This document shows, in pieces, positions 1 through 64,000 of a stretch of DNA of 64,000 nt (position 1 is its first letter; every line of letters starts with the position of its first letter). Location: positions 1 to 64,000 of the forward strand of contig NZ_JANYMP010000042.1 in NCBI RefSeq assembly GCF_025061645.1, given 5' to 3'. Made by a program: the position numbers and the translations under genes. This stretch comes from Umezawaea endophytica. GTDB lineage: Bacteria; Actinomycetota; Actinomycetes; Mycobacteriales; Pseudonocardiaceae. The notes below the pieces were generated by a model that made no database searches, was not told the origin of the DNA, and saw only the letters and a program-made list of their open reading frames with translations.

Positions 1-879
1 GACTTCTGCGTACTTGCCGTTCTTGATCAGCAGGTTTAGTGCTTCTGCTACTGGCTTGACCAGGCCGCTGTCCTTCTTGGTGGTGGCTGCGATCTTTCCT
101 ACGATGTCGCCGCCGCCGGAGAAGCTGCCGATGATTTCGGTCTTGCCCGAGGTTGCCACGTGGTAGGCGGCTGTGGGGTTCGGGCCCAGGTAGGCCTCGA
201 TGCGGCCGGATTCCAGGGCCAGGTAGTAGTCGGAGCTGTTCTGGAAGTACTTGATGTCTGTTGGCTTGAGGCCCTTTGCCTCGTTTTGCTTCGACCAATC
301 GACCAGGATCTTTTCCTGGTTGGTGCCTGAGCCTACTGCGATGATCTTGCCTGCTACGTCTGCCGGGGCGTTGACCTTCCAGGTGCCGCCCTTCTTCGCT
401 TCGAAGGCCAGGGTGTCCAGGCGGTAGGTGGCGAAGTCGTACTTGTCCTTCCTGGCTTCGGTGACGGTGATGTTGGAGAGGCCTAGCTGGTAGGCGCCCG
501 AGTCCAGGCCCACGAAGAGGTTTTCCCAGGAGGAGACCTCCAGTTGTGGTTCCAGGCCCAGTACCTGGGCGATGAGTACGGCGATGTCTGTTTCTACGCC
601 GATGGGGGTCTTGTCGTCTGTCGCGTAGAAGCGCAGTGGTGGGGCGGTGCCTGCTGAGCCGCCGATGGTGATCTTGCCGGTTTTCCTGACCTCTTCCGGG
701 ACCAGGGCGGCGATTGCGTTGTCCTTCTCGGCTGTTACGCGCTTCTGGTCGGGGCTGAGGTTGATGACCTTGCCCTGGGCTACTACCTGGTCTTCCGCCA
801 CCGCGCCGTCTGCGCCGCCGCAGGCCGAGACCAGGACGAGCAGACCTACTACCGCGGGGACGAGTCTGGCTAGTGACAC
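1..879 (-). CDS. Amino-acid ABC transporter substrate-binding lipoprotein (partial)
   Basis: Extracellular solute-binding protein, family 3, delivering an amino acid to the adjacent permease and ATPase. The GTG start at 879 has a GGAGGAAG ribosome site just upstream. The product begins with a hydrophobic signal ending in the lipobox LVSAC followed by GGAD, so it is a lipoprotein. Residues such as ITIGGSAGTAPPLRFYATDD and GVETDIAVLIAQVLG are typical of the first lobe of this family. The 293 codons present run off the window start, so the C terminus is missing. It lies 17 bp after the ATPase gene in the same operon. A-ending codons (GCA, GTA, ACA) become frequent toward its 3' end. The substrate is not shown; the upstream leader peptide suggests a sulfur amino acid. 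Confidence 0.9.
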   Translation of the reverse strand, partial: MSLARLVPAVVGLLVLVSACGGADGAVAEDQVVAQGKVINLSPDQKRVTAEKDNAIAALVPEEVRKTGKITIGGSAGTAPPLRFYATDDKTPIGVETDIAVLIAQVLGLEPQLEVSSWENLFVGLDSGAYQLGLSNITVTEARKDKYDFATYRLDTLAFEAKKGGTWKVNAPADVAGKIIAVGSGTNQEKILVDWSKQNEAKGLKPTDIKYFQNSSDYYLALESGRIEAYLGPNPTAAYHVATSGKTEIIGSFSGGGDIVGKIAATTKKDSGLVKPVAEALNLLIKNGKYAEV

Positions 880-896
880 GGTGCTTCCTCCGGCTA

Positions 897-1661
897 TCAC
901 AGGACTTTTGACAAGAAGGCGCGGGTGCGCGGGTGTTGGGGGTGGTCCAGGACCGTGGTTGGGCTGCCCTGTTCGACGATGACTCCGTCGTCCATGAAGA
1001 CGACGCGGTCGGCTACCTCGCGGGCGAAGCCGATCTCGTGGGTTACGACGATCATGGTCGTGCCGGTGCTCGCGAGGTCCTTGATGACGTCCAGCACCTC
1101 GCCGACCAGTTCGGGGTCGAGTGCTGAGGTGGGCTCGTCGAAGAGGAGGAGTTTTGGGGAGAGCGCTAGGGCTCTGGCGATGGCCACGCGTTGTTGTTGG
1201 CCGCCGGAGAGTTGTCTGGGGTAGGCGTTCTCCTTGTCGGAGAGGCCTACCCTGGCCAGTAGTCTGACCGCTTCCTGGTGGACTTCCTTCTTCTGCTTGC
1301 GCTGTGCGGAGAGCGGGGCCTCTGCCACGTTCTCCAGCACGGTGAGGTGGGGGAACAGGTTGAAGTTCTGGAAGACGAACCCGATGTGGGTGCGCTGCTT
1401 CAGGATTTCGCGTTCCTTGAGCTCGTGGAGCTTGTCGCCGACCCTGCGGTAGCCGAGCAGGTCGCCGTCGATGCTGACGTAGCCCCGGTCGACCTTCTCC
1501 AGGTGGTTGATGGTGCGCAGCAGCGTGGACTTGCCGGAGCCGGACGGGCCGAGGACGACGACCACCTGTCCCTGCTCCACCTCCAGGGTGACGCCCTTGA
1601 GGACCTCCAGGGTGCCGAAGCTCTTGTGGATGCCCCTGAGGTCGACCATCGGCCTGCTCAT
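897..1661 (-). CDS. Amino-acid ABC transporter ATP-binding protein
   Basis: Cytoplasmic ATPase powering a polar amino-acid importer (GlnQ/HisP type), 254 aa. Visible motifs are Walker A (GPSGSGKST), the Q-loop region ([14 protein letters not shown]), the ABC signature (LSGGQQQR), Walker B ([12 protein letters not shown]) and the switch histidine (VVTHE). The ATG at 1661 overlaps the permease stop as ATGA, indicating translational coupling. Gene order permease, ATPase, binding protein fits one operon transcribed leftward from the leader-peptide region. Confidence 0.95.
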
Positions 1662-2611
1662 CCGGTCGCTCCTGCTCTGGCGCGGAGCGCGGCGTACTGG
1701 GCGCGCACCCGTTGCAGCGGTGTGGGTGGCAGGTTGCGCAGCGCTCCCTTGGCGTAGTGCCGTTCGACGTAGTACTGGACGACGGACAGGAGGGTGGTCA
1801 TGGCGATGTACCAGACCGTGGCGACCATGAGCAGTGCCACGACCCTGGCGTTGCGGCCGTAGACGACCTGCACCTGGTAGAAGAGTTCGCCGATGGCCAT
1901 GACGGAGACGACCGAGGTTCCCTTGAAGAGGCTGATGACCTCGTTGGCCGCGTTCGGCAGGATGGAGCGCATCGCTTGTGGCAGAACGATTCGGCGGAAC
2001 TGGCGCAGCCTGGGGATGCCCAGTGCGGCGGCGGCTTCGAGTTGGCCGTGGTCGACGGCGATGATGCCCGAGCGGACGATCTCCGCGGCGTAGGCGGCTT
2101 GGTGCAGCGCGAGTCCGAGCACCGCGGCGCTCATCGGGCCGATGAGGTCCTTGGTGTCGAACGAGACGAAGGACGGGCCGAACGGGATGCCGAAGTCGAA
2201 GCGCTGGTACAGGTAGGCGATGTTGAACCAGAACAACAACTGCACGATCAGCGGGATGGAGCGGAACGCCCAGATGTAGGTCCAGCTCACGACCTGGAGG
2301 AACGGGCTCTTGGACAGGCGCATGAGCGCGATCACCACGCCGAGCGCGAAGCCCAGCACGGTGCCGTAGACGGTGAGCTCGATGGTGACGCCCACGGCGC
2401 GCAGGATCGAGTCGGCCGTGAAGTACTGCCTGAACGTGGGCCAGTCCCAGCCGGTGTTGGTCACCAGGCCGTGGATGAACTGGGCCAGCAGCACGAGCAC
2501 CACGGCGACGCCGACCCACCGCCACGGGTGGCGGGAGGGCACCACCTTGAGCGACGCCGGATCGGCCTCGTCTTCTGGTGCGGCCACCAAAGGGCGCGCG
2601 GAAACGCTCAT
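1658..2611 (-). CDS. Amino-acid ABC transporter permease (His/Glu/Gln type)
   Basis: Inner-membrane permease of the HisM/GlnP type, 317 aa. It has an N-terminal cytoplasmic segment of about 30 residues, then hydrophobic segments, and the [19 protein letters not shown] loop near residue 190, which is the EAA coupling motif that contacts the ATPase. It is a single permease, so it is expected to work as a homodimer with the ATPase and lipoprotein. The start at 2611 follows an AAGGACCCCTC stretch. It is the first full-length gene after the leader peptide and attenuator-like hairpin. Confidence 0.93.
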
Positions 2612-2641
2612 GAGGGGTCCTTGGGCCGGGGTCGGCTGAGC

Positions 2642-2668
2642 AGCCCGGCGGCCGGGGTGGGCCGGGCT
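2642..2668 (-). promoter_or_regulatory. Attenuator-like hairpin between leader peptide and permease
   Basis: An 8-bp inverted repeat (AGCCCGGC/GCCGGGCT, 11-nt loop) lies between the leader-peptide stop (2691) and the permease start (2611). Its placement is what translation-dependent attenuation would need. No poly-U run is present, so it could equally act on translation initiation or by Rho. The role is inferred from position only. Confidence 0.4.
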
Positions 2669-2690
2669 CGGTACTTGGTGGAAGAGGAGA

Positions 2691-2762
2691 TCAGCGGGTG
2701 CGACAGATGGCGCTGCTGATGCGGCCGAAGTCCACGTGGCGGCGGGAGCACAGGACGGTCAT
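2691..2762 (-). CDS. Short leader peptide (RRHVD family, sulfur/cysteine-type attenuator)
   Basis: A 23-codon ORF, ATG at 2762, with GGAGAG about 5 nt upstream. The peptide carries the motif SRRHVDFGRISSAICR with two cysteine codons (residues 5 and 20). From memory, peptides with the pattern RRHVDxxRxxSAxCR are annotated in actinobacteria as putative leader peptides ahead of sulfur-assimilation and sulfur amino-acid transport genes. It ends 79 bp before the permease, with a hairpin between. The expected role is cis-regulation: ribosome stalling at Cys codons when cysteinyl-tRNA is scarce. The family assignment is from recall; the mechanism here is inferred. Confidence 0.7.
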   Translation of the reverse strand: MTVLCSRRHVDFGRISSAICRTR

Positions 2763-3002
2763 GTCGCTCTCCGTTTCGCGGTGGTGTGTCCGGCTTGTCG
2801 GGGGAACGGTAACCACGCCCCGAACCACCGGGCAAGACATCGGATCCACTCGCGACCGAACGTCCAACTGGTGAAACTCCGCCTGGGCTCGTTGACATCG
2901 TTTCACTCTCACCCGAATAGCTCAGCCCCGCAGGTGAACAGCGGGCCGACCTGGGCCGTATTGCCTAGTGCCCCGGCAGCACCCGCACCAGGAGAGTCCC
3001 CC

Positions 3003-3647
3003 ATGGAGTTCGCCCGCACCGCCCGCACGGGGCTCGGCGCCGTCGTGGTCGCGACGACGGCCGCCGTCGTGCTGCTGATGGCGGCCGCCCCCGCGGTGGC
3101 CGAGAAGGCGGACCTGAGCGCGTCCTGCGGAGCGGGTGGCGCGGTGCTGGCGGTGGACCTCAAGGGGTACGCGGCGGGGAAGAACACCATCAAGGTCCAG
3201 GACGGCGGGATCGTGCTCTCCAACCGGGAGTTCGACCGGTCCTACGTGGGCTCGTTCCCCCGGCCCGCCGACCTCGCGCACACGTTCGTCGTCACGGTGC
3301 GGGTGGCGGGCAACAGCCGCCAGTCGTTCGTCCGCGAGGTGAGGACGACGCCGTGCGCGCCCCCGCGCCAGGTGCCGCCGCCGGTTTCGACCGTCGCCCC
3401 GCCTTCCTCGACACCCACCACGGCGACCACCACGCCCACTGCGAGTAGCACTCCGGCGCCTTCGGCGACTGATCCGGGATCGTCGACGCCTCCGACCACC
3501 AACACGGGCATCGTCCCGCTCGGCAGCAGCTCCGAGCTGTCGGACGCGGGCGCGGCAGGCGCGATCCCCCTGTTGATCGGCCTTTGCCTGGTCAGCGCGC
3601 TCGGCATGGTGCTGTTCAGCGTGCGGCGCCGACACCGGTCCGACTGA
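3003..3647 (+). CDS. Secreted surface protein with C-terminal membrane anchor (paralog of next gene)
   Basis: Exported protein of 214 aa with unknown function. The ATG at 3003 has AGGAGAG at 2990-2996. It has a signal peptide (residues 1 to about 34, ending AVAE), a small globular domain with two cysteines, a Pro/Thr/Ser-rich stalk, and a C-terminal hydrophobic helix followed by RRRHRSD. The end aligns with the next gene's sortase signal, but the pentapeptide is LSDAG (about residues 179-183) instead of LPXTG. It may therefore stay membrane-anchored and not be linked to peptidoglycan. It is a tandem duplicate of the 3817 gene. Confidence 0.8.
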   Translation: MEFARTARTGLGAVVVATTAAVVLLMAAAPAVAEKADLSASCGAGGAVLAVDLKGYAAGKNTIKVQDGGIVLSNREFDRSYVGSFPRPADLAHTFVVTVRVAGNSRQSFVREVRTTPCAPPRQVPPPVSTVAPPSSTPTTATTTPTASSTPAPSATDPGSSTPPTTNTGIVPLGSSSELSDAGAAGAIPLLIGLCLVSALGMVLFSVRRRHRSD

Positions 3648-3816
3648 CCGAAAGGCGGCCCCCGCAAGCCCCTGATCAGGCTCGTCGTTATTCGGACGGT
3701 GACCAACCATCACCCGATCGGCCCATCAATTGCCGTGAACAGTGACCTGCTCGACTCCGTACAGACAAGTGGCGGCTTCGCGACGCCACCGCACGGACCA
3801 CGACAGGAGTGTCACC

Positions 3817-4893
3817 ATGGGGTTTGCACGATCGGACGACGCGGCCATACGCGTGGCGAGGCGGACCCTGGGTGCCTTCGCGCTCGTGGGCACCACGGCG
3901 GTCGTCTGGTTCGGCTTCGTCGACCCGGCGGGCGCGAACGCGCCGACCGTGAAGGCGAGCTGTGTGGGCGGCCAGTCGGTGCTCACCGTGGAGGTCCACG
4001 ACTACAACGGCCGCGTGACGAACACCGTCAGCGTCCTGGACGGCCAGAAGGTCCTGGACAGCCAGAGGTTCGGGTCGTCGTACCAGAACTCGTTCATCCG
4101 GCCGGGCAACGTGGAGCACTCCTACCGGGTCGTGGTGAAGGCCGGGAACGACCGGACCGGGGACCAGGGGTTCTCGTTCGACCGGACGGTGCCGCAGCAG
4201 GTGTGCGCCCGTGCCGCGCCCACGACGACGTCGACGACGACGCAGGCCCAGAAGCCGACTCCGTCGTTCAGGACGACCGCTCCGAGGACGACCACCGTGC
4301 CTACGACGACCACCACGCACGTGACGCCGCCCCCGGTGACGACCACCACGACGGTGAACACCCCTCCCCCGGCGCGGAAGGTCGAGCCGCCCGTGCGGAG
4401 CGAGACCACGACGACCGAGACCACCACGCCTGAGACCACCACGAGCGAGACCACGACCACGACGACGACCGAGGCGACGACGAAGGCCCTGCCGCCGCTG
4501 GTGCCGCCGCTGGTCAGCCTCATCGAGCCGCCGTCGGCGAAGACCGAGCGGACGTCGGCCGGTTCCGCGACCGCGCCCAGTGACAGGCCGTCGTCCTCAT
4601 CGCCCGCCGCGGCCTCGTCCTCCTCCTCCTCCTCCTCCTCCTCCTCCTCCTCGTCGGCGGCCGGTGACGGTCGCGGGCCCGTGGGCGGGGAGACCTCGCG
4701 GTCGTCCTCGACGACCACTCCCGAGACGACGAGCCGGAGCAACGTCCAGGTGCTCGCGGACGACACCGACCTGCCGACCACCGGCGCGTCGGTCGCGATC
4801 CCGCTGCTCTTCGGCCTCTGCATGCTCACCGCGGGCGGTGTCGTGGTGTTCAGCATGCGCAACCCGCGCAAGCGCGGCAGGCACGCCGCCTGA
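3817..4893 (+). CDS. LPXTG-anchored Thr-rich cell-wall protein
   Basis: Exported surface protein of 358 aa. ATG at 3817 preceded by AGGAG. Parts in order: signal peptide with possible cleavage near PAGA-N, a globular domain of about 90 residues with two cysteines shared with the upstream gene, a long Thr-rich stalk with repeated E-T-T-T units, a poly-Ser run coded by repeated TCC triplets (about 4616-4654), the sortase motif LPTTG at residues 319-323, a hydrophobic helix and a basic tail. Sortase would attach it to peptidoglycan; no sortase gene is in the window. The stalk triplet repeats are likely length-variable. Ligand and role are unknown. Confidence 0.85.
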   Translation: MGFARSDDAAIRVARRTLGAFALVGTTAVVWFGFVDPAGANAPTVKASCVGGQSVLTVEVHDYNGRVTNTVSVLDGQKVLDSQRFGSSYQNSFIRPGNVEHSYRVVVKAGNDRTGDQGFSFDRTVPQQVCARAAPTTTSTTTQAQKPTPSFRTTAPRTTTVPTTTTTHVTPPPVTTTTTVNTPPPARKVEPPVRSETTTTETTTPETTTSETTTTTTTEATTKALPPLVPPLVSLIEPPSAKTERTSAGSATAPSDRPSSSSPAAASSSSSSSSSSSSSSAAGDGRGPVGGETSRSSSTTTPETTSRSNVQVLADDTDLPTTGASVAIPLLFGLCMLTAGGVVVFSMRNPRKRGRHAA

Positions 4894-4947
4894 CAGCGGC
4901 TTCCCCCTCCGGCCCTTCGTGCTCCGCGTTCGGGGGGCCGGACGCGC

Positions 4948-4982
4948 GGAAGCCCACCCGCCTGCGCGGCGGGTGGGCTTCC
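4948..4982. terminator. Bidirectional hairpin terminator
   Basis: A perfect 15-bp inverted repeat (GGAAGCCCACCCGCC / GGCGGGTGGGCTTCC, 5-nt loop) lies between the convergent surface-protein gene and dehydrogenase gene. Confidence 0.85.
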
Positions 4983-4997
4983 GGTCGGTGGGAGGGG

Positions 4998-5987
4998 TCA
5001 GGGCAGGATCTGGATCTTGCGCCCCTCGCCCGCCTTGAACTGCTCGATCGCCGCCGCGTAGCTGTCCAGCGGGAGGCGGTCGCTGATGAAGATGTTCGGG
5101 TCCAGCACACCGGTCGCGAAGAGGTCGGCCGCTCGTTCGAACGAGTGCAGCACCGCCATCGAACCGGTGATCGTGATCTCCTGGTTGTAGATCTTGTACG
5201 GCTCGATCACCGCGCGGGCCGCGTAGTCCGAGACGCCGAACTGGAGGAACGTCCCGCCCTTCGCGACCCGGTTGAGGCCGTCCTGGATCGCGCGCTCGTT
5301 GCCGGTCGCGTCGATCACCACGTCCCAGCCCTTCGGCCGGTCCAGCTCGTCGGCCGACGTGGCCGTCGCCGTGACGCCCAACTGCTTCGCCGTGGCGAGG
5401 CGGTCGGTGTTGATGTCGACCACCTCGATGCTGGCCGCGCCGGTCAGCTTGCCGAGCTGGAGCATCATCAGGCCCATGGTGCCCGAGCCGTAGATGAGCA
5501 CCCGGCTCGCGAGCTGCGAGCGGAGGATGTCGTACCCCCGCACCGCGCAGGACAGCGGCTCGATCAGCGCCGCGTCCTCGGTGCGGACGTGGTCGGGCAG
5601 CTTCACGCAGTTCGCCACCGGTGCGACCGCGAACTCGGCGGCGCCACCGGACACCGACACCCCGATCGCGTTCCACCGCTCGCAGAGGTTGTTGCGCCCC
5701 AACCGGCACATCCGGCACTCGTGGCAGTACAGCGACGGGTCGACGGCCACGCGGTCGCCGACGGCGACCTCGGTGACGTCGGCGCCGATCTCGACCACGA
5801 CGCCCGCGAACTCGTGGCCGGGGATCACCGGGAGCGTCGGGGCGAACTCGCCCTGCAGGATGTGCAGGTCCGTTCCGCACAGACCGCAGGCGGAGACGTC
5901 GACGACCACCTCGCGGGGGCCCGCTTTCGGATCGGGCACCTCGGTCACCTCTAGCTGACCGACACCGGTGATCACGACAGCCTTCAC
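4998..5987 (-). CDS. Zinc-dependent alcohol/polyol dehydrogenase (MDR family)
   Basis: Cytoplasmic NAD(P)-dependent medium-chain dehydrogenase, 329 aa, similar to sorbitol and threonine dehydrogenases. It shows the catalytic-zinc region CGLCGTDLH and GHEFAG, a structural-zinc lobe with four cysteines (CHECRMCRLGRNNLC), and the Rossmann motif YGSGTMG. The GTG at 5987 overlaps the upstream permease stop as GTGA, so it is translationally coupled to the importer. It probably oxidises the imported polyol to a ketose. The exact substrate cannot be read from the sequence. Confidence 0.88.
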   Translation of the reverse strand: MKAVVITGVGQLEVTEVPDPKAGPREVVVDVSACGLCGTDLHILQGEFAPTLPVIPGHEFAGVVVEIGADVTEVAVGDRVAVDPSLYCHECRMCRLGRNNLCERWNAIGVSVSGGAAEFAVAPVANCVKLPDHVRTEDAALIEPLSCAVRGYDILRSQLASRVLIYGSGTMGLMMLQLGKLTGAASIEVVDINTDRLATAKQLGVTATATSADELDRPKGWDVVIDATGNERAIQDGLNRVAKGGTFLQFGVSDYAARAVIEPYKIYNQEITITGSMAVLHSFERAADLFATGVLDPNIFISDRLPLDSYAAAIEQFKAGEGRKIQILP

Positions 5988-6796
5988 TTGACGGCTCCTA
6001 GCGACAAGCCCTGGACCAACTTGTCCTGGGCGGCGAACCCCGCGATCAGCACGGGGAGGGACACGACCGTCGCCGCGGCGCAGACCTTCGCCAGGAACAG
6101 GCCCTGGCTGGTGACGAAGCCGGTGAGGAACACCGGTGCGGTGCCCGCGACCACGCCGGTCAGCACCCTGGCGAACAGCAGTTCGTTCCAACTGAAGATG
6201 AAGCAGATCAACGCGGTCGCGGCGATGCCCGGCATGGCGATGGGAGCCACCACCCGGCGCAGCGTCGTGATGAGACCGGCACCGTCGATCGACGCCGCCT
6301 CCAGGATCTCCGGCGGCACCTCGGCGAGGAACGAGCGCATCAGCCACACGGCGATGGGCAAGTTCATCGAGGTGTACAGGATGACCAGGAACGAGATGTT
6401 GTCGAGCATCCCGGTGAACTGCGCGACCAGGTAGATCGGCAGCAGACCGGCGACGACCGGCAGCATCTTGGTGGAGAGGAAGAAGAACATGACGTCCGTC
6501 CACTTCTCCACCTTCTTGATGGAGAGCGCGTACGCGGCCGGGATCGCCAGCAGCAGCACGATGATCGTGGAGCCGATGCTCGCGCTGAACGAGTTGATCA
6601 GCGGCGGCCACGGGGACTGGCCGGTGGACGCGCCGAAGAACTCCTCGTACCCCTGGAGCGTCAGGCCCGCACCGAGCGACGGCGGGTTCGTGGCCGCGTC
6701 CGACTCGCTGTGCAGCGAGGTCAGCACCATCCACGCCACCGGCGCGAAGAACAGGATCGCCGAGAACCAGGCCACCACACCGACAAGCCTGCGCAT
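5984..6796 (-). CDS. Carbohydrate (polyol) ABC transporter permease, MalG type
   Basis: Inner-membrane permease, 270 aa, with six predicted helices and the EAA loop EILEAASIDGAG near residue 180. It pairs with the permease encoded just upstream. The ATG at 6796 shares its A with the upstream stop (TGATG). Association with a polyol-type dehydrogenase and a DeoR regulator points to sorbitol/mannitol-type import. No ATPase is in this operon, so a shared MsiK-like ATPase encoded elsewhere is probably used. Confidence 0.9.
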   Translation of the reverse strand: MRRLVGVVAWFSAILFFAPVAWMVLTSLHSESDAATNPPSLGAGLTLQGYEEFFGASTGQSPWPPLINSFSASIGSTIIVLLLAIPAAYALSIKKVEKWTDVMFFFLSTKMLPVVAGLLPIYLVAQFTGMLDNISFLVILYTSMNLPIAVWLMRSFLAEVPPEILEAASIDGAGLITTLRRVVAPIAMPGIAATALICFIFSWNELLFARVLTGVVAGTAPVFLTGFVTSQGLFLAKVCAAATVVSLPVLIAGFAAQDKLVQGLSLGAVK

Positions 6797-7758
6797 CACT
6801 TCACCTCGTCCTTCAGCAGGGACGACACCACGCGCAACGCGAAGTTGGCGATGATGAGCGACCCGATGACCACCACGACACCGGCCGCGGACGCCTGCCC
6901 GTAGTCGTGCGCCTGGTAGAAGGTCTGGTAGATCGTGTACGGCAGGTTCGCCGTGCCCAGACCACCCGAGGTGATGGTGAAGACCGCGTCGAAGTTCTGC
7001 ACGATGTAGATCGACCCGAGCAGACCGCCCAGTTCCAGGTACTGCCGCAGGTGCGGGAACGTCAGGTAGCGGAAGATCTGCCACCCGGTCGCCCCGTCGA
7101 TGCGCGCGGCCTCGACCACGTCCATCGGCCTGCTCTGCAAGCCCGCCAGCAGGATCAGCATCATGAACGGCGTCCACTGCCACACCAGCGAGGCCTCGAC
7201 CGCGATCAGCGGCATGTCGCTGATCCACTCGGGCTGCGGTGGGCGTTCGGCGCCGAACAGGCTCCACAACCAGGTGAGGGCGCCGTTGAAGAGGCCGTAC
7301 TCCGGGTTGTAGAGGGCGTGCTTCCACAGCAGCGCGGCGGCCACCGGGACGACCAGGAACGGTGCGATGAGCATCGTGCGGGCCAGTCCCCGGCCGAAGA
7401 ACTTCTGGTCGAGCAGCAGCGCCAGACCGAGGCCGAGGATGAGGCTGACCACCACCACGACGACGGTGAGGATGACCGTCGTGACGATCGACGACCTGAG
7501 GTTCGGGTCGGTGAAGACCGCCACGTAGTTGTCGAACCCGGCGAACCCGCGGTTGTCGGGGTCGAGGGAGTTCCAGCGCAGCACCGAGATGATCAGCGTC
7601 GCCACGAAGGGGAGCTGGGTCACCACGATGGTGAAGATCAGCGCTGGGAGGAGGGGGGCCCGACGGGCCCAGCGCGCTGCCGCGCTGAGCCCCGTCGGTG
7701 CGGGAGGGGTGCCCCGCCTTTGCTGCTTTGCCGGTGGTGGTGCCGTGTCGAGGCTCAT
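6796..7758 (-). CDS. Carbohydrate (polyol) ABC transporter permease, MalF type
   Basis: Inner-membrane permease, 320 aa. A basic, Pro-rich cytoplasmic N terminus precedes six helices, and the EAA loop is VVEAARIDGATG near residue 230. It forms a heterodimer with the following MalG-type subunit. It starts 13 bp after the binding-protein gene. Confidence 0.9.
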   Translation of the reverse strand: MSLDTAPPPAKQQRRGTPPAPTGLSAAARWARRAPLLPALIFTIVVTQLPFVATLIISVLRWNSLDPDNRGFAGFDNYVAVFTDPNLRSSIVTTVILTVVVVVVSLILGLGLALLLDQKFFGRGLARTMLIAPFLVVPVAAALLWKHALYNPEYGLFNGALTWLWSLFGAERPPQPEWISDMPLIAVEASLVWQWTPFMMLILLAGLQSRPMDVVEAARIDGATGWQIFRYLTFPHLRQYLELGGLLGSIYIVQNFDAVFTITSGGLGTANLPYTIYQTFYQAHDYGQASAAGVVVVIGSLIIANFALRVVSSLLKDEVK

Positions 7759-7771
7759 CGAGGGCTCCTCG

Positions 7772-9133
7772 TTACTTCGCGCGGTACTTCTCGGCGACCT
7801 TCTCCGCGAGCGCCTGGCCCGCGTTCAGCGCGTCGTCGACCGACGTCGATCCCGCGATGGCCGAGCTGATCTGCTGCGAGACCTGGGTTCCGAGGTCGGT
7901 GAACTCGGGGATGCCGACGAACTGGATGCCGCTCGCGGGCCTCGGCTGGACACCGGGGTCGGTGGGCTTGGCACCCTTGATCGCGGCTTCGGCCTGCTTG
8001 GCGAACGAGCTACCCGCGGCCAGGTAGTCCGGGTTCTGGTAGGTGGAGGAACGCTTGCCGTCCGGCACCTTCGACCAGCCGAGCGACGTGCCGACCAGCT
8101 TCTCGTAGTCCTTGCCGGACGCCCAGGAGATGAACTTCCACGCGTTGTCCTGCTTCTTGCTGGCCTTCTGGACGCCGAACGCCCAGGTGTAGAGCCACTG
8201 CGACGCGTCGGTCTTGACGACGGGCGCCTGCGCGAACGCGAGCTTGCCCTTCACCGGGGAGTCGTTGGCCTCCAGCAGGCCCGCGGCGACCGTGGCGTCG
8301 TACCACATCGCGACCTTGCCCTGCGTCATGTTGTTCAGGCACTCCGCGAAGCCCGCCTGCGGGGCACCGGCTTCACCGTGCGCGCGGACCAGGTCCACGT
8401 AGAACTTGGTGGCCTCCTTGAACTCCGGGGAGTTCACCTGCGCCTGCCAGTCCTTGGTGAACCAGGTGCCGCCGAAGGTGTTGACGACCGTCGTGAGCGG
8501 AGCCATGACCTGGCCCCAGCCCGGCTGGCCGCGCAGGCAGATGCCCTTCATGCCCGGCTCCGCGCCGTCGACCTGGGCCGCGAGGTCGGCGACCTGCTGC
8601 CACGTCGGCTTCTCCGGCATGGTGAGGTTCTTGGCGTCGAAGACGTCCTTGCGGTACATGAGGAACGACGACTCGCCGTAGAACGGCTCCGCGTAGACCT
8701 TGCCGTCCTCGGCGGTCAGCGACTGCCGGATCGGCTCCAGGATGTCGTTCTGGTCGAAGCCGCTGTCCTTGGCGATGAAGTCGTCGAGGGGCGCCAGCCA
8801 GTTGTTCTTGGCGTAGATGGGCGTCTCGTAGTTGCTGATCGTCGCGACGTCGTACTGACCGGCCTGGCTGGAGAAGTCCTGGCTGATCTTGTCGCGGACG
8901 TCGTTCTCGGGCAGCACGGTGTAGTTCACCTTGATGCCGGTCTGCTTGGTGAAGTTGTCGGCGGTGAGCTTCTGGATGTCCTGCATCTGCGGGTTGTTGA
9001 CCATCAGGACGTTGATGGACTGCCCGTCGGCCGTGGATCCACCCCCACCGGCGCCACTGCACGCCGTCACCCCGACTGCCACCAGCGCGGCTGCCGCCAC
9101 ACGGGCGACGCGGCGAGAACTGAATGACGTCAT
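7772..9133 (-). CDS. Carbohydrate (polyol) ABC transporter substrate-binding lipoprotein
   Basis: Family 1 extracellular solute-binding protein, 453 aa. It has a signal peptide with lipobox (GVTAC) followed by a Gly-rich linker, then the mixed alpha/beta fold. The segment TLDGQSINVLMV-type N-terminal strand and the WAFGVQKASKKQDNAWKFI stretch are typical of sorbitol/mannitol/xylitol binding proteins, which is family resemblance only. It is the first structural gene of the importer operon and lies 90 bp downstream of the regulator. Confidence 0.9.
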   Translation of the reverse strand: MTSFSSRRVARVAAAALVAVGVTACSGAGGGGSTADGQSINVLMVNNPQMQDIQKLTADNFTKQTGIKVNYTVLPENDVRDKISQDFSSQAGQYDVATISNYETPIYAKNNWLAPLDDFIAKDSGFDQNDILEPIRQSLTAEDGKVYAEPFYGESSFLMYRKDVFDAKNLTMPEKPTWQQVADLAAQVDGAEPGMKGICLRGQPGWGQVMAPLTTVVNTFGGTWFTKDWQAQVNSPEFKEATKFYVDLVRAHGEAGAPQAGFAECLNNMTQGKVAMWYDATVAAGLLEANDSPVKGKLAFAQAPVVKTDASQWLYTWAFGVQKASKKQDNAWKFISWASGKDYEKLVGTSLGWSKVPDGKRSSTYQNPDYLAAGSSFAKQAEAAIKGAKPTDPGVQPRPASGIQFVGIPEFTDLGTQVSQQISSAIAGSTSVDDALNAGQALAEKVAEKYRAK

Positions 9134-9223
9134 CGTCTTTCCTTCCCATCTAACCGATTTGCCCTGAAGAGGGCGTCGAGCAGCCAGGTCACCACGCCGT
9201 GGTGCACCACTCGGGGGACTTGA

Positions 9224-9985
9224 TCAGGTTCTGACTACTTTCGGGCCTAGCGCGGCATAGCGGTGACCTTCGGCCGCGGGCAGTCCGGAATCCGTGATGA
9301 TGGCTTCGAGATCCGAAATCGCGGCGAACCGGTTGAAGCTCGCCACGCCGAACTTGGTGTGGACGCCGACGAAGATCTTCCGTCGCGAAACGCCCACGGC
9401 TTGTGCTTTGACCGCACCGACCACCGGGTCCGGTGTGGTCAGTCCGTGCTCGCGCGAGATCCCGTTCGACCCGATGTACGCGAGGTCGATCACCATCTCG
9501 CTGAGCATCCGGATCGCCCAGTGGTCCACAGTGGCCAGTGTGCGGCCGCGTACGCGACCGCCCAGCAGCAGCACCGTGACCGAGGGCGTCCCGGACAACG
9601 CCGCGGCCGTCGGCAACGACGCGGTGACGACGGTCAGCGGATGGGTCGTCGGAAGGGCTTCCGCCACCAACTGCGGCGTGAACCCCTCGTCGACGAACAC
9701 CGTCTCCGCGTCGGCCAGTCGATCGGCCGCCGCCTTCGCGATGCGCCGCTTCTCCGGCACCATCGACGCCGAGCGGAACGCGAGACCGGTTTCGAACCCC
9801 GCGCTCTCCACGGGGAAGGCGCCACCGTGCGTCCGCCGGACCAAGCCGTGGTCGTCGAGGAGCCTCAGGTCCCTGCGGACCGTCTCCGGCGCCACGCCGA
9901 GCTCAGCGGCGATGTCGACCACGTCGACCCGCCCGTCGGCCCGAGCACGAGCGAGAATGCGGCGCTGACGCTCTTCTGCCTGCAT
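9224..9985 (-). CDS. DeoR/GlpR-family transcriptional regulator
   Basis: Cytoplasmic repressor, 253 aa. The N-terminal HTH covers RQRRILARARADGRVDVVDIAAELGVAPETVRRDL and its recognition helix; the C-terminal DeoRC sugar-phosphate sensor includes IGSNGISREHGLTTPDP. The ATG at 9985 is chosen because AGGAGGG lies 6 to 7 nt upstream; earlier in-frame codons lack a ribosome site. It precedes the polyol importer in the same direction and probably represses it until a phosphorylated sugar is present. Five TGCCCG repeats sit upstream. Confidence 0.9.
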   Translation of the reverse strand: MQAEERQRRILARARADGRVDVVDIAAELGVAPETVRRDLRLLDDHGLVRRTHGGAFPVESAGFETGLAFRSASMVPEKRRIAKAAADRLADAETVFVDEGFTPQLVAEALPTTHPLTVVTASLPTAAALSGTPSVTVLLLGGRVRGRTLATVDHWAIRMLSEMVIDLAYIGSNGISREHGLTTPDPVVGAVKAQAVGVSRRKIFVGVHTKFGVASFNRFAAISDLEAIITDSGLPAAEGHRYAALGPKVVRT

Positions 9986-10455
9986 GCACACCCTCCTGCC
10001 CACTCGGACTTACGCATGCCCGTTCGGGCTGCCCATAGGTTTAACACCGGCGAAACAGTGTGGCCAGCGACACAGCAGGTGTGAACATGCCCGATTACTG
10101 CCCGTTTTGCTAGTCGAAACACGCGTAATTACCGAATGGAGACCGAACATCTGCCCGTTTGCCACTCAGAACGTGCCCGGATTTCTTGTGGCGGGCCAGT
10201 TTCGTCAGATCTGGAAGATCGCCGATAGGCGTAATAGTGGTCTACCGCTAGGCCGAAATGTGAGGGTCTCTACGCCTTTGGGCAGATTGTTGCTACGGAA
10301 AGCAATGGATTTCACGATCGAGTGACCGTCGAGGAGGTCACGGACCAATGACCGAACGGTCACGATTGGGTGTTCACGGTCTGGGATCTTCCCAGTGCGG
10401 TGGGTGATCACCCCAGTTCGCCCGGAGGTCGCTCCGGACCTGGAGAATGCTCCGC
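9986..10455. other. Intergenic region upstream of the DeoR gene and lipoprotein
   Basis: 470 bp with no credible gene. It is noticeably AT-richer than its surroundings between 10080 and 10330 and should hold the divergent promoters for the DeoR operon and the small lipoprotein. It contains the TGCCCG repeat cluster. I found no convincing -35/-10 pair. Confidence 0.6.
10017..10181. promoter_or_regulatory. Cluster of five TGCCCG octamer repeats, candidate DeoR operators
   Basis: TGCCCGTT occurs at 10017-10024, 10099-10106 and 10152-10159; variants TGCCCGAT and TGCCCGGA are at 10088-10095 and 10174-10181. All are in the same orientation within 165 bp upstream of the DeoR gene. DeoR proteins often bind short direct repeats, so these may be autoregulatory operators. 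This is an inference from position and repetition. Confidence 0.4.
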
Positions 10456-10905
10456 ATGCCGAAGATCGAGCACCCGACACCCGGCGCACGCCTGCTGGCG
10501 CGAACCGCCGTCGCCCTGCTGAGCGCCGGCCTCCTCACCGCCTGCGGCACCCCCACCCCTTCCCCCACCCCCTCCCCGACCCCGGACCCCACCTCGTCGA
10601 GCCCGACGTCCGAGCGGCGGCACGTGCTCGACGTCCAGGTGACCGGCACGGCGGTCCTGACCAGCCTCACGTTCACCTTCGACGGGAAGGCGACCGAGGA
10701 GGCGAACGTGGTGCTGCCGTGGACCAAGAAGGTCGAGGTCCCGTACGGCAGCGGACGCCACGAGTGGGAGCTGGCGATGCGGTACGACGGCGGCGACGTC
10801 GGCGCCACCGGCACGGTGGACGGCAAACTGCTGACCCGAACCGAGGGCAGCGCCTCGCCCGGCAGCAACAGCACGGCGAACCTGAGCGGCGGCTTCACGG
10901 ACTGA
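10456..10905 (+). CDS. Small lipoprotein with beta-rich (MmpS-like) domain
   Basis: Exported lipoprotein of about 149 aa, function unknown. The lipobox is LLTAC followed by a Pro/Thr/Ser linker (TPSPTPSPTP) and a domain of about 90 residues with alternating strands (LDVQVTGTAVLTSLTFTFDG, KKVEVPYGSGRHEWELAMRY). This layout resembles mycobacterial MmpS-type domains, a weak similarity. The ATG at 10456 is preferred because GGAG at 10442-10445 lies 10 nt upstream; the ATG at 10447 is too close to it. It appears to be monocistronic. Confidence 0.75.
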   Translation: MPKIEHPTPGARLLARTAVALLSAGLLTACGTPTPSPTPSPTPDPTSSSPTSERRHVLDVQVTGTAVLTSLTFTFDGKATEEANVVLPWTKKVEVPYGSGRHEWELAMRYDGGDVGATGTVDGKLLTRTEGSASPGSNSTANLSGGFTD

Positions 10906-11498
10906 GGTTCTCGAAGGCCATGGCGGTGGGCACGGCCCGGGGGCGGGGCGGCATGGCCTGGGCCATGCCGGGGACACACCAGGGGCAGGGCGGGGCGGCA
11001 TAGCCAGGGCCATAGCGGGCCACACCAGGAGGCCATGGCCGGAAGCAGGGCCGGGCGGGGGCAGGGCCGGGGGTGGAAACAGGCCCACCGGAGCTGCCGG
11101 AACTGGCCGGAGCTGCCAAGCCGGAACCCAGGGACGCGGCTTCCACTGGTACTCACTACGCCGCTTCTGCCAGCGCCCAGCCACGCCGTTCCCCGGCAGC
11201 TCGGCGCTCACCAACACCGTGCCCGCGAGCGCCCGCCTACGCCGCATCCTCGGTACCCCGGTGCTCACCAACGCTGTGTCCGCGAGCGCTCACCTACACC
11301 GCATCCTCGGTGCCCGGTGCTCACCAACGCTGTGTCCTCCCAGTACTCGGCTCCACCGATCCCGGCACTCACCTACTCCCTACCCCGGCGCTCGCGTGCA
11401 CCGTTTTTGTCGGTGCCCACCGGTAGCGTTCAGTTCGGGGGGCCTTCCTGATCAGGGGACCCCTCCGAGCCGACCTCCCGACCGCCCCCACGCATGGG
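10906..11498. repeat. Repeat-rich intergenic DNA
   Basis: No supported gene. From 10915 to about 11090 the sequence is built from imperfect GGCCATGGC / GGGCCATGCC / GCAGGGC words, G-rich on this strand. From 11206 to 11337 a tandem repeat with a unit of about 57 bp follows. Open frames here exist only because stop codons are rare at this GC content. Confidence 0.6.
11206..11337. repeat. Tandem repeat, 56-57 bp unit, about 2.3 copies
   Basis: Units start with GCTCACCAAC at 11206, 11263 and 11319. Each continues through a CGAGCGC..CCTAC..CGCATCCTCGGT core; the third is partial. Copies 1 and 2 differ at several positions. Confidence 0.8.
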
Positions 11499-11534
11499 CC
11501 GGGCCCCCGAGGAGGTCGAGGCTCGGGGGCCCGG
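11499..11534 (-). terminator. Terminator of the GH87 operon
   Basis: A perfect 13-bp inverted repeat (CCGGGCCCCCGAG / CTCGGGGGCCCGG) with a 10-nt loop lies 28 bp downstream of the glucanase stop. Confidence 0.75.
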
Positions 11535-11561
11535 TGTCTTGGGTGTGCTGGTGGATGGGGG

Positions 11562-14330
11562 TTAGCTGCCGTAGACCTCGAACTCGCCCACCTGGCCCGC
11601 GGGCCAGCCCGTGTTGGCCGTGATGGTCGCGCGGACGTACCTGGCCTGGCCCGCCGTGAACGTGATGGTGGCGGTGTTGCCGGTGGCCGGGTCGAACGTG
11701 CGGCCCGCGGAGGCCGACAGGGTGCGGTAGGTGTTGCCGTCGGTGCTGCCCTCGATCGACAGGGTCTGGGTCCTGGTTGCCCAGGCCGTCGGGGTGGGCA
11801 GCTTGAGGACCACGCGGCCTACCTGCGTCGACGTGCCCAGGTCGACGGTGACCGACTGCGGGAAGGCGTTGTTCGCGCTCTCCCAGTACGTGCCCGGATC
11901 GCCGTCGGTCGTCCTGGACGGGCCGTACACGTCCGACTGGCTGGTGGCGGAGGCGGACTTGCCGCGCGCCAGGTTGCCAGTGGGTACGGGAGTGGTGGTG
12001 GTGGTCGTCGTCGGGCCACCGGACCGGTAGACCTCGAACTCGGCGACCTGGGCGGCGGCCCAGCCGGTGTTGGCGGTGACCGTCACGCGCAGGTAGCGGT
12101 GGTCGCCGGTCACCGGGATGGTGACCGCGTTGCCGGACGCGGGGTCGAAGCGGTGGCCGGTGGGGCCGACGAGCTGGCTGAACGACGACCCGTCGGCGCT
12201 GCCCGACACGGCGATCGTCTGCGTGCGGGCCTCCCACGACGGCGGCAGCTTCAGCACGAGCCTGCCGACGGCGGTGGAGGCGCCGAGGTCGACCGTGAGC
12301 GTCTGCGGGAACGAGCCGTTGGCGCTCTCCCAGTACGACCCGGCGTTGCCGTCGGTGGCGTTCGACGCGGCGAACCCGGACCCCTGGCTGGACGCCGAAG
12401 CCGACCGACCACGAGCCAGGTTGCCACCGGGGTCCGGCGGAACAGTGGTCGTAGTAGTGGTGGTCGTCGTGGTGGTCGTGGTCGTCGTCGGCGGCACGGT
12501 CGGATCGCCGTACACCGGCTCCGGCCACGGCCCGCAGTACGGCGTGGTGTCCCACCCGGAGTTGCCCGTGCCGCGCTCGATCGCGAACCCGCCCGACCCC
12601 AGGCAGCTATAGATCCCACCCCGGCCCAGCCCGCTCGCCGTTACGTTCGAGAACGACGCCCCGCCCGGCGACTGGAGCTGGATCCCGAACGTCCCCGCGC
12701 CGAGGATCCGCACCCCGTTGAAGTGCACGTTCGTGATCGTCCCGCTGATGAACTGGATCGCCTCGTAGTTCGAGTCGATCAGGTCCGTGTCGGTGACGTC
12801 GATCCGCCCCGACATCGCGCCGTCGCGGGCGTCGAACCACAGCGCGCCGACGCCGAACTGCCAGTTGGAGTCGAGCACCCCGGCGCGCAGGGTCGTGTTG
12901 CGCGCCAACGTGGTCGTGCCCGCCAGCGGCACGGACTGGAACCGGTTGCCGACGTGGATGCCGCCGCCCTGGTCCTGGGTGTCGGCCACGACGTTGTCCG
13001 TGGCCGTGTTGTCCCGGCCGCCATAGATGGCGATGCCGTTGGCCTTCATCGGCACGACCACGGTGTTGTGCCGGATCGTGTTGCTGTGATCGGCGTCCCG
13101 CTCGGACCAGAACGCGATGCCGTCGTCGCTGATGTTGCGGAACAGGTTGTTCTCGATCAGCACGTTGCTGACGCCCTGGTGCAGGTTCATCCCGTCGGCG
13201 AGCTGGTCGACGACCCGGTTGTTGCTGATCGTCAACCCGTCGAACGGCCCGTCGAGCCAGAGGCCGACCTTGGTGTGCTGGAGGAACATGCCGTCCACCA
13301 CCGACCCGCCGCCCAGCGCGCCGCCGATGGCGTTGACCTGGTCGCAGTCCTCGCGCGTGGTGACCTCGCCGATGATGGCGAAGTTCCGCAGCTCCACCCG
13401 GCTGCTGCGGCCGGAGTTGCCGCCGATGCCGCAGCTCGACGGCTCACCCAGGCCGTAGAAGCCGACGCGGTTGCCGCGCACGACGCTGTGCCAGTGGCCC
13501 GCGCCGCGCACGACCACCTGGTCGACGGTGATGTGCCGGGTGACGGTGAACGTCCCGGCGGGGATCCACACCTCCTTGCCCGCGGCCTTCGCGGCGGCCA
13601 CGGCGGCGACGAAGGCGTTGCTGTCGTCGCCCGAATCCCCGGCCACGGCACCGTGTTCGGTCACCGAGACCGAGTTGGCGGGCCTGGTCGCGGCGGCCAC
13701 CTGTTCGAAGTCGGCCAGGTCGATGGTGTACGACGGCGCGGTGTCACCGCTGTCGACCTGCAACCGGACCTTGGCGCCCGCCTGCAAGGTCGAGCCGAAC
13801 AGCGCCCTGGTCGAGTCGTACAGGTGGTGCGGCTTGCCCTGCCCCGGATCGTTGGCGTACGGGTAACCGCCGTAGCGCCACGAGTACTTCGACGTCAGCG
13901 TGAGGCTGCCGGACTTCGTCCCGTCGAGGTAGAGCGACAGCGGCGCCGTGATGCCCGCTCCCCCGTTGCCGTCCGGGACGCTGTAGCGGATGTCGATGGA
14001 GTTGGCGGGCTTGGTCAGGGTGAACTCGACGTACTTCCCCTGACCGGACAGGGTGACGGCCTGGCGGCCGGACGCCTCGCCCTCGAGGGTGCCCTGCCTG
14101 CGGCCGGGGCCGATCCTGGTGCCGTTGGTGGCGGCGTTCTCGGCCTCGACCTCGGTGAACGGGACGGTGGCGCCGCGGCCGGGGACGTCGAACGGCGACT
14201 GGTAGGCCGCCGCCGCGGCGACCTGGCCGGAGGCGGACTGGGGTGCGGCGACGACCACGAGCGCGGTCACCACCGCCGCGGACAGGCACGCGGCGCCGAA
14301 CGCCAGCGGCCGTCGGAGGGAGGAGCGCAT
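11562..14330 (-). CDS. Secreted GH87-like alpha-1,3-glucanase with CBM and two discoidin domains
   Basis: Extracellular polysaccharide hydrolase, 922 aa. Parts in order: signal peptide (1 to about 35), N-terminal CBM35/CBM6-like domain (about 50-210), right-handed beta-helix catalytic module (about 220-620), poly-Thr linker, then two F5/8-type (CBM32-like) domains separated by a Thr linker. In the beta-helix, Asp379, Asp402 and Asp403 give the spacing D-x22-D-D. This matches what I recall of the catalytic triad of GH87 alpha-1,3-glucanases (D1045/D1068/D1069 in a characterised Paenibacillus enzyme). It follows its paralog by 12 bp. Expected action is endo-cleavage of alpha-1,3-glucan in fungal walls or dental-type mutan; pectate-lyase-like activity is the alternative. 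Confidence 0.82.
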   Translation of the reverse strand: MRSSLRRPLAFGAACLSAAVVTALVVVAAPQSASGQVAAAAAYQSPFDVPGRGATVPFTEVEAENAATNGTRIGPGRRQGTLEGEASGRQAVTLSGQGKYVEFTLTKPANSIDIRYSVPDGNGGAGITAPLSLYLDGTKSGSLTLTSKYSWRYGGYPYANDPGQGKPHHLYDSTRALFGSTLQAGAKVRLQVDSGDTAPSYTIDLADFEQVAAATRPANSVSVTEHGAVAGDSGDDSNAFVAAVAAAKAAGKEVWIPAGTFTVTRHITVDQVVVRGAGHWHSVVRGNRVGFYGLGEPSSCGIGGNSGRSSRVELRNFAIIGEVTTREDCDQVNAIGGALGGGSVVDGMFLQHTKVGLWLDGPFDGLTISNNRVVDQLADGMNLHQGVSNVLIENNLFRNISDDGIAFWSERDADHSNTIRHNTVVVPMKANGIAIYGGRDNTATDNVVADTQDQGGGIHVGNRFQSVPLAGTTTLARNTTLRAGVLDSNWQFGVGALWFDARDGAMSGRIDVTDTDLIDSNYEAIQFISGTITNVHFNGVRILGAGTFGIQLQSPGGASFSNVTASGLGRGGIYSCLGSGGFAIERGTGNSGWDTTPYCGPWPEPVYGDPTVPPTTTTTTTTTTTTTTTVPPDPGGNLARGRSASASSQGSGFAASNATDGNAGSYWESANGSFPQTLTVDLGASTAVGRLVLKLPPSWEARTQTIAVSGSADGSSFSQLVGPTGHRFDPASGNAVTIPVTGDHRYLRVTVTANTGWAAAQVAEFEVYRSGGPTTTTTTTPVPTGNLARGKSASATSQSDVYGPSRTTDGDPGTYWESANNAFPQSVTVDLGTSTQVGRVVLKLPTPTAWATRTQTLSIEGSTDGNTYRTLSASAGRTFDPATGNTATITFTAGQARYVRATITANTGWPAGQVGEFEVYGS

Positions 14331-14342
14331 GGGACGGCCCTT

Positions 14343-16568
14343 CTAGGAGGTGTAGGCCTCGAACTCGGAGAGCTGCCCGGCGGGCCAGCCCGTGTTCCCC
14401 GTGAAGGTCAGGCGCAGGTAGCGCTGGTTCACCGTGACCGGGACGGTCACCTGGTTGCCGCTCGCCGGGTCGAACCGGTAGCCGGTGGCCCCGACGACCT
14501 GGCCGAAGCCGGTGCCGTCGTTGCTGCCGGACACGCTCACCGTCTGCGTGCGGGCGCCCCACGCCGCGGCGGGCGGCAGCTTCAGCACCAGCCGCTTGAC
14601 GGCGGTGGCCGAGCCGAGGTCGACGGTGAGCGTCTGCGGGAACGCGTTGTTCGCGCTCTCCCAGTACGAGTCGGCGTTGCCGTCGGTGGTCGCCGTCGAC
14701 GGGTAGCCGCCGACCTGGCTGGACGAGCTGACCGGCTTGCCGCGGGCCACGTTGCCGGACTGCGGCGGTGTGGTCGTCGTGGTGGTCGGGGTGTCACCCG
14801 CGTTGCGCGGGGGCCAGGTGCCGCAGTCGGTCCACTGGCTGTCCCAGCCGGAGTTGCCGCTGCCGCGGTTGATCGCGAACGTGCCCGCGTTCGACGGGTA
14901 GACGCAGTTGTAGAACCCGCGCGTGCCGACCCGCGAGGCCACGACGCCGGTGAACCTCCCCGAGCCTGGCGCCTCCACCTGGAGCACCACCGTGCCGACG
15001 CCCTCGACGGACGCGCCGTCCACGGTGACGCCGGTGATCGGCTTGCCGGTGCCGCTGCCCGACACGAACTGGAGCGCGCTGTACGGGCTGTCGACGAACC
15101 GGTTGTCGGTGACGGTGACCGGTGAGGTGATCGGGAAGTCGTAGGAGTCGAAGCGGATCGCGCTCATCGGGTGGCCCCAGTTGGGGTTGATCGCCCCGGT
15201 GCGGACCAGCGTGTTCTGCGCGACCGTCGTGGTGCCCCCGAGCGGGGAGAACGAGCCGTCGTAGACGAACGCCTGGTTGGAGATGGCGATGCCGCCGCCG
15301 AGCGCGTTCGTGTCGCGGATCAGGTTGCCGCGCACCGAGATGTCGGTGCCGCCGTAGATCGCGATGCCGTTGGCCAGGTTCGGCTGGACGATCGTGTTGT
15401 TGACGAACGAGTCCCGCACGTCCGCGCCCAGCGACCACATGGCCAGCGAGTCGTCCCCGGTGTTGCGCAGGAAGTTGTTGCGCACCACGGAGTCGGTGAC
15501 GCGGCCGTTGAAGTTCAGGCCGTCGGCCGCCAGGTCGAGGAACCGGTTGTTCTCGATGACGGCGTTGCTCGTGGTGCCGTTCATGGTCCAGATCCCGCAC
15601 TTGAGGTGCTGCATCCACAGGCCGGAGATGACCGAGCCGTTGCCCAGCGGGCCGTGGTAGGCGTTGTCCGGGCTGGTGTCCACGCGCTGGGTGACCTCGC
15701 CCAGCACGGCGAAGTCGTGCAGCCTGATGTTCCCCTGCACCTGGCCGTTGTTGAGGAACGGGTTGTTGCTGTGCAGGACGGAGTGCCAGTTGCCCGCGCC
15801 GCGGATCGTGACCTGGTCGATCGCCAGGCCTCGGCCGATGTCGAAGGTGCCCGGCGGCACCCACACCTCGCGTCCCTGTGACTTGGCGGCGTTGATGGTG
15901 TTCACGAACGCGTTCGCGTCGTCGCCGCCGTCGTTCGGCGTCGCGCCGTAGTTGGTGACGGACACCGAGTTCGCGGGCTGGGCCGCGGCGCCCGCGACCT
16001 GCTCGAAGTCGGCGAGGTCGATGGTGGCGGTGCCGACGTTGCCCGCGTCGAGTTGGACGCGGACCTTGTCACCGGCCTGGACGTCGCGGCCGAGCAGGGC
16101 GCGCGACTCGTCGTAGAAGTGGTGCTCCTTCGCGCCCGCGATCCACGGGGCGGTGAGGTAGCTGTACTTCGACGTGACGGCGAGGTCGCGGACCTTGGCG
16201 CCGTTGACGAGCACGGACACCGTGCCCTGGCTGCCGTCCGGGACGCTGTAGCGCACGACGATCGAGTTGGCGGGCTTGGTGAGGGTGAACTCGACGTACT
16301 TCCCCTGGCCGAACAGGGTGATCGCCTGGCGGCCGGACGCCTCGGAGGCGAGGCTGCCCTGCGTGTAGTCGGGACCTATCCGGTTCCCGTTGGTGGTCGC
16401 GGTTTCGGCCTCGTACTCGGTGAACGCGACCGAGGCCCCGTTCCCGCCCGCGGTGAGGGTCAGGGGCGGTGCGTCCGTCGGGGCGGTGGAGAAGACCATC
16501 CCGGCCAGTGCGCCCGCGGCCACGACCGCGAGCGTCAAGGGCAGGGCTGTGCTGCGGACAGGAGACAT
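14343..16568 (-). CDS. Secreted GH87-like alpha-1,3-glucanase with CBM and one discoidin domain
   Basis: Paralog of the following gene, 741 aa, with a single C-terminal F5/8-type domain. The start is ATG at 16568, preceded by TTGGAGCC, and opens a signal peptide; the longer frame upstream has no ribosome site. The N-terminal carbohydrate-binding domain shares GKYVEFTLTKPANS with its neighbour. The catalytic beta-helix keeps the Asp349, Asp372, Asp373 pattern. Two enzymes with different numbers of binding domains may act on different physical forms of the glucan. It lies 169 bp after the GH13 gene, so a separate promoter is possible. Confidence 0.82.
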   Translation of the reverse strand: MSPVRSTALPLTLAVVAAGALAGMVFSTAPTDAPPLTLTAGGNGASVAFTEYEAETATTNGNRIGPDYTQGSLASEASGRQAITLFGQGKYVEFTLTKPANSIVVRYSVPDGSQGTVSVLVNGAKVRDLAVTSKYSYLTAPWIAGAKEHHFYDESRALLGRDVQAGDKVRVQLDAGNVGTATIDLADFEQVAGAAAQPANSVSVTNYGATPNDGGDDANAFVNTINAAKSQGREVWVPPGTFDIGRGLAIDQVTIRGAGNWHSVLHSNNPFLNNGQVQGNIRLHDFAVLGEVTQRVDTSPDNAYHGPLGNGSVISGLWMQHLKCGIWTMNGTTSNAVIENNRFLDLAADGLNFNGRVTDSVVRNNFLRNTGDDSLAMWSLGADVRDSFVNNTIVQPNLANGIAIYGGTDISVRGNLIRDTNALGGGIAISNQAFVYDGSFSPLGGTTTVAQNTLVRTGAINPNWGHPMSAIRFDSYDFPITSPVTVTDNRFVDSPYSALQFVSGSGTGKPITGVTVDGASVEGVGTVVLQVEAPGSGRFTGVVASRVGTRGFYNCVYPSNAGTFAINRGSGNSGWDSQWTDCGTWPPRNAGDTPTTTTTTPPQSGNVARGKPVSSSSQVGGYPSTATTDGNADSYWESANNAFPQTLTVDLGSATAVKRLVLKLPPAAAWGARTQTVSVSGSNDGTGFGQVVGATGYRFDPASGNQVTVPVTVNQRYLRLTFTGNTGWPAGQLSEFEAYTS

Positions 16569-16737
16569 CAACGGCTCCAAGCAGGGGGTGAAGCGCAGGG
16601 GGTCGAGACCCGGCCGAGCGCCGGGCGGGTGGTGCCGGGCCACCGGTGGTCGGGCGGACGACCACCGGTGAGCGCGCGCGGAGCGGGGACTACGGGTGCT
16701 CGGGTCTCAGGCGGACCGACATCGTTGTCCTCCTCTG

Positions 16738-18366
16738 TCAGGCCAGGCGGAGCCAGGCCGCGGTGTCCGACGGCAGGTCGCCGTCGACGAGGGGGTTGCT
16801 GGTGAGCAGCACGCCGTCGTGCTCCGGCAGGGGGATCGGGGCCGACGACAGGTTGACCACGCAGGCGAAGCCCGGCGAGCGGGTGAAGGCGAGCACGCCG
16901 GGACCGAGGTCCAGCCACGTCAGGTCGCCGTCGCCGAGCGCTTCCTCGCTGCGGCGCAGCCGGAGGGCGTTGCGGTAGAAGGAGAGCATCGAGTCCGGGT
17001 CGGCCGCCTCGACCTCGGCGGTGAAGTCGCTCCACTCCTCGGGCTGCGGCAGCCAGGCCGTGCCGTCGCCGAACGCGAACGGCGGTTCCGCGCCGCCCCA
17101 CGGGATCGGGATGCGGCAGCCGTCGCGACCGCGATCGGTGTGGCCGGACCGCACCCACACCGGGTCCTCGCGCAGCTCGTCCGGCAGGTTCTCGACCTCC
17201 CAGAGGCCCAGTTCCTCACCCTGGTAGACGTACACGCCGCCGGGCAGGGACGTGGTGAGCAGCGCCGCCGCGCGGGCCCGCCGCGTGCCCAGCTCGAAGT
17301 CGGTCGGCGCCAGGTGCTGGCGGTCGCCGAAGTCGAACGAGGTGTCGGCGCGGCCGTAGCGGGTGACGTGCCGGGTCACGTCGTGGTTGGACAGCACCCA
17401 GGTGGGCGGCGCGCCGACCGGGGCGTGCGCGGCGAGGGTGTCGTCGATGACCCCGCGCAGCGCCGTGGCGTCCCACGGGCAGCCGAGGAAGTCGAAGTTG
17501 AACGCCGAGTGCAGCTCGTCCTCGCGCAGGTAGCGGGCGAAGCGCTCCGGGTCCGGCAGCCACATCTCGCCGACGAAGATCCGCTCGCCGGGGTACTCGT
17601 CGGCGATGCGCCGCCAGTGCCGGTAGATCTCGTGGACGCCGTCCTGGTCGGAGAAGGGCAGCGGTTCCGGTGTCTCCCCGTTGAGGTCCGGCAGACCGTC
17701 TTCCTTCACCAGGCCGTCGGCGACGTCGATGCGGAAGCCGTCGACGCCGCGGTCCAGCCAGAACCGGAGGATGTCGTCGAACTCGTCGTGCACCTCCTGC
17801 TTGGTCCAGTTGAAGTCCGGCTGCTCCGGGCTGTACAGGTGCAGGTACCAGTCGCCCGCCGTGCCGTCCGGGTTCGTCGTCCGGCTCCACGCCGGGCCGC
17901 CGAACCGGGACTGCCAGTCGTTCGGCGGCTCGGAGCCGTCCTCCCCCTTGCCCGGCTGGAACCAGAACAGCTCGCGCGCGGGGCTGCCCGGTCCTTCGGC
18001 GATGGCCCGCTGGAACCACGGGTGCTGGTCCGAGCAGTGGTTGGGCACGATGTCGATGATGATCTTGATGCCGAGGGCGTGCGCCTCGTCGATCAGCTTC
18101 TCGGCCTCCACCAACGAGCCGAACAGCGGCTCGATGGCCCGGTAGTCGGCCACGTCGTAGCCGCCGTCCGCCATCGGCGACGGGTACCACGGGTTGAGCC
18201 AGATCGCGTCGATGCCCAGTTCGGCGATGTAGGGCAGCTTGCGCAGCAGGCCCTGGAGGTCACCGACCCCGTCGCCGTTGCCGTCCGCGAAACTCCGGAC
18301 GTACACCTGGTAGATCGCCGCCCCGCGCCACCAACGCGTGGTCGTGGTCGTCTTCGCTTCGGCCAC
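16738..18366 (-). CDS. GH13 alpha-glucosidase
   Basis: Cytoplasmic alpha-glucosidase, 542 aa, no signal peptide. The catalytic triad is visible: nucleophile Asp214 (GFRIDVAD), acid/base Glu267 (VGEMW) and Asp329 (SNHDVTRH). Conserved region DIVPNH is also present. It sits 25 bp after the importer permease genes and would hydrolyse imported gluco-oligosaccharides to glucose. Together with the GH87 enzymes the likely substrates are nigero-oligosaccharides, although this clade also contains maltose- and isomaltose-type enzymes. Confidence 0.9.
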   Translation of the reverse strand: MAEAKTTTTTRWWRGAAIYQVYVRSFADGNGDGVGDLQGLLRKLPYIAELGIDAIWLNPWYPSPMADGGYDVADYRAIEPLFGSLVEAEKLIDEAHALGIKIIIDIVPNHCSDQHPWFQRAIAEGPGSPARELFWFQPGKGEDGSEPPNDWQSRFGGPAWSRTTNPDGTAGDWYLHLYSPEQPDFNWTKQEVHDEFDDILRFWLDRGVDGFRIDVADGLVKEDGLPDLNGETPEPLPFSDQDGVHEIYRHWRRIADEYPGERIFVGEMWLPDPERFARYLREDELHSAFNFDFLGCPWDATALRGVIDDTLAAHAPVGAPPTWVLSNHDVTRHVTRYGRADTSFDFGDRQHLAPTDFELGTRRARAAALLTTSLPGGVYVYQGEELGLWEVENLPDELREDPVWVRSGHTDRGRDGCRIPIPWGGAEPPFAFGDGTAWLPQPEEWSDFTAEVEAADPDSMLSFYRNALRLRRSEEALGDGDLTWLDLGPGVLAFTRSPGFACVVNLSSAPIPLPEHDGVLLTSNPLVDGDLPSDTAAWLRLA

Positions 18367-18391
18367 TTCAATGCCCTCCTCGTGGAATGGG

Positions 18392-19261
18392 TCAGCCCTT
18401 GACGCTGCCCGCGGTGAGACCGGCCAGGATGTGCCGTTGGAACAGCAGGAAAACGGCGATCATCGGCAGGGCGGCGAGCACCAGACCGGCCAGCAGCAGG
18501 TTGATCGGGGTGTCGGGCGCGAACCGCTGCAACGCCACGCTGAGCGTTTGCAGCGACGGGTCGGAGAAGACGAGCAGGGGCCAGATGAAGTCCTTCCACG
18601 CGGCCACCACGGCCAGGATCGAGACCACGGCCAGGATCGGCCGCGCCATCGGCAGCACCACCCGCCACAGCACCGTGACCGCGCCCGCTCCGTCCATCCG
18701 CGCGGCGTCGAGCAGCTCCGTCGGGATCTGGTCGAAGAACCGCTTCAGCAGGTAGATGTTGAACGCGTTGGCGGCGGCGGGCAGCCAGATCGCGGCGGGG
18801 TTGTTGACCAGGTTGACGCCCAGGATCGGCACGTCGGTGATGGTCAGGTACATCGGCACCAGCAGCGTGGACGGCGGCAGCATCAGCGTGACCAGCATCG
18901 CCACCAGCACGCCGTCGCCGAACACCGGGCGCAGCTTCGACAGCGCGTACGCGGCGGGCACGTCGAACAGGATCTGCACGAACCACGCGCCCGCCACCAC
19001 CAGCACGGTGTTGAGGAAGTACTTGCCCAGGTCCATCAGCTCCCACGCCTCGGCGTAGTTGCCGGGGTTGAAGGTCTCGGGCAGCACCGTCACCGGCACC
19101 TTCGCCAGCTCCACGGCGGGTTTCATCGCGCCGAGCACCAGCCACAGGAACGGCAGCACGAACGCCGCGGTGAACACCACGATCGTCGCGGTGAACACGA
19201 TCTTGTAGCCGATCCCGGTGCGGCTGCCGGAGAAGAGGGTCCGAACAGGACGGTCGCTCAC
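18392..19261 (-). CDS. Sugar ABC transporter permease, MalG type
   Basis: Inner-membrane permease, 289 aa, six helices, EAA loop ELLDAARMDGAG near residue 200. The GTG at 19261 overlaps the preceding stop as GTGA. It is the partner of the MalF-type subunit and completes the importer of the glucan locus. No ATPase is encoded nearby, as is usual for actinomycete sugar importers that share one MsiK-type ATPase. Confidence 0.9.
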   Translation of the reverse strand: MSDRPVRTLFSGSRTGIGYKIVFTATIVVFTAAFVLPFLWLVLGAMKPAVELAKVPVTVLPETFNPGNYAEAWELMDLGKYFLNTVLVVAGAWFVQILFDVPAAYALSKLRPVFGDGVLVAMLVTLMLPPSTLLVPMYLTITDVPILGVNLVNNPAAIWLPAAANAFNIYLLKRFFDQIPTELLDAARMDGAGAVTVLWRVVLPMARPILAVVSILAVVAAWKDFIWPLLVFSDPSLQTLSVALQRFAPDTPINLLLAGLVLAALPMIAVFLLFQRHILAGLTAGSVKG

Positions 19262-20208
19262 GCGTCTGCCCTCCTGGTGATCCGCAGGTAGGCGAAGGAG
19301 AACACCGACAGGAACACGAGCAGCAGCGTGCTCATGGCGCTCGCCGTGCCGAAGTCGTTGTAGACGAAGGCGTAGCGGTACAGCAGGAGCAGCACGGTGA
19401 CCGTCGAGTCGTCCGGACCGCCGCCGGTCATGATGTAGGGCTCGGTGAAGATCTGCATCGTCGCGACGACCTGCAACAGCAGCAGCACCAGCAGCACGAA
19501 CCGGGTCTGCGGGATCGTGACGTGGCGCAGGCGCTGCACCACGTTCGCGCCGTCCAGCTCGGCCGCCTCGTACAGCTCGCCGGGGATCGTCTGCAACGCC
19601 GCCAGGTAGATCAGCGTCGCCGAGCCGAGGTTCGACCACGTCGCCACGAGCACCAGCGACAGCAGCGAGGTCGTGCTGTCGTCGAGCCAGCGCGGGCCGT
19701 CGATCCCGACTGTCCGCAGGATCGAGTTGAACAGGCCGGGTCCGGGGTCGTAGAACCACTTCCACAGCAGCGCCGCCACCACCGGCGGGAGCATGACCGG
19801 CAGGTAGACGACCAGCCGGAAGTACCCCTTGGCGTGCCGGAGTTCGTTGAGCAGCACGGCGATCAGGAACGGGACGAAGAACCCGAACACCAGCGCCAGC
19901 CCGGTGAACAGCAGCGTGTTGCCCCAGGCGTCCCAGAACAGCGGGTCCGCGAAGAGCCGCTCGAAGTTCTCGAACCCGACCCACTCCGGGTCGGTGATGA
20001 AGTTGACCTGCTGGAACGCCAGCAGGACACCGCGGACGATGGGGTACCAGGAGAACAGCGCGAAGCAGACCAGCGCGGCGCAGAGGAACCCGTACGCCGT
20101 CAGGTTCTCCACGATCCGGCGGCGCATCCGGCCGGGGGCCCGCCCCGGACGCCGGTCGGCGTCCGGGGCGGGTGCTCCGGCAGGGCGGAGCAGTGTGGAA
20201 GCCGACAT
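19258..20208 (-). CDS. Sugar ABC transporter permease, MalF type
   Basis: Inner-membrane permease, 316 aa, with a basic N terminus and six helices; EAA loop ELYEAAELDGAN near residue 215. The ATG at 20208 shares one base with the binding-protein stop (TGATG), showing coupling. It is the second gene of the four-gene importer/glucosidase operon. Confidence 0.9.
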   Translation of the reverse strand: MSASTLLRPAGAPAPDADRRPGRAPGRMRRRIVENLTAYGFLCAALVCFALFSWYPIVRGVLLAFQQVNFITDPEWVGFENFERLFADPLFWDAWGNTLLFTGLALVFGFFVPFLIAVLLNELRHAKGYFRLVVYLPVMLPPVVAALLWKWFYDPGPGLFNSILRTVGIDGPRWLDDSTTSLLSLVLVATWSNLGSATLIYLAALQTIPGELYEAAELDGANVVQRLRHVTIPQTRFVLLVLLLLQVVATMQIFTEPYIMTGGGPDDSTVTVLLLLYRYAFVYNDFGTASAMSTLLLVFLSVFSFAYLRITRRADA

Positions 20209-21569
20209 CACTTCACCTGGGCCAGCACCGGGTTCACCTTGGCTTCGGCGTCGGAGAGGAGCTGCGAGACGTCCGCGTCCTTGTTCGTGAGCACGGCCTG
20301 CATCACGTTGTCGAGGATCGCGTACACCTGCTGCGCGTTCGGCGGCTCGATGGCGCCCTTGATGCTCTCGAACGAGTCGACGTAGGCCTTGAAGTTCGCC
20401 ACCGGCACGGTCGCGCTGGCGTCCTTGAGCTGGTTCTGCTTGTCCCGCGTGGCGCCGGTCCAGATGTCGGCGACCGGCGGGACCGGCAGGCCGATGGGCT
20501 GGCCGTCGGCCTTGTAGCGCTGGAGGTTCTTCTCGATGCGGTCCGGGTTCAGGTACTTCCACTGCACCCACTTCAGCCCGGCCTTGATCTTCTCGGGCGT
20601 GGCCTTCGGGTTGATCATGTAGCCCTCGCCGCCGATCAGCGTGCCCTTGCCGTCCGGGATGCCCGCCAGGCCGTAGTCCTCGTACTTGCCCTTGAACTGG
20701 TTGACCAGCGTGGGCACGTTGTCCGGCGCGGCCAGGTACATGCCGAGTTGCCCGGCGCCCATCATCTGCTGCACGTCGGCGAGTTCGAGTAGCTGCTTCT
20801 CACCCATGCTGTTGTTGTCCCACCTCATCTTCTTGAGGTGGTTGAGCACGGCCTTGCCCTTGTCGTTGTTGAAGTCGGCGACCCACTTGTCACCGTCCTT
20901 CTTGGCGATCGAGCCGCCTTGCGAGTACATCCAGGTGGTGAAGTGCCAGCCGCCCTGGTTGCTCTTGCTGTACTCGGCGAAGCCGACCGTCCCGTCGCCG
21001 AGGTCGGCGATCTTCTTGGCCGCCACCGCGACCTCGTCCCACGTCTTCGGCGGCGAGTCGGGGTTCAGGCCCGCCTTGGTGAACACCGCCCGGCTGTAGA
21101 GCAGGCCCATGGAGTAGTTGGCCGTGGGCACGCCGTAGACCTTGCCGTCGGCGCTGAACACGTCCTTGAGGTTCTGCTGGATGTCCGCGTAGTGCGGCAC
21201 GTCCTTGACGTACTCGGTGATGTCAGCCGCCTGCTTGCGCGCGATCAGGTTCGCCGGGTCCGTGAAGTAGGCGTAGAACACGTCTTCGAGCTGGCCACCC
21301 GCGAGCTTCGCCGAGAAGGTCTTGGGGTCCATGAACCCCTCCTTCGGCTGGAGGTCGATGTCGGGGTTCGCCGCCTCGAACTCGGCGACGTCCTCGTCGA
21401 AGATCTTCCGGTCGAACGCCTGCGTCTGCGGCGGCTGGCCGTTGATCGTGAGGGCCACCTTCCCGCCCGTCGACGCGTCGGGCGTGCCGGAGGAGCACGC
21501 GACCGTGGCGAGGCTGAGGCTGCTGACCAGCAACAGGCCTGCGGCTCTGCGGACCGTTGATGTGTTCAT
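20208..21569 (-). CDS. Sugar ABC transporter substrate-binding lipoprotein
   Basis: Family 1 solute-binding protein, 453 aa, lipobox ATVAC at the signal peptide end. It is the first gene of the operon with the two permeases and the GH13 enzyme. It would capture oligosaccharides released by the two GH87 enzymes. The upstream region has two CGCAAGATG boxes 21 bp apart, candidate sites for the adjacent LacI regulator. Confidence 0.9.
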   Translation of the reverse strand: MNTSTVRRAAGLLLVSSLSLATVACSSGTPDASTGGKVALTINGQPPQTQAFDRKIFDEDVAEFEAANPDIDLQPKEGFMDPKTFSAKLAGGQLEDVFYAYFTDPANLIARKQAADITEYVKDVPHYADIQQNLKDVFSADGKVYGVPTANYSMGLLYSRAVFTKAGLNPDSPPKTWDEVAVAAKKIADLGDGTVGFAEYSKSNQGGWHFTTWMYSQGGSIAKKDGDKWVADFNNDKGKAVLNHLKKMRWDNNSMGEKQLLELADVQQMMGAGQLGMYLAAPDNVPTLVNQFKGKYEDYGLAGIPDGKGTLIGGEGYMINPKATPEKIKAGLKWVQWKYLNPDRIEKNLQRYKADGQPIGLPVPPVADIWTGATRDKQNQLKDASATVPVANFKAYVDSFESIKGAIEPPNAQQVYAILDNVMQAVLTNKDADVSQLLSDAEAKVNPVLAQVK

Positions 21570-21689
21570 CGTCTGGGGACCCTTCTCGACGAGGGTGCGC
21601 GGGATCTGTCCGTGAGTCGGAGGTGACTCCCGGCGGCGGATCAGCGACGGCTTGTGTGGCGCACACCATAAGCGTGACGAGCCGGAGTC

Positions 21690-21719
21690 CGCAAGATGTC
21701 TACGAGATTTCGCAAGATG
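21690..21719. promoter_or_regulatory. Direct repeat CGCAAGATG x2, candidate LacI operator
   Basis: CGCAAGATG occurs at 21690-21698 and 21711-21719, start to start 21 bp, which is two helical turns. It lies upstream of the importer operon. The core TTGCG/CGCAA recurs upstream of the LacI gene. Assignment to this regulator is inferred. Confidence 0.5.
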
Positions 21720-21749
21720 CTGACATTTGTCACGAACGGGTGACGCGAA

Positions 21750-21781
21750 GAAGGGGCGAGCCGGTGGCGGCTCGCCCCTTC
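21750..21781 (-). terminator. Terminator of the LacI gene
   Basis: A perfect 14-bp inverted repeat (GAAGGGGCGAGCCG / CGGCTCGCCCCTTC, loop GTGG) lies 19 bp downstream of the LacI stop codon. Confidence 0.85.
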
Positions 21782-21800
21782 GGGGTCTGGCGGGACTGGA

Positions 21801-22811
21801 CTACCTGGGCGCGGGGCCCGTCGACGCGCGCACGACCAGCTCGGGCTCGAAGAGCAGTTCCTCGTCGGGCACCTGCGCGCCGGAGATCTGGTTCGCCAGC
21901 AGCTCGACGGCCGCCCGGCCCATCGCCTCGATCGGCTGCCGGACGGTGGTCAGCGGCGGTTCGGTGCAGTTCATGAACGCCGAGTCGTCGTAGCCGACCA
22001 CCGAGACGTCCTGCGGGATCCGCTTGCCCTGCCTGCGCACCGCGCGCACCGCGCCGAGCGCAAGCGGGTCGCTCGCGCAGACGATGCCGGTGACCCCGCG
22101 GTTGAGCAGCCTGGTGGCCGCGGCCTGCCCGCCCTCGAGCGAGAACATGGTGTGCTCGACGAAATCGTGCAAGAGCTCCAGGTTCGCCCGTTCGGCGCAC
22201 ACCTTGAGCGCGGCGAGCTTGCGCTGCGACGGCACGTGGTCGGGCGGCCCGAGCACCGCGCCGATGCGCTGGTGGCCCAGCGACACGAGGTGCCCGAACG
22301 CCTGCTCGACGGCCACCGCGTCGTCGCACGACACCCGCGGGAAGCCGAGGTCCTCGACGGCCGCGTTGACCAGCACGGCGGGCAGCTTGCGGCGGGTCAT
22401 CTGGCGGTAGTGCTCGTGCGGCGCGTCGGCCTGCGCGTACTGGCCGCCCGCGAACACGACGCCGGAGACGTGCTGTTCGAGCAGCAGTTCCAGGTAGTCG
22501 GCCTCGGACACGCCACCCGCCGTGCGGGTGCACAGGACGGGGGTGAACCCGCGCTGCGCGAGCGCGTTGCCGACCACGTCCGCGAACGCCGGGAAGATCG
22601 GGTTCTGCAACTCGGGGAGCACCAGCCCGACCAGCCGGGCGCGCTCGCCGCGCAACTGGGTCGGCCGCTCGTAGCCGAGCACGTCGAGCGCCGTCAGGAC
22701 GGCGGAACGGGTGGCGTCGGAGACACCGGGCTTGCCGTTGAGCACGCGGCTCACGGTCGCCTCGCTCACGCCGACCTTCGCGGCCACTTCCGCCAACCGT
22801 CGCTGCGTCAT
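21801..22811 (-). CDS. LacI-family transcriptional regulator
   Basis: Cytoplasmic repressor, 336 aa. The N-terminal HTH is RLAEVAAKVGVSEATVSRVL with hinge helix near residue 50, followed by a periplasmic-binding-protein-like sensor domain (VGYDDSAFMNCTEPPLTTV). It lies directly upstream of the glucan importer operon in the same direction and should control it in response to an oligosaccharide. TTGCG boxes occur upstream of both this gene and the importer. Confidence 0.92.
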   Translation of the reverse strand: MTQRRLAEVAAKVGVSEATVSRVLNGKPGVSDATRSAVLTALDVLGYERPTQLRGERARLVGLVLPELQNPIFPAFADVVGNALAQRGFTPVLCTRTAGGVSEADYLELLLEQHVSGVVFAGGQYAQADAPHEHYRQMTRRKLPAVLVNAAVEDLGFPRVSCDDAVAVEQAFGHLVSLGHQRIGAVLGPPDHVPSQRKLAALKVCAERANLELLHDFVEHTMFSLEGGQAAATRLLNRGVTGIVCASDPLALGAVRAVRRQGKRIPQDVSVVGYDDSAFMNCTEPPLTTVRQPIEAMGRAAVELLANQISGAQVPDEELLFEPELVVRASTGPAPR

Positions 22812-22832
22812 GTAGCAAGTATACGACAGTGA

Positions 22833-23393
22833 TTAACGGACTTTTGCGTACTCTTGCGCTCGTTTGCGTGGTTTGTGTGCCGCGTGGCTGACGGCCAGTT
22901 CTCGCGCTGACGCAAGCAGCGCGCAAGGCGGCACGACCACGTCGACCAGCCCGGCGCGCAGCGCCTCCGCGGCGGGCATCCGGCGACCGGTCAGCACGGC
23001 CCGGTCGGCCCGCGCGGACGTCACGCGACCGAGGCCGCCGCCGGTCGTGATGACCCGCGCGTGGCACGCCGTGGCGAGCGCGCAGCCACCGCCGACGGCG
23101 TCCCCGCCGATCGCGGCGACCACCGGGACCGCCATCCGCGCGACCTGCTCGCACAACAGCCGCAGCTCCTCCCAGTGGGCCCGGACCTGGGCGGGAGAGG
23201 TGCGGGCGACCTGACGGAGGTCGACACCGGAGAAGAACGAGCGGTCGCCGCCGTGCAGCACGACCGCGACCGCGTCCGACGCGGCGTCGAGCGCCGATCG
23301 CACTGCGGCCAGGTCGGCACCGGTCGGACCCGCCGAAGAGTGCTCGACGAGGATCAGCGCGACCCCGTCGGTGATCTCCAGGGTGACGGACAT
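22833..23393 (-). CDS. Short enoyl-CoA hydratase/isomerase (crotonase) family protein
   Basis: Crotonase-like protein, 186 aa from ATG 23393. The oxyanion-hole segments are visible (FFSGVDLRQVA and GGDAVGGGCALATACHARV). Typical family members have 250-270 aa; this one lacks most of the C-terminal helical region and ends in a basic tail (HKPRKRAQEYAKVR). It may be a reduced or inactive member. The stop lies 21 bp before the LacI start, and its final codons contain the TTGCG repeats. The substrate is unknown. Confidence 0.75.
   Translation of the reverse strand: MSVTLEITDGVALILVEHSSAGPTGADLAAVRSALDAASDAVAVVLHGGDRSFFSGVDLRQVARTSPAQVRAHWEELRLLCEQVARMAVPVVAAIGGDAVGGGCALATACHARVITTGGGLGRVTSARADRAVLTGRRMPAAEALRAGLVDVVVPPCALLASARELAVSHAAHKPRKRAQEYAKVR
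22844..22868. promoter_or_regulatory. Triple TTGCG repeat with exact 10-bp period, candidate LacI operator
   Basis: TTGCG occurs at 22844-22848, 22854-22858 and 22864-22868, once per helical turn, 33 bp upstream of the LacI start and inside the end of the crotonase gene. The same core is in the CGCAAGATG pair upstream of the importer. Autoregulation is inferred. The repeat also encodes the basic tail of the crotonase. Confidence 0.45.
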
Positions 23394-23853
23394 GAGAGCG
23401 CCATCGTGACCGAACCCCGGACCGCGTGTCATGCGGGTGACCACCATCGAGTGACTTGCGGCGTGTCGCCCGGTCCGTGGACGGCGGCGGGCGTTCAGGG
23501 GCTACCCGCACACTCGACCGTGGAGTGCGGAATGCCCGTCCGAGGGACTTTCCGTAACACTCGACGGCACTACCGAATAACACCACCCGCCATCTCGAAG
23601 GACGCGGCGAACATTCGCTTCGCGAAGAATTCAACCTCAGCGTCGACACCTGACCGATAACCGACCGGACCATTCCCCCGCACCCGCGATCCGCTTGACG
23701 CCGCACCGGCGGAACGATACGTTCGAAACAAGGGCCAGGGGGTGTTGATCGGCTCTGCAAGGGGGGACGTTCCTTGATCGAATCCTTGTGGTCGACCCAT
23801 CCCACGAGCTCTTTGTGATTCGCAGTGAACGGGAATAGCTGAGGGGGTATTCC
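23394..23853. other. Intergenic region upstream of the secreted amidase gene
   Basis: 460 bp without a credible gene. It contains a promoter-like pair near its right end (23695-23723); otherwise I see nothing distinctive. Confidence 0.6.
23695..23723 (+). promoter_or_regulatory. Candidate sigma-70 promoter of the secreted amidase gene
   Basis: TTGACG (23695-23700) and TACGTT (23718-23723) are separated by 17 bp, about 130 bp upstream of the GTG at 23854. The -35 box is a 5/6 match; the -10 box is weaker. Confidence 0.4.
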
Positions 23854-25176
23854 GTGCTACTCGGAAAACAAATGGGAAGCCGGTCGCGAAGATCCATTTC
23901 AGTGCTCGCGACGATGCTGTGCCTGTCCGCGGTCGTGCTGCCGGGCACGGCGCTGGCGGCTCCACCGGAACCGTCGACCGCCGAACTGGGCGATCTGGCC
24001 GAAGACCTGCTGCCGCTGGAGAACGCGGCGGTCCTCGCGGACGACGCCAGGACGAGGATCACCGCCGGGGTGGAGCCGGTCGTCACGGAGGCCGCCAGGG
24101 CCAAGGTGGCGACGCGGATGTCGCTGAGCGAGGACCGCCGGTTCGCCCGCGAGGCGGCCGGGGCCCGGTTCGACACCGTCACCACGTCGGTGCGCGTCGA
24201 ATCGGTCCAGGGCAGCGGCACGTCGAGGACCGCGGAGATCGAGGAGACCAGCGGCCACCCGGTGGCGGGCACCAAGGACGGCTCGTCGTCCACCTGGCGC
24301 CACCGGGTCTCCTACGAGTGGACGGAGGGCCGGTGGGCCATCGCCGACATCACGGCGCTCGACCGGAACAGCGTGGTCAGCGATGCCCGCATCGCCGCCT
24401 CCGCGCGGGAGTCCACCGAACAGCGCCGTGCGGCGATCGTCGATCGGATCTCGACGATCAACCAGGGGATCCAGCGGAACCTGCCCGCGCTGAAGGCCGG
24501 TGACCAGGCCAAGCTCGCGGGCAAGCAGGTGGAGACGCTCGACGCGAACCCGCCCGCCGGTGGCGGGAAGGACGTCGCGGCCCCCAGCGCGCTGGGGCGA
24601 ACCGCGGACCAGCCGATGGTGGCCGTGCCGCACGAGCAGGTGGGGGCTCAGGGAGGCGAGGGCCCACCGTACGACTACCGGTTCATGGTCGACGTCGCCG
24701 TCTACTACGCGAGGGACAACGCCGTTCCCTACGTGCGGGACACCAACGACTGCACGACCTTCATCTCCTGGGTCCTCTGGAACGGCCGCTACGCCGAAGC
24801 AGGCAGTGAAAGCCTGATCGACGCCATCTGGAACTACGACGACTACGACGTCTGGTACTACCGCTGCAACGACTGCTCACCCCGGAAGACCTACACCTGG
24901 GGTGGCGCGCGGAACTGGAACATCTACGAGAACAACTACGGAAATCGGGTCACCTTCCTCCCCTACCTGAGCGATCTGCTGATTTCCGATGTTTTCCAGA
25001 TGGATTTCAACGGATACGGCGACCCGCCGAACATCCCGGACCACACGACGATGGTCACCGGTCGTGGAGAGGATGGTTGGCCTCTGCTGAGCTACCACTC
25101 CAACGACGAGAGGAACAAAGCGATGTGGGACACGATCGGAAGTGAGGACGGCCCGTTCTGGGCCATTCGCACATGA
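23854..25176 (+). CDS. Secreted amidase-domain (Amidase_6-like) protein
   Basis: Exported protein of 440 aa. The GTG at 23854 follows GAGGGGG by about 8 nt; a signal peptide ends near ALAA. Residues about 40-260 form a helical, charged N-terminal part. The C-terminal 160 residues hold NDCTTFISWVLW (Cys300) and DHTTMVTG (His397), the cysteine-histidine pattern of the putative amidase domain PF12671. It probably cleaves a peptide or amide bond in the cell envelope. The stop overlaps the next gene's start (ATGA), so the two proteins are made together. Confidence 0.8.
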   Translation: MLLGKQMGSRSRRSISVLATMLCLSAVVLPGTALAAPPEPSTAELGDLAEDLLPLENAAVLADDARTRITAGVEPVVTEAARAKVATRMSLSEDRRFAREAAGARFDTVTTSVRVESVQGSGTSRTAEIEETSGHPVAGTKDGSSSTWRHRVSYEWTEGRWAIADITALDRNSVVSDARIAASARESTEQRRAAIVDRISTINQGIQRNLPALKAGDQAKLAGKQVETLDANPPAGGGKDVAAPSALGRTADQPMVAVPHEQVGAQGGEGPPYDYRFMVDVAVYYARDNAVPYVRDTNDCTTFISWVLWNGRYAEAGSESLIDAIWNYDDYDVWYYRCNDCSPRKTYTWGGARNWNIYENNYGNRVTFLPYLSDLLISDVFQMDFNGYGDPPNIPDHTTMVTGRGEDGWPLLSYHSNDERNKAMWDTIGSEDGPFWAIRT

Positions 25177-25673
25177 TCGAACGCCCTGTTCTGGCGGCAC
25201 TGCCCGTCCTGGTGGTGGCGCTGTTCTCGGTGGGGACCGGCTGCGGCCAGTCCCCACCGCGGGACTGCCTGCCACCGAGCGCCGACACCGTCCGCGCGGA
25301 CGCGGCTCGTTCGCTGTTCGTCGCGCGGGTCGTGGTCACCGGTCACCCCGAGTTGGTCAAGGGGCCCACGAGCGGTGACGGGCTCATGGTTCGCGCGGAG
25401 GCCACCCTGGCGGGCGAGCCCCCACCGGCCGAGTTCGCGGTCTGGCCCGCGGTCAGCACACCGGAACTGCCGGTGGGGAAGACGGTCATCGTGTTCGCGG
25501 GGCCCAGTCGGGCGCTGAGCCTCAACGCCACGACCGCCGACGGCGTGGCGGTGACCGACTACCAGATCGCCGTGCCGAACGGGGTCCTCGACCAGCACGA
25601 CGGCGTGGTGGCCCGCCTCTGCAAGGAGTTCACCAGTTCCACCGTCCCTGACGACGTGCTGGACGGTCTGTGA
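25173..25673 (+). CDS. Small lipoprotein coupled to the amidase-domain protein
   Basis: 166 aa, start overlapping the previous stop by 4 bp. It has a short signal peptide with a lipobox-like GTGCG and a single beta-rich domain (VARVVVTGHPELV, VRAEATLAGEPP). I do not recognise the family; the pattern resembles OB/TIMP-like small lipoproteins but this is weak. Coupling suggests it works with or inhibits the secreted amidase. Confidence 0.75.
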   Translation: MIERPVLAALPVLVVALFSVGTGCGQSPPRDCLPPSADTVRADAARSLFVARVVVTGHPELVKGPTSGDGLMVRAEATLAGEPPPAEFAVWPAVSTPELPVGKTVIVFAGPSRALSLNATTADGVAVTDYQIAVPNGVLDQHDGVVARLCKEFTSSTVPDDVLDGL

Positions 25674-25686
25674 GGACGAGCCACCG

Positions 25687-26664
25687 TCAGAGCCAGCCCC
25701 GCCTCATCGCCTGCACACCCGCCTGGAACCGGGTCTGCGCCCCCGAGCGGTCCATGAGCTGCCGTACGCGCCGCTGCACGGTCCGCGGTCCGAGACCGAG
25801 CTGCCGCGCGATGCTCTCGTCGGTCAGCCCCGCGGCCAGCAGCGCCAGCAACTGGGGGTCGGCGACCTCGTCGGCCGCGCCGCCCGCGGCCGACCTCGGC
25901 GTGAACGGGATGCCGCGGTCCCAGTACAGCTCGAACGTCGAGATCAGCACGTCCAGCAGCGCGGACGGCCTGATCAGCAGCACCCGGTCCACGATCCCGT
26001 TCGCCCCCACCGGCAGCACCGCGACCCGCGCGTCCACCAGCCCCAGCTTGAACGGCAGCGTGGGCGTGACGCGGGCCCGCTCCCCCGCCGCGATCAGGTG
26101 CACGATCTCCGCCAGCCTGCCGGGCAGCTCGATGCTGGACCGGTCGTAGATCACCCGCCACTGCACCTGCCTGGCCCGCGTGTCGACCTCCAGCGCCACG
26201 TGGTCCTCCGGCGGCGACACGTACGGCGGCTGGTCCAGCACGCACACCTCGGTCCGCGCGCCGGCGAGCAGCGTCTCCCACAGGTCGCGCACCGAGTTGA
26301 CCCCGGTCACGACCTCGACCATCCCGCTGTCGTCCTGGTGCTGCTCGTCGCGGCCCTTCAGGTACAGCTCCATCAGCGGCAGCGCCTCGGCCCGCGCCCG
26401 CCGGTGGCCGTCCTCGCGTGCCGCGATCAGCATCTCCACCGCCAGGTCCGGCGCGACGGCCTGCCACACGGCCGGGTCGCCGGACCGGCGCTGCACCAGA
26501 CCGAGGTCGTCGAGCGACGCCACGACGGCCGCGGCGTCCACGTCCGGCAGTTCGGCGGCGATCTCCGCGGCGGTGCACGTCCCCACCCGGACCAACAACT
26601 CGTAGACCCGCGATTGATCCGGCGTGACGCCCAGGTGTTCGAACACCAGCGCATTGTCACCCAT
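25687..26664 (-). CDS. TrmB-like/LuxR-type HTH transcriptional regulator
   Basis: Regulator of 325 aa with an N-terminal winged helix of TrmB type (residues about 8-75: LGVTPDQSRVYELLVRVG), a middle domain similar to the TrmB/phospholipase-D-like sensor (about 90-240), and a C-terminal LuxR HTH (LLAAGLTDESIARQLGLGPRTVQRRV). It is divergent from the subtilisin gene at 26864 and may control it. This double-HTH layout is common in actinomycetes but its ligands are mostly unknown. Confidence 0.85.
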   Translation of the reverse strand: MGDNALVFEHLGVTPDQSRVYELLVRVGTCTAAEIAAELPDVDAAAVVASLDDLGLVQRRSGDPAVWQAVAPDLAVEMLIAAREDGHRRARAEALPLMELYLKGRDEQHQDDSGMVEVVTGVNSVRDLWETLLAGARTEVCVLDQPPYVSPPEDHVALEVDTRARQVQWRVIYDRSSIELPGRLAEIVHLIAAGERARVTPTLPFKLGLVDARVAVLPVGANGIVDRVLLIRPSALLDVLISTFELYWDRGIPFTPRSAAGGAADEVADPQLLALLAAGLTDESIARQLGLGPRTVQRRVRQLMDRSGAQTRFQAGVQAMRRGWL

Positions 26665-26863
26665 TCCGCCGCTCGGTCCAATTCATTAGGCCGAATGCAT
26701 CAAGAATCGTGGCGGGAACACGCAACTGACGGGAACCTGCCTGCTCAGACCCTGTGCCGGGCGCCACAGCCCTGCCTACCTTCCAGCTCAACTCCGCAGC
26801 CGCTTCAGAAACCCTGATCCCTCGGCGGCAAGCGGGGTCCCTGTAGTTGGAAGGAACACCGCT

Positions 26864-28684
<1,821 letters not shown>

Positions 28685-28727
28685 CGGGTTGACCGGCCTT
28701 CCCCTGTCCGGCCGGACCTCTCAGTGG

Positions 28728-28762
28728 CAGCGCCCCGGACCTCCCTGCGGTCCGGGGCGCTG
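28728..28762. terminator. Bidirectional hairpin terminator
   Basis: A perfect 14-bp inverted repeat (CAGCGCCCCGGACC / GGTCCGGGGCGCTG, 7-nt loop) lies between the convergent subtilisin and hydrolase genes. Confidence 0.85.
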
Positions 28763-28766
28763 CCCG

Positions 28767-29552
28767 TCAGCGGAGGAAGGCGGCGACCTCCCGGTCGAAG
28801 ACGTCGGGCCGTTCGAGGTTCACCAGGTGCCCCGAGCCGGGGACCACGACCTTGCGCGCCGACGGCACGGCGTCGACCAGCAGGTCGGCCACGCCGTGGA
28901 TGTCGGTGGAGTCCAGTTCGCCGACGAGGAGCAGCACCGGGGCCCGCAGTTCGGCGACCCGCTCGACCGCGCCGAACACGATCGCGGGGAGCACCGCCCT
29001 CCGGTGCCGGACGAAGTTGTCCAGCACCAGCTCGCGGCACCGGTCCCGCACACCGGGGTCGACCTCGGCAGGCGTCCGGTGCGGGCCGTCGACCCAGGTG
29101 CGCAGGACGGCCTCGACCCCGTCCCCGACGTCCTTCTCTGCACCGCGCTTGCTCATGTTCCCCAGGACGAACCGGTCGCGGAACACCATCCCGCTGAGGC
29201 CCGACCCGACCAGCACCAGCCGGTCGACGAGGTCCGGGTGGGCGATGGCGAAGTCGACCGCCGTGACGCCGCCCAGCGACATCCCCACGAGCGACGCGCG
29301 CGGCACGTCGAGGCCCGCGAGGAGTTCGCGCAGGTCCTCGTGGCGGGCGAACGGCTTCGTGGCCCCGGACGACGAGCCGTGGCCGCGGGCGTCGTAGCGG
29401 ATGACGGTGTGCGCGCGTTCGAGCACCTCGACCTGCGCGTCCCACATCTCCCCGGTCAGGAACCCGCCGTGCAGCAGCACGACCGGGCTGCCGTCGCCGC
29501 GGACCTCGTAGGCCAGCTCCCCGCCGTCGACGGGCATCGTCCCCGTGGTCAT
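28767..29552 (-). CDS. Alpha/beta hydrolase
   Basis: Cytoplasmic hydrolase, 261 aa from ATG 29552. Visible motifs: LLHGGFLTGEMW (oxyanion region), GMSLGG (nucleophilic serine), an Asp after VLLLVGELDS, and a catalytic histidine in GSGHLVNLE. The arrangement resembles 3-oxoadipate enol-lactonase or haloperoxidase-like members. The substrate is unknown. It is divergent from the aminopeptidase gene, 84 bp apart. Confidence 0.88.
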   Translation of the reverse strand: MTTGTMPVDGGELAYEVRGDGSPVVLLHGGFLTGEMWDAQVEVLERAHTVIRYDARGHGSSSGATKPFARHEDLRELLAGLDVPRASLVGMSLGGVTAVDFAIAHPDLVDRLVLVGSGLSGMVFRDRFVLGNMSKRGAEKDVGDGVEAVLRTWVDGPHRTPAEVDPGVRDRCRELVLDNFVRHRRAVLPAIVFGAVERVAELRAPVLLLVGELDSTDIHGVADLLVDAVPSARKVVVPGSGHLVNLERPDVFDREVAAFLR

Positions 29553-29636
29553 GGTGACCGACGTTACCGGGGATGCGGCCGGGCCAGGCCGGATGGCACA
29601 GTCGGGGGCACCGAACCACCGTACCGAGGGGATCGC

Positions 29637-31040
29637 ATGACCCGACCCGCCCGTCGTGATCCGAGCAGGCTCGTCGACGCCACCGGCTTCCGCCAGAACG
29701 TGCGCCAGGGCTGGGGCGACGCCGACCGCGTCGTCCGGCTCCCCGAAGGCGCCGCCCGCGCCGCGGCCGACCACCGGGCCCGGCTCGCCGCCGCCCTGCC
29801 GGGACGGCGGATCGCCGTCGCGTCCGGCTGGGCCCCCGTGCGCGCCAACGACAGCGACTACGCGTTCCGGCCCGACAGCGACTTCTCCTGGCTCACCGGC
29901 TGCTCCGCCGAGGGCACCGTGCTGGTGATGAGCGACGGCGACGCCGAGCTGTTCCTGCACGAGCCCGCGGGCCCGGACGAGCCGGACTTCTTCGCCAGCG
30001 CCCGCGACGGCGAGCTGTGGATCGGCCCGGTGCCCGGCCTCGCCGAGTGGTCGGAGGCCCTCGGCCTGCGCTGCCGCCCGATCGACCAGCTCGCCTCCGC
30101 GCTGCGCGGCCGCCTGCCCGAGGTGTTCTCCGCCCACGGCACGGACCCGCTGCTGGACGCGCTGGCGAACGGCGGGAACGCCGCCGAGCTGCGCTGGACG
30201 CTGTCCGAACTGCGGCGGATCAAGGACGACTGGGAGGTCGGCCAGCTCCAGAAGGCCGTCGACGCCACCGTGCTCGGCTTCGCCGAGGTCGCGGCCGAAC
30301 TGCCGACGGCCGTGAAGGGCGGCGGCGAGCGCTGGCTGGAGGGCACGTTCGACCGCAGGGCCCGGACCAGCGGCAACGGTCCCGGCTACGCGTCGATCGT
30401 CGCGGCCGGACCGCACGCACCGGTGCTGCACTGGGTGCGCAACAACGGCGTGGTGCCGGAGGACGCGGTGCTGCTGCTGGACGCGGGCGTGGAGGTCGAC
30501 ACGCTGTACACCGCCGACATCACCCGCACGCTGCCCATCTCCGGCGAGTACAGCACCGCCCAGCGCCAGGTGTACGACCTCGTGGCCCGCGCCCAGGTCG
30601 ACGCGCTCGCCGCCGTGCGGCCGGGCAACGACTACCGGGCGTTCCACCACGCGGCGATGCGCGTGCTGGCCGAAGGCCTGGACGACTGGGGCCTGCTGCC
30701 CGTGTCGGTGGACGAGGCGCTGTCGGCCGACGGCCAGCAGCACCGCCGCTACATCGTCTGCGGCGTCGGCCACTTCCTCGGCCTGGACGTCCACGACTGC
30801 GCCAACTCGCGCGCCGAGGCGTACCACGACGGCCCGCTGGAGGCGGGCATGGCGCTCGCCGTCGAACCGGGCCTGTACTTCCACCCGAACGACCTGACCG
30901 TGCCGCCGGAGCTGCGCGGCATCGGCGTCCGCATCGAGGACAACGTGGTCGTCCGCGACGGCGGCGTGCAGATGCTGTCGGGTGCCCTGCCGAGCGCGCC
31001 GGACGAATTGGAGCAGTGGGTGCGCGCCCAGCAGCGGTGA
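29637..31040 (+). CDS. pepP: Xaa-Pro aminopeptidase (aminopeptidase P family, M24B)
   Basis: Cytoplasmic metallopeptidase removing the N-terminal residue before proline, 467 aa. The ATG at 29637 follows GAGGGG. It has the N-terminal AMP_N domain (about 35-180) and the pita-bread catalytic domain. Metal ligands are visible: LLLDAGVE and DITRT (Asp), GHFLGLDVHD (His), AVEPGLY and RIEDNVVV (Glu). Length is standard for the family. Confidence 0.92.
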   Translation: MTRPARRDPSRLVDATGFRQNVRQGWGDADRVVRLPEGAARAAADHRARLAAALPGRRIAVASGWAPVRANDSDYAFRPDSDFSWLTGCSAEGTVLVMSDGDAELFLHEPAGPDEPDFFASARDGELWIGPVPGLAEWSEALGLRCRPIDQLASALRGRLPEVFSAHGTDPLLDALANGGNAAELRWTLSELRRIKDDWEVGQLQKAVDATVLGFAEVAAELPTAVKGGGERWLEGTFDRRARTSGNGPGYASIVAAGPHAPVLHWVRNNGVVPEDAVLLLDAGVEVDTLYTADITRTLPISGEYSTAQRQVYDLVARAQVDALAAVRPGNDYRAFHHAAMRVLAEGLDDWGLLPVSVDEALSADGQQHRRYIVCGVGHFLGLDVHDCANSRAEAYHDGPLEAGMALAVEPGLYFHPNDLTVPPELRGIGVRIEDNVVVRDGGVQMLSGALPSAPDELEQWVRAQQR

Positions 31041-31053
31041 GCCCCGCGCTCCG

Positions 31054-32466
31054 TCAGGAGTAGAGGACCCCGAGGAACTCGACCAGCAGCCGTTCCCGCA
31101 GTCGAGGACTCGCGGCGGCGAGCAGCGCGTTGACCGGCGCCATCCGCTCCGGCAGCACGCTGTCGCCGCCGCCGAGGCCCGCCGCGGCCAGCAGCCCGGC
31201 GAACTCCTGCGGCGTCAGGGAATCCGGGTCCAGCGCCCCGATCGCCGCCACGACCTCGTCCGCGACGCGCACCGGCCCGGCCTCGATCGCCGCCCGCACG
31301 GAGTCCTCGAAGTCCGCCAGCAGCCGGGCCTCACCGCCCGCGTTGGCCGCGGTGACGGTCAGGTGCAGGTTCGCGGGCGACGCTCCGTGCGCGAACTGCG
31401 GCTGCACGTACCAGTTCCGCGCCTTCATCTCGTCGGCCACCGTGAACACGTCGAGGTCGTCCCGATCGGCGGTCACGGCGATCAGCGTCGAATCCGGCTC
31501 CCCCAACACCCGCACCCCGTCGATGCCCGCGATCCCCTTGAGGATCAGCCTGGTCGCGGCCAGTGCCTTCCCGGCCAGGTCCAGGTAGCCGTCGTCACCG
31601 AGGTGCCGGGTCACCGCCCAGGCCGCCGCCAGCGGACCGCCGGACCGCGTGGACTGCGTGGTGGAGTTCAGCATCGTGTAGCCGGGCCAGTCGGCGCTGG
31701 CGAAGTACTGCGCCCGGCGCAGGTCGGCCGACGCGTGCAGCAGGACGGACGCGCCCTTCGGGCAGTAGGCGTACTTGTGCAGGTCGACGGACACGCTCGT
31801 CACACCCGGCACGGAGAAGTCGAACGGCGGCACGTCCTCGCCCAGCCTGGCGAAGTACGGCAGCACCCACCCCCCGATGCACGCGTCCACGTGACACCGC
31901 ACCCCGGCCCTCGCCGCCGCCGCGGCGATCTCCGGCACCGGGTCCACCACACCGTGCGCGTAAGACGGCGCACTCGCGACCACCAGCACCGTGTCCGCGT
32001 CGATCGCCGCCGCCATGCGCTCGGGATCGGCCCGGAAGGTCACCGGGTCGACCGGCACCACCACCAGCCGAACCCCGAAGTAGTGGGCGGCCTTCTGGAA
32101 CGCGGCGTGCACCGTCTCCGCCACCACGATCGACGGCCGCTCGACCTCAGGTCGCGAGTCCCTCGCCGCCACCACCGCCAACAGACACGACTCGGTACCA
32201 CCCGACGTCACCGTGCCAACCGTCGCGTCCGACCCGCCCAACAACCGCGCGGCCATCGCCACGAGATCGTTCTCCAACCTCAGCAGACTCGGGAACGCCG
32301 TCGGGTCCAACCCGTTGACCGACGACGCGATCGAATGCGCCTCAGCCGCCAACGCGTCCAACCCCGGCACCGCGCTGTCGTAGACGTACGCCAACGTCCG
32401 CCCACCGTGAGTCGGCAAGTCCCCGGCCCGCAACGCGCGCAACTCGTCCAACACCTCGTCGCTCAC
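31054..32466 (-). CDS. PLP-dependent decarboxylase/lyase (group II, S1P-lyase-like)
   Basis: Cytoplasmic pyridoxal-phosphate enzyme, 470 aa, fold type I. The PLP lysine is in SVDLHKYAYCPKG, the cofactor-binding Asp/Ala region in CHVDACIGGWVLP, and the GGTES motif near residue 90. It resembles sphingosine-1-phosphate lyase and group II amino-acid decarboxylases; the substrate is unknown. The GTG start overlaps the upstream MFS gene stop (GTGA), so enzyme and transporter are co-translated, which suggests the carrier moves its substrate or product. Confidence 0.88.
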   Translation of the reverse strand: MSDEVLDELRALRAGDLPTHGGRTLAYVYDSAVPGLDALAAEAHSIASSVNGLDPTAFPSLLRLENDLVAMAARLLGGSDATVGTVTSGGTESCLLAVVAARDSRPEVERPSIVVAETVHAAFQKAAHYFGVRLVVVPVDPVTFRADPERMAAAIDADTVLVVASAPSYAHGVVDPVPEIAAAAARAGVRCHVDACIGGWVLPYFARLGEDVPPFDFSVPGVTSVSVDLHKYAYCPKGASVLLHASADLRRAQYFASADWPGYTMLNSTTQSTRSGGPLAAAWAVTRHLGDDGYLDLAGKALAATRLILKGIAGIDGVRVLGEPDSTLIAVTADRDDLDVFTVADEMKARNWYVQPQFAHGASPANLHLTVTAANAGGEARLLADFEDSVRAAIEAGPVRVADEVVAAIGALDPDSLTPQEFAGLLAAAGLGGGDSVLPERMAPVNALLAAASPRLRERLLVEFLGVLYS

Positions 32467-33713
32467 GCGGACTCCTCACGCTTCAGCAGCGGCAACGCCA
32501 CCAACGCCAACACGGCCGGAATGGCCGTGAACCCGATCAACGCAGCCAACACGGCCCCGGAGGACTGCACAACCGCACCGTCCGTACTGGCCTCATAACC
32601 CCCCACCGCCAACACCAGCCCGTACACCCCCGGCCCAAGCGCCAACCCGAACGTCTCCCCCGCCGTCCACACACCCGAGAAGAGACCGGCACGGGTGGTC
32701 CCACTGGCCTTTTCGGACGCCGTGATCACATCGGGCAACATCGCCATCGGAAACACCTGCATCCCGGCGTAACCGACACCCACGAACGCCATCACCGCCA
32801 CGACCACACCCGCCGGGAGGATTCGGGAAGCTCCCAGGACCACGACCGCCACCGCGAAGAGCACGGAGGCGACAACCAACCCGATCCGCTTGCCGTACTT
32901 GCGCCCCACTCGCTGCCAGAGGGGCATCACCAGGAGAGCCGGTCCGACGAAGCCCGCGAAGAGAAGGGTTTGGTAGGACGAGTCCCCCAGGACCAACCTC
33001 GCGAAGTAGTCGACTCCCGCCAACATCGTGCCCAACCCCACCGCCTGCACCACGAAAACCGTGAGGAGCAACCGAAACGGCTTGCTGCCACGGATGACGG
33101 CCCAGAGTTCTTTCGGGGTGGCCGACGCGGAAACCTGCCGCGAGGCGGAGGCCCCGGCTGTGCCGAAGTACGTGACGAGAGTGCCGATCACGATGAGCAC
33201 GCCCACGGCCATGCCCATCACCGGGTAGCTGGTGGCGTCTCGGACCGCTGGGGCACCGGCTCCGCTGACGAGGATGGCCAGCGCGAGGATCGCCATCCGC
33301 CAGGCCATGAGACGGGTGCGCTCGTCGTAGTCCTCGGTGATCTCGGCGAGCATGGCTACGTAGGGGACTTGGAAGAAGGCGTAGGCGGTGGCGCACAAGA
33401 GGAAGACCGCTGCGACGTAAGTGGGTGAGTTGCCCGCGAAGAGGGCGGCGAAGAGGACCGCCACGGAGAGGCCACCGACGAGGAGGAACGGGCGTCTGGT
33501 GCCCGCTCGGTCGCTGATGCGGCCAGCGATGGGGTTGAAGAGGACGTCCCAGGCTTTGGGGAGGAGGACTAGGAGGCCCGCCACTGCGGCGGGGACGGCG
33601 AGGTTGTCAGTCAGGTAAGGGAGCAGGAGAAGGCCTGGGACTGTGCCGAAAGCGCCGGTCACGAAGGAGCCCATGGCGTATCCCGTGCGGACTCGGGCGG
33701 TGACCTGGTGCAT
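32463..33713 (-). CDS. MFS/GPH-type transporter
   Basis: Inner-membrane secondary transporter, 416 aa from ATG 33713, with about twelve hydrophobic segments. PKAWDVLFNPIAGRISDRAGTR-type loop 2-3 places it near the glycoside-pentoside-hexuronide (melibiose carrier-like) group. No ribosome site precedes the ATG, so initiation may be leaderless; earlier in-frame codons lie in a low-complexity G-rich tract and are unlikely. It is coupled to the PLP enzyme downstream. Confidence 0.85.
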   Translation of the reverse strand: MHQVTARVRTGYAMGSFVTGAFGTVPGLLLLPYLTDNLAVPAAVAGLLVLLPKAWDVLFNPIAGRISDRAGTRRPFLLVGGLSVAVLFAALFAGNSPTYVAAVFLLCATAYAFFQVPYVAMLAEITEDYDERTRLMAWRMAILALAILVSGAGAPAVRDATSYPVMGMAVGVLIVIGTLVTYFGTAGASASRQVSASATPKELWAVIRGSKPFRLLLTVFVVQAVGLGTMLAGVDYFARLVLGDSSYQTLLFAGFVGPALLVMPLWQRVGRKYGKRIGLVVASVLFAVAVVVLGASRILPAGVVVAVMAFVGVGYAGMQVFPMAMLPDVITASEKASGTTRAGLFSGVWTAGETFGLALGPGVYGLVLAVGGYEASTDGAVVQSSGAVLAALIGFTAIPAVLALVALPLLKREESA

Positions 33714-33717
33714 AAGG

Positions 33718-33866
33718 AGGGGATGGTAGGGCAGGGAAGGGGGGAAGGACATGGGAGAGCCGAAGGGTCTGAGGGGTGGGAAGGGTGAGGGGGAAGGGTG
33801 AGGGGGGCCAGGCGGGAAGGGTGAGGGAGGGAAGGCGGGGGTTGGGTGTGGGGGCTGGGGAGGCAC
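33718..33866. repeat. G/A-rich low-complexity tract
   Basis: About 150 bp made of GGGAAGGGTGAGG-like words on the + strand, with many runs of three or more G. It immediately precedes the MFS start codon on the other strand, and strand composition switches to C/A-rich just after it. It has potential for G-quadruplexes. No gene is present. Confidence 0.7.
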
Positions 33867-33890
33867 CACCACGCGCGCCCACTCCGGGTG

Positions 33891-34130
33891 ACCCACTACG
33901 AAACCGCACGCCGTCTGCCATCTACGACCTACGAAACCGGACCCGCCAACCACTTGCGAAACCGCACCCGCCTACCGCTGACCACCTACGAAACCGGACG
34001 CGCCCACCGTCGACCACTTACGAATCCGTGCCAGCAGCAGCCGACCATCTACAAAACCGGGCCTCGCCGACTGCCGACCACCCACGAAACCGGACGCCGA
34101 CCACCGCCGACCACTTACGAAGCCGGACGC
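33891..34130. repeat. Imperfect tandem repeat, about 33-bp unit, eight copies
   Basis: Cores of the form TACGAAACCGGAC recur at about 33897, 33930, 33954, 33987, 34018, 34049, 34083 and 34116, separated by 24-34 bp. Linkers are GCCGACCAC-like. The array ends 13 bp before palindromic element copy A. It does not have CRISPR-like exact repeats. Confidence 0.75.
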
Positions 34131-34142
34131 CGCCTACGCAGC

Positions 34143-34261
34143 GTGGCCGATTTTACTTGGGGGATTTGCCCCTTAAACTTGCGTCGGACGGCGGCTTCAC
34201 CTCCCCGCCGTTTTGGTCCGACGAAGGGGCAAATCTAGGGGCCCCAAGTCAAATCGGCCAC
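34143..34261. repeat. 119-bp palindromic element, copy A
   Basis: A long imperfect palindrome. The outer stem is 20 bp (34143-34162 with 34242-34261) with one mismatch. The middle stem is 12+8 bp (34163-34174 and 34182-34189 with 34216-34223 and 34224-34235). It has a 7-nt bulge AAACTTG on the left and a 6-nt bulge TAGGGG on the right. An inner hairpin is GGCGG/CCGCC. Copy B at 60871-60989 has the same length and the same bulges. It lies in the spacer between the MFS and carboxypeptidase genes. Its nature (mobile palindrome or structured RNA) is unknown to me. Confidence 0.85.
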
Positions 34262-34365
34262 CCCCACGCTGGATCTCCGGTACGCAACCCAGCCACATCG
34301 AAAGCCCCGATCCTACGACCCCCCACGGTGGTTCCCCCGCCACCCCTCTCGCGCAATTATTTCAA

Positions 34366-34420
34366 TGCTTTTCACGCTTTGTCAAGGCGGGAAAGATGCC
34401 TTGACAAAGCGTGAAAAGCA
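34366..34420. repeat. Perfect 23-bp inverted repeat with 9-nt loop
   Basis: Arms 34366-34388 and 34398-34420 are exact complements, beginning TGCTTTTCACGCTTTG, loop GGGAAAGAT. It is much richer in AT than its surroundings. It contains TTGACA in one arm. It is too far (120 bp) from the carboxypeptidase stop to be its obvious terminator. It may be a dispersed hairpin element or an additional terminator. Confidence 0.85.
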
Positions 34421-34495
34421 CGAAGGGCGCTGGGGATCGGGGCGGCGGGGGAGGTCTGTGCCGGGTCAGTTGCATGCGTCCACTCAAGCGCCGAA

Positions 34496-34527
34496 GGGGG
34501 TCAGCTCCCGTAAAAGAGCCAACCCCC
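34496..34527 (-). terminator. Terminator-like hairpin of the carboxypeptidase gene
   Basis: GGGGGTCAGCTC and GAGCCAACCCCC pair except for an internal 2-nt mismatch, loop CCGTAAAA, 13 bp downstream of the stop at 34540. Confidence 0.55.
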
Positions 34528-34539
34528 CGCGACTACCAC

Positions 34540-35859
34540 TCAACTCTGATAAGGCGCCGCCGCAGCCTTGGCCGCGACCACGAACGCCCCCTTGTTCTTC
34601 GGCCAGAACGTACTGCTAACACAAGAATAAGCCGGGAAGAACCCCCCACAGGTACCACTCGACGCCCCAACCTCGAACGTCACACTGGCCACACCCAACA
34701 CCCCATAGGTGAAGTCATCAGTGGTACCGCTGGTGTCATACCCAACAGTCTCCTCATTAGTCCCCACCAAGTACCCATTAAAAGCAGCCATCTTCTTCCC
34801 GAATGCCCTCATCTGAGCATCATTGGGCGCCTTCACAGGACTCCACCCCCAAGGAATAATAATATCATTCCCATAACTATGCAAAGTAATCATAGTCCCA
34901 CGCGCAGTAACCGGCGCAGGCGCCGTATCCGATGTCCCCCGCTGATCCGGATAAATAGAAGAGAACAAACTCTCTAAAGCCTGCGTCTCCGGCTCAGACT
35001 TGGCAGCAGTCCCCTGATAAGTCTCCGTACAGGGAGAGTTAGAATCCCCACCCCACTTGAACGAAGAATTCCGGTTCAAATCCACACCGATCGACGTACC
35101 ACTACACCCACGCGAGTTATTGGCGTTCTTGCGCTGCAACCGAGGACTATTCCCACCCGCAGCCACAAGATCCACCCCATCCGGATTGGCCACCGGCACA
35201 ACCCAGACCTCCGTGGTATCCAAAATAGAAGTGGCATCAGCATCAGTGCCATAACCATCCACCAGATAATCTATCCACCGATAAGCCAACTCCCCAGTGG
35301 AAAGCTCCCGAGCATGGATCTGCGCGATGATTGAGAACCGAGGCTTCGTCGAGTTCGGAGTCCGCGCGCAATCCCCCGCCTGCTTCTTCGTCAAGCAGAT
35401 GGCCTTGATGTCATGCCCCGTAGCCAACCCACGGGTCTTGCGCCACGAATCCCCGATGTCGAACTGCGTGGCCAGATCCGGGTGAGCAGCGACGACGGCG
35501 TTCAGATGGGCTTCCTGTTCGGCGGCGGTCTTGTACCCGCCGTAGAACGAAGCCGTGCCGACGTCCTCCTTACCAGGGGCGATCGGCTTGTAGACGGTGT
35601 CGAAGCGGGTCGGGTGGAAGCCCGCGCGGCGGAGGCGTTGGGCCTCTGCGGCGTCGCCGACCACGAGGACGGCGTCGGCGTCGCGTTCGGTGACGTCGTA
35701 GCCGTCCCGGTCCAACTGGTGCATCTGGGCGGCTGACGTGACGGGTACCCGCCAGACGTACGGAACGCTGTCGGGTGCGGCCGAAGCCGTGGTGGGAACG
35801 ACCAGGGCAGCCGCTACCACCACGGCTGTGAGCAGGGTTCTGGGTCGCAAGGGAAGCAC
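34540..35859 (-). CDS. Secreted M14 zinc carboxypeptidase
   Basis: Extracellular metallopeptidase, about 439 aa. Signal peptide ends near TASAA; a propeptide-like region is followed by the M14 domain. Zinc ligands are seen in QIHARELST (HxxE) and in TMITLHSYGN (His); the catalytic Glu is probably in VTFEVG. Four or more cysteines suggest disulfides. The start is uncertain: GTG at 35859 lies directly after GAGAGG, while TTG at 35850 has better spacing. Codon use in the C-terminal two thirds is atypical, with many T- and A-ending codons, unlike neighbouring genes. Confidence 0.88.
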   Translation of the reverse strand: MLPLRPRTLLTAVVVAAALVVPTTASAAPDSVPYVWRVPVTSAAQMHQLDRDGYDVTERDADAVLVVGDAAEAQRLRRAGFHPTRFDTVYKPIAPGKEDVGTASFYGGYKTAAEQEAHLNAVVAAHPDLATQFDIGDSWRKTRGLATGHDIKAICLTKKQAGDCARTPNSTKPRFSIIAQIHARELSTGELAYRWIDYLVDGYGTDADATSILDTTEVWVVPVANPDGVDLVAAGGNSPRLQRKNANNSRGCSGTSIGVDLNRNSSFKWGGDSNSPCTETYQGTAAKSEPETQALESLFSSIYPDQRGTSDTAPAPVTARGTMITLHSYGNDIIIPWGWSPVKAPNDAQMRAFGKKMAAFNGYLVGTNEETVGYDTSGTTDDFTYGVLGVASVTFEVGASSGTCGGFFPAYSCVSSTFWPKNKGAFVVAAKAAAAPYQS

Positions 35860-35992
35860 CTCTCGTGCAGGCCCGACCACGCAGGGGTGTAGTCAGGCGA
35901 ACACGCTCAGTGTGCCCACCCGGACCACCTCCGCCGCCACCCCTCGAACGGCTGATTCAGGGCAGCAGGATCGTGAAACCCCGACAAAGCCG

Positions 35993-37789
35993 TCACGGAA
36001 GCCGGTCCGGCGACGGGGGATCATCGGTCCGGCCGACGAGTTCCAGTTCGCCGCGGCCGTTCCAGCGCGCCAGGTCGCCCGTCCGGTAGAGCCGGGCACC
36101 GGTGCGGAACGGGGAGGCGACGAAGCGTTCCGCCGTCTGCCGCATCCGGCCCGCGTACCCCTCGGCGAGGCCGAGCCCTCCCACGTAAACCTCGCCGACG
36201 ACCCCCGTCGGCACCAGTCGCAACGCGGCGTCCAGCACGAGCACGTCGGTGTTGGCCAGCGGCGTGCCGAGCGGGACCGCCGTCGCGTCGTCGGCGGTGA
36301 TCTGGTGCGCGGTCGCGAACGACAGGCACCCGGCCGGTGCGTAGCCGTGCACCAGTCGGAGGTCCGGGAAGGCGGCGCGGACCTTCCGGATGTCGTCGAC
36401 CGCGTCAGCGCCGCCGTCGATGACGACCTGGCGCACCAGGCCGAGCACCGACGGGTCGTCGAAGAGCCGCTCGGCGGGCAGCGAGAGCGTGGTGACGCCG
36501 TGCCGCTCGACGGTGGCCGGGTCGGGGCCGCCGCACGGGGCCAGCACGCAGGTGCCGCCGTGCAGGAGCGCGCCGAACAGCTCCAGCACCGCCGCGTCCG
36601 ACGACACCGGTGAGCACTGGAGGAAGACCTCGTCGGGTCCGAAGTGGACGTACGACCGGCCGAAGAAGGCGCTCACCACCGAGAGGTGCGAGCTGATCAC
36701 CCCGGACGTGCCGAGCACGCAGGCGGTTCCGCGCGGGTCGACGTCGAGGGCCGGGTCGTAGCCGGAGTACGTGGACACGTCCGGCATCACCCCGACCACC
36801 CGGTGCACGCCCGCTTCCTCCAGGAGCACGCGGACGCGCTCGATCGGCTGCGACGGTTCGAGCGCCAGGTAACCCGCGCCCGCCTTGAGCAGAGCCAGCA
36901 GGGTCACCACGAAGTCCGGCCCGCGGTCGACGCGCACGCCGACCAGCTCACCGCGCCGCACCCCGTCGTCGATCAGGCGGTGGGCGAGCCGGTTGGCCCG
37001 CGCGTTCAGCGCCGCGTAGGTGATCCGCTCGTCGCCGGAGATCAGCGCGACCGCGTCGGGCACGCGGCGGGCCTGCTCCTCGACCAGCTCGTGCACGCAC
37101 CAGTCCGGGATGTCGGCGGCGGTGTCGGCGGTCAGCGTCCGGCGTTCGCCGGGCAGCAGCACGTCGAGCGTGCCGATCGGCGCGTCCGGGCTGATCGCCA
37201 CCTGGTCCAGCACCGCGGTGAACCGGCCCGCGAACCGTTCGGCGGTGGCGGGGTCGAACAGGTCGGCGGCGTACTCGACCACACCGGAGCCGCCGTCCTC
37301 CCGCAGCCTCAGCACCAGGTCGAACACGTCCGGGGCAGGCAACCCGGCACCCGAGTCGTCCAGCAGCACCTGGACCAGGGCGAGGCCGAGCACCTCCGCC
37401 AAGCGCTCGGTCGGCACGGGCGCACCCGTGTCCACGTCGCGGACCCGCGCCAGCAACTCGCGGAAGCTCGGGTCGCCGGAGACGTCCGCGCGCAGCACCG
37501 CCGTGCCGTTCTCCTCGCCGGAACGGCCCGCGACGGTCACGCCGAGCGGGATCTCCTCCCCCGCCCCGAGCCTGGCCAGCAGCACCGCCACCGCGGCTCG
37601 GAGCAGCACGGACGTCGTGACGCCCGCGGCGCGGGTCAGCGCGGCCAGCCCCTCGGTGGTCGCCGCCGACACCACCACCGGCACCTGCCCCCGGCCTGCC
37701 GAGGCCCTCACCGGTCGCACCGGCGGGCCGTCGGCTCCGACACGGTTCGCGGACCACAGCGGCCGTCGCCCGTACGACAGCGGAACCAC
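35993..37789 (-). CDS. Truncated NRPS-like protein: half condensation plus partial adenylation domain
   Basis: 598 aa, GTG start with GGGGAG 5 nt upstream. Residues about 35-220 match the C-terminal half of a condensation domain (LLARLGAGEEIPLGVTVAGR) but the HHxxxDG half is absent. Residues about 245-598 are an adenylation domain: A2-like LLKAGAGYLALEPSQP and A7-like YRTGDLARW are good. The A3 ATP loop is degenerate (LGTSGVISS, no lysine), and the protein stops inside A8 (GRTDD), so the C-terminal subdomain and any carrier domain are missing. It is probably catalytically impaired, either a remnant or a repurposed partner. It belongs to the lanthipeptide neighbourhood. Confidence 0.75.
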   Translation of the reverse strand: MVPLSYGRRPLWSANRVGADGPPVRPVRASAGRGQVPVVVSAATTEGLAALTRAAGVTTSVLLRAAVAVLLARLGAGEEIPLGVTVAGRSGEENGTAVLRADVSGDPSFRELLARVRDVDTGAPVPTERLAEVLGLALVQVLLDDSGAGLPAPDVFDLVLRLREDGGSGVVEYAADLFDPATAERFAGRFTAVLDQVAISPDAPIGTLDVLLPGERRTLTADTAADIPDWCVHELVEEQARRVPDAVALISGDERITYAALNARANRLAHRLIDDGVRRGELVGVRVDRGPDFVVTLLALLKAGAGYLALEPSQPIERVRVLLEEAGVHRVVGVMPDVSTYSGYDPALDVDPRGTACVLGTSGVISSHLSVVSAFFGRSYVHFGPDEVFLQCSPVSSDAAVLELFGALLHGGTCVLAPCGGPDPATVERHGVTTLSLPAERLFDDPSVLGLVRQVVIDGGADAVDDIRKVRAAFPDLRLVHGYAPAGCLSFATAHQITADDATAVPLGTPLANTDVLVLDAALRLVPTGVVGEVYVGGLGLAEGYAGRMRQTAERFVASPFRTGARLYRTGDLARWNGRGELELVGRTDDPPSPDRLP

Positions 37790-37866
37790 GGCTCCCCCCT
37801 ACTCCACCGGAAGGACCGGGACGACTCGACCATCCACACAGGATCCGAGCGTACGCGCGATCCCCG

Positions 37867-38112
37867 TCACGGGCCGACCTCCGGCCGGGGCAGCAGGAGC
37901 AGGTCCGCCGTCGACCGCCCGTCCACCGGTTCTCCCTGGCCCGGCACCAGTTCCAGCACGGGCCGGGACTCGGCCTCGGGAGGAGCGGCCAGCGGAACGG
38001 TCAGCGCCGCCACCGCCGCCGCGAACGGCCGGACCGCCGACGGCACCGCACCCGTGCGGCCGAGGAGCATGAACGGTTCGACCTCCGACCACACCTCACG
38101 ACCCCGGTTCAC
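37867..38112 (-). CDS. Small protein (81 aa) coupled to the FMN oxidoreductase
   Basis: An 82-codon ORF whose GTG start (38112) overlaps the oxidoreductase stop as GTGA. The product contains SEVEPFMLLGRTGAVPSAVR, an Ala/Pro-rich middle and an acidic, Leu-rich end (STADLLLLPRPEVGP). I recognise no family. Coupling argues that it is a real gene and a partner, perhaps a subunit of the oxidoreductase. It is easily overlooked because it is short and inside a longer shadow frame. Confidence 0.6.
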   Translation of the reverse strand: MNRGREVWSEVEPFMLLGRTGAVPSAVRPFAAAVAALTVPLAAPPEAESRPVLELVPGQGEPVDGRSTADLLLLPRPEVGP

Positions 38113-39320
38113 GACCGGACCACCTGTTCCGGCAGCAGGATCTGCTCGGGCGACGGCCGCGACCACACGTCGTCCGCGTCCAGCGCCCACGGCGCGCACT
38201 TGCCGACGGACCCGATCAGCAGCCGCAGTTCCAGCGCGAGGCACTCGACCAGCCGCACCAGCCCCTCCTCGGGGTCCTCGTCCACGGCCAGCAGCGCGGC
38301 CCGGCCGAGCCCGACGGCGCGAGCGCCCAGCGCGACGGACTTCGCCACCCGGCCGCCCTCCCACATGCGGCCGGTGACCAGCAGGCAGCCCTCCGGCTCG
38401 CGGATCCGGCGCAGGCACTCGGCCAGCGGGAGGCCGCCGTGGTCCGGGAACCCCGATGGCGTCCAGCCGGTGCCGCCGTCCACGGTCACCGCGTCCGCGC
38501 CCGCCCGCCACGCGACCCGCACGACCGAGCCGACGTCCCGCGCGGGCGTCAGCTTCACCCAGGTCCGGACGAACGGGAAGGTGTTGCGCAGCAGGCGGAT
38601 CCGCTCGCGCAGGACCTCCTCGGCGCGGGTGCCGGAGCCGCCGGACCGGAGCGCCCGGTCGCCGAACAGCGGGTCGAACGCGTCCGCGATGCGCGCCGCC
38701 CGGTCGGCGCCGAGCGCGGTCGTCCCGCTGTGGCCGGGTCCCACCTCCAGCTCGAACGCGAGCCGCCCGTCGTCCAGCAGCGAGCGCACGGCCGGGTCGC
38801 CGCGCACGAGGTCCCACACCCCGGCGTCGGCGGTCTCCGCGCGCTGCCGCACCACGACGCCGCCCCAGCCGTCCGGGCAGGTGGCGGTGTAGGCGCGGAT
38901 CAGCTCCAGCGTCGACGTGCCCGCCCCGATCACCACCGGGATGCCGAGCGCTCCGGCCTGCCTCACCGCCGCGAGGCCGAGGTCCAACCCCGCCACCCGC
39001 GTGGACCCGAGCGCCGACAGGAAGACCGGCGCCGTGGACCGGAAGCCGCCGACGACCGTGGTGAGGTCGACGTCGCCGCGCCCCACCAGGTGCCGCGGCA
39101 CGAACACCGGCGGCACGAGCCGCATGGTGTCGAGTTCGTCGGTGTGCACGCCCGCGCTCGCGCCGAACAGCTCCCGCCCGTACTGCTCGACCGGCGGGAA
39201 CGCGCACGCGGCACCGTCCCGCGCCCGAGCCCGGACCTGGTCCTCGGGGACGCCCCGCGCCGTCAGCCCGCTCACGCCGTCGCCGCGGTCTCGGGACGCG
39301 TCGCCCTCGGTGTGGGGCAC
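38109..39320 (-). CDS. FMN-binding glutamate-synthase-like oxidoreductase
   Basis: Cytoplasmic TIM-barrel flavoenzyme, 403 aa. FMN/phosphate-binding features typical of the glutamate-synthase FMN domain are seen: FVRTWVKLTPARDV (lysine near the flavin), ADAVTVDGGTGWTPSGFPDH, and the phosphate loop around VTGRMWEGGRVAKSVALGARAVGLGR. The annotated start is GTG 39320; a downstream GTG is possible. It is divergent from LanM (201 bp apart) and coupled to the 81-aa gene. In this setting it might reduce or oxidise the peptide; that is an inference, since known dehydroalanine reductases of lanthipeptides belong to other families. Confidence 0.75.
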   Translation of the reverse strand: MPHTEGDASRDRGDGVSGLTARGVPEDQVRARARDGAACAFPPVEQYGRELFGASAGVHTDELDTMRLVPPVFVPRHLVGRGDVDLTTVVGGFRSTAPVFLSALGSTRVAGLDLGLAAVRQAGALGIPVVIGAGTSTLELIRAYTATCPDGWGGVVVRQRAETADAGVWDLVRGDPAVRSLLDDGRLAFELEVGPGHSGTTALGADRAARIADAFDPLFGDRALRSGGSGTRAEEVLRERIRLLRNTFPFVRTWVKLTPARDVGSVVRVAWRAGADAVTVDGGTGWTPSGFPDHGGLPLAECLRRIREPEGCLLVTGRMWEGGRVAKSVALGARAVGLGRAALLAVDEDPEEGLVRLVECLALELRLLIGSVGKCAPWALDADDVWSRPSPEQILLPEQVVRS

Positions 39321-39505
39321 GTCCGTCGGGACGGAGGCGGGGCGGCGGGCGGCGGGGTCATCTGGGCGGTCCTCTCCTACGGGGTCGGCCTCGTGGGCGC
39401 GATGTCGGAGTCTTCCCGCCCACGGCCGTCATGGGCATGGGGGTAGCACCCCCACATTCCCGCCGATCGGCCCAAGGACCCGTGAACTGCGGTCAGGTGG
39501 AAATC

Positions 39506-39522
39506 TGGGGGCGAAGCCCCCA
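39506..39522 (+). promoter_or_regulatory. Hairpin abutting the LanM start codon
   Basis: TGGGGGC (39506-39512), loop GAA, GCCCCCA (39516-39522); the last base is the A of the ATG. The only Shine-Dalgarno-like sequence (AGGTGG, 39495-39500) lies on the other side of the hairpin, about 22 nt from the start. Folding would bring it to normal distance while occluding the first base. A second hairpin (GGGGGT AGC ACCCCC) is at 39439-39453. Confidence 0.5.
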
Positions 39523-42500
39523 TGTCGAACGTGGACGTGGGTGGGACCGTCGTGGACGTGACCCCGACCCCCGCCGCGCGGCAGCCGACGAGCTGGTGGG
39601 CGGGGGGCCTCCGGCTGGCCGAACGGCCGCTCGCCGCGCGCGGTCGGAGCAGCTCACGGCTGGCGCGGTGGCGGTCGGCGCACGACAGCGCCGCCTGGTT
39701 CGCCCAGCGCTTGGCGGACGCCGGACTGGACGAGCGCGCGCTGGACGCGCTGCTGGCCGAACCGGCTCAGGAACTGGCCGCCCGCACAGGACGGCCGGAG
39801 TGGGCCGCGTTCGTGGAACGCGCCACCGCGAACGCGGCCCCCACCTCCTTCCCTGGTGGCACCTGGTCCGAGGCCTTCGCGCACGTCCTGCGGCCGCTGG
39901 TCGAGGAGGCGTGCGGCGACCCGAGGCTGGACGCCGCGTTCGTGGAGCGGATGGCGCACCGGCTCGTCCGGATCGCGGCCCGCGCCTTGGTGCTGGAGCT
40001 GAACCTGGCCCGGCAGCGCGGCGACCTGGTCGGCGCGACCCGGGAGGACCGGTTCGCCTGCTTCGTGGACCACCTCGACCTGCCGGGTCTGCTCAGCCGC
40101 TACCCCGTGCTGGCCCGGTTGCTCGCCCTGGCCTCGCTGCACAGCGCCGCCGCGCACGTCGAGATGCTCGACCGGTTCGCCGCCGACCGCGCGCGGATCG
40201 TGGCCGACCTGCTCGACGGCGTCGACCCCGGCGCGATCATCGCGGTGGAGTCCGACCACGGCGACTCGCACGGCCGGGGCCGCACGGTGTGCGTGCTGCG
40301 GTTCGCCGACGGGTCCCGGCTGGTCTACAAGCCCCGCACGATCGACCTGCACGTGCGCTTCAACGAGATGCTGGGCTGGCTGGACGGCCACACCCGCCTC
40401 GGTCTCCGCCGGGTCCGGGTCGTGCGCGGCGAGGACTACGGCTGGGTCGAGTTCGTCGAGCACGAGGAGTGCTCCGAGGTCAGCGGGATCGGCCGGTTCT
40501 ACCACCGGCTCGGCGCGCTGCTCGCCCTCGTCTACGCCGTGGACGGCACGGACATGCACTACGAGAACCTGGTCGCGTGCGGCGACCAGCCGGTGCTGAT
40601 CGACGTCGAGACCCTGTTCCACCCGACGCTGCTGACGGCCGCGCCGAGCACCGACCCGGCGGCGAACGCGCTGGCGGGCTCCGTGACCAGGACCGCCCTG
40701 CTGCCGCAGATGCTGCTCGGCGACCACGGCGTGTTCGACCTGTCCGGGCTCGGCGGCGACCGCGACCGCACCTACCCGTCCACGTCGGTCGACTGGATCG
40801 ACCCGGCCACCGACACCATGCGGCTGGTCCGGCGGCCCACTCCCGCCACCGGCGCGCACAACCGGCCCCGCCTCGGCGGCGAGGAGGCCGAGCCCGGCGA
40901 CTACCAGACCGCGCTGCTGGCCGGGTTCCGCGTCGGCCACGACACGATCTGCGCGCACCGCTCCGAGCTGCTGGACCTGCTGCGGCGCTGCGCCGACGTG
41001 CCGGTGCGGTTCGTCGCGCGCGCCACCCGCGTCTACGCGAGCGCGCTGGACGAGACGACGCACCCCCAGGTGGCCCGCGACGCGCTCGACCGCGACCTGG
41101 CGCTGGACCTGCTGTGGACCGAGGCCCGCGAGGACGCGCTGCTGCGCGCGCTGGTCCCGCACGAGCTGGCCGACCTGTGGTCGGGCGACGTGCCGCTGTT
41201 CACCGTCCGGCCCGGCAGCCGGGACGTCTGGACGTCGACCGGCGAGCGGATCCCCGACCTGCTGCCGGTCTCCGGTCTGGACGCCGCGTGCCGCAAGGTC
41301 GAGCGGATGGACGAGGTGGACCGGCACGACCAGCAGTGGCTGATCGCCGCGTCGCTGGCCAGCCGCTCGGGCACGGTGGTGCACCGCGGCGTCGACCTGG
41401 TGCCGGGGCGGGTCACGGCCGGTGTGCCCGACCCGCAGCGGCTGCTGGCCGCGGCGTGCGGCATCGCCGACGAGATACTGGCCCACGCCACCGTCGAGGG
41501 GGACCGGGTCAACTGGCTGGGCCTGGAGCTGGTGGACGACCGGCACTGGACCGTCATGCCGATGGGCGCGGGGATGTCCAACGGCTACACCGGCGTCGCA
41601 CTGTTCCTGGCGCAGCTCGGTGCCCTGACCGGGGCCGAGCGGTACACCGAGTTCGCCCGCGACGCCCTGCGGCCGATCCCCCACCTGCTCGACGTGCTGG
41701 CCTCCGACCCGGAGCTGGCGCCCGCCGTCGGCAGCGGCGGCTTCCACGGCCTCGGCGGCATCGGCTACGCGCTCGCCCGGCTCTCCACGATCCTGGCCGA
41801 CGACCCCGACCTGCCCCGCTGGCTGGAGCGGTCCGTGGACCTCGCCTCGGACCTGGAGGACGAGTCGCCGTCCGTCGTCGAGGGCACGGCGGGCGGACTG
41901 GCCGCGATGGTCGCCGTGCACGCCGAGACCGGTCTCCCCCAGGCGGGCAAGCTGGCCCACCGCTTCGCCGACCGGCTCGCCGAGCGGGCCGCCACCGGCG
42001 ACGGGTTCGCCCGCGGCGCGGCCGGGATCGGCTGGGCGCTGCTGCGGTTCGCCGCCACGACCGGCGAGGTCCGGCACGCGGTGTCCGGCCGGGCCGCGCT
42101 GCGCGCCGATCGGAGCCTGCGCCAGCGGCTGCTGCCCATCGGCGAGGCCGACCACGGCTGGTGCGCGGGCCTGTCCGGCGCGGTGCTCGCCCACGTCGCC
42201 CACCCCGAACAGCCCCTGGACGCGTACACGCTGCACCTCGACCGGTGCATCAACGCGCTCGCGGTGCACGAACCCCTGCGGGACCTCAGCCTGTGCCACG
42301 GCGAACTCGGTGTCGTGGAGGCGCTCGCGGTGCTCGCGGAACGCGGCCACGAGCGGGCCGCCGCCGCGCGGACCCGGCGGGCCGGGCTCGTGCTCGGGGC
42401 GCTCGACCAGTACGGCGCGCGCTGCGGAACTCCCGGCGGAGTCCCTTCCGCCGGTTTGCTCACCGGACTTTCCGGTATCGGCTACGGATTGCTCCGGCTC

Positions 42501-42548
42501 GGGTTCCCGGAGCACGTACCTTCGGTGCTCCTGCTCCAACCACGGTAG
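39522..42548 (+). CDS. lanM: Class II lanthipeptide synthetase LanM
   Basis: Bifunctional enzyme, 1008 aa. The N-terminal dehydratase domain (about 180-560) phosphorylates and eliminates Ser/Thr; visible kinase-like motifs are KPRTIDLHVRFNE and DGTDMHYENL followed by VLIDVETLF. The C-terminal LanC-like cyclase domain (about 640-1008) has the complete zinc site Cys881, Cys925, His926 (HGWCAG and LCHGELG) and would add Cys thiols to dehydro residues. Length is typical. It is followed after 31 bp by the precursor gene. No LanT peptidase-exporter is adjacent. Confidence 0.95.
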   Translation: MSNVDVGGTVVDVTPTPAARQPTSWWAGGLRLAERPLAARGRSSSRLARWRSAHDSAAWFAQRLADAGLDERALDALLAEPAQELAARTGRPEWAAFVERATANAAPTSFPGGTWSEAFAHVLRPLVEEACGDPRLDAAFVERMAHRLVRIAARALVLELNLARQRGDLVGATREDRFACFVDHLDLPGLLSRYPVLARLLALASLHSAAAHVEMLDRFAADRARIVADLLDGVDPGAIIAVESDHGDSHGRGRTVCVLRFADGSRLVYKPRTIDLHVRFNEMLGWLDGHTRLGLRRVRVVRGEDYGWVEFVEHEECSEVSGIGRFYHRLGALLALVYAVDGTDMHYENLVACGDQPVLIDVETLFHPTLLTAAPSTDPAANALAGSVTRTALLPQMLLGDHGVFDLSGLGGDRDRTYPSTSVDWIDPATDTMRLVRRPTPATGAHNRPRLGGEEAEPGDYQTALLAGFRVGHDTICAHRSELLDLLRRCADVPVRFVARATRVYASALDETTHPQVARDALDRDLALDLLWTEAREDALLRALVPHELADLWSGDVPLFTVRPGSRDVWTSTGERIPDLLPVSGLDAACRKVERMDEVDRHDQQWLIAASLASRSGTVVHRGVDLVPGRVTAGVPDPQRLLAAACGIADEILAHATVEGDRVNWLGLELVDDRHWTVMPMGAGMSNGYTGVALFLAQLGALTGAERYTEFARDALRPIPHLLDVLASDPELAPAVGSGGFHGLGGIGYALARLSTILADDPDLPRWLERSVDLASDLEDESPSVVEGTAGGLAAMVAVHAETGLPQAGKLAHRFADRLAERAATGDGFARGAAGIGWALLRFAATTGEVRHAVSGRAALRADRSLRQRLLPIGEADHGWCAGLSGAVLAHVAHPEQPLDAYTLHLDRCINALAVHEPLRDLSLCHGELGVVEALAVLAERGHERAAAARTRRAGLVLGALDQYGARCGTPGGVPSAGLLTGLSGIGYGLLRLGFPEHVPSVLLLQPR

Positions 42549-42579
42549 AAACCCACACCCCCTCAAGGAGAGCATTCCG

Positions 42580-42792
42580 ATGAACAACGCCATGAACACC
42601 GAGGTCCCGGCGCTCGACGGCGACGAGTTCGACGTCGAGGCCAACCCCGCCGGGGAGATGGCGCTGTCCAGCAGGACCAAGGTCGGCGTGCGCACCAGGG
42701 TGCTGTCCGGGCTCGCCCTCACCGCGGGCATGGCCGTTCTCGCGTACGGGACCACCACGTTCACCACGGTCAGCGCTCCCGGCAACATGTGA
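42580..42792 (+). CDS. lanA: Putative RiPP precursor peptide without cysteine
   Basis: 70 aa, ATG at 42580 with AAGGAGAG about 10 nt upstream, directly after LanM. The N-terminal part is acidic (LDGDEFDVEANPAGE), like a leader; the C-terminal part is basic, then hydrophobic and Thr-rich, ending YGTTTFTTVSAPGNM. It has ten Thr and four Ser but no Cys, so LanM could dehydrate it but not form lanthionine within it. Precursor identity rests on position, size, leader-like acidity and the following terminator. The alternative is a small membrane peptide, since SGLALTAGMAVLAYG could span a membrane. Confidence 0.7.
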   Translation: MNNAMNTEVPALDGDEFDVEANPAGEMALSSRTKVGVRTRVLSGLALTAGMAVLAYGTTTFTTVSAPGNM

Positions 42793-42803
42793 CCACCTCC
42801 TCG

Positions 42804-42842
42804 GCCGGACTGCCTGCCCCCTGGGGGTGCAGGCAGTCCGGC
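42804..42842 (+). terminator. Terminator of the LanM-precursor operon
   Basis: A perfect 14-bp inverted repeat (GCCGGACTGCCTGC / GCAGGCAGTCCGGC) with an 11-nt loop lies 11 bp after the precursor stop codon. Confidence 0.85.
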
Positions 42843-42906
42843 GCGCGCCATTCGGCATTCGAATAGCGGAACCGGCGCACGCCGCGGGATCGCTAAGGTC
42901 AGGCTC

Positions 42907-45822
42907 ATGCAGACCCGCGCGCCGGTGGTGGTCGGCCGGGACAAGGAAGTCCACGAGCTGGACCGGGCGCTGGAGGACTCCAGGGCCCGTCGCGGCAGTG
43001 CCGTGTTCCTCGTCGGCGAAGCGGGCGTCGGGAAGTCGAGGCTCGCTCGGGTCGCCGCGGGCCGGGCGTTCGACAGCGGGATGCGGGTGCTCCGCGGCCG
43101 GGGCAGCACGATCGGCCCCATGGTCCCGTTCCGGCCGCTGTCGGAGGCGCTGCTGTCGCTGTTCCGCGGCGGCGAGGCGCCGGACGAGGACGAGCTGGGG
43201 CCGTACAAACCGGTGCTCGGCAGGCTGATCCCCGAGTGGAGCCGCGGCGAGGGCCAGCACAACGGCGAGTCGCTGGTCGTGCTCGCCGAGGCGGTCCTGC
43301 GGCTGCTCTCGATCGTCGGCAAGCGGCAGGCGTGCTTGCTGGTGCTGGAGGACCTGCACGACGCGGACGCCGAGACCCTGGCCGTCATCGAGTACCTGGC
43401 CGACAACCTCGACCAGCAGCCGGTGGTGCTGCTGGTGACCATCCGCGCCGAACCCGGCAACGCGCTGGACGTGGTGACGCTGGCCGCGCGGCGCGACGCG
43501 GGTGTGCTGCTGGAGCTGACGAGGCTCGACCGCGACGAGGTCCGGCGGATGGCCGCGTCCTGCCTGGAGGTCGAGCCCGCCGAGGTGCCCGCCGAGGTCG
43601 CGGACCGGCTGTGGGCCGACAGCGCGGGGAACCCGTTCGTCATCGAGGAACTGCTGCACGGCATGGTCAGCAGCGGTCTGCTGGTGCCCGGCCCGGACGG
43701 CTGGCGGGTGCTCGGCGAGCTGCGGATCGAGGTGCCGACGGCCCTGGTGCGCAGTATCGCGCACCGCACGGACCGGCTCGGGCCGCAAGGGCGTGAACTG
43801 CTGTCGGTGGCGGCCGTGCTGGGGCACCGGTTCCCGCTGTCGGTCGTGCAGCGGGTGACCGGCATGGACCACCGCGGGCTGCTGAGCCACCTGCACGCCG
43901 GGGTGGCGGCGCAGCTCGTGACGCCGGACGAGCCCGCTCCCGACTGGTACGCGTTCCGCCACCCGCTGACCGCGGAGGCGCTGCGGGCGCAGCTCACCCC
44001 CAGCGACCGGGCCGAGCTCTCGGGTCGTACGGCGGACGCGATCAAGACCGCCCACCCCGACCTGCCGGGCGAGTGGTGCGCGCTGGTCGCGTCGCTGCGC
44101 TTGGACGCGGGCGAGGACGCCGAGGCGGGCAGGCTGCTGGCCGAGACGGGCCGCCGCGCGCTCAAGGGCGGCGCGCCGGGGTCCGCCATCGCGCTGCTCG
44201 ACCAGGCGAACCGGCTGCTGACCAGCGGTGTCGACCCGGAGATCCGCGCGGACGTGCTGGAGTCGCTGCTGCCCGCGCTCGGCGAGGCGGGCCAGTTCGA
44301 GTCGGCCATGCGGCTCGCCGACACGCTGGCCGAGCTGGCCGTCGCCGGGCTGGCCAGGTCGCGCCGGGTCAAGCTGCACACCGAGCTGGCGCGGGTCGCG
44401 CACATCGCGGGCCGGTGGGACTACGGCATGGCGCAGGTCGCCGCGGCCCGCGCGCTGCTGGGCCACCACGCCGAGGACGAGCAGACCGCGCCGGTCGACG
44501 CCATCGCCGCGATGCTGACGATCCACACCCAGAGCCCGGACCGGATCGCCGCGGCCGCGGTGCTCGCGCGCCGGGCCGTGGACGCGGCGAAGCGGGTGCC
44601 GCTGCCGCTGGTCGGCTGCGAGGCGTGGCAACTGCTGGGCATCCTCGCCCGCGAGGACAACCTCGCCGAGGCCAACGCGTGCTTCGAGCAGGCCAGGAAA
44701 CTCGCCGAGGAGCACGACCTGCCGATCCAGCAGGTGTACGCGATGGTGCGGATAGCGGGCAACGACTGGCTGGTCGAGGCGTCCACGACCTCGCTGGACC
44801 GCGCCCGCGAGGAGGCGCAGCGGGTCGGCGCGATCACCATCGCCTACAACGTCGACGCCATCCGGTCGCTGCACGCGGTGCTGACGGGCGACCACGACGA
44901 GGCCGCCGAACTGGGCGAGCAGACGGCGCTGGTCACCACCCGGCTCCAGATGACGGTGCTGACCCGGTACCTGCTGATGGTCAAGGCGACGTCGGCCGCG
45001 CACCGGCTCGACCGGCAGGGCATGGAGCTGGCCATCGCCGAGCTGCGGGACATGGCGGGCGGCGGGTCGCAGGAGATGCCGCTGTGCTTCGGCCTGGCGC
45101 GGACGTTCTGCGCCCTGCTGGAGGAGGACCGCGAACTGGCGGAGAGCGAACTGGCGGAGGCGCTGGCCTGCGAGGCGGAGAACCCGACCACGTTCCACCT
45201 CGCGGGCCGCCACGGGCTGCACCTGCTGCTCGGGGTGCTCGCGGGTCGTTCGGGGTGGGCGCACTTCCGGGAGGTCACCAGCGCCGCCGCCAGCGGGATG
45301 CGGTGGAACCGGGTGTTCGTCGAGTTGGCGCACGCCGTGCTGCTCGGGCGGGACGGCCGGGTCGCCGAAGCCGGTGACGCCGCGCTGGCCGCTCAGGAGG
45401 CCGCGGCGGTCTTCCCGGTCGCGCGGCACCTCGGGCTGCGGCTCGTGGCCGAAGCGGCGCACGCGGACGGCTGGGGCGATCCCGTGACGTGGCTGCGCGG
45501 TGCGGAGGAGTACTTCCACCAGGTGCAGGTGACGCCGGTCGCGAGCGCGTGCCGGGGGTTGCTGCGCCAGGTCGGCGCGTCCGTGCAGCAGCGGCGCACG
45601 GGCACCGAGCAGGTGCCGCGCCAGTTGAGGGTGCTCGGCGTCACTGTTCGGGAATTCGAAGTGTTCCTGTTGCTGGCCAACAGGATGGGCAACAAGGCCA
45701 TCGCGGCGCGCCTCCACATCTCCCCCAGGACCGTGGAGAAGCACGTCGCGAGCTTGATCAACAAAACGAGCCGGGCCGACCGGGAAGCGCTCAGCGCCTT
45801 CGCCGCCGCCATGGAGAGTTGA
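42907..45822 (+). CDS. LAL-type LuxR-family ATPase regulator
   Basis: Large transcriptional activator, 971 aa. The N-terminal AAA/STAND ATPase has Walker A GEAGVGKS and Walker B LLVLEDLHDAD; the middle (about 400-880) is TPR-like helical repeats; the C-terminal LuxR HTH is NKAIAARLHISPRTVEKHVASL. Proteins of this type are usual pathway-specific regulators of actinomycete biosynthetic clusters, so it probably activates the LanM operon. It has its own start 64 bp after the terminator. Confidence 0.92.
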   Translation: MQTRAPVVVGRDKEVHELDRALEDSRARRGSAVFLVGEAGVGKSRLARVAAGRAFDSGMRVLRGRGSTIGPMVPFRPLSEALLSLFRGGEAPDEDELGPYKPVLGRLIPEWSRGEGQHNGESLVVLAEAVLRLLSIVGKRQACLLVLEDLHDADAETLAVIEYLADNLDQQPVVLLVTIRAEPGNALDVVTLAARRDAGVLLELTRLDRDEVRRMAASCLEVEPAEVPAEVADRLWADSAGNPFVIEELLHGMVSSGLLVPGPDGWRVLGELRIEVPTALVRSIAHRTDRLGPQGRELLSVAAVLGHRFPLSVVQRVTGMDHRGLLSHLHAGVAAQLVTPDEPAPDWYAFRHPLTAEALRAQLTPSDRAELSGRTADAIKTAHPDLPGEWCALVASLRLDAGEDAEAGRLLAETGRRALKGGAPGSAIALLDQANRLLTSGVDPEIRADVLESLLPALGEAGQFESAMRLADTLAELAVAGLARSRRVKLHTELARVAHIAGRWDYGMAQVAAARALLGHHAEDEQTAPVDAIAAMLTIHTQSPDRIAAAAVLARRAVDAAKRVPLPLVGCEAWQLLGILAREDNLAEANACFEQARKLAEEHDLPIQQVYAMVRIAGNDWLVEASTTSLDRAREEAQRVGAITIAYNVDAIRSLHAVLTGDHDEAAELGEQTALVTTRLQMTVLTRYLLMVKATSAAHRLDRQGMELAIAELRDMAGGGSQEMPLCFGLARTFCALLEEDRELAESELAEALACEAENPTTFHLAGRHGLHLLLGVLAGRSGWAHFREVTSAAASGMRWNRVFVELAHAVLLGRDGRVAEAGDAALAAQEAAAVFPVARHLGLRLVAEAAHADGWGDPVTWLRGAEEYFHQVQVTPVASACRGLLRQVGASVQQRRTGTEQVPRQLRVLGVTVREFEVFLLLANRMGNKAIAARLHISPRTVEKHVASLINKTSRADREALSAFAAAMES

Positions 45823-45941
45823 CCGAATCGGAAATTCGCATGGGCTTCTCCGCGCGGTTGGCGTACACGAATCCAATTCACCGCATAGACTCTCGGGTGC
45901 CCGGTGTTGTCGACCCCCCTGACCGCACCCGGCGTGTACAC

Positions 45942-45979
45942 GGCCCCCGGCTCCCAACCCCCCAGGTGAGCTGGGGGCC
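45942..45979. terminator. Bidirectional hairpin terminator
   Basis: GGCCCCCGGCTC / GAGCTGGGGGCC pair with one wobble or mismatch across a 14-nt loop, between the convergent regulator and pirin genes. Confidence 0.65.
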
Positions 45980-46009
45980 GTCGCACGTCCACGACGACCC
46001 CCGACCAGG

Positions 46010-46996
46010 TCAGGCCATCTGACCGCCCACGTCACCGTGGGGCAGGTACTGGGCGGGGATGCTCCCCAACCGGCCCGCCTGGTGGTCCTCGAAGGCCTGG
46101 AGCACCTCGGCGCGCGTGTTCATCACGAACGGCCCGCCCCACGCGACGGGCTCGCGGATCGGCGCTCCGCCCAGGACGACGACCTCCATCTCGGCGTACC
46201 GCGACTCCTGCTTGCCCGCGCCGTCCAACACGATCGTGTCGCCGGGGCCGAACAGCGCGAGCTGCCCGGTCGAGACCGGCCGCCGCTCGGCGCCGACCGT
46301 GCCGTCCCCCGCCAGCACGTAGACCAGCGCGTTGAAGTCCGGCCGCCACGGCAGCCGCACGCGCGCTCCGGGGCTCACGGTGGCGTGCAGCATGGTCATG
46401 GGCGTGTACGTCGAGCCGGGGCCCTGGTGGCCCGCCACGTCACCGGCGATGACCCGAACCAGCACGCCGCCGTCCGGCGAGGACAGCAGCACGGACTGGT
46501 TGCCGCGCAGGTCCTGGTAGCGCGGCTCCACCCACTTCCGGGCGCGCGGCAGGTTGACCCAGAGCTGGACGCCGTGGAACACGCCGCCGGTGCGCACGAG
46601 TTCCTCGGTGGGCTTCTCGATGTGCAGCACTCCCCCGCCGGCGGTCATCCACTGCGTGTCGCCGTTGGTGATGTTGCCGCCACCGCCGTGCGAGTCGGCG
46701 TGCTCGAACTCGCCGTCGATGATGTATGTCACGGTCTCGAAGCCGCGGTGCGGGTGCCAGGGGGTGCCCTTCGGCTCGCCCGGCCCGTAGTCCACCTCGC
46801 CCATCTGGTCCATGTGGATGAAGGGGTCGAGGTCGGCGAGGTCGATGCCCGCGAACGCGCGGCGGACGGGGAAGCCCTCGCCCTCGAACCCCTGTGGACC
46901 AGTGGTTACGGAGCGGACCGCGCGATCGGCCGCGTCGGGTGCGGGCTCGGGGATCCGGGCAAGGGTCGTGATGTCTGTGACGGTGACCGCGGGCAT
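46010..46996 (-). CDS. Pirin family protein
   Basis: Cytoplasmic bicupin, 328 aa. The N-terminal cupin carries the metal-binding set HPHRGFETVTYIIDGEFEHADSHG with the later glutamate in VLHIEKP. The C-terminal cupin begins near residue 190. Some pirins act as quercetinases or redox-sensing cofactors; the role here is unknown. Its promoter shares the 247-bp spacer with the divergent NlpC/P60 gene. Confidence 0.92.
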   Translation of the reverse strand: MPAVTVTDITTLARIPEPAPDAADRAVRSVTTGPQGFEGEGFPVRRAFAGIDLADLDPFIHMDQMGEVDYGPGEPKGTPWHPHRGFETVTYIIDGEFEHADSHGGGGNITNGDTQWMTAGGGVLHIEKPTEELVRTGGVFHGVQLWVNLPRARKWVEPRYQDLRGNQSVLLSSPDGGVLVRVIAGDVAGHQGPGSTYTPMTMLHATVSPGARVRLPWRPDFNALVYVLAGDGTVGAERRPVSTGQLALFGPGDTIVLDGAGKQESRYAEMEVVVLGGAPIREPVAWGGPFVMNTRAEVLQAFEDHQAGRLGSIPAQYLPHGDVGGQMA

Positions 46997-47145
46997 CGCT
47001 TCCTCCAGGTTGACACTTCAACTCACTGGTTCAAAACGATTTTGCCTGCCCAGGCATTCCCTACCGCCGTTAGAGGCAGTTCAAACCCGAAGGTGGACTC
47101 CAAGGGAGACGTTCCGTAACCTGATCGAGACTTCGCGCCAGGCAG

Positions 47146-47208
47146 TAGCCCTTCCGGGCTAAACGGCCAGGTCACCGCCACACAGACTGTGACAGTGCCT
47201 TCGGGCAC
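47146..47208 (+). promoter_or_regulatory. Two small hairpins in the leader of the NlpC/P60 gene
   Basis: TAGCCC-TTCC-GGGCTA (47146-47161) and GTGCC-TTCG-GGCAC (47195-47208) lie within 100 nt upstream of the start. UUCG-type tetraloops favour RNA hairpins. A c-di-AMP (ydaO) riboswitch is common before such genes in actinobacteria, but I do not see its conserved core, so I only record the hairpins. Confidence 0.35.
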
Positions 47209-47243
47209 AAGGTGGGAAGTACCGACGAAGGAGGCTGCGCGAC

Positions 47244-48272
47244 GTGTCGTCGCAACCACGCAAGCGGATGTTCCAGGGAGCACTGGCGGCCACGGCCGTG
47301 GCCGCGTCAGTCCTCGGCACGGCGCCCTACGCCCAGGCCGACCCTGCGTCCGAGGCCCTGCAGAAGTACAACGACCTCTCGCACGAGGCCGAGGTCCTCA
47401 ACGCCGACCACCTGAAGGCCCAGGAGGCCCTGACGGTCGCCGAGGGCGAACTGGGCAAGGCCAACGCGGACCTGACGACCGCCACCGAGGCCGAGAACTC
47501 GGCGAAGGCGACCGAGGAGCAGTTCCGCGGTCAGGTCGACCTGCTCACCGAGGCGTCGTTCGAGGGCGCGCGCTTCAACAACCTCTCCGCGTTGCTGGTG
47601 AGCGACTCGCAGCAGGACTTCCTCAACCGCATGTCGGCCATCAGCGTGCTGGCGGCGGACAACAGCGAGGCACTGGGCAAGCTGTCCGGCGCGGTGGAGA
47701 CGGCCGACCAGGCCCGCACCTCGGCCAAGGACGCGACCGACCGCGCGGGCAAGGCGAAGGACGACGCCGCGAAGCTGCTCGCGGACATCGACCAGAAGGC
47801 CGAGGAGCTGGACGGTCGGGTCAAGGAGGCCAAGGCCGCCTACTCCTCGCTCAGCAGCACCACGAAGACCGCGCTGAACGCGGGCAGCGCCAACACGCCG
47901 ATCAGCGTCAACGCCACCGGTGACGTCGCGGTCGCGCTGAACTACGCGCTGGCGCAGCGCGGCGAGCCCTACGTGTTCGGCTCCAACGGCCCGGACTCCT
48001 GGGACTGCTCCAGCCTGATGCAGGCCTCCTACCGCGAGGCCGGGATCAGCATCGGCCGGACGACCTACGCGCAGGCCGTCCTGGGGCGCGCGGTGTCGCG
48101 GAGCGAGGTGCAGCCCGGTGACCTGGTGATCTACTACGCGGACCAGGGGCACGTGGCGATGGTGGTGGACTCGAACACCGCTGTGCACGCCTCCACGGAG
48201 GGCGTGCCGGTGAAGACCGCGCCGATCGACTCCATCGGCCCGATCAACACCATCCGCCGCATCGTCGGCTAG
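47244..48272 (+). CDS. Secreted NlpC/P60 peptidoglycan hydrolase with coiled-coil
   Basis: Cell-wall endopeptidase of RipA/CwlO type, 342 aa. GTG start with GAAGGAGG upstream. Signal peptide (to about residue 31), coiled-coil region (about 35-205) rich in Ala, Glu and Lys, and an NlpC/P60 domain with Cys255 (WDCSSL), His303 (GHVAMVV) and His315 (AVHAS). It cleaves peptide stems of peptidoglycan, probably during growth or division; the coiled coil likely controls activity or localisation. Confidence 0.93.
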   Translation: MSSQPRKRMFQGALAATAVAASVLGTAPYAQADPASEALQKYNDLSHEAEVLNADHLKAQEALTVAEGELGKANADLTTATEAENSAKATEEQFRGQVDLLTEASFEGARFNNLSALLVSDSQQDFLNRMSAISVLAADNSEALGKLSGAVETADQARTSAKDATDRAGKAKDDAAKLLADIDQKAEELDGRVKEAKAAYSSLSSTTKTALNAGSANTPISVNATGDVAVALNYALAQRGEPYVFGSNGPDSWDCSSLMQASYREAGISIGRTTYAQAVLGRAVSRSEVQPGDLVIYYADQGHVAMVVDSNTAVHASTEGVPVKTAPIDSIGPINTIRRIVG

Positions 48273-48285
48273 CCGGAACCCGTGA

Positions 48286-48329
48286 CGAGCCCGGTGCGGG
48301 ACGACGGTGGTCGTCCCGCACCGGGCTCG
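48286..48329. terminator. Bidirectional hairpin terminator
   Basis: A perfect 20-bp inverted repeat (arms 48286-48305 and 48310-48329, loop GGTG) lies between the convergent NlpC/P60 and serine hydrolase genes. Confidence 0.9.
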
Positions 48330-48331
48330 GG

Positions 48332-49546
48332 TCATTCCGCGACCCGGCCGCCGAACACCGTCTCCACGAGCCCGTCGAGCAGCTCCTTGAACCGCAGCAC
48401 CGGGTTGTCCTCCGCGTCGCCCGTGGTGATCGAGGCGGTCAGGGTCTTGCGGCCGTCGGGCGTGCTGATCATCAGGGCGCCGTAGCCGAGGACGCTGCCG
48501 TTGTGGTGCAGGATCGTGCCGCCGCCGGGACCGAGGTCCTGCACGAACACCCCGAGCCCGTAGTGGTGGGCGCCGCTGTCGGGGTGCGGCCTGCGCATCT
48601 CGGCCAGCAGCGGGGCGGGCAGGAGTTCCCCGCCGTTCAGCGCCGAGAAGAACGTGGCGAGGTCGCGGGTGGTGGAGATCATCTCGCCCGCGCCGGAGGC
48701 CCAGGACGGGTTCTGCCTGCTGACGTCTACCGTCTTCCACCCGCCGTCCACCTCGTACCGGTGGTAGCCGTGGGCGTGCGGTCCGGGGAGTTCCGGCGAG
48801 GTGCCCGGCACCGAGGTGCCCCGCAGCCCGAGCGGACGCAGGATCAGCCGCCGCACCTCCTCGCCGTACGGGCGACCGGTGATCTGCTCGATCAGCAGCG
48901 CGGCCAGCACGTAGTTGGTGTTGGAGTAGCTCCAGCCCGCGCCCGGCGCGAACCGCGGGGGCTTGGACAGCGCCAGCCGCACGAGGTCGTCGGGCGGGTA
49001 GGTGTGGAACTGCCTGTCCACCCACTCCTGCCCCTGCCACGGGATCCCCGGCACCACCGTCCCGTCCTCGTAGTGCTCGCCGGTGAAGTTGAACACCCCG
49101 CTGGAGTGCTGCAACAGCATCCGCACCGTGATCCGCGGGTCCAGCCCGAACCGGGGCAGCCGGTCGGCGACCGGGTCGTCCAGCCCGATCCGCCCCTCTG
49201 CCACCAGGTGCAGCACCACGGTCGCGACGAAGGTCTTGGTGGTGCTGCCCACCCGGAACAGCCCGTCCGTCGGCGGCTCGGCGGTTCGGCCCAGCTCGCG
49301 CACCCCGGTGCTGCCGACCCACTCGCCCCGCTCGTCGCGCACGCGCATCTGCATCCCGGCGAAGCCCGCGTCGACGAAGACCCGGATGGCCCCCTCCAGG
49401 TCCGGGCGGTGCGGGCCCGCGGTGGCGATCCCCGGCGCGACCGCCCCGGCCAGCGCGGTGGCGGCCACCGCCGTGAGCGCCGTGCGCCGGGACAGCCCCG
49501 GCGTCCCGCCCCCGTTGTCGTCGGCGGTGTGCGTGGACTCGCCCAT
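48332..49546 (-). CDS. Tat-exported serine hydrolase (class C beta-lactamase/DD-peptidase fold)
   Basis: 404 aa from ATG 49546, which has GGGGAA 5 nt upstream; an ATG 12 nt earlier is possible. The N terminus has a twin-arginine signal (SRRTALTAVAATALAG). Active-site motifs are SxxK in RVGSTTKTF, YxN in WSYSNTNY, and HxG in LHHNGSVLGY. Such proteins act as D-Ala-D-Ala carboxypeptidases, D-aminopeptidases or esterases. It is divergent from a MerR regulator, and a 23-bp dyad lies in its promoter region. Confidence 0.9.
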   Translation of the reverse strand: MGESTHTADDNGGGTPGLSRRTALTAVAATALAGAVAPGIATAGPHRPDLEGAIRVFVDAGFAGMQMRVRDERGEWVGSTGVRELGRTAEPPTDGLFRVGSTTKTFVATVVLHLVAEGRIGLDDPVADRLPRFGLDPRITVRMLLQHSSGVFNFTGEHYEDGTVVPGIPWQGQEWVDRQFHTYPPDDLVRLALSKPPRFAPGAGWSYSNTNYVLAALLIEQITGRPYGEEVRRLILRPLGLRGTSVPGTSPELPGPHAHGYHRYEVDGGWKTVDVSRQNPSWASGAGEMISTTRDLATFFSALNGGELLPAPLLAEMRRPHPDSGAHHYGLGVFVQDLGPGGGTILHHNGSVLGYGALMISTPDGRKTLTASITTGDAEDNPVLRFKELLDGLVETVFGGRVAE

Positions 49547-49601
49547 GTCGTTCCCCATCTCGCGGTGGTCGTACGGCGCCTGCGGCCGTACGGCGAGCGT
49601 G

Positions 49602-49624
49602 GACCCTGACCCAAGGTCAAGGTC
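49602..49624. promoter_or_regulatory. MerR-type operator dyad
   Basis: GACCCTGACC-CAA-GGTCAAGGTC is a 10-3-10 dyad with one mismatch. On the minus strand it overlaps TTGACC -35-like boxes ahead of the serine hydrolase. MerR regulators bind such dyads in long promoter spacers; the divergent MerR gene starts 75 bp away. Confidence 0.55.
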
Positions 49625-49698
49625 AACTCCCACCGCGAACTCCGCGCTACGCTCGCCCGGTGATCACCTGTGACCCGCGCCCCGAGGGTCGCTGAGCC

Positions 49699-50475
49699 GT
49701 GGCGTCCGGGCTCACGATCGGTCAGGCCGCGGCGTTCGTCGACGTCACCGTCAAGACCGTGCGGCACTACCACCGGCTCGGCCTGGTGGACGAGCCGGTG
49801 CGCGACAGCTCCGGTTACCGCCGCTACGGGTCGGCCCACCTGCTCCGGCTGGTGCGGGTCAGGACGCTGGCCGGGGCGGGCGTGCCGCTGGCCGAGATCG
49901 GCGACCTGCTCGACGCCGACCCCGAACGGTTCGCCGCCGCGCTGGACGACGTCGACCGCAGGCTCGTCGAGCGGATCGAGAAGCTGGCGGCGCACCGCGA
50001 CACCCTGCGCAGGCTCGCCAACGGCGACCGGGTCCTGCTGCCCGACCGCGCGTGCGCGCTCCTCGACCGGCTCGCCGACCTCGGTTTCCAGCCCGACTAC
50101 GTGGACACCCAGCGGGAGGCCATGGTGCTGGCCAGGGCGCTGGTCCCCGAGGTCTTCGAGAGCTTCCTGAACCAGCTCGAACACCGGCTCGACGACCCCG
50201 AGTACGTCGAGCTGACCCGGAGCGGGTGGGACACGGCGTCCTGGGACCCGGACGACCCGCGGATCGAGGAGCTGGCGTCCGCGCTGGCCGACAAGCTGCT
50301 GGCCGACCGGGCGCTGCTGGCGCTGCCGACCACGTTCCGGACGCGGTCCGACGCCGCCTCCCGGTACGGGGTGGTCAACCACCACCGGGAGGACCAAGCC
50401 CCGTCCATCGCGCGGTTGAACGCCCTGGTCGAGGCGAGGCTGCGCGAGGCGGGCATCACCGTCCCCCGCCCGTGA
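49699..50475 (+). CDS. MerR-family transcriptional regulator
   Basis: 258 aa, GTG start. N-terminal winged HTH (LTIGQAAAFVDVTVKTVRHYHRLGLVDEP, then SGYRRYGSAHLLRL), a dimerisation helix (about 90-120), and an all-helical C-terminal effector domain without the cysteines of metal-sensing members, similar to TipA-like drug-responsive types. It likely regulates itself and the divergent serine hydrolase. Its end overlaps the convergent hydrolase gene by 20 bp. Confidence 0.9.
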   Translation: MASGLTIGQAAAFVDVTVKTVRHYHRLGLVDEPVRDSSGYRRYGSAHLLRLVRVRTLAGAGVPLAEIGDLLDADPERFAAALDDVDRRLVERIEKLAAHRDTLRRLANGDRVLLPDRACALLDRLADLGFQPDYVDTQREAMVLARALVPEVFESFLNQLEHRLDDPEYVELTRSGWDTASWDPDDPRIEELASALADKLLADRALLALPTTFRTRSDAASRYGVVNHHREDQAPSIARLNALVEARLREAGITVPRP

Positions 50476-51802
50476 GGTGCTCCACCTCGGCGCGCAGCAC
50501 GGACTCGTCGTTGAAGAACGCGGTGTGCCCGACCCCGTCCCAGGCCAACAGCCGAGCCCCCTCGATCCGCGCCGCCAGGCCCACTCCCCACACGTGGGGC
50601 GTGGCCGGGTCGTGCGAGCCGCTGACGACCAGCACCCGCGGCACCCCGCGCACCACGACGGGTCCCCACGGGTTAGCGGCCCGGACGGGCCACCCGGCGC
50701 ACCCGGCCTGCACGTCCCACCCCTCCACGTACCCCCGCGTCACCGGGGCGAGCCGCCGGACCTCCGCCATCCGCCGAGCCAGGTCCTCGTACCTCCGCGC
50801 CGACGACGGGAAGTCGTGGCAGCCGATCACCCGGTACGCGGCGTCGCTGCCCACGCGGGCGAACGGCGATCCGTCCCCGTCGAACGCCCGCGCCAGGATC
50901 TCCGCCACCGCGGGCCACTGCGCGCGGATCACCAGCCCGGAGTACGTCCCGTACCCGATCTGGGCGGTGGTGGTGCCCGACGGCGGCCGGGCCATCAGCT
51001 CCCGGAACCCCGCCTCCACGTCCCGCCCGTGCAGGGCGCACGCCGGATCCGCGGCGCACCACCCCGTGAACAACCCGAACACCTCCTCGAACACCACGGC
51101 CTCGTCGAGGGCCAGCCGCCGCGAGCCCACCGCGTGGTCCACCGCCCCGTCCAGCACGGCGGCCCGCACCCGGTCCGGGAACATCCGCGCGTAGGTGGCC
51201 CCGAGCAGCGTCCCGTAGGACAGCCCCAGCCACGACACCCGCGACTCGCCCAGTACGGCCCGCACGACGTCGAAGTCCCGTGCCGCGCTCACGGTGTCGA
51301 CGTGGTCGATCAACGGCCCGGTGGCGCGCCTGCACCCCTCGGCCACCTCCCGGTTGTAGGCCACCAGCCGGTCGAACCCCTCGCGCGACTCGGGGAACTG
51401 GTCCACCGCGGCCCCCATCGGCGGCAGCTCGCACGCGATGGCGGGCACGCTCTCGCCCACCCCGCGCGGGTCCACCCCGACGATGTCGAACCGCTCCCGC
51501 AGCTCCCGCGGGAACAGCTCCGGCTCGTCCCGCACGAACCCGGCTCCCGGCCCACCGGGTCCACCGGGGTTGAAGAACAGCACCCCGATCCGCCGCGCCG
51601 GATCGGCGGCGGACACCCGGCTCACCGCCAGGCTGATCCGCTCACCACCGGGCCGCCCCCAGTCCAGCGGCACCCGCACCACCGCGCACTCCGCCCCGTG
51701 CTCCCCGCACGAGGCCCACCCGACACCGGGCGAAGCGGTCGCCACCCCGGCGCCACCCGCTCCCAGCACCACGACCAACACCAACGCCAGAACCCGTCGC
51801 AT
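50456..51802 (-). CDS. Secreted alpha/beta hydrolase, tripeptidyl-aminopeptidase-like
   Basis: 448 aa from ATG 51802 with GGGGGAG upstream; signal peptide ending near ATAS. Motifs: FFNPGGPGGPGAGF (oxyanion region, characteristic HGGPG-like), GLSYGT (nucleophilic Ser), VSGSHDPATP (Asp) and DGVGHTAF (His). The C-terminal TAP-like region supports a secreted exo-peptidase such as SlpD/SlpE or TAP. The first G-G-P-G motif implies proline-iminopeptidase relatedness. Confidence 0.9.
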   Translation of the reverse strand: MRRVLALVLVVVLGAGGAGVATASPGVGWASCGEHGAECAVVRVPLDWGRPGGERISLAVSRVSAADPARRIGVLFFNPGGPGGPGAGFVRDEPELFPRELRERFDIVGVDPRGVGESVPAIACELPPMGAAVDQFPESREGFDRLVAYNREVAEGCRRATGPLIDHVDTVSAARDFDVVRAVLGESRVSWLGLSYGTLLGATYARMFPDRVRAAVLDGAVDHAVGSRRLALDEAVVFEEVFGLFTGWCAADPACALHGRDVEAGFRELMARPPSGTTTAQIGYGTYSGLVIRAQWPAVAEILARAFDGDGSPFARVGSDAAYRVIGCHDFPSSARRYEDLARRMAEVRRLAPVTRGYVEGWDVQAGCAGWPVRAANPWGPVVVRGVPRVLVVSGSHDPATPHVWGVGLAARIEGARLLAWDGVGHTAFFNDESVLRAEVEHLTGGGR

Positions 51803-51969
51803 GCCACTCCCCCGTGGAGATCCGTCACCGCGACCGATCATCGGAGGGCCGAAGCGACGCGCGCGTCAACCCAGGAGATGACGTCCACGTCCGACTCCTG
51901 GCCCTTGTGCCCGACCGAAGACCTCCACTAGAGACAACGGGGCCGCCCCGAGCAGAGGGAGAACGAGAG

Positions 51970-52722
51970 TTGGACAGCAAGACGATCGCGGTCGCACTGG
52001 TAGCGGCGGCCGGATTCCTGCTCGGCACGGCCACGACGGCGGTCGCCGAACCGGACATCGCCAGGACCACCGCCGAGGTGTCGGCGAGCCCGGACGTCAC
52101 GCGCGGCCCGTGCGCCTACACCAAGACGCCGGACGAGCCCGCCGCACGACCCGTGCGCCTGCCCAGGGATCCCCGGCACACCCCGGACCGCGGCACGGTC
52201 GACGTCCTGCTGAAGACCAACCAGGGCCCGATCCCGCTGACCCTGGACCGCGCGCAGGCGCCGTGCACGGTGCAGAGCTTCCTGCACCTCGCCGAGCACC
52301 GCTTCTACGACGTCACCACGTGCCACCGGCTGACGACGTACCCGACCCTGAAGGTCCTCCAGTGCGGTGACCCGAGCGGCACCGGCGAGGGCGGTCCGGG
52401 CTACCGGTACAAGGACGAGCTGCCGACCACGCTCCCGCCCGCGCCGAACGACCCGACCGGTGAGCGCCGGATCTACCCGCGCGGCACCCTCGCGATGGCC
52501 AACGCCGGCCCGGACACCAACGGCAGCCAGTTCTTCCTCGTCACCTCGGACTCGGTGCTGCGCCCCAACTACACCGTCTTCGGCACCATCGGCGAGGACG
52601 GCCTGAAGACGCTCGACAAGGTCGCGGCGGCCGGTGTCGCGCCGACCCCGGAGGCGCCCGCCCCGGTCGACGGCGCGCCGAAGCTCAAGGTCGACATCCG
52701 GCGGGCCACCGTCAACTGTTGA
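51970..52722 (+). CDS. Secreted cyclophilin-type peptidyl-prolyl isomerase
   Basis: 250 aa, TTG start at 51970 with AGGGAGAA 7 nt upstream; the longer upstream frame lacks a signal peptide. Signal segment VALVAAAGFLLGTATTAVA, then a cyclophilin domain (about 75-250) with TNQGPIPLTLDRAQAPCTVQ-type start, FYDVTTCHRL and NTNGSQFFLVT-like active-site segment (NGSQFFLV). Three or more cysteines suggest a disulfide. It catalyses proline isomerisation outside the membrane. Confidence 0.9.
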   Translation: MDSKTIAVALVAAAGFLLGTATTAVAEPDIARTTAEVSASPDVTRGPCAYTKTPDEPAARPVRLPRDPRHTPDRGTVDVLLKTNQGPIPLTLDRAQAPCTVQSFLHLAEHRFYDVTTCHRLTTYPTLKVLQCGDPSGTGEGGPGYRYKDELPTTLPPAPNDPTGERRIYPRGTLAMANAGPDTNGSQFFLVTSDSVLRPNYTVFGTIGEDGLKTLDKVAAAGVAPTPEAPAPVDGAPKLKVDIRRATVNC

Positions 52723-52740
52723 CGTCCGCGAGCGCTTCCC

Positions 52741-52776
52741 GAAGAGGCCATCCAGCGTTCATCGTGAACGCTCTTC
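52741..52776 (+). terminator. Hairpin downstream of the cyclophilin gene
   Basis: AGCGTTCA-TCG-TGAACGCT (52754-52772), extended by GAAG/CTTC with an internal bulge, lies 19 bp after the cyclophilin stop and upstream of the phospholipase gene. Confidence 0.5.
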
Positions 52777-52829
52777 ATGGTCCCTACGCTACGCAGCCGT
52801 ACGAACACGTCCAGTGCGAGGAGTTCCGG

Positions 52830-53828
52830 ATGAAGCGCTTCCTGGCCGCCGTGGCCACGACGGCCCTGATGATCACGGTGGTGCCGTCGGCGCAGGCGAC
52901 GCCGACGGCCACCGGCACGACGGCCGTCGGACTGCACAACAGCTACACGCAGGAGACCGCGCCCTGGCTGGTCGACGTGCTCGACCGGAATCCGGGCATG
53001 ATCGAGATCGACGTGTGGACGAACTTCTTCTTCACCAACGACTTCCAGGTCGGCCACGACCCCGGCAACGCCAACAACTGCTCCAACGCCACGACCTACG
53101 AGGGCCTGCGCTCCGGCAACCGCAACCAGAACCTCGCGGGCTGCCTGCGCAACATCAGGCTGTGGCACGACCGCAACCCGAACCACGCGCCGATGGTCGT
53201 CAAGGTCGAGATGAAGAACGGCTTCGACGGGCGCGCGGGCTTCGGGGTGCCGCAGTTCGACACGCTGCTGGCCAACACGATCGGCGCGGCCAACATCTTC
53301 TCCCCCGCGGCGCTCAAGGGCGGTCACCCCGACCTCGACACGGCGGTGCAGGCGAGCGGCTGGCCGTCGCGATCGGCGTTGACGGGCAAGTTCGTCGTGA
53401 TCGTGGAGAACGGGACGTTCGAGCTGGGCAACCCGTTCGACAACTACGACACGGACCTCGAGGTCACCGACCGGCTGATCGCGGCGAACTCCAGCGGCGC
53501 GCTCGCCTCGGCGCTGTCGTTCCCGGCGATCAACGGCGCCTCGGCGACCGACCCGCGCACCGGTGACCGCGGTGGCGCGCGCAAGCCGTGGATGGTCGCG
53601 TTCGACGGGAGCGCCACGTCCTACGCGGGCTTCGGCGGCGCGCCCTACCTGGGCGGCAAGTACCTGGTGGTCATGACGGACGCGCACAACGTGGCACCCG
53701 CCATCGACAGCCGCAACCCCGCCGCGGCCGACGCGCAGGCGAGGGTCCGGCAACTGGGCGCGATCGGCGCGACGATCGTGTCCAGCGACTGGACGAGCGC
53801 CGAGATCCTCTCCTACACCGCGAGCTAG
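52830..53828 (+). CDS. Secreted calcium-dependent PI-PLC-type phospholipase C
   Basis: 332 aa from ATG 52830 (AGGAG upstream). Signal peptide to about residue 25 (PSAQA). The catalytic pattern of Ca-dependent phosphoinositide phospholipase C is visible: GLHNSYTQE (first His), IEIDVW (metal ligands), QVGHDPGNANNC (second His). The rest of the TIM barrel includes VVKVEMKNGF and VMTDAHNV. It would cleave phosphatidylinositol outside the cell, for example in host or fungal membranes. Confidence 0.85.
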   Translation: MKRFLAAVATTALMITVVPSAQATPTATGTTAVGLHNSYTQETAPWLVDVLDRNPGMIEIDVWTNFFFTNDFQVGHDPGNANNCSNATTYEGLRSGNRNQNLAGCLRNIRLWHDRNPNHAPMVVKVEMKNGFDGRAGFGVPQFDTLLANTIGAANIFSPAALKGGHPDLDTAVQASGWPSRSALTGKFVVIVENGTFELGNPFDNYDTDLEVTDRLIAANSSGALASALSFPAINGASATDPRTGDRGGARKPWMVAFDGSATSYAGFGGAPYLGGKYLVVMTDAHNVAPAIDSRNPAAADAQARVRQLGAIGATIVSSDWTSAEILSYTAS

Positions 53829-53842
53829 CCGAACACGACGAA

Positions 53843-53875
53843 GGGGGCTTCCGTCCACATCGGACGGAAGCCCCC
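53843..53875. terminator. Bidirectional hairpin terminator
   Basis: GGGGGCTTCCGTCC / GGACGGAAGCCCCC, 14 bp, 5-nt loop, followed by TTT on the + strand, between convergent genes. Confidence 0.88.
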
Positions 53876-53885
53876 CTTTCGCTTC

Positions 53886-55916
53886 CTACCTGGTCTTCGC
53901 GACCAGCGTCAGCACGTCGTACTTCGCGACCGACTCGCCCTTCTGGTTCACCAGGTCCGCGTCCCAGCGCACCTCGCCGTAGTCCTTGTCCTCGCGCGGC
54001 GTGATCTGCTTGGCCGTCAGGGTCACGGTCAGCTCGTCGCCGGGGAACGTCGGCGTGAGGAACCGCAGGTTGTCCAGGCCGTAGTTGGCCAGCACCGGAC
54101 CGGGTTCCGGCGAGACGAACAGGCCCGCCGCGAACGACACCACGAGGTACCCGTGCGCGACCCGGCCGCCGAAGAACGGGTTCGCCCTGGCCGCCTCCTC
54201 GTCCATGTGCGCGTAGAACGTGTCGCCGGTGAACTCGGCGAAGTGCTCCACGTCCTCCAGCGACACCGTGCGCGGACCCGCCACGACGCTGTCGCCGACC
54301 TTCAGCTCCGCCAGGCTCTTGCGGAACGGGTGCTCGTCGGAGTCCGTGCGCGGCGCGCCCGGCACCCAGCGGCCGGTGACCGCCGCCAGCACCTTCGGGC
54401 TGCCCTGCACGGCCGTGCGCTGCATGTGGTGCAGCACGGCCCGCATGCCGCCCATCTCCTCGCCGCCACCGGCGCGGCCGGGGCCGCCGTGGACCAGCGC
54501 GGGCAGCGGCGAGCCGTGCCCGGTGGACTCCTTGGCGTCGTCGCGGTCCAGCACGAGCATGCGGCCGTGCCACGCGCCCGCGCCGAGCACGACCTCGCGG
54601 GCGAAGTCGGTGTCGGCCGTGACGACCGAGCCGACCAGGCTGCCCTGGCCGCGCGCGGCGAGCCGGACCACGTGCTCGGTGTCGGTGTACGGCATGAGGG
54701 TGCTGACCGGGCCGAAGGCCTCGACCTCGTGCGGCTGGGCCAGTTCCGGGTCGTCGGCGCGCAGCAGCACGGGCGAGAGGAACGCGCCGCGCTCGGCGTC
54801 GGCGTCCACGACCTCGACGCGCTCCGGGTCGCCGAACACGATCCGCGAGGCCTCCAGCAGCCCCTTGAGCGACCGCCGGACCTCCTCGCGCTGCTCCAGG
54901 CCCGCCAGCGCGCCCATTCGCACGTCCGGGTTGGCCGGGTTGCCCACGACGACCTTGCCGAGCCGCGCGGACACGGCCTCCGACACCTCGTCGATCAGCG
55001 ACGCGGGCACGAACGCGCGGCGGATCGCGGTGCACTTCTGGCCCGCCTTGGCGGTCATCTCGGTCACGAGCTGCTTGACGAACAGGTCGAACTCCGGCGT
55101 GCCGGACACCGCGTCCGGGCCGAGGATCGAGCAGTTGAGCGAGTCGGCCTCGGCGTTGAACCGGACGCTGGAGCGCACGACGGCCTGGTGCGTGCGCAGG
55201 TGCTGCGCGGTGGACGCGGAGCCGGTGAAGCCGACGAGGTCCTGCTCGGTCAGGTGGTCGAGCAGGTCGCCCGCACTGCCGGACACGAGTTGCAGCGACC
55301 CCTCGGGCAGGAGCCCTGAGCCGATCATCAGCTCGACGAGCTTCTCCGTCAGGTACGCGGTCTGGGAGGCGGGCTTCACCAGGCTGGGCACGCCCGCGAG
55401 GAACGCGGGGGCGAACTTCTCCAGCGGGCCCCACATCGGGAAGTTGAAGGCGTTGATCTGCACGGCGACACCGCGCAGCGGCGTGGCGATGTGCTGGCCG
55501 AGGAACGTGCCGCCGCGGCCGAGCGGCTCCACCGCGCCGTCGACGTAGACCGTGTCGTTCGGCAGTTCCCGCTTGGCCTTGCTGGCGTAGCCGAGGAGCA
55601 CGCCGATGCCGCCGTCGACGTCGATCATCGAGTCGTTCTTGGTCGCGCCGGTGCGCGCGGACAGCGCGTACAGCTCGTCGCGGTGTTCGCGCAGGGTCGA
55701 GCCGAGCGCCTTGAGCAGCGCGGCCCGCTGGTGGAACGTCAGCTCGCGCAGCGCGGGGCCGCCGACCTCGCGGCCGTGCCGCAGCGCAGCGGCCATGTCG
55801 ATGCCCGCGGAGGAGATCCGGGCGATCTCCTCCCCCGTCACGGCGTCGTGCAGGGGTGCGCCCTCGGCTGTCGGCACGTGCCAGTGACCGGAGACGTAAC
55901 TGCGCAGCAGAGCCAT
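53886..55916 (-). CDS. paaZ: PaaZ bifunctional oxepin-CoA hydrolase / semialdehyde dehydrogenase
   Basis: 676 aa from ATG 55916 with GGAGG upstream. The N-terminal aldehyde dehydrogenase domain (about 1-520) shows GFTGSAST and the catalytic Cys in GQKCTAIRR. The C-terminal MaoC-like hot-dog hydratase (about 530-676) shows FAEFTGDTFYAHMDEEAA. In phenylacetate degradation it opens the oxepin-CoA ring and oxidises the aldehyde. No other paa gene is in the window, so it stands alone or belongs to a scattered pathway. A 20-bp dyad upstream resembles TetR/PaaR-type sites. Confidence 0.93.
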   Translation of the reverse strand: MALLRSYVSGHWHVPTAEGAPLHDAVTGEEIARISSAGIDMAAALRHGREVGGPALRELTFHQRAALLKALGSTLREHRDELYALSARTGATKNDSMIDVDGGIGVLLGYASKAKRELPNDTVYVDGAVEPLGRGGTFLGQHIATPLRGVAVQINAFNFPMWGPLEKFAPAFLAGVPSLVKPASQTAYLTEKLVELMIGSGLLPEGSLQLVSGSAGDLLDHLTEQDLVGFTGSASTAQHLRTHQAVVRSSVRFNAEADSLNCSILGPDAVSGTPEFDLFVKQLVTEMTAKAGQKCTAIRRAFVPASLIDEVSEAVSARLGKVVVGNPANPDVRMGALAGLEQREEVRRSLKGLLEASRIVFGDPERVEVVDADAERGAFLSPVLLRADDPELAQPHEVEAFGPVSTLMPYTDTEHVVRLAARGQGSLVGSVVTADTDFAREVVLGAGAWHGRMLVLDRDDAKESTGHGSPLPALVHGGPGRAGGGEEMGGMRAVLHHMQRTAVQGSPKVLAAVTGRWVPGAPRTDSDEHPFRKSLAELKVGDSVVAGPRTVSLEDVEHFAEFTGDTFYAHMDEEAARANPFFGGRVAHGYLVVSFAAGLFVSPEPGPVLANYGLDNLRFLTPTFPGDELTVTLTAKQITPREDKDYGEVRWDADLVNQKGESVAKYDVLTLVAKTR

Positions 55917-55946
55917 CGGGGTCGTCCTCCAAGGTCCGGGGTGATC

Positions 55947-55966
55947 TACCGACCGTTCGTTCAGTA
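55947..55966. promoter_or_regulatory. Candidate TetR/PaaR-type operator upstream of paaZ
   Basis: TACCGACCG-TT-CGTTCAGTA is an imperfect dyad (7 of 9 positions match) 30 bp upstream of the paaZ start. ACCGACCGTTCGG-like sequences are known sites of TetR-family regulators of acyl-CoA and phenylacetate catabolism. Assignment is by resemblance. Confidence 0.5.
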
Positions 55967-56197
55967 AAGCAGGCGGGTCGCGCCCTCGTCTGCACACTAT
56001 CGGGGAATGGTTCCGTTCGGTCCGCACTGAAGCGATCAATGGAGCCGATCATTCTTTCATCGTGACTTGAACAAAGACGTCGAGTAACGTCCCGTTGACA
56101 CCAGGTGGTTCGGACCATTTACCACTGATCCCCCCTGACGTTTCGCCGATCAGTGGTTCGACGCCGAACCGCCGCCCTGCCTGAAAGGTGATCTGCG

Positions 56198-57460
56198 ATG
56201 TCGACACGAGGGCCTCTTCGGCGTGCCCGAGCAGCCGGAATGCTGGGTGCAGCCCTGCTGATGACGCTGGGCGCGATCTCCGTGTCCACCCCGGCCAGCA
56301 GCGCACCCGCCGCCTCCGCACAGGACGTCGGCGCGATGGCGACCACGTTCGCGGACGAGTTCAACGGTCCCGCGGGCGGCGGGGTGGACGGCAGCAAGTG
56401 GCAGTTGGAGACGGGTGACAACGTCAACAACCACGAGCGCCAGATGTACACGAACAGCCGCAGCAACGCGGCGACCGACGGCGCGGGCAACCTCGTCATC
56501 ACCGCCCGCAGGGAGAACCCGGCCAACTACAACTGCTGGTACGGGCGCTGCGAGTACACCTCCGCGCGGCTGAACACGGCGGGCAAGTTCACCCAGACCT
56601 ACGGCCACTACGAGACGCGGATGAAGCTGCCGCGCGGCCAGGGCATGTGGCCCGCGTTCTGGATGCTGGGCGCCGACATCAACACCGGCAACCCGTGGCC
56701 GGGCAGCGGCGAGATCGACATCATGGAGAACGTCGGCTTCGAGCCCAACACCGTCCACGGCACGCTGCACGGGCCCGGCTACTCGGGTTCCGGCGGCATC
56801 GGCGCGGGCTACAACGGGCCGAACTTCTCCGACGGCTTCCACACGTTCGCGATCGACTGGGCCCCGAACTCCATCCGCTGGTCGGTCGACGGCAACGTCT
56901 ACCAGACCCGCACGCCCGCCGACCTCGGCGGCAGGCAGTGGGTGTTCAACAAGCCCTTCTTCATCATCATGAACCTGGCGGTCGGCGGCTACTGGCCCGG
57001 CGACCCCGACGGCAACACGCAGTTCCCGCAGCAGTTGCTCGTCGACTACGTCCGCGTGACCACGTCGGACAGCCCGCAACCCGGCGGCGGCCAGATCATC
57101 GGCCTCGCGGGCAAGTGCCTGGACGTCGCGGGCGCGAACAGCGCCAACGGCACGCCGATCCAGATCGTCGGCTGCAACGGCAACGCCGCGCAGAACTGGA
57201 GCCGTCCCGGTGACGGCACCATCCGCGCGCTGGGCAAGTGCCTGGACGCCGCCGCGGCCGGGACCGCAAACGGGACGCTGGTGCAGTTGTACGACTGCAA
57301 CGGCACCGGAGCCCAGCAGTGGGCGGTCAGCGGGGCGCGCGACATCGTGAACATCCCGGCGAACAAGTGCCTGGACGTGATCGGGAACAACTCCGGGGAC
57401 GGCACTCGCACGCACCTGTGGGAGTGCACCGGGGCCGCGAACCAGAAGTGGACCGTCTGA
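56198..57460 (+). CDS. Secreted GH16 endo-beta-1,3-glucanase with ricin-type lectin domain
   Basis: 420 aa. Signal peptide to about residue 42; GH16 domain (about 48-290) with catalytic ExDxxE in GEIDIMEN: Glu172, Asp174, Glu177. A ricin B-type beta-trefoil (about 297-420) has three QxW motifs (QNW, QQW, QKW) and repeated GKCLDV/NKCLDV. It likely hydrolyses beta-1,3-glucan such as laminarin or fungal wall. With the GH87 enzymes it suggests a fungal-wall-degrading lifestyle. Confidence 0.95.
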   Translation: MSTRGPLRRARAAGMLGAALLMTLGAISVSTPASSAPAASAQDVGAMATTFADEFNGPAGGGVDGSKWQLETGDNVNNHERQMYTNSRSNAATDGAGNLVITARRENPANYNCWYGRCEYTSARLNTAGKFTQTYGHYETRMKLPRGQGMWPAFWMLGADINTGNPWPGSGEIDIMENVGFEPNTVHGTLHGPGYSGSGGIGAGYNGPNFSDGFHTFAIDWAPNSIRWSVDGNVYQTRTPADLGGRQWVFNKPFFIIMNLAVGGYWPGDPDGNTQFPQQLLVDYVRVTTSDSPQPGGGQIIGLAGKCLDVAGANSANGTPIQIVGCNGNAAQNWSRPGDGTIRALGKCLDAAAAGTANGTLVQLYDCNGTGAQQWAVSGARDIVNIPANKCLDVIGNNSGDGTRTHLWECTGAANQKWTV

Positions 57461-57481
57461 CCTTCTCGACCTGAACCGACC

Positions 57482-57522
57482 GAAGAACCGCCTGTGTCCT
57501 GTGTGGACACGGGCGGTTCTTC
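57482..57522 (+). terminator. Terminator of the GH16 gene
   Basis: GAAGAACCGCC/GGCGGTTCTTC and GTGTCC/GGACAC form a near-perfect 18-bp stem with one mismatched pair and a 5-nt loop, 21 bp after the stop codon. Confidence 0.85.
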
Positions 57523-57780
57523 GCCGTCCGGGCCGTTTTCACCGGAAACCGCTTGCCATGGGAGACGATCGGTCCACCACCACGACTTCCCCCGCCCGAA
57601 CCTGCCGAGATAATCGCTGGTCAGGCGACCGGGCACGGATTCCGCTTCCCGACAATCGGCCGATCGGCTACTCGCTGTCCGACCGTTTTACCGAAGCGGC
57701 GAATGCAACCCGGATCGTCTCATAGGCGTCTAGGTCTTCAGGTCGAGTCCGACCGCGACTCATCAGTTGGGGGATTCCCG
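57523..57780. other. Intergenic region upstream of the MacA-like operon
   Basis: With the terminator just before it, the gene-free stretch from 57461 is 320 bp. It should contain the operon promoter; I see no convincing -35/-10 pair, repeat or RNA gene. Confidence 0.5.
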
Positions 57781-58785
57781 GTGTTGAAGCAAGTCCTCGT
57801 CCGCCTAGGCGGGCTGGCCGTCGTGGTCGTCACCGCGACCGCGTGCGGTTCGTCAGGTGAGGCCCAGACGAATCCGGACCTCGCGCCGAGGGGCACGGCG
57901 ATGACCACGGCCAAGCCCACCAGGCAGGACCTCACCAACAAGGTGAGCCTCACCGGCAAGGTGACGATGAACCCGGTGTTCGGCCTCGTCGCGCCGGTCG
58001 CCGGGCAGGTGCGGTTCATGGACGTGAAGGAACCCGCCAGCACGCCCACCGTCGCCACCAGGGTCGGCTCGGTGTGGGCCGACGGGGTGCCCAACTGGTT
58101 CGAGGTGCCCGCGGGCGCCACGTTCGCCGGGAGGCTGGTGGACGACAAGTCCACGGTGACCGGCGGGATGCCGGTCGCGTCGGCGAAGCTCGCGGGCTAC
58201 GCCATCGCCGCGGACATCGACAGCGCGCAGGCGTACAAGATCGCGGACGGGTCCGCGTCGGTGCAGGCGCAGATCAAGAACGGGCCTGGGCCGTTCCCGT
58301 GCACGCTGCTCGGCACGATCGCCGCGCTGCCCGCGGGCACCGTGCCCGCACCCACCCCCACGGAGAACAAGGAAGAGGACAAGGACAAGCCCACCGACAC
58401 GCAGCAGCAACAGCAACAACAACAGCCCGACACCGGCGGCCAGAAGTCGGAGTCCACCGGCCTGCGCCTGGTCTGCACCGCGCCCGCGGACGTGAAGCTC
58501 ATCAACGGCGCCGCGGCGACGCTGGAGGTCGTCACGCAGACGTCCGCCAACGCGCTCGTGGTGCCGGTCGAGGCCGTCGCGGGCGGCCAGGGCAACGGCA
58601 AGGTCGAGATCGTCAAGCCCGACGGCTCCAAGGTGATCGCCGACGTGGTGCTCGGCCTGACCAACGGCAAGGTCGTCGAGATCAAGTCCGGCCTCACCGG
58701 CGACGAGACCCTGAGCATGCCGGGCCCGAACCTGCCCGCGGCGCCGCAGCAGCAGGACGGCAACAACCCCAAGCCGGGGTCGTGA
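57781..58785 (+). CDS. MacA/HlyD-like periplasmic adaptor lipoprotein
   Basis: 334 aa, GTG at 57781 (TTG at the next codon possible), GGGGG upstream. Lipobox TATAC at the end of the signal. Parts: an N-terminal beta domain (PTRQDLTNKVSLTGKVTMNP), a lipoyl-like segment, an Asp/Glu/Lys plus Gln8 insert near residues 195-220, and a C-terminal barrel with ALVVPVEAVAGGQGNGKVEIVKPDG typical of adaptor proteins. It is coupled to the ATPase gene by TGATG overlap. Role: link a MacB-like transporter to export of a peptide or antibiotic. Confidence 0.82.
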   Translation: MLKQVLVRLGGLAVVVVTATACGSSGEAQTNPDLAPRGTAMTTAKPTRQDLTNKVSLTGKVTMNPVFGLVAPVAGQVRFMDVKEPASTPTVATRVGSVWADGVPNWFEVPAGATFAGRLVDDKSTVTGGMPVASAKLAGYAIAADIDSAQAYKIADGSASVQAQIKNGPGPFPCTLLGTIAALPAGTVPAPTPTENKEEDKDKPTDTQQQQQQQQPDTGGQKSESTGLRLVCTAPADVKLINGAAATLEVVTQTSANALVVPVEAVAGGQGNGKVEIVKPDGSKVIADVVLGLTNGKVVEIKSGLTGDETLSMPGPNLPAAPQQQDGNNPKPGS

Positions 58786-59483
58786 TGACGCCGCTGATCA
58801 GCATCACCGGTCTCACCAAGACCTTGAAGGGCCAGGGCGAGCCCCGCACGATCCTCGCGGGCGCGGACCTGACCCTGCACAGCGGCGAGAGCATCGCCAT
58901 CCTCGGCCGTTCCGGCTCAGGCAAGAGCACCCTGCTCAGCCTCATCGGCCTGTTCGACCGGGCCGACGGCGGCCAGTACCTGTTGAACGGCAACGACATC
59001 ACCCGCATCCCCGAACGCAAGGCAGCCGCACTGCGCAGCGAGGAGTTCGGGTTCGTGTTCCAGCGCTTCTTCCTGCTCAAGCACCTGAGCGCCGTGCAGA
59101 ACGTCTCCATGGCACTGGTCAACGGCCAGGGCTGGCTACCGCGCCGCAAGCGCAAGGCGAAGGCCATGGAGGCACTGGAACGAGTCGGCATCGGCCACCT
59201 CGCCAAGCACAAACCACCCCGCCTCTCCGGCGGCGAGCAGCAACGCGTGGCCATCGCCCGCGCACTCGTGCGCGACCCGAAGATCCTGCTGGCCGACGAA
59301 CCGACCGGCGCCCTGGACACCGAAACGGGCAACCTGGTCGTGGAAGCACTGCGCTCGGCAACCGACCGCGGCTGCGGCCTCATCCTCGTCACCCACGACC
59401 ACGACCACGCCGCCAAGATGGGCAAGGTCATGCAACTGACCAACGGCGTCTTCGAGAACTCGAACCAGCGGGTGGTCGTGTGA
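58785..59483 (+). CDS. ABC transporter ATP-binding protein (MacB/LolD type)
   Basis: 232 aa. Motifs: Walker A GRSGSGKST, Q-loop FVFQRFFLLKHLSA, signature LSGGEQQR, Walker B ILLADEPTGALD, and the switch His (LVTHDHDHA). The start overlaps the adaptor stop by 1 bp and the stop overlaps the permease start by 4 bp, so the three genes form one translationally coupled unit. Confidence 0.93.
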   Translation: MTPLISITGLTKTLKGQGEPRTILAGADLTLHSGESIAILGRSGSGKSTLLSLIGLFDRADGGQYLLNGNDITRIPERKAAALRSEEFGFVFQRFFLLKHLSAVQNVSMALVNGQGWLPRRKRKAKAMEALERVGIGHLAKHKPPRLSGGEQQRVAIARALVRDPKILLADEPTGALDTETGNLVVEALRSATDRGCGLILVTHDHDHAAKMGKVMQLTNGVFENSNQRVVV

Positions 59484-60799
59484 TCCGCCTGTCCGGCCGT
59501 TTCCGGTCGTCCCTGATCATCGGCGGCCAGGGCATCCGAGCCCGCAAGATGCGCACGTTCCTCTCCATGATCAGCCTGTTCCTGGGCGTACTGGCCGTGG
59601 TCACCGTCCAAGCGGGTTCCGTGATCGCCCAACGAGCCCTGCTGTCCGACATAGAGATCAGCCAGGGCAAGGACGGCACCCTCCAGATGTACCTGCCGTC
59701 CAACCCCCAGGCAGTCCCGATCACGATGGACCTGATCCAGGGCCGCGAGGACGTAGCAGGCGTCACCACAGGCAAAGCCATCATCGGCGAGCCGGGCGTC
59801 AAACCCATCAACGAGGGCGGCGGCCCCCTGGACGGCAACGGCGGCGCCTACCGCGGCCCCATGATGACCTGCGACGCCAGCGGCCAATGCCGAGAACTCG
59901 AAGACCCCAACGAAGGCGCCCCTTCAGGCCAGGCCATCGAACTCAGCATGAAGGCGGTAACAGGAGACATCCTCCAATTCCGCCCCTTCCGCCTAGAATC
60001 AGGCGATTGGTTGGACTCCAGCAGCACCCCGTCCCTCTCCCCCAGGATCGTCCTCAACACCAAAGCAGCGGAAGGCTTCGCCAAGTACAAGATCCCAGCA
60101 GAAATGCGAGTGGAAGGCGCCCTGGCCAACACCACCCCCCGCATCATCGGCGTAGTGAACGACGGTAGCTGGGGCCCAGCGGCCTACATCCGCTCGGACG
60201 AACTGCTCAACTGGATGCCAGTGGACAGCCTCAGCGACCCACGCTACGGCGGAAGCATGGAACTCATGCTCGCCCCGTCCACCACAGCAGACCTGCAACA
60301 AACCCTGAAGAGCAGACTCACAGCAGCAGGCATGAACCCGGACGAACTACACGTGCGCACCATCAACTCCCTCAAAGAGATGCAGTCCCAGCTCTCCTTG
60401 ATGCGCTGGATCTTCCTGGGCATGGCAGCACTGGTACTGCTGATCGGCGTAGCAGGCATCCTCAACGTGGGCCTGGCAACAGTAGGCGAACGCATCGAAG
60501 AATTCGCCCTACGACGAGCAGTAGGAACCCCCCGCCTACTACTGGCAGGAATAGTCCTGGCAGAAACACTGCTAACAGGCCTACTGACAGCAGCAGCAGC
60601 AATCGGCTTCGGCGCAGCAGCACTAAAAGCAGTAAGCATGGTACTGGGCTCCAGAGAACCCTTCCTACAAAACGTAGCCTTCCCCTGGGAAGCAGGCGTA
60701 GCAGGCGTGCTGGCAGGCCTAATAGCAGGCATCCTAGGCGGCCTAATCCCAGCAATCAGAGCAGCAAGAATCCCCATCGCCACAGTAATGCGCGCCTAA
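59480..60799 (+). CDS. ABC transporter permease (MacB/FtsX type)
   Basis: 439 aa, GTG overlapping the ATPase stop. One N-terminal helix, a large extracytoplasmic MacB-periplasmic-core-like domain (about 45-290), and three C-terminal helices with the FtsX motif (LRRAVGTPRLLLAGIVLAE). Codon use changes strongly along the gene: the last 300 codons prefer A-ending codons (GCA, GTA, CTA), unlike most of the window. It ends 71 bp before palindromic element copy B. Confidence 0.92.
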   Translation: MIRLSGRFRSSLIIGGQGIRARKMRTFLSMISLFLGVLAVVTVQAGSVIAQRALLSDIEISQGKDGTLQMYLPSNPQAVPITMDLIQGREDVAGVTTGKAIIGEPGVKPINEGGGPLDGNGGAYRGPMMTCDASGQCRELEDPNEGAPSGQAIELSMKAVTGDILQFRPFRLESGDWLDSSSTPSLSPRIVLNTKAAEGFAKYKIPAEMRVEGALANTTPRIIGVVNDGSWGPAAYIRSDELLNWMPVDSLSDPRYGGSMELMLAPSTTADLQQTLKSRLTAAGMNPDELHVRTINSLKEMQSQLSLMRWIFLGMAALVLLIGVAGILNVGLATVGERIEEFALRRAVGTPRLLLAGIVLAETLLTGLLTAAAAIGFGAAALKAVSMVLGSREPFLQNVAFPWEAGVAGVLAGLIAGILGGLIPAIRAARIPIATVMRA

Positions 60800-60870
60800 C
60801 CAGCACCCCACCCACTCACCCACCCAAATCCCCAACCCACTACGGGACCGGCAGACACGGCCCTAAAACC

Positions 60871-60989
60871 GTGGCCGATTTTACTTGGGGGATTCGACCC
60901 TTAAACTTGCGCCGGGCGGCAGCTTCACCTTCTGCCCTTTAGTGCCCGGCGAAGGGTCGAATCTAGGGGCCCCAAGTCAAATCGGCCAC
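60871..60989. repeat. 119-bp palindromic element, copy B
   Basis: Same orientation, length and design as copy A (34143-34261). Outer 20-bp stem arms (60871-60890, 60970-60989), the AAACTTG bulge (60903-60909), the CTTCACCT loop (60923-60930) and the TAGGGG bulge (60964-60969) are identical to copy A. The middle stem differs at four pairs and each is compensated. It lies after the MacB-type permease in a convergent intergenic spacer. Confidence 0.85.
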
Positions 60990-60990
60990 A

Positions 60991-61078
60991 CCACGCTGGA
61001 ACGCGACTCACAACCGCCGACCACCCTGGAACCCGCAGCCACCCCCACCCAACCACGCTGGAACCCGCAGCCACCCTC
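60991..61078. repeat. Short tandem repeat, about 31-bp unit, three copies
   Basis: CCACGCTGGAAC / CCACCCTGGAACCCGCAGCC / CCACGCTGGAACCCGCAGCC units start at 60991, 61021 and 61053. A single CCACGCTGGA also follows palindromic copy A, so this flank is shared. Confidence 0.7.
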
Positions 61079-61158
61079 ACGACCCCCAAAAACCCTTTGG
61101 CCACAACACAACCCATCACTACCGTGACCTCCACACGACCCACGAGGAGGCACCTGAG

Positions 61159-61308
61159 GTGATCACGTCGACGATCGTGCGAGCACTACTGGTCTTCAGG
61201 GCCGCCACATCCGGCCCGAACAGCCACCCAGGCTGGGACGGCCGCTCCCGCAGGCCCCCGACCCACACCCTCGCCCAACGAATCGCCGCCCGCCCCAGGT
61301 TCGGCTAA
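61159..61308 (+). CDS. Small hypothetical protein (49 aa)
   Basis: GTG at 61159 with a strong ribosome site GAGGAGG (61144-61150) 8 nt upstream, stop TAA at 61306. The product starts with a short hydrophobic stretch (ITSTIVRALLVF) followed by a basic, Pro-rich tail (DGRSRRPPTHTLAQRIAARP). It uses A-ending codons like the neighbouring permease. No family recognised. It is followed by a terminator at 61349. It could be a real small protein or chance. Confidence 0.45.
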   Translation: MITSTIVRALLVFRAATSGPNSHPGWDGRSRRPPTHTLAQRIAARPRFG

Positions 61309-61348
61309 CCGACCCCACGTCCGGCCAACCAGCCCCCAAACGCACAAA

Positions 61349-61377
61349 GGGGGCCATCCCAACCCAGGATGGCCCCC
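61349..61377. terminator. Bidirectional hairpin terminator
   Basis: GGGGGCCATCC / GGATGGCCCCC, 11 bp, 7-nt loop, between the 49-aa ORF and the convergent PAC2 gene. Confidence 0.85.
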
Positions 61378-61389
61378 AACCGCACAAAC

Positions 61390-62298
61390 CTACTGCGGCC
61401 CTTGCTCCGCCAAGAACTTCTCAAACTCAGCCCCCAGCTCATCCGCGCTGGGAATCTCCTCTTCCTCCAACAACAAGCTCTGCTCCTGCCGCTCAGACCC
61501 GGTGAAGGCGTCGTACTGCCGCTCCAAAGCGGCCACGACCTCCGACACCTCCTCCGACTCGGCAACCTGCCGCTGCAACTCGGCCCCGGCCCGCCGAGCC
61601 GTCTCCCTCAACACATCCGACGGCAAAGCCAACCCGGTGGTCCGGGTAACAGTGTCCAACAGCACCAACGCCGCGGCCGGATGCGTCGACTGCGCGAGGT
61701 AGTGCGGCACGTGAGCGGCGAACCCGATCGCGTCGTGCCCGTGCTCCCCCAACCGAACCTCGAGCATCGCGGCGACGTTCCCCGGCACCTCGACCCGGCT
61801 GAAGAACGGCTGGTGCCCTTCGACCAACTCCCGCCGAGTGGCGTGCGCGGTCACCCCGAGCGGCCGGGTGTGCGGCAGCCGCATCGGGATCCCGTGGAAC
61901 CCCACGGTCGTCCCCACCTGCCACCGGTCGACCAGTTGCTGCACGGCGGCGATGAACGCCTCCCACCGGAAGTCCGGCTCTGGGCCGCTCATCAACAGGA
62001 ACGGGAACCCGGCGGCGTCGAACACCAGGTTCACGACCAACTCCGGCGCGGGCTGCGGCTCGAAGTGGTCCGTCGCGTAGATCATCCCAGGCCGACGGGA
62101 CCGGTAGTCGATCAGTTGGTCCACGTCGAACCGCGCGATCACCCGGTGCTCGTAGCTGCCGAGGATGTGTTCCACGAGGAGCTTGCCAGCGGCACCGGCG
62201 TCCATGAACCCGTCGAAGTGGTGCAGCAGCACGGCTCCGGTCAGGTCCGGCACGTCGGAGTCCACCTCGTACAGGTTCTCCGGATCCAGCACCACCAC
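61390..62298 (-). CDS. PAC2 family protein
   Basis: Cytoplasmic protein, 302 aa, of the PAC2 (proteasome assembly chaperone-like) family common in actinobacteria. Typical stretches are HHFDGFMDAGAAGKLLVEHIL, YRSRRPGMIYATDHF and TVGFHGIPMRLPHTRPLGVTAHA. An acidic C-terminal tail (LLLEEEEIPSADELGAEFEKF) follows. Biochemical role in bacteria is not established to my knowledge; a link to proteasome assembly is suggested by the family only. Confidence 0.88.
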   Translation of the reverse strand: MVVLDPENLYEVDSDVPDLTGAVLLHHFDGFMDAGAAGKLLVEHILGSYEHRVIARFDVDQLIDYRSRRPGMIYATDHFEPQPAPELVVNLVFDAAGFPFLLMSGPEPDFRWEAFIAAVQQLVDRWQVGTTVGFHGIPMRLPHTRPLGVTAHATRRELVEGHQPFFSRVEVPGNVAAMLEVRLGEHGHDAIGFAAHVPHYLAQSTHPAAALVLLDTVTRTTGLALPSDVLRETARRAGAELQRQVAESEEVSEVVAALERQYDAFTGSERQEQSLLLEEEEIPSADELGAEFEKFLAEQGPQ

Positions 62299-62540
62299 AA
62301 ACCTCCCAGCGAGTCACGGACGATCCGCAAGTGCCAACAACCCCTGATCGGCTTACATTCCCCCTATTCTCACACCCGATCTCCAGACGGGTACCCCTAA
62401 TTCCCGGCGACCAGGCTTTTCAGACCCCCGAGGAGGCCAGGATTACGCCGAACGGCCCAGCGCGACCACGTCTCCCGTGACCGCGCCGAGCCGTTCCGCG
62501 CCCGGTTCCCGCTCGACGCGGGCCCGGTTCCCGCCCGTCC

Positions 62541-63944
62541 CTACTCGGCCAGCCACGTCACCTGGCGGATCTTGTTCATCGCGTCGAGCGCCGCCACCTT
62601 GTACGACTCGGCGAGCGTCGGGTAGTTGAAGACCGCGTCCACGAGGTAGTCCACGGTGCCGCCGCAGCCCATGACGGCCTGCCCGATGTGCACCAGCTCC
62701 GTGGCGCCCGTGCCGAAGACGTGGACGCCCAGCAGCGACCGGTCCTCGGACGACACCAGCAGCTTCAACATCCCGTACGAGTCACCGATGATCTGGCCGC
62801 GGGCCAGCTCCCGGTACCGCGAGATCCCCACCTCGAACGGGATCGACGCGGAGGTCAGCTCGTCCTCGGTGCGGCCGATGTAGCTGATCTCCGGGATCGT
62901 GTAGATGCCGATCGGCTGGATGTCGCTCATGGCCCGGACCGGCTCGCCGCACGCGTGGTAGGCCGCCAACCGGCCCTGCTCCATCGACGTGGCCGCCAGC
63001 GCCGGGAAGCCGATGACGTCGCCGACCGCGTAGATGTGCTGCACGGGGGTGCGGAAGTGCTCGTCCACCGAGATCCGGCCGCGGTTGTCGGCGGCGATGC
63101 CCGCCTTCTCCAGGTCGAGGCCCTCGGTCATGCCCTGCCGCCCGGCCGAGTACATGACCGTCTCGGCGGGGATCTTCTTGCCGCTGGCCAGCACCGCGAT
63201 GGCGCCGCGCGCGTACCGCTCGACCGACGCCACCGTCTCGCCGAAGCGGAACGTGACCGACAGGTCCCGGAGCTGGTACTTGAGCGCCTCGACCACCTCG
63301 AGGTCGCAGAACTCCAGCATCCGGTCGCGCCGCTCCACGACGGTGACCTTGGTGCCCAGCGCGGCGAACATCGAGGCGTACTCGATGCCGATGACACCGG
63401 CGCCGATCACGATCATCGACTGCGGGATGTGCTCCAGGTGCTGGATGCCGTCGGAGTCGATGATCGTCTTGTCGTCGAAGTCGACCGTGTCCGGTCGCGA
63501 CGGCCGGGTGCCGGTCGCGATGACGATCTTGTCCGCGGTGACCTTGTGGAGCTGCTCGGTGCCGTCCACGACCTCGATGGTGTGGTCGTCGAGGAACTTG
63601 CCGAGTCCGGGCAGCAGCGTGACGCGGTTGCGGGAGAGCTGGTTGCGGATGACGTCGATCTCGCGCCCGACCACGTGCTGGGTGCGCGCGGACAGGTCCG
63701 CGATCGTGATGTCGTGCTTCACGCGGTAGCTCTGGCCGTACATCTCCCGCTGGTTGAGGCCGGTGAGGTAAAGCACCGCCTCGCGCAGGGTCTTGGACGG
63801 GATGGTGCCGGTGTTGATGCACACCCCGCCGATCATGTCGCGGCGTTCGACCACCGCGGCCTTCTTGCCGAGTTTCGCGGCGGCGATGGCCGCCTTCTGC
63901 CCGCCGGGACCGGACCCGAGCACCAGGACGTCGAAGTCGTACAT
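62541..63944 (-). CDS. sthA: Si-specific NAD(P)+ transhydrogenase
   Basis: Soluble pyridine nucleotide transhydrogenase, 467 aa, exchanging hydride between NADPH and NAD+ in the cytoplasm. FAD site [11 protein letters not shown] at residues 10-20; the segment [13 protein letters not shown] has a Thr where related disulfide reductases have the second redox Cys (CxxxxC), which is the hallmark of SthA. NAD(P) site [17 protein letters not shown] and the C-terminal dimerisation domain are complete. It is apparently monocistronic. Confidence 0.95.
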
Positions 63945-64000
63945 GCCGGTCAGTCTGCCTCAGGGATCCGCAAAACGGAGCAGGTCACACCGACTGGTCA

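Follow-up and report, generated by a model that had tools for sequence, protein, structure and literature searches.

What kind of element is an interrupted palindrome of 119 bp that occurs twice in one stretch of the Umezawaea endophytica genome, with differences between the copies that include compensated changes in the stems? The stretch analysed, here called the window, comprises 64,000 nucleotides of contig C42 in an assembly of 11.02 Mb and 65 contigs (G000). The initial annotation of the window offered two answers for the palindrome, which we call E1: a mobile element maintained by a transposase elsewhere, or a structured non-coding RNA.

Two copies in the window and their fold

Copies A and B (Table 1) were re-measured and, as had been claimed, are of equal length, lie on one strand and align without a gap. 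Copy A folds into an outer stem containing a T.C mismatch, a middle stem, a left bulge AAACTTG, a right bulge TAGGGG and an inner hairpin. The predicted fold energies are -72.0 kcal/mol for A and -73.1 kcal/mol for B (z -7.8 and -8.5), and none of 200 dinucleotide shuffles folded as stably as A or B.

The two copies differ at 17 positions. These are confined to 34167-34232, as the initial annotation had it, but the last of them is at 34231. The outer stem, described there as 20 bp, consists of 19 pairs and one T.C mismatch. Four pairs had been reported as compensated within the middle stem (T-A to C-G, C-G to A-T, T-A to C-G and A-T to G-C). All four changes are real, but only 34167/34231 and 34169/34229 belong to the middle stem; 34184/34221 and 34188/34217 belong to the inner stem. 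A fifth reported compensation, G-C to A-T in the inner hairpin, was not recovered: in A's register the change of G to A at 34193 faces an unchanged C at 34209. In the same register B's letters also break the innermost hairpin pairs 34195/34207 and 34192/34210, and the innermost hairpin of B forms in a different register from that of A. The pair A/B alone proves little, and the case rests on the other copies in the genome and on its relatives.

Table 1. Positions in the window of E1, the adjoining repeat units and the second palindrome E2
Feature	Position	Strand	Basis
E1 copy A, interrupted palindrome, 119 bp	34143..34261	+	folding, sequence comparison
E1 copy B, GATTCGACCC sub-type, 119 bp	60871..60989	+	folding, sequence comparison
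Left array of copy A, 8 imperfect units with core CCACYTACGAAACCGG, abutting E1	33892..34142	+	
Right unit adjoining copy A, CCACGCTGGATCTCCGG...	34262..34290	+	
Left unit adjoining copy B, CCCACTACGGGACCGG...CCCTAAAACC	60836..60870	+	by eye
Right array of copy B, CCACGCTGGAACC-type units starting at 60991, 61021 and 61053	60990..61072	+	
E2, second, distinct palindromic repeat, right of copy A	34337..34448	+	

Copies in other genomes and their base pairing

A covariance model built from 22 E1 variants located full-length E1 in at least 83 places in its own genome (150 of 3574 candidates were scored), and two partial places besides, one beside masked sequence and one truncated. A 20-base arm pattern gave 85 forward and 86 reverse matches in this genome, against 1 and 0 for the controls. 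Searched against 60 relatives, the covariance model matched 8 genomes. Three belong to Umezawaea, each giving at least 60 matches, and the other five to further members of the family; the 24 genomes from other families gave no match. Copy numbers per genome are lower bounds (for E2 below as well), and 'no match' means none at the stated threshold under strict filters. A broader model was built from 55 sequences from 7 genomes (G000 21, G001 10, G002 15, G031 3, G035 3, G029 2 and G009 1), leaving out three long G028 copies, copy L101 and most near-duplicates. It detected E1 in 35 of 200 genomes of the family, representing 11 of 46 genera, and in 7 of 298 genomes of an order sample, one of them outside the family; the copy there (L294) folds in the common way. 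A match in Bryobacterales (L141) consisted of one arm only, with no second arm nearby, and was judged to be a chance match.

Five contigs of the source genome have an end at E1: C9 ends inside it, C19 and C48 six bases in, and C42 and C21 stop short of it by one or a few bases. A possible reason is that the hairpin is an obstacle to sequencing or assembly. As draft contigs end at or inside E1, the element may be undercounted in draft genomes.

The initial annotation knew no described family of this shape, and the following comparisons agree with it. Nothing in Rfam overlaps E1, either in the window at the gathering threshold or at 8 loci at E up to 5. Blastn of copy A against PLSDB gave no plasmid match, the exact arm pattern gave none in viral contigs, and no earlier description of the family was found in the open-licence PMC literature.

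A common architecture was recognized by eye in folded copies (23 + 20 + 4 from other genomes or genera), with the exception of one G002 copy, L090, whose minimum-energy fold departs from it. The outer stem comprises about 19-20 pairs and is closed by runs of G and C. The middle stem carries on its right side a G-rich bulge (4-7 nt in Umezawaea), usually with GGGG, before CCCC; the left bulge is often TAAACT or a variant and is followed by the inner hairpin. Copies range from 112 to 162 bp, and in several genera the palindrome was seen by eye to run about ten more pairs into the flanks. The arms are largely rewritten between genera and the fold persists. What is conserved in E1 is a hairpin with fixed interruptions, not a sequence. 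A fold that is kept while its letters change suggests recognition of the shape by some component of the cell.

Compensation was tested statistically on the 55 aligned sequences, using 500 shuffles, and the fold exceeded all of them on four of five measures. Paired cells made up 94.8%, and 19 of 30 pairs change on both sides. The covariation score was 0.313, compared with 0.119 for shuffled alignments (exceeded in 0 of 500) and 0.050-0.157 for slid partners; the structure was derived from the same 55 sequences, and the slid controls therefore favour it. In the outer helix 99.2% of cells were paired, with 11 of 20 pairs changing on both sides, 9 invariant and none one-sided. The middle-stem rows, which include subfamilies one column out of register, were 86.3% paired. 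The fifth measure, the number of further pair types, did not rise above the shuffles (157 of 500). The initial annotation's claim of a fold kept by compensation, which a lack of further copies or uncompensated changes in them would have refuted, passes on both points, by the full-length places in the genome and by the covariation tests.

The type of pair was then counted in 161 copies from the three Umezawaea genomes. These had been chosen by an Umezawaea arm pattern, which misses diverged copies (83 in G000, 47 in G001 and 32 in G002, minus one degenerate G002 copy of 103 nt). Watson-Crick pairs filled 4640 of 4669 stem cells, the remainder being G·T (9), A·C (4) or other combinations (16). 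These counts are biased upward, since the arm pattern covers pairs 10-20 and the register of the middle stem was set to give as many pairs as possible. Among the nine outer pairs that the search pattern left free, 1431 of 1449 cells were Watson-Crick, the others being G·T (3), A·C (3) or different combinations (12). At the outer-stem mismatch, between TTTAC and GTCAA, 111 of the 161 copies have T·C, 47 have G-C and 3 have C·C; T·C is also present in G028, G029, G031 and G035, and absent in G009 and several other genera. In minimum spanning trees double pair changes (51) outnumbered single ones (22), and of 47 changes from one Watson-Crick pair to another, 20 were transversions, which cannot pass through G·T. 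Since G·U ought to be tolerated in an RNA fold, the rarity of G·T points to pairing of DNA or to copying of one arm from the other; the youth of most copies could be a partial alternative explanation for it.

The preponderance of double changes, and the transversions among them, would also be expected if the arms were kept complementary by DNA template switching (quasi-palindrome correction) and ordinary recombination homogenized the copies, selection for a function playing little or no part. Such a mechanism within palindromes has been described (PMC8794818), and as it can yield compensated arms, compensation without selection at each step is possible. Template switching should also erase asymmetric bulges, however, yet the bulges recur in copies folded from many genera, and it explains neither the high copy number nor the spread over 11 genera. 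We consider it an improbable account of E1 as a whole. Rare G·T intermediates together with recurring bulges make the element a natural test of compensation in DNA.

Placement, flanking arrays and turnover

Copy A is situated between genes for an MFS transporter and an M14 carboxypeptidase, and copy B between convergent genes for an FtsX-type permease and a PAC2-family protein. Among 99 copies flanked by 1 kb or more on either side, none lies within a called gene. Placement counts are approximate, since the crude custom gene caller missed the M14 gene (34540-35880): among 93 copies with both neighbours called, 35 were in convergent gaps, 34 in sense tandem, 21 in antisense tandem and 3 in divergent gaps, and the left-hand gene was directed at E1 in 71 of 96 cases. 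The controls were 49 gaps without E1, each of 150 bp or more, taken from the window and 27 Umezawaea loci and called likewise; 10 were convergent, 16 tandem and 23 divergent. E1 thus avoids called genes and divergent (promoter) gaps. In a search for gene neighbours that recur across genera, tblastn comparison of ORFs from the G000 flanks with loci outside the genus matched 7 locus pairs.

Copies lying mostly 3′ of genes, with the left-hand gene usually pointing at them, could be expected of a structured RNA (a terminator, 3′-end stabilizer or small RNA) co-transcribed with the upstream gene or transcribed close to it, and such an RNA would also account for a very stable fold with covariation and for the bias in tandem orientation. 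That bias is weak, however (34 sense to 21 antisense); G.T pairs, at 9 of 4669 cells, are no commoner than mismatches; there is no Rfam match over E1 and no T-run after the stems of A and B; and a regulatory RNA would not usually show identical copies at many places or be rewritten from species to species. We therefore regard an RNA as unlikely. Three observations favour DNA over RNA: G·T is rare, the copies are placed as described, and they evolve in concert. Of the two possibilities raised at the outset, the evidence leans towards the DNA element; no transposase that would maintain it was found.

Arrays of imperfect units of about 24-33 bp flank E1, and their types differ between the two sides and between species. 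In the left array of copy A the units are spaced by 31-33 bp, with one interval of 25, and the last begins 32 bp before E1. Unit order is fixed on the E1 strand: in 63 copies examined, CCACYTACGAAACCGG-type units occurred on the left only, and CCACGCTGGAACC-type units mostly on the right, with 57 matches in the first 100 bp and scattered singles elsewhere. U. tangerina (G001) and G002 were seen by eye to have their own recurrent flank types. A 21-bp left motif, with up to 3 mismatches allowed, had 25 matches in the genome, 18 of them beside E1, 5 within 100 bp of a contig end and 2 elsewhere, of which the one inspected (L269) looks unrelated. The ordered units are essentially restricted to the surroundings of E1. 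On the E1 strand the share of C + A is 0.72 within 25 bp and falls to 0.60 by 150-175 bp on the left and more slowly on the right; at 800-1000 bp it is 0.54-0.57.

The flanks adjoining E1 are related between loci, and a target-site duplication is indistinguishable from a shared flank motif. The genome search with the 21-bp motif revealed no empty target. With neither a definable target-site duplication nor an empty target, insertion itself was not observed.

Comparison of loci bears on the history of the copies. One 118-bp variant occurs as thirteen identical copies; the 40 bp next to them are 70% alike on the left and 68% on the right, and the flanks farther out 50-56%. G000 and G001 share at least seven intergenic regions in which each has an E1 of species-specific type, the seven being those found among the copies examined and giving no rate. 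Four further pairs of shared loci were found between G001 and G002. One flank alone aligned at L028/L137 of G000 and G001 and at L136/L233 of G001 and G002. Some sites are old, being common to species with flanks about 75-95% identical, and movement of E1 may be rare. The gap orthologous to that of copy A is without E1 in both G001 and G002, and contains E2 in G001. Unrelated short tandem repeats, differing between the two genomes, occupy this gap (G002:C1:8550300-8551100, L160; G001:C16:143500-146600, L161), and the intergenic arrays of Umezawaea seem to turn over quickly. The gap that lacks E1, together with the species-specific types, indicates gain or loss of E1 as well as differences in its type at shared loci. 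The differences in type may have arisen by gene conversion of resident copies or by E1 inserting repeatedly in the same gaps.

E2 is a second family of palindromic repeats. Its inner hairpin, TTGTCAAGGC/GCCTTGACAA (TTGTCAAGRC), is nearly constant, and the next 13-15 pairs vary between copies and are Watson-Crick in 18 of 18 copies at the loci examined. Other loci include L002, L003, L028, L181, L144 and L159, with more besides. At least 63 copies are present in each of the three Umezawaea genomes, and at least 21 in G011, where E1 had no match. At 12 loci of the source genome E2 lies 70-97 bp to the right of E1.

Known systems and the search for a mobilizer

High-copy palindromic intergenic repeats are a known kind of sequence; the bulged architecture, rewritten arms, ordered arrays and missing known mobilizer of E1 appear to be new. 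ERIC (IRU) elements are enterobacterial intergenic repeat units of 127 bp with imperfect palindromes. Compared by description, E1 is like them in length, imperfect palindrome, intergenic site and repetition; we know of no cross-genus rewriting of arms in ERIC like that of E1.

PATEs and the MITEs of IS200/IS605 and other IS are short non-autonomous palindromic elements. For E1 no autonomous partner was found and no target duplication could be defined. An autonomous element was sought at odd copies and contig ends, where one truncated E1 and contigs stopping at or in E1 were seen. The one clearly unpaired arm examined, among the matches listed, belonged to an E1 without its left part (G000:C9:141880-141982, L173), truncated beside an IS4/5-type transposase gene. 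Inverted pairs of E1 lying 70-151 bp apart were noted at L026, L033, L035, L166, L167, L145 and L259; the left ends face each other in G000, and the right ends in G001 and G002.

If E1 were a PATE or REPIN driven, now or recently, by a Y1 (IS200/IS605 or RAYT) transposase, its hairpin shape and inverted pairs would be explained, as would a left-hand TTAC, present in 111 of 161 copies, and a right-hand TCAA, which we take to be the cleavage tetranucleotides of IS608. The Y1/RAYT domain PF01797 is indeed present in carriers G009 and G029. It is absent, however, from 6 of 8 carriers (G000, G001, G002, G028, G031 and G035), among them all three Umezawaea genomes with their at least 60 matches each, which weakens this candidate. 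Nor are the REP tags GTAG and CGTC constant at the ends of E1: in 24-bp end windows of the 161 copies, CGTC was present in 35, GTAG in 3, CTAC in 27 and GACG in 1 on the left, and CTAC in 2 and GACG in 6 on the right. A Y1 driver is thus very unlikely. A retron-type element with reverse transcriptase as constant companion was also rejected, as PF00078 is missing from 3 of 8 carriers (G001, G031 and G035); it is present in G000, G002, G009, G028 and G029.

Sites of the attC type work as bulged single-strand DNA hairpins that are conserved in shape and variable in sequence, and E1 would share these properties if it were an attC-like recombination site of an integron or a related tyrosine recombinase. 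The core sites RYYYAAC and GTTRRRY were found in 0 of 161 copies, however, and E1 is dispersed over many contigs. Membership of attC fails on the missing core sites, and we attach hardly any weight to a relationship of this kind. E1 is also like OTH-22-1, an attC-like structured DNA motif (PMC8632094), in being a bulged hairpin.

The closest resemblance is to REPINs, in which REP doublets form hairpins, two REP sequences being tied to a RAYT transposase (PMC3116915). E1 is likewise an inverted, hairpin-forming intergenic repeat in many copies, and shares with REPINs as described there a size of about 100 bp, conserved ends, a compensated interior and populations evolving within genomes (PMC3116915). 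E1 differs in its one continuous stem, asymmetric bulges, rewriting of arms across genera and ordered flanking unit arrays, and in the lack of a Y1 protein in most carriers tested. It is also like the GTAG and CGTC super-families of REPs, which are palindromic, of high copy number and often 3′ of genes, and of which the CGTC REPs also seem to be without a dedicated transposase (PMC3733652). The stems given for these REPs are of 5-13 bp with a terminal GTAG or CGTC tag, G.T pairing is frequent in GTAG REPs, and the phyla named for the two super-families in that account do not include Actinobacteria (PMC3733652); E1, in contrast, is about 119 bp long, has no constant tag and contains nearly no G.T.

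E1 combines high copy number, a fold kept across genera, near-strict Watson-Crick compensation and species-specific types at shared loci. On balance, we think it probable, by a modest degree, that E1 is a REPIN-like non-autonomous DNA hairpin repeat, amplified or homogenized in trans by a putative enzyme that reads its shape; action at the level of DNA, mobility and the enzyme are what we infer. The hairpin would extrude, or form on a strand exposed during replication. A structure-specific enzyme, of the host or selfish, would recognize the bulges and the GGGG or the GGGG-CCCC junction and cut or copy the hairpin, so that new E1 sequences would arise at new sites and E1 at old sites would be overwritten. 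E1 would then work as a REPIN does, as a hairpin-shaped replicative DNA unit mobilized in trans, by an enzyme other than RAYT in most carriers tested. Any service to the host, for example at the 3′ ends of genes, would be secondary.

A more specific proposal, which we put forward tentatively and hold to be about as doubtful as the RNA, is that E1 is part of a DNA homing system. A non-Y1 enzyme would read the folded single-stranded or cruciform hairpin and convert copies to a master in place, each event leaving or extending the arrays of units of about 24-33 bp. If so, the genome would hold more than 80 shape-addressed sites that are continually rewritten.

REPINs are the best-known hairpin DNA populations of bacteria and are tied to a known enzyme; E1 is larger and more elaborate. 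As the REPIN enzyme is absent from 6 of 8 carriers, either a new structure-reading enzyme exists or replication and repair alone suffice. Some genera contain genomes both with and without matches, among them g22 (G182 and G195 against G023), g17 (G080 and G131 against G018) and g3 (G177 against G004), which makes the missing gene searchable. Elsewhere in the window, positions 48286-48329 contain a perfect 20-bp inverted repeat with a 4-nt loop.
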